DNA of 26,780 nucleotides from a virus: positions 1-26,780 of the IMG/VR virus record IMGVR_UViG_3300008110_000536, one strand, 5' to 3'. Positions within the stretch are counted from its first letter, which is position 1. Each line of letters starts with the position of its first letter. The position numbers and the translations under genes are program-made. The notes under the pieces were generated by a model, which saw nothing but the letters and a program-made list of their open reading frames with translations, was not told the origin of the DNA and did not search any database. Below, in pieces: positions 1 through 26,780 of this stretch.

Positions 1-76
1 TAGTGGCGACTGAAGGCACAATTGTAGTCAGGTCAATTTCTGATACATTTACGCCTGGTGAGAGCTGAAATGCCAT
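1..76 (-). CDS. gp18: Tail sheath protein gp18, N-terminal 25 codons (partial)
   Basis: The first codons of a gene that runs off the left edge. The peptide begins MAFQLSPGVNVSEIDLTTIV, which matches the N-terminus of T4-like tail sheath proteins (an 'SPGV..SE.DLT' opening). The sheath is the contractile outer tube of the tail. The ATG is at the complement of 74-76 and is preceded by a strong Shine-Dalgarno sequence (AAAGGAG about 8 nt upstream). A late-promoter-like CTAAATAG lies at 118-125. Position fits T4 order, directly after large terminase gp17. Only the start is visible, so nothing can be said about the rest of the protein. Confidence 0.85.
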   Translation of the reverse strand, partial: MAFQLSPGVNVSEIDLTTIVPSVAT

Positions 77-117
77 GGATTTCTCCTTTTGTTATAGGAT
101 AGAATTCTTTTTATTGT

Positions 118-125
118 CTATTTAG
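118..125 (-). promoter_or_regulatory. Late-promoter-like motif CTAAATAG before gp18
   Basis: The minus strand reads CTAAATAG between the gp17 stop codon and the gp18 start, about 42 nt before the ATG. It resembles the T4 late promoter -10 element TATAAATA. The surrounding 18 nt (complement of 109-126) match the region around the motif at 9371-9378 at 17 of 18 positions. This suggests two copies of the same promoter type, each followed by a leader with its own ribosome binding site. The promoter role is inferred from motif and position. Confidence 0.6.
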
Positions 126-129
126 TTTT

Positions 130-1755
<1,626 letters not shown>

Positions 1756-2190
1756 TTACTTTGTGATGCTACGAAGCATCCATCCGTGTTTTTTGTGAGC
1801 ATCAATACGACCTGCAATAAAGTCTGCAAGTCCTTGTTGGTCTAATTCGTCTGCAAGTTTAAATGCAATATCAAGAGTTGCAAGAACTTTTTCATTGTCC
1901 ATTGCTAAACGGCGAACCATTTCAATGCCACCTGGAATAGAAGTTTCATCTTCAATGGTAGTTAGTTCTAAAAACCTTGTGAAAGAACCTGGTGCATAGG
2001 CATTTAGTGAACGAATTTCTTCCGCAATTGGGTCAACTGCACCGTGCAATTCTTCATACAAGTTGCCAAAAAAATCGTGATATTGTGGAAAGTTTGCACC
2101 TTCCACATTCCAATGATAGTTGTGTGATTTAAGGTACATAGCAAAAGTATCTGCCAAAACCTTACGCATGATTTCGATTAAAGTGTCCAT
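1756..2190 (-). CDS. dps: Dps-like mini-ferritin (DNA-protection during starvation family)
   Basis: A 144-residue protein with the full Dps ferroxidase signature. H26 and H38 are 12 apart, D53 follows 15 later and E57 4 later, the same spacing as H51/H63/D78/E82 of E. coli Dps. The segment NYHWNVEGANF matches the conserved 'H.HWNV.G..F' helix. The family forms 12-subunit shells that oxidise Fe2+ with H2O2, suppressing hydroxyl-radical damage; some members also bind DNA. There is no lysine-rich N-terminal tail, so DNA binding of the E. coli type is doubtful; the C-terminus is mildly basic (HKKHGWMLRSITK). It lies between terS and terL and has its own promoter-like motif. This position is unusual for a T4-like phage. 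Family assignment is secure; the role in the phage is unknown. Confidence 0.93.
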   Translation of the reverse strand: MDTLIEIMRKVLADTFAMYLKSHNYHWNVEGANFPQYHDFFGNLYEELHGAVDPIAEEIRSLNAYAPGSFTRFLELTTIEDETSIPGGIEMVRRLAMDNEKVLATLDIAFKLADELDQQGLADFIAGRIDAHKKHGWMLRSITK

Positions 2191-2196
2191 AGTTTT

Positions 2197-2205
2197 CTAT
2201 TTATT
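2197..2205 (-). promoter_or_regulatory. Late-promoter-like motif AATAAATAG before dps-terL
   Basis: The minus strand reads AATAAATAG, where the final TAG is the stop codon of the small terminase gene. The dps ATG follows 6 nt after the motif. If it works as a late promoter it would give dps and terL a transcript separate from the neck genes, with a very short leader. The assignment is based on resemblance to TATAAATA and repeated placement at gene junctions in this window. Confidence 0.5.
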
Positions 2206-2610
2206 AGTTTTCAAAAGTTTCATTAATTCGGCAGTAGACCCAACAAATACTGCTTTGTCCACATTGACATTCTTAACTGAAGATGCTTCTTGTGGTGAAA
2301 GGTCTTTTCTTCTTTTTTGTATTTCAAGTAAATCTTTATTCAAATCTGCAAGATTTTTAATTAAACCGGTAGCAACTTCGTATGCTCTAGGATGTTCAGA
2401 TGCCTTAGCAACATTCAATAAATCATCCATCGCCTGATTGCCCTTTTCAATAAGACTACGAATATTGCATCTCGCAAATGCGGCATCGTCATCAACAACA
2501 GTAGGAGACAATGGTTGAATTTCTTTTGATTCAGATTCTTTTTCAGTTACTTCAAACTGAATAGGTTCAACATCTAAAACTTCAGATAATTTTTCATTTA
2601 GTTTTTTCAT
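2197..2610 (-). CDS. terS: Terminase small subunit gp16
   Basis: A 137-residue protein that matches T4 gp16 (164 aa) in its central helix pair and C-terminus. 'YEVATGLIKNLADLNKDLL' followed by a basic helix and 'KDLSPQ' parallels T4 'MEVFATLMGQMTTTNREIL' and 'KDITSEQ'. 'VFVGSTAELMKLL' parallels T4 'VFMGSPTELMDEI'. Small terminase recognises viral DNA and regulates the gp17 motor as a ring oligomer. The N-terminal 45 residues are acidic and probably disordered. The start overlaps the stop of the gp15 gene by 4 nt (ATGA), indicating coupled translation. The usual terS-terL adjacency is broken here by the Dps gene. Confidence 0.88.
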   Translation of the reverse strand: MKKLNEKLSEVLDVEPIQFEVTEKESESKEIQPLSPTVVDDDAAFARCNIRSLIEKGNQAMDDLLNVAKASEHPRAYEVATGLIKNLADLNKDLLEIQKRRKDLSPQEASSVKNVNVDKAVFVGSTAELMKLLKTNK

Positions 2611-3650
2611 GGTATATTAGGAAACTCAGTTATTGTTTCTGCAAATCCAAATTCATCATCCGGGTCTGTATCTTGAGGAACTGCGGTTGTAACAATCTGC
2701 ACAAGTTTAATTGGCGATTTTTGTGTGGCAGTAATCGTATATTTAGCACGACTGTAATCACCACGAATGACATTGTTTGCTTCAAGCAATCTAGTTAAAT
2801 CACCAACAATTAATGTGCCTGTATTAGTGTTACTGAAGTAAACTACTTTGCCTGTAATTTCTCCGTGACTTTGGACTCTAATTGTTTCACCTGTGGTAAA
2901 ATAGTTATTACCATTGGCATAATCAACAGTAACTTGTTGAGTTATTCTATCGTTTGGTTCATTGTAGATATTTGTAAATGCACGACCATATGAAATGCCG
3001 CCATTTGCAGAAGTGTTTGCATAAGCGTCACCAATAAGTCCAATGTCGCCTTTGACAGGTGGCCATAAAAATGCTTTTACTGTGAACTCTAAATCCCAAA
3101 GAATCAATCTTGTTGTAGAAAAATCACCTTCATAATCTGTGGTTGTATTAACAGAATTTAATATAACAGGCATGTCATATTTCTTACCCATCTCATTAAC
3201 AAAATTAACTGAAACAGTAAAGTCTGGTGAGAAAAAAGGAAGAATCTGTTCTACAATTTGTGTACCATCTTCTGTGTTTCTTACATAGATTGACATTGAA
3301 AAATTAAAATCATAAGGAACAGGAACATATTGTGATTTGACACCTGTTGCAGTCTGATTAAAATTTTGTAGTGTTGATATTTGTTTTCTTCCAGAATCGT
3401 AAGAAATGCCTGTCATTTCAAAAGATATTCTAGGAACAACAGTATTGATAGACCTTGTAAATGTAGGGTCTTGTGTAATTTTTGTTATGTATTTTTCTTT
3501 TGAACCATAAGATAATGGCACTTTAAATTTTTCATATGAAGTCGCACCTGACTTATTGTACCTTTGTAGGTAAATATCATTGAATAGTGTACCAAACGCA
3601 ACAACAACTTTGCGTATAGTTCGATTATAAAAATGTGCATTACCTAGCAT
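2607..3650 (-). CDS. gp15: Tail completion / sheath terminator protein gp15
   Basis: This is the homologue of T4 gp15, which caps the finished tail and joins it to the neck. The 347-residue product is longer than T4 gp15 (272). Matching blocks are the N-terminal FYNRTIRKV...GTLFNDI (residues 7-26), VPLSYGSKEKY (44-54), VEQILPFFSPDF (133-144, T4 VEQILPYFQPHF), the W-P-P segment (196-198), and a C-terminal 'AVPQDTDPDD' resembling T4 'VVPRDIDPED'. Residues about 246-308 have no counterpart in T4 and look like an inserted beta-rich module (see findings). The ATG overlaps the gp14 stop codon by 1 nt (TAATG). Confidence 0.93.
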   Translation of the reverse strand: MLGNAHFYNRTIRKVVVAFGTLFNDIYLQRYNKSGATSYEKFKVPLSYGSKEKYITKITQDPTFTRSINTVVPRISFEMTGISYDSGRKQISTLQNFNQTATGVKSQYVPVPYDFNFSMSIYVRNTEDGTQIVEQILPFFSPDFTVSVNFVNEMGKKYDMPVILNSVNTTTDYEGDFSTTRLILWDLEFTVKAFLWPPVKGDIGLIGDAYANTSANGGISYGRAFTNIYNEPNDRITQQVTVDYANGNNYFTTGETIRVQSHGEITGKVVYFSNTNTGTLIVGDLTRLLEANNVIRGDYSRAKYTITATQKSPIKLVQIVTTAVPQDTDPDDEFGFAETITEFPNIP

Positions 3651-4576
3651 TATGCTTCACCAAATGGGTTAACTTCTGTAAAGTCGATGATTGAATCAGA
3701 TTCGGATTCAATTCGTGTATTGTCGATAATATTTTCAAATGCATTATTATCAAATGCATTGTCATTAATTGTTCCTGATGTTGTATAGTAGGCACCAGAT
3801 GTTGCACCAATTGTATTTGATGCATTGGCAAAAGTTCCCATTACACGATAAACATCCAATGTTCTTGCAGATGCAGCCTTTGTCCAAGTATGAACAGTAG
3901 CTTGTGCGGTTGCATTTGCAAAAGTATTGTCTGGTGATTGAAACACAATTTCATCAGGTTGATATGTTCCCAAACCAGTAGAAAGAGACATAGTTAATTG
4001 GCTTCTTGTATAGTAATCACGGATGTTGTCATCAATTTCGGCAATACCTGTATGAATTCTCTCATTTGAAAAAACAAGTTCTTTCATTTTTAATGCATAA
4101 ACATAAACATTGCCGCCTCGACCACGACCTAATGTATAAAACATTGCTTGGTCATTTTCATGTTCAACAAACATAATTTCCATGAAACTACGAGTGAGTG
4201 GAATAAAAACTAAATCACCTTCTCTAGGTCTTGGTAAATTAGATGAGCCGGTTGAGTATTTAAACCTACGGCGAGAAACTAACATAGTAACTTCATCTCG
4301 CACTTCAAGACCAAACTTAGATGCAAAGTCTCCTTCACCATCAAAACCTGTTACATTCTCCATATACATTTCGATTGGATATGCAGTTAGGTATTCTTTA
4401 GCAGTATCTTCACCATACAAATAATCAATTTCATTTCCACTTCTTACTGTTCTTGGAAGGTAAAAAACATCCATGCCATGAATCTGCATGGCTTCAATAA
4501 CCAAATCCTCAACGAGCAATTGCTCTGAGGTAATTTGTTCAGCAGGAAAATTATTGAAGTAAAAGTTGGTAGACAT
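3650..4576 (-). CDS. gp14: Neck protein gp14 with C-terminal beta module
   Basis: This is the homologue of T4 gp14 (256 aa), which with gp13 forms the head-completion/neck assembly. The core matches at 'DVLV/DLVIEAMQIHGMDVFYLPR' (residues 25-42), 'LYGEDTAKEY' (53-62), 'FGLEVRDEVTMLVS' (88-101) and 'PREGDLVFIPL' (117-127), each paralleling T4 gp14. The protein is 308 residues long. The extra length is mostly residues about 201-266, a beta-rich segment with the pattern 'DEIVFQ...ATVHTW...LDVYRVMGTF', similar to segments in gp15 and gp8 of this phage. It ends in an acidic tail rich in N, D and S. The start follows the gp13 stop within 6 nt. Confidence 0.92.
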   Translation of the reverse strand: MSTNFYFNNFPAEQITSEQLLVEDLVIEAMQIHGMDVFYLPRTVRSGNEIDYLYGEDTAKEYLTAYPIEMYMENVTGFDGEGDFASKFGLEVRDEVTMLVSRRRFKYSTGSSNLPRPREGDLVFIPLTRSFMEIMFVEHENDQAMFYTLGRGRGGNVYVYALKMKELVFSNERIHTGIAEIDDNIRDYYTRSQLTMSLSTGLGTYQPDEIVFQSPDNTFANATAQATVHTWTKAASARTLDVYRVMGTFANASNTIGATSGAYYTTSGTINDNAFDNNAFENIIDNTRIESESDSIIDFTEVNPFGEA

Positions 4577-4582
4577 TCATCA

Positions 4583-5536
4583 TTATCCAGTAAAGATTTC
4601 GCTTGGCAGACTGTTGAAATTAAACATATCTTCCTCAATCTCTTTTATTTCCGTTTCTGCTTCATCATAAATTTCTTTACCATTTAATGTAACGCCACCA
4701 GGCATTGCAATGCCACTAAACTTTTTAAGATTATTACCCCATTGTCTCTTAATTAAAGCAGTTGCATACTTCTTTAAGAAACGGTCATTCCAAACATCTG
4801 AAATTCCAGACAAAGTTGCAGTTACATTATCCACATTCGCACTCATTGGTCCAGCTAATGTAATTTGAGATGGTGAATTAATGTTGCGAATTTGTTTCGA
4901 TTCACTACCAATTGTAATGAAATCATTTTCTAAAACTTCTTGGTCAAAAATTGTACCATAACCAGTAAGTGTATTTGAAGATATGTTAGCCGTTACTGTT
5001 CCCGTTAAAGTAATTGTGTCTGGAACAAGTTTTCGGTAACATTCAATAATAACATATTCACCATCTTGCAAATCTCTGTCCCAATCAATATCAAGGAACA
5101 ATTTATTCATGTGACGATTGAATCTAAACTGTGGTGTTCCTGAAAACAATAATTGTAAAGAACGAATATGTTGCATTGTGATTTCATATGAAACATAAGA
5201 TACCGATGTAAAATCATAAAGGTCGTGTAACCTTAATTGATATCTTAGGTCGAACATATTGATTGACGAATTAGAATCGTCAAATGGCAATACGCCAGTA
5301 ACAAATGTAACGGCATCAGGCGCATAAATCCAACGGCGAGACCTATCTTCTGCCGTAATTTTATGTTTCATATAAATTTTTTCAGTACCATCGAAGTGAT
5401 AGTCATTGAAAAATTGCAATGCTTCATCGATTCTGTCCTCAATTTGGTCGTCATCCACATTAATTTGAATGACTGGAAAACCTAGTTTTCTTAGACAGTA
5501 ATCTTTAAATTGTGCTCTTGTTTTAGGGGCTGCCAT
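4583..5536 (-). CDS. gp13: Neck protein gp13 with internal insertion
   Basis: This is the homologue of T4 gp13 (309 aa), the head-completion protein under the portal. The N-terminal 'FKDYCLRKLGFPVIQINVDDDQ' region (10-31) and 'DEALQFFNDYHFDG' (37-50), plus the C-terminal 'KKYATALIKRQWGNNLKKF' (255-273) and 'PGGVTLNGKEIYDEA' (279-293), are typical of T4-like cyanophage gp13. Between 'CYRKL' (166-170) and 'VWNDRFLKKY' lies a stretch (about 175-245) with alternating T, S, I, V and G. It reads as an inserted beta domain and is not part of the core fold I remember. The start is ATG. The likely promoter GATAAATA lies just upstream, overlapping the preceding fibre stop. Confidence 0.92.
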   Translation of the reverse strand: MAAPKTRAQFKDYCLRKLGFPVIQINVDDDQIEDRIDEALQFFNDYHFDGTEKIYMKHKITAEDRSRRWIYAPDAVTFVTGVLPFDDSNSSINMFDLRYQLRLHDLYDFTSVSYVSYEITMQHIRSLQLLFSGTPQFRFNRHMNKLFLDIDWDRDLQDGEYVIIECYRKLVPDTITLTGTVTANISSNTLTGYGTIFDQEVLENDFITIGSESKQIRNINSPSQITLAGPMSANVDNVTATLSGISDVWNDRFLKKYATALIKRQWGNNLKKFSGIAMPGGVTLNGKEIYDEAETEIKEIEEDMFNFNSLPSEIFTG

Positions 5537-5542
5537 AATTGA

Positions 5543-5550
5543 TATTTATC
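5543..5550 (-). promoter_or_regulatory. Late-promoter-like motif GATAAATA before gp13
   Basis: The minus strand reads GATAAATA 6 nt before the gp13 ATG. The TAA inside the motif is the stop codon of the frameshifted fibre C-terminus (GGA TAA ATA). The same arrangement is seen at 17843-17850, where a fibre also ends in ...ALG followed by TAA ATA. It would start the neck/small-terminase unit. Promoter function is inferred. Confidence 0.5.
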
Positions 5551-5745
5551 CTAGTGCAATTGCATACGCCAACGCAAGTGGGTCTGTTTCAGTATAAGTG
5601 ATTGCGGTTTGACTAACCGAAGTAATTCTACCAAATTGGTCAATTGTAATTGTTACGGCAGTAGATGTGTTACCATAAGTTCCTGAAGTAACACCAGATG
5701 GTTTTAGGCCAAAATCGATTGTATCAGATGTTGCATTGGCGTTGC
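5546..5745 (-). pseudogene. Frame-shifted C-terminus of the fibre gene at 5704-7116
   Basis: In the frame one base back from the upstream ORF, the minus strand encodes NATSDTIDFGLKPSGVT, then SGTYGNTSTAVTITIDQ, then FGRITSVSQTAIT and a C-terminal LALAYAIALG before TAA at 5546-5548. This is a standard phage-fibre repeat ('GVT.GTYG...VTID..GRITSVS'), and the ending resembles the LAFSIALG* of the fibre at 17846-18643. It has no plausible start of its own. Restoring one A in GCAACGCC (near 5742) would join both frames into a 523-residue protein. This is either a real frameshift, an assembly error, or a recoding site; the plain one-base loss is the simplest reading. Confidence 0.82.
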
Positions 5746-7116
5746 AAAAGCATTTAAGTCTCTACCTAATACAATAATAGAATTGGCAGTAACCGTATTC
5801 GCAACTAAACTATATGAATTTAACTGAACATTAGCGGTAGCGTTAATGTAAGGAACAAAGTTTACAGTTGATGCCGGTAAAACAGGTAGTGTTAAAGCAC
5901 CATCAGCTGCACCATCAAATAATATACTAATGCTTGCTGAAGTGGAAAGCATTACTGCATATATTTTTACTACAATTCTATCCGATACAACCAATGAAAC
6001 CGGTGTAGAAATATAAACATTTACTCTTTGTTGAATTTGACTATTCAGAGTAGAACTAGAAGAATTTCCAGTTGTTGCTATGAGTGTTTCAGTTCCACCA
6101 ACCGCTCTTTTATAAATTTCAGCGTAGCAATAATATCCTATAGCACCAGATGATTTTTGTGTATCAAACTCTACTACAATATCACCTGATGGAACACTGG
6201 TAATATTTGGAAATCCAACATCACTTACAAAAGATGTTAAGATTGTTGGTGTTGTAGTAACTGTTTTTGTTGTGGTATTTTGTGTACCTACTGTGTAAGC
6301 GTCTAATGATTTTAAAACCATGTAGTCGCTAACACCAGAAGCAGTATTAGCAAGAGAATAAATCTGAAGTGCTGGAGCAAGACCGGTAAGTTTACTACCA
6401 TCACCGAGAAAATAAGCCGCTGTGCTTACATTACCAGATACACTTACCGCACCAGTAGTTTTACTGAAAGTAAACCCAGAATTTGAACCAAACGAACCGG
6501 CATCGTTAAACTGAATTTCAGTCGTTAAACCGGCAGGTTGTGTGGTGCGAATTGAACCTAGTGTATTGCCTGAAGATTTATAGTAAAGAATACCATCGGC
6601 TCGGTTAATCGCTAACTCGCCGTTTGCAAGAACTCCTAGAGAGGGTGTATTACCCGTTGAACCCGATTGTCTGAGTTCAATTGTTGGCGTAATACCTAAT
6701 TTTTTCTTTGCAGTCTTTGGTAACATTTCTTCCAACTTTGCAATGTAATCTGTTTGTTCTTTTACTTTATCTTGTGATGCAACCAAACCATTGGACAATC
6801 TTTCAATCTCACGGCTTTGCTCGTTGAGAGAAGTTTGCATACGATACTTTTCAGCATCTGATTTATTTGCACTTTCAATAATCGTAATCTTATTATTTAG
6901 CTCATTGGCCAAATTGATATTTTCATCTCTCAATTTAACCAATGCCTCTTTCACAGGCTCAAACTCGATAATTTGTTTTCTTAATTCGTCTGTGTGTGCA
7001 ACCTGCTCAGACAGATAGGCAACTTGTGCCTGAAATAAGATATTTTGTTTTACAACTGCAACAAAATTATCAATTGCCGCTTCATTATACTTTTCTAAAA
7101 ACTTTATATCGTTCAT
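5704..7116 (-). CDS. Coiled-coil-headed tail fibre protein, truncated by frameshift
   Basis: A virion fibre or fibre-connector of 470 residues as it stands. Residues 1 to about 135 are a long charged helix with coiled-coil character, beginning MNDIKFLEKYNEAAIDNFVA, a head shared with T4-like cyanophage structural proteins. Then comes a common fibre module 'LGVLANGELAINRADGILYYK' (about 160-180), 'LGDGSKLTGLA' shaft motifs, and a beta-sandwich domain (about 255-405). The last residues, after about 'GRDLNAFA', are out of frame; the natural C-terminus lies in the next frame down to 5546. The start has an AAAGG Shine-Dalgarno about 9 nt upstream. It is the last fibre gene before the neck genes. 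Confidence 0.85.
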   Translation of the reverse strand: MNDIKFLEKYNEAAIDNFVAVVKQNILFQAQVAYLSEQVAHTDELRKQIIEFEPVKEALVKLRDENINLANELNNKITIIESANKSDAEKYRMQTSLNEQSREIERLSNGLVASQDKVKEQTDYIAKLEEMLPKTAKKKLGITPTIELRQSGSTGNTPSLGVLANGELAINRADGILYYKSSGNTLGSIRTTQPAGLTTEIQFNDAGSFGSNSGFTFSKTTGAVSVSGNVSTAAYFLGDGSKLTGLAPALQIYSLANTASGVSDYMVLKSLDAYTVGTQNTTTKTVTTTPTILTSFVSDVGFPNITSVPSGDIVVEFDTQKSSGAIGYYCYAEIYKRAVGGTETLIATTGNSSSSTLNSQIQQRVNVYISTPVSLVVSDRIVVKIYAVMLSTSASISILFDGAADGALTLPVLPASTVNFVPYINATANVQLNSYSLVANTVTANSIIVLGRDLNAFATPMQHLIQSILA

Positions 7117-7136
7117 AATAAAGACCTTTCATAATC

Positions 7137-8753
7137 TTAGAAATAACCACCGTTTAGGTGTGCAAATGTTGGAACTCCAGAAGCATTAATCTGTAACACA
7201 TGTCCTTCGGTTGCAGAAGTCAATGCAGAAAGAGCACCTGTACCAGATGCATTGTCAGAAACAATAACACCTTTTGTAGAGAATGATGATGCGCCTGTAC
7301 CGCCTCTTACAACACCTAATGTGCCAGAAGTAATCTGTGATGTATCAATTGCAATCGCAGTATTTGTTACCGCACTTACACGACCATAAACATCGGTTGT
7401 GATTACAGGAACATGTGATGCATTAGCGTATGTGCCTGCGCTACCTGTATTTGCAAGAGAAGCAAGTGATGTGCCATCAAATTGAACAATCGCACCAGTT
7501 GTATATGATGTTTGGTTTGTACCGCCACGAGCAATTGGTAATGTACCAGTAATAATTGCAGAAGTATCAAGAGCAATTGCAGTATTCGTTACTGCGCTTA
7601 CACGACCATATGCATCAGTTGTAAGAACAGGCACATGAGTTGCAGCACCATAACTTCCTGCGGTACCTGTATTTGCGATACCAGACAAACGAGTACCATC
7701 AAAGAATACTAAGTTGCCTGTTGGGAAGAAGTTAGCGTTTGTACCACCATCTGCAATTGCGATGTTTGCGGTGAGACCTGAAACTGTACCACCAGTTAAG
7801 TTTGTAACCAATGTTGCAGTAGAGAAAGCAAGTGCATTGACTGTGTTACCAGCAGTTGGTTTTTCAGTACCAGCAGTTAATAATTTAAACTTACCAGAAT
7901 CGGATGCATCACGAAACAATGTGGTGTATTTTGTACCACCTGAAGTGTATGTACCAAAGAAACCAATATCAAGTGCATCAGCCGCATTGTTTGCAGCAAG
8001 TTCAATTAGAGAATCTTCGGTGCGAACTGTTGTTACATCTTGAACAACTTCAGTTCCCATAATAACCAAGTTACCTGTAACGGCAAGGTCACCAGTAATT
8101 GCTTGAGGACCTGAATTACGAATAACTGTATTGTCAACAGAGAACGCTACATTGTTTCCTACACTATCAACAGCAGATGTAATACCATCACCACCAACAA
8201 ATGTTAGTGTATCTGTGAGTAGTGCAAGAGAATCGGTACCTGTATCACCTGCAATTGATAAGTTTGTTGCAACGGATACATTGGCTGCAGAAGTAATACG
8301 ACCATCAACATCTACTGCAAAAGTAGGAATCTGATTATTACCACCATAGTTACCGGCAGATACGCCTGTATTGGTAAGTTCTAGGTTAAGGGTAATATTT
8401 TGTGAACCATCAAACGATACTGAGTTTGCATCAACATCACCTGTGACGCCAATTGTTCGTGCAGATTGTAATGTCGTTGCGGTGTTTGCATTTCCATATA
8501 ATGCAGCAGTAATAATTCCCGCAGAGAAGTTACCTGATGAATCTCGTTTGACGATGACATTCGCCGTATTGGTACTGGTTGCTTCATCTACTCGGTCTAC
8601 ATAATATTTACCACCAACTAGAATTGGTGCTTGATTAGTGCCACCAATAAAGAACTTTCCGCTCGTATTCGAATAAGCGGGTTCTGCAACATTGAGTGTT
8701 GTTGGTGATGCGGTGACTTCAGACCATTTTAATTGAATCGTGGTATTGGCCAT
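7137..8753 (-). CDS. Repeat-containing tail fibre protein
   Basis: A 538-residue phage fibre. The N-terminus (MANTTIQLKWSEVTASPTTL...AEPAYSNTSGKFFIGG) is a typical fibre head. It is followed by shaft-like segments rich in 'GDLAVTGNLVI' repeats, and then two near-identical units of about 78 residues: 'GTLPIARGGTNQTSY', 'VQFDGTSLASLANTGSAGTY' and 'HVPVITTDVYGRVSAVTN'. A more diverged earlier copy reads 'GVSAGNYGG...FAVDVDGRITSAANVSVA'. These are the 'phage tail repeat' type found in many fibres. It ends in HLNGGYF, similar to the NINGGTF end of the small protein just upstream. The ribosome binding site is AAGGATAG. Receptor-binding function is inferred from class. Confidence 0.88.
   Translation of the reverse strand: MANTTIQLKWSEVTASPTTLNVAEPAYSNTSGKFFIGGTNQAPILVGGKYYVDRVDEATSTNTANVIVKRDSSGNFSAGIITAALYGNANTATTLQSARTIGVTGDVDANSVSFDGSQNITLNLELTNTGVSAGNYGGNNQIPTFAVDVDGRITSAANVSVATNLSIAGDTGTDSLALLTDTLTFVGGDGITSAVDSVGNNVAFSVDNTVIRNSGPQAITGDLAVTGNLVIMGTEVVQDVTTVRTEDSLIELAANNAADALDIGFFGTYTSGGTKYTTLFRDASDSGKFKLLTAGTEKPTAGNTVNALAFSTATLVTNLTGGTVSGLTANIAIADGGTNANFFPTGNLVFFDGTRLSGIANTGTAGSYGAATHVPVLTTDAYGRVSAVTNTAIALDTSAIITGTLPIARGGTNQTSYTTGAIVQFDGTSLASLANTGSAGTYANASHVPVITTDVYGRVSAVTNTAIAIDTSQITSGTLGVVRGGTGASSFSTKGVIVSDNASGTGALSALTSATEGHVLQINASGVPTFAHLNGGYF
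7327..7785 (-). repeat. Two tandem direct repeats within the fibre gene
   Basis: Two adjacent units with a period of about 234 nt (78 codons), roughly 7327-7554 and 7558-7785, encode related fibre modules with the shared core 'TDxYGRVSAVTNTAIA' and 'ARGGTN' or 'ADGGTN'. DNA identity is visible by eye but not perfect. Such units are known to expand and contract by recombination in phage fibres. Confidence 0.75.
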
Positions 8754-8769
8754 TTGCTATCCTTATTTT

Positions 8770-9006
8770 TTAAAAAGTTCCACCATTGATGTTGGTGATA
8801 TTATTTGAATCTACTGTAATTTGTTTCACAATATACTTTGCCTGTGTTGAATCATAAACAAGAGTTTCACCTTCATCGGGATCGGATGCATCTACATTCG
8901 TCAAACTTCCAAGTGATACAGAAGTTTGAGGTGCAATCGTAACGGAAGATACTACTGTCTTAGTTGGTTTGACTGTGACAACTAATGCTTCATTTCCACT
9001 TGACAT
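8770..9006 (-). CDS. Small conserved T4-like structural protein, fibre-associated
   Basis: A 78-residue protein of unknown function. It has a short polar N-terminus (MSSGNEALVVTVKPTK), a central 'SLTNVDASDPDEGETLVYDSTQAKYIVK' segment split by acidic residues, and an ending 'NNITNINGGTF'. The 'LVYD...KYIVK' element is a common unit in phage fibre and baseplate proteins. The final NGGTF recurs as NGGYF in the next fibre downstream. It has a strong ribosome binding site (GAGGTAAG), where TAA is also the stop of the upstream gene. It is probably a small fibre connector or capping unit; this is inference. Confidence 0.75.
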   Translation of the reverse strand: MSSGNEALVVTVKPTKTVVSSVTIAPQTSVSLGSLTNVDASDPDEGETLVYDSTQAKYIVKQITVDSNNITNINGGTF

Positions 9007-9009
9007 TTC

Positions 9010-9342
9010 TTACCTCGTTACCGATGGAAGAACTGTGACAATACCTTCGATAATTCTGGTCTTGACACCTGTTCCGCTTGTAATCAGAACATCGTAAACA
9101 TACCTGCCAGGAGTAACAATGGAAGTGTTCGCAGAATTCATTGACATTGTAATTTGACCTGCGGATGCATCAGTAATTGATACTGTAAAACTTGTTGCGG
9201 TACTTGAATAATATGACTTACGCATCTGTGAAGCCGCAGAATACCCAGCAAGATTTAAAATGCCACCAGCAGCATCTTTGAGGTCAAGAACTGTATTAAA
9301 GTTTGCGCCTTGTTCAAGCGTGAGTTCTACAAAACCGGCCAA
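9010..9342 (-). CDS. Small virion protein, BppU/Ig-like, TTG start
   Basis: A 110-residue, beta-rich protein: 'FVELTLEQGANFNTVLDLKD', 'SAASQMRKSYYSSTATSFTV' and 'PGRYVYDVLITSGTG...RIIEGIVTV'. This pattern is common in T4-like cyanophages and resembles the N-terminal domain of upper-baseplate proteins that hold receptor-binding proteins. The initiator is TTG at the complement of 9340-9342. No in-frame ATG exists upstream, because TAG lies two codons before, and GGGG sits at good spacing (complement of 9349-9352). It is the first gene after the terminator at 9396-9422 and the promoter-like motif at 9371-9378. The precise role is unknown. Confidence 0.8.
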   Translation of the reverse strand: MAGFVELTLEQGANFNTVLDLKDAAGGILNLAGYSAASQMRKSYYSSTATSFTVSITDASAGQITMSMNSANTSIVTPGRYVYDVLITSGTGVKTRIIEGIVTVLPSVTR

Positions 9343-9352
9343 AATCTACCCC
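9339..9352 (-). promoter_or_regulatory. Ribosome binding site that sets a TTG start (GGGGTAGATTTTGG)
   Basis: The minus strand reads GGGGTAGATTTTGG: a GGGG Shine-Dalgarno, 6 nt, then TTG. An in-frame TAG lies inside the leader, so no longer start is possible except ATT. The same leader with two changes (GGAGTAAATTTTGG) precedes the TTG-initiated fibre gene at 17475. A related one (AAGGTAGATTATGG) precedes the ATG of the gene at 12426. Confidence 0.65.
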
Positions 9353-9370
9353 TTAAAATCGTTTTATCGT

Positions 9371-9378
9371 CTATTTAG
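9371..9378 (-). promoter_or_regulatory. Late-promoter-like motif CTAAATAG after the terminator
   Basis: The minus strand reads CTAAATAG within ACTAAATAGACGATAAAA, almost identical to the region before gp18 at 109-126 (17 of 18 over the shared segment). It lies 17 nt downstream of the terminator hairpin and about 28 nt before the TTG start of the next gene. It would restart transcription for the 110-aa, 78-aa and two fibre genes. Promoter function is inferred. Confidence 0.62.
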
Positions 9379-9395
9379 TCAAATCAGGTGCCGAC

Positions 9396-9422
9396 AATAA
9401 AAAACCCTGCACAAGGCAGGGT
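9396..9422 (-). terminator. Intrinsic (rho-independent) terminator
   Basis: On the minus strand a perfect 7-bp stem ACCCTGC/GCAGGGT with a 5-nt loop (CTTGT) is followed directly by TTTTTTATT. It lies 19 nt after the stop codon of the gene at 9442-9717 and before a fresh promoter-like motif. This is the only convincing intrinsic terminator I find in the window. Confidence 0.9.
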
Positions 9423-9441
9423 CTCTTTAGATTAGATATGA

Positions 9442-9717
9442 TTAAGCGTTTGCACGAGCCGCAGCTTCAGCTGCAAGTCTTTCGTTGCGTTCAGCGGCAG
9501 TTTCAACATCAGCCGCCATCACGATATCCTCTTTTGAACCAGAAATTGTTTCACCTGCGGCTAGCTTGCGTTGCACTTCTGCGTTGACGATTTCTTCGAT
9601 GGCTACTCGGCATCTTTCGAATACCGCATTTTCAATCCATTCTTGTTGTGATGCTGCGATTACTGAAAGTGCTTTATCTTGAGCATCTGTTAATATAATT
9701 GTATATGTTTTTGACAT
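9442..9717 (-). CDS. Small acidic helical protein, fibre-associated accessory
   Basis: A 91-residue protein: 'TYTIILTDAQDKALSVIAASQQEWIENAVFERCRVAIEEIV' followed by a charged, alanine-rich C-terminal helix ('AAERNERLAAEAAARANA'). The 'DAQ.KAL...A....EWI.NAV.ERCR.AI.EI' pattern recurs in many tailed phages beside fibre genes; I know of no proven function. It has an AGGAAA ribosome binding site and ends just before the terminator. It is the last gene of the C1q-fibre unit. Its size, helicity and position after a fibre suggest a fibre chaperone or assembly factor, which is inference. Confidence 0.78.
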   Translation of the reverse strand: MSKTYTIILTDAQDKALSVIAASQQEWIENAVFERCRVAIEEIVNAEVQRKLAAGETISGSKEDIVMAADVETAAERNERLAAEAAARANA

Positions 9718-9729
9718 TTTATTTTCCTA

Positions 9730-10629
9730 TTAAGCTACCAAATAACCAAAAAATGCATCATGTGCTACACCAGCATCAACAAAAGCAGTACCTGTTGCAA
9801 CAACAGTTCCAACTCGTAAATCGAAATAATCATTAACTGCAGCAGACACTAACCATCCGGTCATTCTTAAATCCCAATCTGAGTTTCCTTGCAAAGCTCT
9901 TATTTCATCGGTGTATAAACTTGAACCATTTTTTGCAAGAATCAAATCAAATCTGGAATCTGAATATCTATTAAATCTACAACCAAAACGATAAATTCCT
10001 GCAACAGGTGCGGTGAAACGATATGTGGAAGTATTATAATGATTTCCCCGATTAATTTCCGCAACACTAAATGGAAATACATTACCAGCTGAACCCGTCC
10101 AGTTATTATGGGTACTACTATTCACATATGCAGAAAATGCGGGTTGTAATTCTTTGGTCATGTAACCACGAATATTTACATTACCTGCATTGGTCAATAA
10201 CATCTTGTGGTCGGATGATGCACCGGTACTTTTATTCATAGTACCATTTGTACCATAATCAAAATGTAAATCTAAGTCATCATTTGTACCAATACCCCAA
10301 GAGTTTGTTCCGTTTCCAGAAGAACCTGAAATGTTTCTAAATTCAATATAAGCTTCACCACCGCCCGCAACTACAATAGAAGCATCGGTAACATCCGATT
10401 TAAAAAATGCAATTGGTTCACCACTTGTTGAGTTTACTTCTAAAGCGCAGTTTGGTGTAACTGTGCCAATACCAACTCGGTTATTGATTTGATTGACAAA
10501 TAATGATCCGTTATCAATATTAACATTACCAGTAATTGTATTTGAAATGACAATAGGCGAGGCTATGTTAATGCTCGATGCATAACTGGCGTCTGATTCT
10601 AAACGGTCGACAACAATAGTTCCTGCCAT
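9730..10629 (-). CDS. Tail fibre with C-terminal C1q-like tip
   Basis: A 299-residue fibre. The N-terminus (MAGTIVVDRLESDASYASSINIASP) is a short head shared with the fibres at 10963 and 11779. Next are shaft-like 'GNVNIDNGSLFVNQINNRVGIGT' and 'YFEFRN'-type beta strands. The last 135 or so residues ('PAFSAYVNSSTHNNW...FPFSVAEINRGNHYNTSTYRF' then 'TAPVAGIYRFGCRF...FGYLVA') match the C1q/TNF-like jelly roll used as a trimeric tip in many phage fibres. Likely an adhesin. The leader contains AATAAATAAAAGTTTA and an AGAGAG ribosome binding site. Confidence 0.85.
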   Translation of the reverse strand: MAGTIVVDRLESDASYASSINIASPIVISNTITGNVNIDNGSLFVNQINNRVGIGTVTPNCALEVNSTSGEPIAFFKSDVTDASIVVAGGGEAYIEFRNISGSSGNGTNSWGIGTNDDLDLHFDYGTNGTMNKSTGASSDHKMLLTNAGNVNIRGYMTKELQPAFSAYVNSSTHNNWTGSAGNVFPFSVAEINRGNHYNTSTYRFTAPVAGIYRFGCRFNRYSDSRFDLILAKNGSSLYTDEIRALQGNSDWDLRMTGWLVSAAVNDYFDLRVGTVVATGTAFVDAGVAHDAFFGYLVA

Positions 10630-10649
10630 AATTCTCTCTTATAAACTTT

Positions 10650-10657
10650 TATTTATT
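10650..10657 (-). promoter_or_regulatory. Late-promoter-like motif AATAAATA before the C1q fibre
   Basis: The minus strand reads TAATAAATAAAAGTTTA. The first TAA is the stop codon of the 86-residue gene. The 16-nt segment at the complement of 10642-10657 is identical to 14157-14172, which precedes another fibre gene. The ATG follows about 20 nt after the motif, with AGAGAG as ribosome binding site. Confidence 0.58.
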
Positions 10658-10916
10658 AAGCGCCCATACGCTCTTGTGCAGCCGCAAGTGCAGCTTCATA
10701 TGCCGCAATGACCGCATCTGTGTGTGCGACTTGGCAAATTGCTTTTACTTTTGCATCTTGGTCAGCATAAGATTGACCTGGAGCAATAGTATGTCTGTGA
10801 TATGATTGAGATAGTTGAACACCATCTTCAATAATACGAGTGGCTTGACGAACTTGAACTGTTCCATTTTCTACCACTTCAATTTTATCGATTACTGTTT
10901 CTTTTGTTAAAGCCAT
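10656..10916 (-). CDS. Small fibre-associated phage protein (86 aa)
   Basis: An 86-residue protein with 'IDKIEVVENGTVQVRQATRI', 'QSYHRHTIAPGQ' and a helical, alanine-rich end ('IAAYEAALAAAQERMGA'). The 'V.....VQVR.A..I.EDG..I...YHRH...PG' pattern is widespread in tailed phages next to tail genes. I know of no experimentally proven role. It has a strong Shine-Dalgarno (AAAGGAG) and its stop codon overlaps the promoter-like motif for the next fibre. Placement suggests an accessory of the preceding fibres. Confidence 0.8.
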   Translation of the reverse strand: MALTKETVIDKIEVVENGTVQVRQATRIIEDGVQLSQSYHRHTIAPGQSYADQDAKVKAICQVAHTDAVIAAYEAALAAAQERMGA

Positions 10917-10937
10917 TTTTTTCTCCTTTAGTGTCCG

Positions 10938-10957
10938 CCTAGTGAATCCACACTAGG
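10938..10957 (-). other. Perfect 7-bp inverted repeat between genes
   Basis: CCTAGTG and CACTAGG flank a 6-nt loop between the stop of the 267-residue fibre and the Shine-Dalgarno of the 86-residue gene. On the minus strand no U-run follows, so it is not a standard terminator. It could be an mRNA-stabilising or processing hairpin. Confidence 0.5.
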
Positions 10958-10962
10958 TAATT

Positions 10963-11766
10963 TTAAAATACCTGATATACCACATATCCAGTTGTTCGTC
11001 CTGATTGCCATGAAGTTACCTCTGCAGCGGTGCCATATCCAGATGTGGCACTATTATCGTATTGTGGTCGAACAGAAGAAAACTGAATAAATCCTTTTAA
11101 TTGTTGATTACTTGAACCAGTTGGAACCGCACTAGAATCCCTCCATAAAGCAACTGAATATCCACCATTTGATGTATCCGTGTTTGAATAGAATGGTAAA
11201 CCAGAAATAGTAGCAACTCCAGAACCTCCAGAAACACTACTAGCCGTTATATCCCAAAAAACCCAAACCATTCTTCCAATTTTTGTGTATGTTCCATATC
11301 TTTGCGAATAAGATACTGTTGGAGAACTTCCGGATCTATCCATAGTTGGAGTCCAAGTTCCTTCTTCATAATCATCGAGTGTGTTTGGGTCTGAACTTGC
11401 GTTTTGCGTGGCAGGAAATTTTAATTGACCATTTAATAATTCTACAACACCTGCACCAGTAACTTTTAATCTTTCCGATAATGATGTGCCAGATGTTCCG
11501 GTATAAATTGAAACAAATGGATTATTGCTTGAATCTTTACCGGCACCTAATTGCCAATAGTAATTACCTGCGTTATAACCAATTATTGCCTGTTGTTCAT
11601 TTGCGGCATCAGTTGCAGAAATTAAACGAACTTTTTCGTTATAAGAAGTTGTAATTTTTAGTGGCGCTTCAATGTTATTCGAAATGGTAACAGAAGCCAG
11701 GTTACTGGTTACATTAACCCTACCCGTATCTGACTGAATTTGGTCTACTTTAATAATACTTGGCAT
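10963..11766 (-). CDS. Tail fibre, DDYEEGT-type tip (copy A)
   Basis: A 267-residue fibre. The head is MPSIIKVDQIQSDTGRVNVTSN. A central 'WQLGAGKDSSNNPFVSIYTG...ERLKVTGAGVVELLNG' strand region is followed by 'LKFPATQNASSDPNTLDDYEEGTWTPT', the signature of a C-terminal domain frequent in phage fibres. The tip then runs 'SYSQRYGTYTKIGRMVWVFWDI' to the end. The next gene upstream (11779) has the same signature and tip type, so the two are diverged paralogues with different outer loops. Probably receptor-binding. The leader has a weak GAATAAAT element and no clear Shine-Dalgarno; the start follows the upstream stop by 12 nt. Confidence 0.83.
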   Translation of the reverse strand: MPSIIKVDQIQSDTGRVNVTSNLASVTISNNIEAPLKITTSYNEKVRLISATDAANEQQAIIGYNAGNYYWQLGAGKDSSNNPFVSIYTGTSGTSLSERLKVTGAGVVELLNGQLKFPATQNASSDPNTLDDYEEGTWTPTMDRSGSSPTVSYSQRYGTYTKIGRMVWVFWDITASSVSGGSGVATISGLPFYSNTDTSNGGYSVALWRDSSAVPTGSSNQQLKGFIQFSSVRPQYDNSATSGYGTAAEVTSWQSGRTTGYVVYQVF

Positions 11767-11778
11767 AATTTATTCTTT

Positions 11779-12426
11779 TTAAACTGTATATGTTACAGAA
11801 CCTTGAAAATACATAGTGTCAGAAATATCACCAATTACCAAATAACCACCCGCAGCAGTTGATGTAGTTGTGGTTCGTCTAAACGCCAAATCTGTGCTTA
11901 GGTTGTTTGCAAATCCCCAAAGATAATACACACCTGTTGAGAAACCACTCCAATATGTAACACCTACATAACCTGGTTCGGCCGATGACATATCGTTTGC
12001 AACAGTAAATGGCAAATTACCAAGATATACTTCACCAGAACCTGTTCCTTTAGAAGTCAAACCAATTTGAAATTCAACAAAAACTTGTCGTCCAATTTTC
12101 GTATATTTACCCACTCTTGAAGAATATGCAACTCCAGAAGTTCCCACATCATATCTTAAAGTTGGTGTAAAAGTTCCTTCCTCATAATCATCTAATGTGT
12201 TACCATCGGAACTGGTTACTTGTGTTGCAGGAAACTTGATACCATTTGCAGTCAAAATATTCATGGTCAAGTTTGCATTTGCACCACCAATCGTAACATT
12301 GACATTACCTGTAGGAATGTAAGTAAGTCCAGAACTGTTTGCGGATAAAACAGTAAGATTTCCGACATTTAAACTAATTCTATCTACTGGTGCTTCAATG
12401 ATATCAGCTATAATTTTTCCGGCCAT
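11779..12426 (-). CDS. Tail fibre, DDYEEGT-type tip (copy B)
   Basis: A 215-residue fibre. The head is MAGKIIADIIEAPVDRISLNVG, followed by shaft strands, then 'GIKFPATQVTSSDGNTLDDY' and 'EEGTFTPTLRYD'. The tip 'YSSRVGKYTKIGRQVFVEFQI...GSGEVYLGNLPF' parallels the fibre at 10963 ('YSQRYGTYTKIGRMVWVFWDI...GSGVATISGLPF'). This is a within-genome duplication of a fibre tip with divergence in the surface regions. The ribosome binding site AAGGTAG lies just before ATG. A receptor-binding role is inferred from class and position. Confidence 0.83.
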   Translation of the reverse strand: MAGKIIADIIEAPVDRISLNVGNLTVLSANSSGLTYIPTGNVNVTIGGANANLTMNILTANGIKFPATQVTSSDGNTLDDYEEGTFTPTLRYDVGTSGVAYSSRVGKYTKIGRQVFVEFQIGLTSKGTGSGEVYLGNLPFTVANDMSSAEPGYVGVTYWSGFSTGVYYLWGFANNLSTDLAFRRTTTTSTAAGGYLVIGDISDTMYFQGSVTYTV

Positions 12427-12434
12427 AATCTACC

Positions 12435-12857
12435 TTAAAATATTGTCCAAGTGGAATTGTTCGCAATCGTTACAACAACATTATTCGCAATGGTTAAAGG
12501 CCCGGCACTTGAACCATTGTAACCTGTTGTGATTGTGCAATTCTCTGTGATTGTATTTGCATTGATACGAATAATACCTTGTGTATCTGCACTTAGATAT
12601 GGGTTCGTAACAACACGACCACCAAGGTATACAACCTCGATGTTATTTGTTCCTAAAGGTGGTGCAGTATCAAATACCAACTGACCGTTGATAACTGCAT
12701 AACCTAGTGTATTCTGTCTCACACCATCGATGAACACCAATACGGACGCTTCGTTACCGTATGTGTATGATAGTGTAAATGCTGTCGCTGAACCAGTACC
12801 AGAGAAGAACTCTGATACGATGGATCCGCCGACTAATTGATTTCCTAAATATGACAT
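12435..12857 (-). CDS. Short fibre-type protein with one 'TFTLT' beta module
   Basis: A 140-residue protein. The opening MSYLGNQLVGGSI matches MGYLGNNALPFDP of the 294-residue protein at 16591. It has one copy of a beta module, 'FFSGTGSATAFTLSY...VLVFIDGVRQ...FDTAPPLGTNNIEVVYLGG' (residues about 17-80), that occurs twice in that paralogue. The C-terminus, 'AGPLTIANNVVVTIANNSTW', is a short beta cap. The start is ATG with the CATAAATA motif 7 nt upstream and no clear Shine-Dalgarno. It opens the unit that carries the two DDYEEGT fibres. Confidence 0.78.
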   Translation of the reverse strand: MSYLGNQLVGGSIVSEFFSGTGSATAFTLSYTYGNEASVLVFIDGVRQNTLGYAVINGQLVFDTAPPLGTNNIEVVYLGGRVVTNPYLSADTQGIIRINANTITENCTITTGYNGSSAGPLTIANNVVVTIANNSTWTIF

Positions 12858-12864
12858 AGTGTTT

Positions 12865-12872
12865 TATTTATG
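12865..12872 (-). promoter_or_regulatory. Late-promoter-like motif CATAAATA
   Basis: The minus strand reads GCATAAATAAAAC, where TAA is the stop of the 54-codon gene (GCA TAA ATA). The ATG of the 140-residue gene follows 7 nt after the motif. With so short a distance a transcript from here would be nearly leaderless, so the motif may alternatively be part of the ribosome-binding region. Confidence 0.48.
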
Positions 12873-13032
12873 CTGGTTCGTCCGCAGGTTCTGGAGTATT
12901 GCCTTCATCGAGCCATTCCAAATATTTTTGATAATCGGTGTTGGCGGGATCAAAAGGAATCACTTTAACAAATGAACCTTCTGTTTTACGAACCGCAATT
13001 GTTTCGTTATCTTTATTAGCTAATTGATACAT
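12868..13032 (-). CDS. 54-residue acidic protein downstream of a fibre gene
   Basis: A short gene filling the gap between two fibre genes. The product starts MYQLANKDNETIAVRKTEGS, continues 'FVKVIPFDPANTDYQKYLEWLDEG' and ends 'NTPEPADEPA'. The pattern 'IPFDP.N.DY..YL.WL.EGNTPEPAD' is one I recognise from small proteins next to phage tail-fibre genes. It has a GGAG Shine-Dalgarno 9 nt before the ATG and starts 3 nt after the stop of the upstream fibre. Its own stop overlaps the next promoter-like motif. Function is unknown; an accessory to fibre assembly is plausible. Confidence 0.82.
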   Translation of the reverse strand: MYQLANKDNETIAVRKTEGSFVKVIPFDPANTDYQKYLEWLDEGNTPEPADEPA

Positions 13033-13035
13033 GGT

Positions 13036-14142
13036 TTATAACTCCGAACTAAAAGCGATTGAACAAAGACTATTATTGGTTCTTATTCCTCCTGCTCGTC
13101 CAGAAGTTCCACTAACACCCGAAGAAACATATATGTTGGTTTGTGTTGGATTTGGCTGAGGTGAGGTAAGTTGTATTGCAGTCCAACCATCAAAAAGGTC
13201 TTGGACTCCTGTGAAATAATAAAAATCAGTTCCAGTTACTTGTTCTAAAGTTGGTGTTGCTCTCATTGGTACAGGAAATTGAATCGCCATATTAATTTCT
13301 GTGGTATTATAATAGTAAGCCGTTCCTGGCATATGTTGGCCTGAACCATTTATTACTTTCCAATAGTACCTTTGGCACATTGCCAATTCCTGTTGATAAT
13401 CTCGCCATTCATAAGGGGTCTCTGTTGAACCTACTTCCAATTGAGCACCGGTAAATGCTAAATAGTTACCAACACGATTTGCTAAATTAACTTGTCCTGC
13501 TGCTCTAGTCGAATTATCAGAATTACTTCCCCAAACTGTTGATAATGTATTTGCAGTATATGTGGGTCCTGCTGCAAGCCACCAGAATATTGGAAAAGAT
13601 GACTGATTTGAATTGGAGAATTGTCCAATCGTGTCTGGAGGAAAAGTTATTACTTGTTTTTCCCAAGTATGTGCGGTATTAATTGTATATGATTTCGAAA
13701 TCATTCTATTGTTGTCATTATCACGAAGTTCAACAATATATGTTCCTGTATTACTTGATTTTGTCCAAAAACTAATTGTTACTGGTTGAGCATTAACCGT
13801 ACCTTTTTTAATGGTTTGTAAATTTAGACCTTCATGAGATTGATTTAAAAGGGCATAATCACTTGTGCTCAAAGAGGTATCTGCTGTGGTGCAAATAAGA
13901 TTCGCAGAATTTCTAAACTCTGTACCTGATGGTGCAGAAGATTCGACATTCATTGTCCATGTTCCGGCATTTGAAATTAAGAAAGCCCAACGGTCAACAG
14001 TCCGATTGGTGCCAGATGTGATTCCAGTTAAATTGGTATTTGCTCTTTGATTTACTTGCATTGCACCATTGTGCAACAAGTTCCGATTATTTACCAGTTC
14101 TTCAGTTTTAACTACTGCAGCGGAAGCTCTTGTTAATGCCAT
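13036..14142 (-). CDS. Tail fibre / tailspike-like adhesin (NLLHNGAMQV type)
   Basis: A 368-residue protein of a widespread phage fibre class. The N-terminal 'NNRNLLHNGAMQVNQRANTN' and 'TVDRWAF' open a jelly-roll domain (about 20-240). It closes with 'YLAFTGAQLEVGSTETPYEW' and 'RDYQQELAMCQRYYW'. The remaining C-terminal 120 residues form a variable tip. In other phages this class sits at the distal end of fibres and is thought to bind surface carbohydrate. The leader is AATAAATAAAAGTTTA, then AGAGAA as ribosome binding site, then ATG, closely matching the leader of the C1q fibre. It is followed 3 nt later by the 54-codon gene. Confidence 0.85.
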   Translation of the reverse strand: MALTRASAAVVKTEELVNNRNLLHNGAMQVNQRANTNLTGITSGTNRTVDRWAFLISNAGTWTMNVESSAPSGTEFRNSANLICTTADTSLSTSDYALLNQSHEGLNLQTIKKGTVNAQPVTISFWTKSSNTGTYIVELRDNDNNRMISKSYTINTAHTWEKQVITFPPDTIGQFSNSNQSSFPIFWWLAAGPTYTANTLSTVWGSNSDNSTRAAGQVNLANRVGNYLAFTGAQLEVGSTETPYEWRDYQQELAMCQRYYWKVINGSGQHMPGTAYYYNTTEINMAIQFPVPMRATPTLEQVTGTDFYYFTGVQDLFDGWTAIQLTSPQPNPTQTNIYVSSGVSGTSGRAGGIRTNNSLCSIAFSSEL

Positions 14143-14164
14143 TGTTTGTTCTCTATTAAACTTT

Positions 14165-14172
14165 TATTTATT
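14165..14172 (-). promoter_or_regulatory. Late-promoter-like motif AATAAATA
   Basis: The minus strand reads GAATAAATAAAAGTTTA, where TAA is the stop of the 112-residue gene (GAA TAA ATA). The 16 nt at the complement of 14157-14172 are identical to those at 10642-10657. A leader of about 22 nt with AGAGAA follows before the ATG of the 368-residue fibre. Confidence 0.6.
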
Positions 14173-14506
14173 CTGAGTATTCTATCCATGTTACGGATTC
14201 TTCATTCCAAATATACTTTTTACCGTCATTTGGATATGGCACAGGATTTTCCCATAAACATGTTTCTTCATTTAAAACATATGAAGGATGCGTTTTTGGT
14301 GGAATAAACACATCTTTAATTTCATCATAAGTGAAACCAATACCCGCAAAGTTTTTACGGAGTGGAGTACCACCTAAATGATGAATACCACCATATGTAT
14401 TATAGGATGTTTGTACCCATGTTCCAGATAAAGTATCAATAAAATCTTTTTCTGCGACAATAACTTCTGTTACTATACCATTCTCAATTTTTGCGTAATG
14501 TGCCAT
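14168..14506 (-). CDS. Conserved T4-like small protein after the glycine-rich fibre
   Basis: A 112-residue protein beginning MAHYAKIENGIVTEVIVAEK, an opening I recognise from T4-like cyanophage proteins next to fibre genes. It has aromatic, acidic C-terminal segments ('PSYVLNEETCLWENPVPYP' and 'KYIWNEESVTWIEYSE') that look like a repeated 'Y.(W/L)NEE...W' unit. There is no signal peptide or membrane segment. It starts 14 nt after the glycine-rich fibre stop with an AAGGAT ribosome binding site, and its stop overlaps the next promoter-like motif. A fibre accessory or assembly role is inferred from context only. Confidence 0.8.
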   Translation of the reverse strand: MAHYAKIENGIVTEVIVAEKDFIDTLSGTWVQTSYNTYGGIHHLGGTPLRKNFAGIGFTYDEIKDVFIPPKTHPSYVLNEETCLWENPVPYPNDGKKYIWNEESVTWIEYSE

Positions 14507-14520
14507 TTATTTTTTTATCC

Positions 14521-15528
14521 TTAAGCAGTAAATGTGCCAGAACTTGTGAATGTATGTATAGTAAATCCTCTAGACGAGGTTACTGTACCACCCGTTGCTC
14601 TCTGGCCTCCCCAATATCGCACAATCACTATACCAGAACCTCCTGAACCTGGACTTCCAGCTGTAGCAAAACCAGCAGAAGCACCTCCACCACCACTACC
14701 AGTGTTTGACGAACCAGAACCTGCGGTATTATTTCCTAATACGCCGTTTCCACCTCCACCAGACCCACCGGATCCCGCAGAAGAACCACCATTACCACCA
14801 GCGCCACCACCACCTCTTGTAACAGATGAACCTGTTATAGATGAAGCAAGTCCGTTTCCGCCATTAATAGAACCACTAGAAGGTCTTGACCCTGCACCGC
14901 CACCTCCAGAACCCGCTAAAGGTCCAACAGTTGTTTCTCGCCTACTACCACCTTGTGTTCCTTGGCCAACAAAATTAAAACCTCCTAAACCGGTATCTGC
15001 TGGATCATAGTATGCACCTGAGCCGCCGCCAGAACCGCCATCGTAACCATTTCCTCGGTGTGAACCTGCCGCACCGCCACCATAACTTAACAAATCACCG
15101 AAATATGAAGTTCCACCATTTGTGCTTGGTGCTCCACCTGAACCAACAATTACTTTATATTGTAAACCTGGAATAACGACATATGGTCCTTCTGCGTTTG
15201 TGGAACCTCCAGAATTTTCTCCAGGAACATTACATCTATAACCACCAGCACCACCGCCAGAAGCATCACCGTAATAGCTTGAACTACCGCCGCCACCACC
15301 TGCGATAATTAAATATTGTATTTCATAATTGTTTATTGTAGGAGAACTAAATGCTCTCCAAGTTTCAGAAACTGGATCATACCATTCTGGTTGTCGAGTT
15401 GTTGAATTATATCTAATTTGTCCTTCAACAGGAGAACCAGTTCTATTTGCAGTAGTTCCAACTGGTAATCTTAATTGTTGTCCATTGTCACCAAAGTCAA
15501 CATTTGAAAATTTAACTCTCTGAATCAT
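14521..15528 (-). CDS. Glycine-rich tail fibre adhesin
   Basis: A 335-residue adhesin-like fibre. Residues 1-60 are a common fibre head ('LRLPVGTTANRTGSPVEGQI', 'RYNSTTRQPEWYDPVSETW'). Residues about 70-305 are a glycine-rich domain opening with 'YLIIAGGGGGSS' and full of GGG and GSGG runs, closing with 'GSGGSGIVIVRYWGG'. A short beta end ('GFTIHTFTSSGTFTA') follows. Such domains fold as stacked polyglycine helices in T4-like adhesins such as S16 gp38, but this protein lacks the gp38 N-terminus, so only the principle is shared. Probably receptor-binding. The leader has AATAAATA and a weak AGAGAA ribosome binding site. Confidence 0.87.
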   Translation of the reverse strand: MIQRVKFSNVDFGDNGQQLRLPVGTTANRTGSPVEGQIRYNSTTRQPEWYDPVSETWRAFSSPTINNYEIQYLIIAGGGGGSSSYYGDASGGGAGGYRCNVPGENSGGSTNAEGPYVVIPGLQYKVIVGSGGAPSTNGGTSYFGDLLSYGGGAAGSHRGNGYDGGSGGGSGAYYDPADTGLGGFNFVGQGTQGGSRRETTVGPLAGSGGGGAGSRPSSGSINGGNGLASSITGSSVTRGGGGAGGNGGSSAGSGGSGGGGNGVLGNNTAGSGSSNTGSGGGGASAGFATAGSPGSGGSGIVIVRYWGGQRATGGTVTSSRGFTIHTFTSSGTFTA

Positions 15529-15553
15529 TTATTTTTTCTCTATTGTTTTCGGA

Positions 15554-15561
15554 TATTTATT
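15554..15561 (-). promoter_or_regulatory. Late-promoter-like motif AATAAATA before the glycine-rich fibre
   Basis: The minus strand reads CCATAATAAATATCC; the first TAA is the stop codon of the 123-residue gene. The ATG lies about 25 nt after the motif with AGAGAA in between, the same layout as the leaders at 10650 and 14165. Confidence 0.57.
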
Positions 15562-15931
15562 ATGGTTTTGTAGGCCACACCAAAGACTTAGCATCAACGA
15601 AACCTTCAGTTAAATCTCTTAGTTCTTGGCGATAAGTTGCCCAAGCTTGTTTTTGTTCTTCAGTTAGGGGTGCATCAGGTACTTGTGTCCAATCACATTC
15701 CGCTAATAATTTGTTGCGAGTATTTCTAATTGGTTCAAGTATTTCTTTTTCTTTTTTTGTTTCAAATTCATCTTCAATTTCTGACCATGCAGGTAAATTT
15801 AAAGAAGGATTTGCGGAACCAAGTTGCGAATATGTATTTGTGCCTTCTGGAACATTTAAGTGTATTGCACTACCAAGTCTATTGGATAATACTAATGATA
15901 ATAGTGTTCTGTCTTTTGAAATTTCTAACAT
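15560..15931 (-). CDS. Phage tail assembly chaperone-like protein
   Basis: A 123-residue protein whose C-terminal half matches the phage tail-assembly-chaperone family (Phage_tail_APC type): 'RNTRNKLLAECDWTQVPDAP' followed by 'LTEEQKQAWATYRQELRDL'. The conserved 'R..LL...DW....D.....E...W..YRQ.LRDL' pattern is plain. The N-terminal half ('VLSNRLGSAIHLNVPEG...WSEIEDEFETKKEKEIL') is less typical. Family members help fold or assemble tail and fibre proteins. It starts 12 nt after a fibre stop, with weak ACGGAA as ribosome binding site, and its stop overlaps the promoter-like motif of the glycine-rich fibre. Confidence 0.85.
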   Translation of the reverse strand: MLEISKDRTLLSLVLSNRLGSAIHLNVPEGTNTYSQLGSANPSLNLPAWSEIEDEFETKKEKEILEPIRNTRNKLLAECDWTQVPDAPLTEEQKQAWATYRQELRDLTEGFVDAKSLVWPTKP

Positions 15932-15943
15932 ATTTTTTTCCGT

Positions 15944-16591
15944 TTACCAATAGTAGTTAGCAGAACCAGGAGGAATTCCTGTTACAAATCCATGAAACAC
16001 TATAAATTGTTTTACATATAAAATTTGAGAACCATCCGCTAAACCTCCAACACTTCCGCCACCGGTTGTATGTCCACGAAGTTGCAAGTAAATTGTATCA
16101 CCATCTATACCATCACGGAAATCAAATGCTTTATATGATTGTGCAGAATATTGGTGAACATTTCCTTCAAAATGTATACCGCCACCTGCAGCAATATTTG
16201 TGACACCAGCATTTGAAGTAGAAAAATTATCTTGTGGTCCCGCCATCAAAGGAACTGCCGCACCTTCTCTTGCATTGTATAGTCTCCATGTCCAATAATA
16301 AGAACCTGCTTGAATATATCCTGTAAAACCAACTGTGGCAACTTTTCTATTATTGCTTCCACCTGCAAAAGTAAAAGATTTTAAGTTTTTCCATGCTGAT
16401 GCCGAATTACTAGCTGAGGATTCTCCCGCACTTACCGCCATATACATTGAACCATTTAATACCGACTTACCATCAATTAAAGTTTGTGCAAGACTACTAT
16501 TATAAGAAACATTGCCACTACTGATATTTAAATTACCAGTGATTGTTGGAGATGCAATGTTTGAGGATGTAATTGAGCCGATTAATGCCAT
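15944..16591 (-). CDS. Tail fibre protein with beta-sandwich tip (215 aa)
   Basis: A short fibre. Its head, 'MALIGSITSSNIASPTITGN', and shaft strands ('LNISSGNVSYNSSLAQTLID') resemble the heads of the fibres at 9730-12426. The remainder is a single domain, 'SFTFAGGSNNRKVATVGFTG...YYWTWRLYNAREG...YLQLRGHTTGG...GFVTGIPPGSANYYW', not assigned to a family by eye. It ends in aromatic residues, as many fibre tips do. The ATG overlaps the upstream stop by 1 nt (TAATG) with a strong GAGGAG ribosome binding site. It is followed by the chaperone-like gene. Confidence 0.8.
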   Translation of the reverse strand: MALIGSITSSNIASPTITGNLNISSGNVSYNSSLAQTLIDGKSVLNGSMYMAVSAGESSASNSASAWKNLKSFTFAGGSNNRKVATVGFTGYIQAGSYYWTWRLYNAREGAAVPLMAGPQDNFSTSNAGVTNIAAGGGIHFEGNVHQYSAQSYKAFDFRDGIDGDTIYLQLRGHTTGGGSVGGLADGSQILYVKQFIVFHGFVTGIPPGSANYYW

Positions 16592-17475
16592 TACTTAATC
16601 TCCTCAATGGCGAACTTATATTTTCTGCCTGTAATATTGTTAATCAGATACAAATCTGTTTCTCCTTCTTGCACAGTCCAGTTACCTTTTGTACCATCGA
16701 CCAGATTACCATCACGGTTTTCGTTTGATAGATGCAAGTCACCAGTATAGATGTTATTCCAACGAGCAGTTGCAGAACCTAAATCCCATGTTGTGTTTGC
16801 AGAAGGAATTAAGTTGCCGCTTATAGTTGCGGTAGTTGCAATTGAAATGGTTGCATTAAGTGTTGGTGACTGTAAAACTGGCTGACTAATTGTTGTATTT
16901 GCAGGTAACGCAGTAATTGTGCTTGTTGTTCTAAAACCTAAATTACGAACATGCACATTGGATGAACTTGGTGGTGCCGATGCAAATGTAATTGTGCTAT
17001 TGGCAACTGTGTAATGAATTGGTGCTCTTTGAACAACACCATCAATTGATACAAATAGTGTGTTAGCGTCCGCAGGTCTTTCTGTCAAAGTAAATGCGGT
17101 TGTTGTATTATCACCTGTATAGTTATCAGTTGTAAAAACACGGATATTATTTGCTAATTTTTGATATGAAATTGAACCATCGGGAATTTGATTGTAGATA
17201 CCTGGGTCGATATTGCGATAGGTAACATAGACATTGTTTGTGCCTGATGGTGGTGCTTCTGTGAAAGTTAAAGTTCTGCCAGAAGCATCATATGCAAATA
17301 ATGGTTCTTGTTGAACATTCTCAACAAAAACTTCGATATCGGTAGGTGCAAAAATATTATGAGTTAGTGTGAATGTAGTTGTGCTACCATCTCCACTAAA
17401 TCTCTGTGCATCTCTAGGTAAACCACTTGAACGGATTGGATCAAATGGTAATGCGTTGTTGCCAAGGTATCCCAA
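16591..17475 (-). CDS. Tail fibre with two TFTLT beta modules, TTG start
   Basis: A 294-residue fibre beginning MGYLGNNALPFDPIRSSGLP. It carries two copies of a beta module: 'RFSGDGSTTTFTLTHN...FTEAPPSGTNNVYVTYR' (about 26-89) and 'NYTGDNTTTAFTLTER...FASAPPSSSNVHVRNLG' (about 117-182). A third copy is in the 140-residue protein at 12435. The C-terminus has 'TWDLGSATARWNNIYTGDLH', then 'LSNENRDGN...WTVQEGETDLYLIN' and 'YKFAIEEIK', a unit common to T4-like cyanophage fibres. Initiation is TTG (complement of 17473-17475) with GGAG upstream; an in-frame TAA two codons before excludes a longer start. Confidence 0.83.
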   Translation of the reverse strand: MGYLGNNALPFDPIRSSGLPRDAQRFSGDGSTTTFTLTHNIFAPTDIEVFVENVQQEPLFAYDASGRTLTFTEAPPSGTNNVYVTYRNIDPGIYNQIPDGSISYQKLANNIRVFTTDNYTGDNTTTAFTLTERPADANTLFVSIDGVVQRAPIHYTVANSTITFASAPPSSSNVHVRNLGFRTTSTITALPANTTISQPVLQSPTLNATISIATTATISGNLIPSANTTWDLGSATARWNNIYTGDLHLSNENRDGNLVDGTKGNWTVQEGETDLYLINNITGRKYKFAIEEIK

Positions 17476-17485
17476 AATTTACTCC
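17472..17485 (-). promoter_or_regulatory. Ribosome binding site that sets a TTG start (GGAGTAAATTTTGG)
   Basis: The minus strand reads GGAGTAAATTTTGG: GGAG, 6 nt, then TTG. It matches the leader at 9339-9352 at 12 of 14 positions, including an in-frame stop (TAA here, TAG there) two codons before the TTG. Confidence 0.65.
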
Positions 17486-17491
17486 GTCTTA

Positions 17492-17818
17492 TTAACTAAT
17501 TTCTAGTAATGAAGCAATTACATCCACCGAAGCATTTGCCGATGTAGTAATCTTTAACTCGTCTGCTTGTTGCAATACGACTTTCTGTTCACCACCAATT
17601 GGTACTAATGTAGAACCTGTGAGAATTGGTGCATTTGAAATCAGAGAATAATCGATTGACGACCTACGCAAAAATACATTAGCGGTTACAGTACCGGCAG
17701 ATTTATTCGAAAGTGTCAGACCAATTAATGTAGTCTGTGTAGATGCAGGACAAGTATAAACAGTATTACCACTGGTTACAATGTTTGCCGCTACATTTGA
17801 TTTAAAAGCGTTAGCCAT
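17492..17818 (-). CDS. Small beta-rich T4-like virion protein
   Basis: A 108-residue protein: 'NIVTSGNTVYTCPASTQTTL', 'IGLTLSNKSAGTVTANVFLRR' and 'PIGGEQKVVLQQADELKITTSANASVDVIASLLEIS'. The 'YT.P....T..IGL.L.N......V.V.L' followed by '.G..D...V..S...SV....SLLEI' pattern is a compact beta-sandwich found repeatedly in T4-like cyanophages beside fibre genes. No function is established that I know of. The leader has AGGAA about 11 nt before the ATG and the promoter-like GATAAATAG further upstream. Confidence 0.8.
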   Translation of the reverse strand: MANAFKSNVAANIVTSGNTVYTCPASTQTTLIGLTLSNKSAGTVTANVFLRRSSIDYSLISNAPILTGSTLVPIGGEQKVVLQQADELKITTSANASVDVIASLLEIS

Positions 17819-17842
17819 GTTTATTTTTTCCTGTTAATACTC

Positions 17843-17850
17843 TATTTATC
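17843..17850 (-). promoter_or_regulatory. Late-promoter-like motif GATAAATA
   Basis: The minus strand reads TTAGGATAAATAGAG, where TAA is the stop of the 265-residue fibre (GGA TAA ATA). The next ATG is about 24 nt after the motif with AGGAA between, which leaves room for a normal leader. It parallels the motif at 5543-5550, also embedded in an '...ALG stop'. Confidence 0.57.
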
Positions 17851-18643
17851 CTAAAGCAATCGAAAAAGCAAGAGAAGTACCTTCTAAAGCATTAATTGCA
17901 TCAAATATTCTTGTGTTTGCACTACCACTTAAATTGTTGGCCACAAGAGTTGAAGTCACATTGGCATTGACCATTGTGACATTACCGGTCATTTCACTAC
18001 GACCTGTCACATATAGAACTTCAGAAATATATGCGTTACCAGATACATTTAGGTCATCAAAACCTACTGTATCTAGTGTAATGTTTCCACCAACAAACAA
18101 ATCGCCTGCAATGTAAACTGTGCTACCAAAGCCTGCGGTCGATGTAACATTTAAAGTTGCAACATTACCAGAAACAGTAACATTACTTAGTGTTGTCTGG
18201 CCAGTTACAGTTAGATTGTTACCAAAACTACCTGAACCTGAAACTTCTAGGTCATCATAACCAATTGATTCAAGTCTTAGATTACCCGATACTTCAAGGT
18301 CGCCTTTGATTTGTTGATTGCCATAAACAACAACATCTTGCCCAAAGTAGGCATTACTTGTGACATTAAGCGAGGCGACATTCTGTGTGACTGTTAGATT
18401 ACGGAAAGTACCAGTCACCACATTGGAAGTGTTACCGACCAAGTCGTTGATAGTCGCTGAGGTCTGAACATTCAGCGATACATTTGAACCGCTCCCACCA
18501 ATGATTAATCGAGTATTGGCATAGAACGATTCCCCGTTACCGTTTGTAAGGGTATTTGCGGTAGCAATTAATAACTGAGTGGTACCCAGCCATTGTTGAA
18601 AGGTATTGGAAGTCGATAGTTGACTAATTACATTTGCCGCCAT
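17846..18643 (-). CDS. Beta-helical fibre shaft protein
   Basis: A 265-residue repetitive structural protein. After an N-terminal head ('MAANVISQLSTSNTFQQWLG', then 'TTQLLIATANTLTNGNGESFYANTRLIIGG'), it is built of short repeats of the form 'GDLEVSGNLRLESIGYDDLE' and 'GDLFVGGNITLDTVGFDDLN'. Two tandem units of about 70 residues are visible. The C-terminus 'GTSLAFSIALG' is nearly the same as the frame-shifted end of the fibre at 5546. The look is that of a trimeric fibre shaft without a separate tip. It has a strong AGGAAGG ribosome binding site and overlaps the upstream stop by 1 nt (TAATG). Confidence 0.82.
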   Translation of the reverse strand: MAANVISQLSTSNTFQQWLGTTQLLIATANTLTNGNGESFYANTRLIIGGSGSNVSLNVQTSATINDLVGNTSNVVTGTFRNLTVTQNVASLNVTSNAYFGQDVVVYGNQQIKGDLEVSGNLRLESIGYDDLEVSGSGSFGNNLTVTGQTTLSNVTVSGNVATLNVTSTAGFGSTVYIAGDLFVGGNITLDTVGFDDLNVSGNAYISEVLYVTGRSEMTGNVTMVNANVTSTLVANNLSGSANTRIFDAINALEGTSLAFSIALG

Positions 18644-18870
18644 TATGCCTTCCTCATCTGTGCTATTTCGTGCAACAGATTTTTAATCTCTGTCATATCG
18701 TTTTCTAGTTTAGCCAAGCGTTCTTTTGTTTCTTCTTTTTCGGCTTGTTGTTTCTTTGCGATTTCTCGTTTCATCAAATATTCATTCAAGCCGTTCCTAT
18801 CTGTATTTAGAACAGCTTTGGAATGAATATCTCTGACATAACTGGTGTCTGTAATTCTAACTTGATCCAT
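18643..18870 (-). CDS. Small coiled-coil protein
   Basis: A 75-residue, highly charged protein. The first 30 residues are 'MDQVRITDTSYVRDIHSKAV' and 'LNTDRNGLNE'; the rest is a continuous heptad-like helix ('REIAKKQQAEKEETKERLAK', 'LENDMTEIKNLLHEIAQMRK'). Small coiled-coil genes of this kind with the 'YVRDIHSKA.LN.D...L..Y' start are found near the baseplate genes of T4-like cyanophages. It is probably a virion connector or chaperone. It starts 2 nt after the stop of the DUF4815 gene and lacks a clear Shine-Dalgarno, so reinitiation is likely. Confidence 0.82.
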   Translation of the reverse strand: MDQVRITDTSYVRDIHSKAVLNTDRNGLNEYLMKREIAKKQQAEKEETKERLAKLENDMTEIKNLLHEIAQMRKA

Positions 18871-18872
18871 TT

Positions 18873-21800
18873 TTAGCCTGTCGGTAATGCGATTGCACGG
18901 AAGTCACGAATCTTAGGTACATCAACTGGATTATTACCAACCATTACAATCTTAATTGCAAATGTTCTAAAGCTATTGTATGCAGTAGAATCGGTCGTGT
19001 AAGTAACAGAATTGTTTGCAATACCGTTAACACCTGGTGCATATGTTACTTCACGGAAATCAGTCTTATATGATGAAGTAAAGTTACCACTAATTCTTGT
19101 CATTAATTGATACTGTGAATTATCAAATGCATTAGGATCGGATTTAGATAACAATTTTGCATAAACATAAATTTCAGAACCTGCTGGTTTGTATGCAGTC
19201 AAGTAAACTCGTAAATCACCAGAATCAAAACCATCGGCAAGAGTAACTCTACGGGTCACATATCTAACTTGTGCATTACCGCCTGAGCGTTTATCTTCAC
19301 CATTGTAGATTGCAGTTGCACCTGAACCGGCACCTGTAATTGTAATTGTTGGTGAAGTTGTATAGGCAGAACCTGGGTTGTCAACAATGATACTTGTTAC
19401 ATTGCCACTTGCAACAACCGCATATGCATTGGCACCAGAACCACCGCCACCTGAGATAGAAACAGAACAGTTACCAGAATAAGCGGCACCACCATTTGTA
19501 ATTACGAATCCACTATTCATTAGTGGTAGATTATTAATCTTGTTATCGACAGAAATAATACCAAAACGAGTAATGTCGAGAACAGGTGAAACATCTGAAC
19601 TTGATGTTGACATTGTTGCAGTTACAATGAATGTATTGTTACCAACATTCTGATATAAAATTCTGCGACCTTCTCCATCGTCACAATCATAGTCTGACAA
19701 TGGAATGATTGATTTGGCATTAGCGTATGCACCACCAGATTTCTGTGAATCAAATGTATAATTGATTGTCGTATTGGCAACAGAAATTTGTGATGTGATT
19801 AGATGTACCAAATCAAATGGTGTATTTGAACTTGGTGCATTAATTCTAAACTTAGCGGTAACAGGATTTGTTGAGAATCTTCTACGGAACATTCTGAACA
19901 TTAAATCAGAGTTTTGGTCTGAAGTCCATGTCGAACCGTTTTGAGATAAGAACAAAGAACCACCATATGGTTGTTCAGAGATTTGTTTACCACCAACCAA
20001 GTCTAACTTACCAATCTCTGCAATGTATGCCTCATATTTGTTTGAGTTCGCCAATAGAACAAATGAATGTTCGCCTGGTTGCAAGTAAATTGGTGTGTCA
20101 AATACAAACTCTGTGTATTTGTTTGAATCTTCTAAACTTGGTGATTCTGTTACTTTAACTTTATCTGGTGTCAAAGAAACAGTTGCATATGGGTAAATTA
20201 CTGATGATGAAGGATATCCGTTAACAGTAGGACGAATTTGTAATGTAACAGGAATTATTTCGTCTTTTGTTTTGAAACAGAAACGCATCTTATCAACAAA
20301 AACACCTTGTGGGAAGTTTGCAGGTGACACCAAGAATGTCTGTGCAAGTGGGTCTGCCCAACCAATAATTTGTCGTGTTGAAGATGAAGATACTGAAGTA
20401 CCTAGTCTTTCTGTGATAACACGACCATCAGTTACAGATTGTCTCTGAATAGAAGGTTGAATTGTTGATACAAGAACTTCTTCTTTTTGTTGCAATAAAC
20501 CTTGTGCAAAGAATGATGCATCACCAGATGTTGATGAAGAAGGAATATCACCAGTTGAAGTATCTGTCAAACGGAAGTTTTTCTCACCAACACGGAATGT
20601 TGCAGTTGGGATTGTAAAGATACCTGCACACTTACCTGATACATCTGTCTTTAGACGACCAATTGAGTAAGTTGAAGATGTATCTGGTGTGATTGACCAA
20701 GAACCAGAAATCGAAAGAACACGGGTACCTGAGTTGTATCCTGAAACAGTTGCGGATTGTCCTGCACCTGTACCAGAAGTAATGAATACGGTTGCGCCTG
20801 TGTAATCACCAGTATTAGTTGCACCAGTTACGGCAGTGCTTAGTGTAATAGAACCTGATGATGATGCGGCAACAAAACCAGAATAGTGTTCGAAACTAGA
20901 AATCCTGTAAATGTTACCTGATGACTGGCCAACAATATCTGCGGTCACATTAAATGGTGACGATACGGAAATGTTTGTCAAGTAAACATTGTTGTTTGAT
21001 GACAATACGGCAATTGCAGTACCTAGTGTCGCAGAAGTTGAAGCATTACGAATAGTAACCGTTTCGAAGTTACCAACAGTTGTTCTTAACAGAATATTGT
21101 TAGTTGTAGTTGTAAATCTGTTGGCTCTTGCAACATATTTTTCTGCAGCTGCATTATCAAAGAATGGATACAATGTGGTACTTGGTTTAAAGTCTATTGC
21201 AGTAAACAGAACACCAATTGAACGCATGAATGGAATTACAGAAACATCAATGATTCTGTCACCAATAGATTGCGTAATTCTTTCTGAAACAACTCTTGAT
21301 GCAATACCATCTCTTGTTTGACCAACTTGACGAGTGGTCTCAAAAGAATTAGTAGAAGTTGTTGTGCGAACTAATGCATTGCCTTCCCAATTATCACGGG
21401 AAGATGTTGAAGTACCAGTTCTTCTTGTTGATGGTTCACCTGTCCAACGATTTTGCCATGCACCCCATTCAAATTGCCAACTAGATGCACCAGATGAAGT
21501 CAACAATCTGTTCCATGCATCTTGGTCACCACCTAAGTTAATTAAAACATCAGGTCTGGTGTCAGTATCAACCCAAATATCAGAAGGTGGGTTAAGTGTA
21601 ATTTTACCAAGATAGTTAACCACATTGAATGGGTTAACATTGATAGAACGAGATGCAAGAGGTTGGTCAATAAACGCAACAGAAGTACCTGTTGCCGTTA
21701 CAAAAGGACCTGTTTGCAAATGATTGGTTGAGTTTGCAGAATCGAATGTTAGACCAAATGAATAGATGTTAAACGATGGTCTTAGATTTTTACCTGTAAC

Positions 21801-24800
21801 ATCAATCGAAGCAATGTATTCATCACGGGTAACATCGGCAACTGAGTGACCTTTGAATCCGTCAGTAATAATACCATTCTTAAATCTTGGTAAGTTTGTG
21901 CTATCTAAGATGGTTAAATCTTGTTTGTTTAATGTATCTTGTTCGAGCAATGACAATGCAGTATAGTATTCTAAGTTGTCAATTCTCTTTTCAAGCACAC
22001 CAATATCACGCATTGTGAAGCGTTTATTGTTGATGTATTGAACACTTACATCACGAACATCTTTGACATAAGGTGGGTTAAACAGAAGATACAATGTCAT
22101 TGAGTTGTCTTTGTCTTTTGGTTCTTGTGGAGACAAAGATGAAACACCTTGAACGATTTCGAATGTTCTATTTTTATTAAGAACAATCTTATCAATTCTA
22201 GGCATAAAATAACTGTAATCGAGAATGATATCATCACCATTCTTTGGAATCTTAGGACCAGTTAAAGAAGCATCAACATCAAATTCTACCGTACCACCAA
22301 TTGTCGATGTAGCGTCTTTACGAACAGGTCTAAAGTCGAGGTGGTCTCTTAACTCATACTCTGTGCCAGAAACTGGTGATGTATAAGTTGGAATGGTGTC
22401 ATAGTCTGTATATGAATCAACACTAAAGTAACCCGCACCAGAAGATGTATAACGGTTGTAACGAACAACCAAAGGTCCATTTGCAGGTAAGAAACCTGGC
22501 TTCAGTTTAATAGAAGCGTGGTCATAAAATGAATCTTTTTGACCATTATCCAATGTGTATCTTTCTGTCACATCGGTGTAACCAGTATTTGCAACTGTGC
22601 CGCCATTAAAGTCAAATACAGAAATCAAATCTGTAACATCTGAAACATATAATGATTGTGCAACATCTGGTGTTTTAACAACAAAACTACTTGCGATTGT
22701 TGTTTGACCTTGTGTGCCATAAACTAATACTGCTGAGTTACCAAAAATATTTTGAGCGCCAGCAGTTTGAACTTCAACATTCGCCGTTACTTTGTTTTTA
22801 TTTTTTGGTGAAGGTGAAGAAACATCGATTGTTGCCACAATATTGGCAGTCATATTGTTGGCGTTTTCAACAGTAATTGTTGGACCTGCGGGAGTAACTG
22901 TGAATTTATCCGCAGGAATTATTTGTCCTACATTATATGGTGATGTGCCTGCACTTGTAACAGTAATTTTATATTCTTCTAATTTTGCATTTGTTGTGGA
23001 CGCAGATGATAATGCTTCACCAGTGCCTAATGTCAATGGTGGTGTATCATTGCCAACAAATGTAATTGCAGTATATGGTCTTTCGTAAGAGTAACCAGTT
23101 AGTGCCAAATCAATTGCATTTGCAGTTTGATTGTTTGCAACATAATCCTGACCCAAATCGAAAATTAAAGGTTCTTGGCGAGTATCAGAAATGAATACAT
23201 CCTGATATGTTGATGCCAAGTCTTTTGAACGAGTATCAATATTCGCAGCAGCAATACAGTTTGTGCCTGAAGAAACATGGAACGATTCCGCATCATTAAA
23301 TTCAAAGTCAATTGAGAATCTGGATGCAGTTGTGGGTGTGGTCAAGAAAGCAGAACTCAAAGTCATTGTTTGAGTTGATGCGGTAAATGCAGTAATTGTT
23401 TTTGATGCTTCGCCTGTACCTGGACCTGTTGTAATACGAATCTTTGCGCCTTTATACGCATCGTTTACGCCAGAGAAAATTTGACCTGCGCCAGTATTAC
23501 CAATTACTAATGAAGTACCAGTTGCAGAGGCGACATTACCCGTAATTGAACCAACACTTACATCAAACAAATAAGTTCTGTAAATGTAAGTTTTGGAATT
23601 TGATGTATCGGTTGCAGATTCGTAACCAAGTGTTTTAACTCTTGCAGTACCAATTCTTGTATTTGTTCTGGTAGCAGAAGAAGTTAAGTTGATACTTGCG
23701 TTTGGTACGCAATGAATATCAATCGTTTGTAATGTGTCAACAGGAAAAGAACCAAAATGGTCTTTAGTGTAAACAAAGTAACCAAAGTCTGAACTAATCG
23801 ATTTGCTCGATACATTTGCAACTTCTCTTGGTTTTTGAATTGTAATTGTTGTTGGTGCAATTGTTTCAAACTCATAACCATAAACATATGCTTTACCTGG
23901 TGACAATGTAATGTCAGTCTGTGCGTTATTTGCAGAGTTGGTTTCTAATGTGAGTTTAAAAGGATTTACAGTATAGTTACCAGATTCATCGTATGTTCTA
24001 CGAGCAAGTTGGTCTTCCAATACTGAGTAAATAGGGTATTTGTAATCTTGCGTTAGTTGTGCTTCTTCAACACGAGCTAATTCAATGAATCGTTCTAAGT
24101 CGGTTGAATCGATTGCACGGCTTGAAAGGACTAGGTCAACTTTAAAGCGGTCTGCACCTGGTGCTTGATAGTTAGAAGCATCTTGTGCTGGGTCGAGTAA
24201 TGATGTATCGGTAGATGCAGAAACAATTGATTCAGTAATTTCAAAACCAACTTTGACATTGGCAGAAGTGTTTGAATATTTTGAAAGTGCAATTGTCTGT
24301 GCAGTATTCTTAATAAAGAAACCATCATAGAAAAATACACCCTCATTGACAGAGTAAACTTGACCTACACCTACACCAGAAGTGTTGGCAAATACAGGAG
24401 AAAATTCATTTGTTTTGATTGTCTCACCAGAAGTAAACGCATCACCATAGACTTGTTTTACCATCAAGGTGATTGGGTCTCCAGTACCCAAATCAGATTC
24501 GTAAACTCTTAAAACTTCTGCTCTTTTTGAATCATCTGTTGAAAGAATTGTTTGACCAATAAAGTTATTTGCAACAATATCGGTAGATGAGTAAGATGAA
24601 CTTAGGTTAATATAAGTTGCATCTTGGATGAATGTCTGGCAACCAAGAACACGGGATCCATTTTTGAAAACATGCTGACCAAAGCGGTCAACTTGTTTTT
24701 GTAGAATCGTTTGAAGTTGAGTTAATTCACGAGCCTGAACCGCATAGCCAGGCTTGAAAAGCATACGAAGAAATTTCTTATCTTCGTCAAAATCATCATA

Positions 24801-24836
24801 ATATGGGTTTACATTAAAATTCGTTTCAAGAGCCAT
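18873..24836 (-). CDS. Giant DUF4815-type baseplate/fibre-attachment structural protein
   Basis: A 1987-residue virion protein. The N-terminal 'YYDDFDEDKKFLRMLFKPGY' then 'AVQARELTQLQTILQKQVDRF' is the hallmark of the DUF4815 family, present in T4-like cyanophages as a large structural protein after gp8. A central conserved block includes 'GDRIIDVSVIPFMRSIGVLF'. A second, near residue 1490, includes 'WADPLAQTFLV...GVFVDKM...PVTLQIRPTVNGYPS'. The C-terminus ends 'VDVPKIRDFRAIALPTG'. Extra beta modules appear at about 88-150, 430-515, 1290-1370 and 1775-1850, the last with 'YTTSPTITITGAGSGATA'. Position suggests it takes the place of T4 gp9/gp10 as the fibre-bearing part of the baseplate wedge; this is inference. 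The ribosome binding site is GAGG. Confidence 0.88.
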   Translation of the reverse strand: MALETNFNVNPYYDDFDEDKKFLRMLFKPGYAVQARELTQLQTILQKQVDRFGQHVFKNGSRVLGCQTFIQDATYINLSSSYSSTDIVANNFIGQTILSTDDSKRAEVLRVYESDLGTGDPITLMVKQVYGDAFTSGETIKTNEFSPVFANTSGVGVGQVYSVNEGVFFYDGFFIKNTAQTIALSKYSNTSANVKVGFEITESIVSASTDTSLLDPAQDASNYQAPGADRFKVDLVLSSRAIDSTDLERFIELARVEEAQLTQDYKYPIYSVLEDQLARRTYDESGNYTVNPFKLTLETNSANNAQTDITLSPGKAYVYGYEFETIAPTTITIQKPREVANVSSKSISSDFGYFVYTKDHFGSFPVDTLQTIDIHCVPNASINLTSSATRTNTRIGTARVKTLGYESATDTSNSKTYIYRTYLFDVSVGSITGNVASATGTSLVIGNTGAGQIFSGVNDAYKGAKIRITTGPGTGEASKTITAFTASTQTMTLSSAFLTTPTTASRFSIDFEFNDAESFHVSSGTNCIAAANIDTRSKDLASTYQDVFISDTRQEPLIFDLGQDYVANNQTANAIDLALTGYSYERPYTAITFVGNDTPPLTLGTGEALSSASTTNAKLEEYKITVTSAGTSPYNVGQIIPADKFTVTPAGPTITVENANNMTANIVATIDVSSPSPKNKNKVTANVEVQTAGAQNIFGNSAVLVYGTQGQTTIASSFVVKTPDVAQSLYVSDVTDLISVFDFNGGTVANTGYTDVTERYTLDNGQKDSFYDHASIKLKPGFLPANGPLVVRYNRYTSSGAGYFSVDSYTDYDTIPTYTSPVSGTEYELRDHLDFRPVRKDATSTIGGTVEFDVDASLTGPKIPKNGDDIILDYSYFMPRIDKIVLNKNRTFEIVQGVSSLSPQEPKDKDNSMTLYLLFNPPYVKDVRDVSVQYINNKRFTMRDIGVLEKRIDNLEYYTALSLLEQDTLNKQDLTILDSTNLPRFKNGIITDGFKGHSVADVTRDEYIASIDVTGKNLRPSFNIYSFGLTFDSANSTNHLQTGPFVTATGTSVAFIDQPLASRSINVNPFNVVNYLGKITLNPPSDIWVDTDTRPDVLINLGGDQDAWNRLLTSSGASSWQFEWGAWQNRWTGEPSTRRTGTSTSSRDNWEGNALVRTTTSTNSFETTRQVGQTRDGIASRVVSERITQSIGDRIIDVSVIPFMRSIGVLFTAIDFKPSTTLYPFFDNAAAEKYVARANRFTTTTNNILLRTTVGNFETVTIRNASTSATLGTAIAVLSSNNNVYLTNISVSSPFNVTADIVGQSSGNIYRISSFEHYSGFVAASSSGSITLSTAVTGATNTGDYTGATVFITSGTGAGQSATVSGYNSGTRVLSISGSWSITPDTSSTYSIGRLKTDVSGKCAGIFTIPTATFRVGEKNFRLTDTSTGDIPSSSTSGDASFFAQGLLQQKEEVLVSTIQPSIQRQSVTDGRVITERLGTSVSSSSTRQIIGWADPLAQTFLVSPANFPQGVFVDKMRFCFKTKDEIIPVTLQIRPTVNGYPSSSVIYPYATVSLTPDKVKVTESPSLEDSNKYTEFVFDTPIYLQPGEHSFVLLANSNKYEAYIAEIGKLDLVGGKQISEQPYGGSLFLSQNGSTWTSDQNSDLMFRMFRRRFSTNPVTAKFRINAPSSNTPFDLVHLITSQISVANTTINYTFDSQKSGGAYANAKSIIPLSDYDCDDGEGRRILYQNVGNNTFIVTATMSTSSSDVSPVLDITRFGIISVDNKINNLPLMNSGFVITNGGAAYSGNCSVSISGGGGSGANAYAVVASGNVTSIIVDNPGSAYTTSPTITITGAGSGATAIYNGEDKRSGGNAQVRYVTRRVTLADGFDSGDLRVYLTAYKPAGSEIYVYAKLLSKSDPNAFDNSQYQLMTRISGNFTSSYKTDFREVTYAPGVNGIANNSVTYTTDSTAYNSFRTFAIKIVMVGNNPVDVPKIRDFRAIALPTG

Positions 24837-24844
24837 GAATTCCT

Positions 24845-26434
24845 CTAAAATCTAACGACAAACTTCAAATTCTCAGCTTGTCCGTCTGTTCTTTCTGTTT
24901 TAACTATATTCTCTACATGCATAACATCACCGGTGTAAGGTTGAAACTCAGGGTTTGCTTGAGCAATAACTCGTCTACCGGATGGGTTCGTATTTGCACC
25001 AATAAGCGGGGCACCAACTTGCGCCGTGCCTCTCACTCTGGTCAATCGTACCTCATTTGTTGTATAATCATTTACATAACCACTAAAACTTGCCGCATTT
25101 GCAGAAGGTCCTTGGTACACAAACTCATTCAAGTTATATGATGTACCAGAAACAAGTGTCAAATCAGTTGTTTGAGAAATGACAGAATTTGCAGTTGCAG
25201 TATTTGCTTGAACGCTTGATCCATATTTATACGGGTCTCTTAGCAGACCATACTGACGGAATGTAGTATTTGCAGAGATTAATCCGCCTTCCGTTGTATC
25301 GATTTCACCAATACGCATTACAACCATTACATTTGATGCACCTAGTTGTTTTGCGGAGTTGAACCCGTGGCCAAATTTAGGAGGCAAAACTGCTCTTGCA
25401 GTTGCACCTGTGCCTGTTCCAAAAATGCGAACATTGGCAAATGTGTATTCTCTGCCTCTTGTTGTGACTGTCATTTTTTCAACAGTATTTCCACTTAATC
25501 TTGGTTGCGCCAAAACAGTTGTACCATCACCATCGATATACACTCTGGTTGATAAGAACAATGCATTGGCAACATTTGAACCACCGCCATTTGCAGTCAC
25601 GCCAGATGAAAGTGTAATTTTAAGATTTACAGGGTCAACAGAACGAATAAATGCGGCACCACCAAGACCTGTTCCAGAGATAGTCATATTGGCAGTATTT
25701 TGAATTGCCGCAGATAGATTTGGTGAAACTGTATCGTCTGTTCCAACAACAGTTAAAATTGTGCAACCTGTTTGAAATGCCGATACAGTAATATTACTGT
25801 GAATATATCCTGTGCCTCTGTTTGTCATCACAATTTTGGCCAATTCACCATCAACGGCGACATTTGCAGAAGTTGAATAGTCTAGTTTAGCAGTCGATGT
25901 TGGCGCAGGTATCCAATTCGTAGTTAAGAATCGATTTGAGGCTCTTACATTATACAGATATTTCCAAAGATAACCATCGGCAGTTTCAACAACACCATTG
26001 GCAGTTAAGTTTTGGCCAGATGGTTCTACGGTGGAATTTGAAGTTACATTGTTGCAAAGACACAGATATACATTTCTCTCTGTGTTGATTACATACATTG
26101 GTTTTAAATTTTGAGTTGTATTTGAGGACAATAAAGTTGATAACTCAATTGTATCATCAAATTGACGATATTTGGTATTTCCTGTCCAGTCAACTCTAGG
26201 AATAACAAGTTCTACATCATTACCGGTAACTCTTTTTGCGGCATAAATGTTATCCCAAACTTCTTTTTCGTCAGCAACAGTATCAGAAATAGAATCTGGA
26301 CTATCTTCGTTAGCCCATGCAATATGATTACCAATGAAAACATATCCAATGGTAGTTGGTTCTGGTTCGTAGAACGATTCTTTAAATTGTTCTGCGTTAT
26401 GAAACGCAAGTTTTTCAGATGTGTATGATGGCAT
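24845..26434 (-). CDS. gp8: Baseplate wedge protein gp8 homologue
   Basis: A 529-residue homologue of T4 gp8 (334 aa), a wedge component next to gp6 and gp7. Matches are 'VELVIPRVDWTGNTKYRQFD' (residues 74-93; T4 'DAVIPRRDWGDTRY'), 'TADGYLWKYLYNV' (151-163; T4 'GDGYVWEYLFEI') and the C-terminal 'GDVMHVENI...QAENLKFVVRF' (502-529; T4 'GEMIYMENR...TEEINILFTF'). The extra 190 or so residues are mainly beta modules: 'IVMTNRGTGYIHSNI' (about 201-300), 'VTTRGREYTFANVRIFGTGT' (about 320-350) and residues 428-485. It is preceded by AATAAATA; there is no clear Shine-Dalgarno. Confidence 0.88.
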   Translation of the reverse strand: MPSYTSEKLAFHNAEQFKESFYEPEPTTIGYVFIGNHIAWANEDSPDSISDTVADEKEVWDNIYAAKRVTGNDVELVIPRVDWTGNTKYRQFDDTIELSTLLSSNTTQNLKPMYVINTERNVYLCLCNNVTSNSTVEPSGQNLTANGVVETADGYLWKYLYNVRASNRFLTTNWIPAPTSTAKLDYSTSANVAVDGELAKIVMTNRGTGYIHSNITVSAFQTGCTILTVVGTDDTVSPNLSAAIQNTANMTISGTGLGGAAFIRSVDPVNLKITLSSGVTANGGGSNVANALFLSTRVYIDGDGTTVLAQPRLSGNTVEKMTVTTRGREYTFANVRIFGTGTGATARAVLPPKFGHGFNSAKQLGASNVMVVMRIGEIDTTEGGLISANTTFRQYGLLRDPYKYGSSVQANTATANSVISQTTDLTLVSGTSYNLNEFVYQGPSANAASFSGYVNDYTTNEVRLTRVRGTAQVGAPLIGANTNPSGRRVIAQANPEFQPYTGDVMHVENIVKTERTDGQAENLKFVVRF

Positions 26435-26440
26435 ATTGTT

Positions 26441-26448
26441 TATTTATT
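26441..26448 (-). promoter_or_regulatory. Late-promoter-like motif AATAAATA before gp8
   Basis: The minus strand reads AGAATAAATAAACAATATG, with the gp8 ATG 6 nt after the motif. It lies just after the stop of the upstream fibre gene and is not part of it. It could drive gp8, the DUF4815 protein, the coiled-coil protein and the shaft protein. Spacing to the ATG is short for a leadered transcript. Confidence 0.48.
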
Positions 26449-26452
26449 CTGA

Positions 26453-26780
26453 TTACCAGGCGTCAGTTGAAGCAATTCTGCTCCAAATATTTGTAGTTCC
26501 ATCGTGTGCAGTTGTGCAATAATAGAAATAATCGTTTGCAAGATAGACCATACCTTTTGTATCGCCACCTGCACCTTTATTATTTGCAGGCGCAGAAGCA
26601 ACCATAATTAAAGAATTACCAGTAAATGCGGTGCTTTGAATTGTGCTATCAGGAAATATTAATGTTCCATCTTTATTAAAATTCCATTGTGAGTTTGTAC
26701 CACCAGTATTTGCTTGTATTATAACATCTGTATTTGCATATACTGTTGCTACACCTGTTGCAAAAGCAATAAAACCAGAA
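26453..26780 (-). CDS. Fibre-like structural protein, C-terminal part (partial)
   Basis: The last 108 codons of a gene that enters from the right edge. The visible peptide includes 'NTDVIIQANTGGTNSQWNFN', then 'KDGTLIFPDSTIQSTAF', and a C-terminal module 'GDTKGMVYLANDYFYYCTTA...WSRIASTDAW'. The 'W.F..DG.L.FP..T' element and the 'G...Y.A.DY.Y.C.....G...W.RI' terminal cap occur in many T4-like cyanophage virion proteins. The stop is TAA at the complement of 26453-26455. The rest of the gene lies outside the window, so its overall identity is open. Confidence 0.82.
   Translation of the reverse strand, partial: SGFIAFATGVATVYANTDVIIQANTGGTNSQWNFNKDGTLIFPDSTIQSTAFTGNSLIMVASAPANNKGAGGDTKGMVYLANDYFYYCTTAHDGTTNIWSRIASTDAW

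Follow-up and report, generated by a model that had tools for sequence, protein, structure and literature searches.

The window analysed here, a 26,780-nucleotide stretch of viral DNA, carries a gene for a Dps mini-ferritin between its small and large terminase genes. This placement is no singular event; dps is close to being a core gene in a large, mostly lake-water, uncultivated group of T4-like phages. The best reading, which we hold to be probable on balance, is of a late-expressed, iron-oxidising cage that prefers H2O2 and protects phage DNA around packaging.

The original prediction placed a Dps gene between the terminase subunits, and the ORF fills exactly the interval that it named, flanked by terS and terL (Table 1). 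Gene order in the window is gp13–14–15–16–dps–17, the T4 order with dps added. This order of gp13 to gp17 and a T4-type TerL, which is 55% identical to that of the nearest isolate, mark the phage as T4-like (Kyanoviridae-like). The dps stop and terL start codons are contiguous (TAAATG), as had been described. One premise has to be given up: gp16 and gp17, said to be normally adjacent, need not be so: three small ORFs separate the two genes in S-PM2, and one does so in Pelagibacter phage Mosig. Across the wider group the content of the terS–terL site varies, and what sets the present group apart is that dps occupies the site in nearly every case. Elsewhere in the window, residues encoded by 18873–24836 form a 1,987-aa protein (PHROG 358, DUF4815), very large and baseplate- or fibre-associated, whose gene adjoins a baseplate wedge gp8-like gene (24845–26434).

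Table 1 Features of the terminase junction and its neighbours in the window
Feature	Position	Strand	Description and evidence
terL (gp17)	130–1755	minus	Terminase_6N 1.1e-26, Terminase_6C, PHROG terminase large subunit
dps	1756–2190	minus	144-codon ORF, 144-aa Dps mini-ferritin (P0001); ligands H26/H38/D53/E57, radical-trap pair W27/Y45
ATAAATA late-promoter motif	2198–2204	minus	matches T4/S-PM2 NATAAATA; 7 nt before dps ATG
terS (gp16)	2197–2610	minus	Pfam DNA_Packaging PF11053 5.1e-10, PHROG 445 8.9e-37
gp15 tail sheath stabiliser	2607–3650	minus	PF16724 1.1e-67
gp14 neck / head closure	3650–4576	minus	PF11649 2.3e-27, PHROG 460
gp13 head–tail adaptor	4583–5536	minus	PHROG 211 8.7e-42; ATAAATA motif at 5543–5549

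Profile searches place the protein in the Ferritin/Dps family, with a full-domain match to Pfam Ferritin (PF00210; 3.4e-20, 72.9 bits against a cut-off of 24.5) and a match to PHROG 3636 at 1.3e-29; among solved structures, phmmer finds Pseudomonas aeruginosa Dps (8ff9, 3.6e-32). An AlphaFold2 model, predicted as a monomer only from an alignment of 34 relatives, has a pLDDT of 97.4, and its best PDB match by Foldseek is again 8ff9 (TM 0.96). Predicted helices (2–28, 34–61, 70–76, 88–115 and 119–143) follow the Dps pattern, giving a four-helix bundle with a short helix in the B–C loop and without a fifth helix. The assignment to Dps is therefore upheld by both profile and fold. The Pseudomonas protein (PA0962) is 40% identical, shares the four di-iron ligands and likewise has no basic tail, but it is encoded by a stand-alone bacterial stress gene, and most of its ten-tyrosine radical network is gone from the phage proteins, where Phe, Leu or Met take these positions.

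A constant offset relates the two chains (window residue n is 8ff9 residue n+11), so that H26, H38, D53 and E57 coincide with the crystallographic ligands H37, H49, D64 and E68; the full ferroxidase spacing read from the letters is thus correct. All 106 distinct phage Dps proteins keep these four residues, and W27, K134 and W137 as well, so that none of these relatives has lost a ligand. Y45 is kept in 105 of the 106. The phage proteins thus retain a Trp/Tyr pair that in Listeria Dps, as W32/Y50, serves as a radical trap (PMC10002758). Comparison of dps with ten relatives gives a dN/dS of 0.06–0.20, within the range of terL and terS; dps is under strong purifying selection. The subunit carries a net charge of −9 (pI 5.0; median of relatives −8). 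Helix A begins at residue 2 and the proteins stop where the helices stop, so the window protein has no basic N- or C-terminal tail of the kind with which E. coli-type Dps binds DNA, in line with the expected lack of a lysine-rich tail.

Scanning IMG/VR with the window protein returned 361 relatives, the best three of which (L001–L003) are 100% identical and come from three different metagenomes. A second scan used terS alone and was hence blind to the presence of dps. In this sample dps sits at 69 of 78 informative junctions, nine being empty, and at 38 of 44 after dereplication at 90% terS identity, an occupancy of about 88%, with ~12% of close relatives having no dps at the junction. Where the junction is empty, the two terminase genes overlap or almost abut. 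Four scans analysed together give terS–dps–terL in 206 IMG/VR loci, a larger insert between terS and dps in 6, only one visible flank in 21 further loci and dps elsewhere in the genome in 19; two subsequent scans brought additional junction and non-junction loci. An assembly chimera is ruled out, the junction recurring in hundreds of contigs from many metagenomes.

Annotated isolates give another picture: no dps is apparent at the terminase junction in 50,697 phage records, among which the only T4-like match is the reservoir Synechococcus phage S-SRM01 (Kyanoviridae). Its Dps is 33% identical, and the gene lies among hypothetical genes about 57 kb from terL. The photosystem gene psbA, sought as a hint to the host, is absent in 24 larger relatives of the window phage.

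The late promoter of the cyanophage S-PM2 is NATAAATA, near T4 TATAAATA (PMC2984593). This T4-type element, NATAAATA, is present upstream of dps in the window, where a promoter-like motif had been claimed at 2197–2205 and where ATAAATA is found on the minus strand (Table 1). Nine copies of ATAAATA occur in the window against 9.7 expected, a number that by itself is not above chance. Their arrangement is more telling, as all nine are on the coding (minus) strand (spanning 2198–26447) and eight lie at gene boundaries, 6–25 nt before a start. Among relatives the motif precedes dps in 56/91 cases and gp13 in 21/51, and it is found before none of the gp14 (0/67), gp15 (0/83) or terS (0/91) genes, nor before terL, whether after dps (0/74) or at empty sites (0/8). 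Coding-strand sites in relatives number 160 versus 12 on the opposite strand. These gene-by-gene counts and the strand bias argue that dps often begins its own late unit, dps–terL, and the counts speak against the motif being terS coding sequence only. The proposed co-transcription with terL and late expression are likewise supported, as far as sequence evidence goes.

The motif overlaps the last terS codons in the window. Of the 61 loci that have it, 56 encode it as terS codons AAT AAA TAR, and constraint on the protein could therefore play a part in its retention. It is missing in 32/93 loci (about 38% of relatives in another count). Across junction loci it stands 5–9 nt from the dps ATG, which would leave the transcript almost without a leader, and no ribosome-binding site precedes the window dps; some non-junction dps genes have the motif about 25 nt upstream together with a good ribosome-binding site. 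Taken as a late-promoter map of the phage, the nine window sites include four that are only 6–7 nt from an ATG, which suggests near-leaderless late mRNAs.

From these data we propose the following course of events. The dps gene would be transcribed late with terL, and its own promoter in the 3′ end of terS would drive this in the window phage and in about 60% of relatives. By homology, the product would assemble into a 12-subunit cage with di-iron sites between subunits, and these would oxidise Fe2+ with a preference for H2O2, as does Pseudomonas Dps, which uses H2O2 rather than O2 and protects cells against H2O2 (PMC10002758). Fenton chemistry would in this way be held down at the stage when the replicated phage genome is being cut and packaged and the defences of the host are failing. 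Because the protein is acidic and lacks a basic tail, protection would come from removal of iron and peroxide, not from DNA coating. The fixed position and the frequent late promoter suggest that the cage is probably made during DNA packaging. Lytic infection by YerA41 strongly induces host dps and catalase (PMC7354516), so oxidative stress can occur in lytic infection. Against the proposed course of events stand the ~12% of empty sites, the motif-less loci, the overlap of the motif with terS codons, the scant leader and the replacement of most of the Pseudomonas tyrosine network. Two sampled phages with dps also carry rubrerythrin, a second ferritin-superfamily antioxidant gene (L172:1258–1695 in G009; L171:1471–1905 in G002); nearby in G002 is a 64-aa CxC..CxxC protein (L171:2901–3095) that matches no ferredoxin family.

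A different site of action is the main rival, and we think it possible though unlikely: Dps would be in or on the prohead or capsid at packaging, protecting the packaged genome and perhaps entering the next host. A broader form of the same reading, a shade more doubtful still, makes phage Dps a recurrent head-maturation part, a ferroxidase cage in the prohead that keeps iron and peroxide off packaged DNA and that would exist as a protease fusion in some phages and as a separate late protein in the T4-like group. Four independent hints bear on a place in the virion, one of them from virion proteomics. Mass spectrometry of purified particles detected a Dps homologue in Proteus phage Privateer (PMC7881722) and another in coliphage SU10, the latter by six peptides (36% coverage; PMC4281155). 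Neither phage is T4-like, however, and the SU10 Dps may be a contaminant, as the preparations also held thioredoxin and DNA polymerase. A 95-kb phage contig encodes a 963-aa protein (L412:2675–5566) that contains a Dps domain with intact ligands, its N-terminal half matching head maturation protease families (PHROG 18402, 3e-57; Pfam Peptidase_S78, 7e-4), although the Peptidase_S78 match falls slightly short of the Pfam cut-off and a PHROG named portal protein is matched by this half too. The gene lies directly upstream of a 667-aa ORF, which may encode the major capsid protein. In BFVD, too, some proteins that bear the name ‘Prohead protease’ contain a Dps fold. Fusions of this type are found in non-T4 phages; another head-maturation-protease-type protein (L413:3–1955) has a Dps domain with intact H/H/D/E ligands.

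The capsid targeting sequence, with its role in T4 (PMC9026906), offers a further line of evidence. Around non-junction dps genes, 17 of 173 ORFs have N termini resembling it versus 0 of 806 at junction loci, a pattern that was chosen after examples had been seen. Window Dps has neither an extension nor a start of this kind, the proteins beginning at about the start of helix A. Since the hints come from outside the window's group, the N-terminal pattern is post hoc and the protein has no targeting sequence, we keep the head location as the main rival and the late-expressed antioxidant cage as the preferred reading. The neighbours with such N termini occur in L065, L069, L073, L335, L350, L353, L357, L360, L368, L369, L370 and L372, with starts such as MFTFKQYILEAE, MLSFRQYINED and MILYQDYLLES; one family among them is DUF6267 / PHROG 455.

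Two other functions fare worse. The cage type of the ferritin fold and the intact ferroxidase site would suit a Dps whose main task is not DNA protection but the storage or management of iron for late phage synthesis, but the ligands and radical trap are those of the peroxide-using Dps type, and a search for an iron-release partner (Fer2_BFD, 16 records) found none; we regard this as improbable. Still less probable is an action on DNA within the packaging machine, where Dps would assist a nuclease or compact the DNA. Position between terS and terL would fit such a role, as would the ability of Pseudomonas Dps, the closest solved relative, to cleave DNA in vitro with Mg2+ (PMC10002758). The mechanism of that cleavage is itself unknown, however, TerL has its own nuclease domain, phages with empty sites package without dps, and the protein is acidic and tailless.

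Phage Dps as such is already known. The PHROG 3636 Dps of C3 podoviruses (Kuravirus, Privateer, SU10) is also phage-encoded, and was detected in virions of two phages, but identity is 27–39% over part of the protein and the phages are not T4-like; dps lies among nucleotide-metabolism genes in Kuravirus Bas86 and is listed as a middle gene in SU10. Dps proteins of gut phages (Gratiaviridae and others) and a Lactobacillus phage have been proposed to relieve oxidative stress, in other phages and hosts, and are not reported as near-core or in a terminase cluster (PMC8008677, PMC6669764). In the literature searched we found no report of the near-core junction position, the promoter or the protease fusion. 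Phage Dps genes have so far been treated as occasional accessories; here one is near-core, lies in the packaging cluster and often has its own late promoter, which suggests that phages are under real selection from oxidative damage to their DNA. Such damage may arise at the packaging stage or within virions exposed to sunlit water. With a Dps domain present in a head-maturation-protease-type protein, whether ferritin cages play a role in phage heads becomes a concrete question.

A careful tree of 57 proteins separates the phage Dps, as a single group, from all 20 bacterial Dps retrieved (support 100/99), and a recent host origin is not supported. A larger, quick tree puts only one bacterial sequence, long-branched and from a MAG (L212), on the phage side, and the contig of the sole ‘Bacteroidetes’ MAG match inside the phage group carries phage structural genes. 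Dps is probably long established in the present phage group. Junction Dps fall into two lineages, and Dps encoded at other genome positions branch between these; a single origin at the junction is not rejected (AU p 0.25).

The junction has seen exchange of cassettes. Some dps genes are 74–80% identical beside terL of 44–51% (in one pair, terL 47% and dps 78%), and in the converse case dps of 47% identity lies between terS of 77% and terL of 82%. HNH and NUMOD3/GIY-type homing endonucleases are inserted exactly between terS and dps or dps and terL in three loci (L110:3895–4425, L084:4364–4936 and L016:3984–4562), at the same borders, making the junction a plausible insertion hot spot. That dps is itself a passenger there, moved by these endonucleases and of little benefit, would accord with both observations but is very improbable given strong purifying selection, an invariant active site, about 88% occupancy and a dedicated promoter motif. 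In other loci terL is split by inserts (L032, L052 and L053). In L038–L044, repeat-rich and glycine-rich fibre-like genes are inserted on either side of terS, next to gp15 and next to dps, indicating that the packaging cluster tolerates fibre genes.
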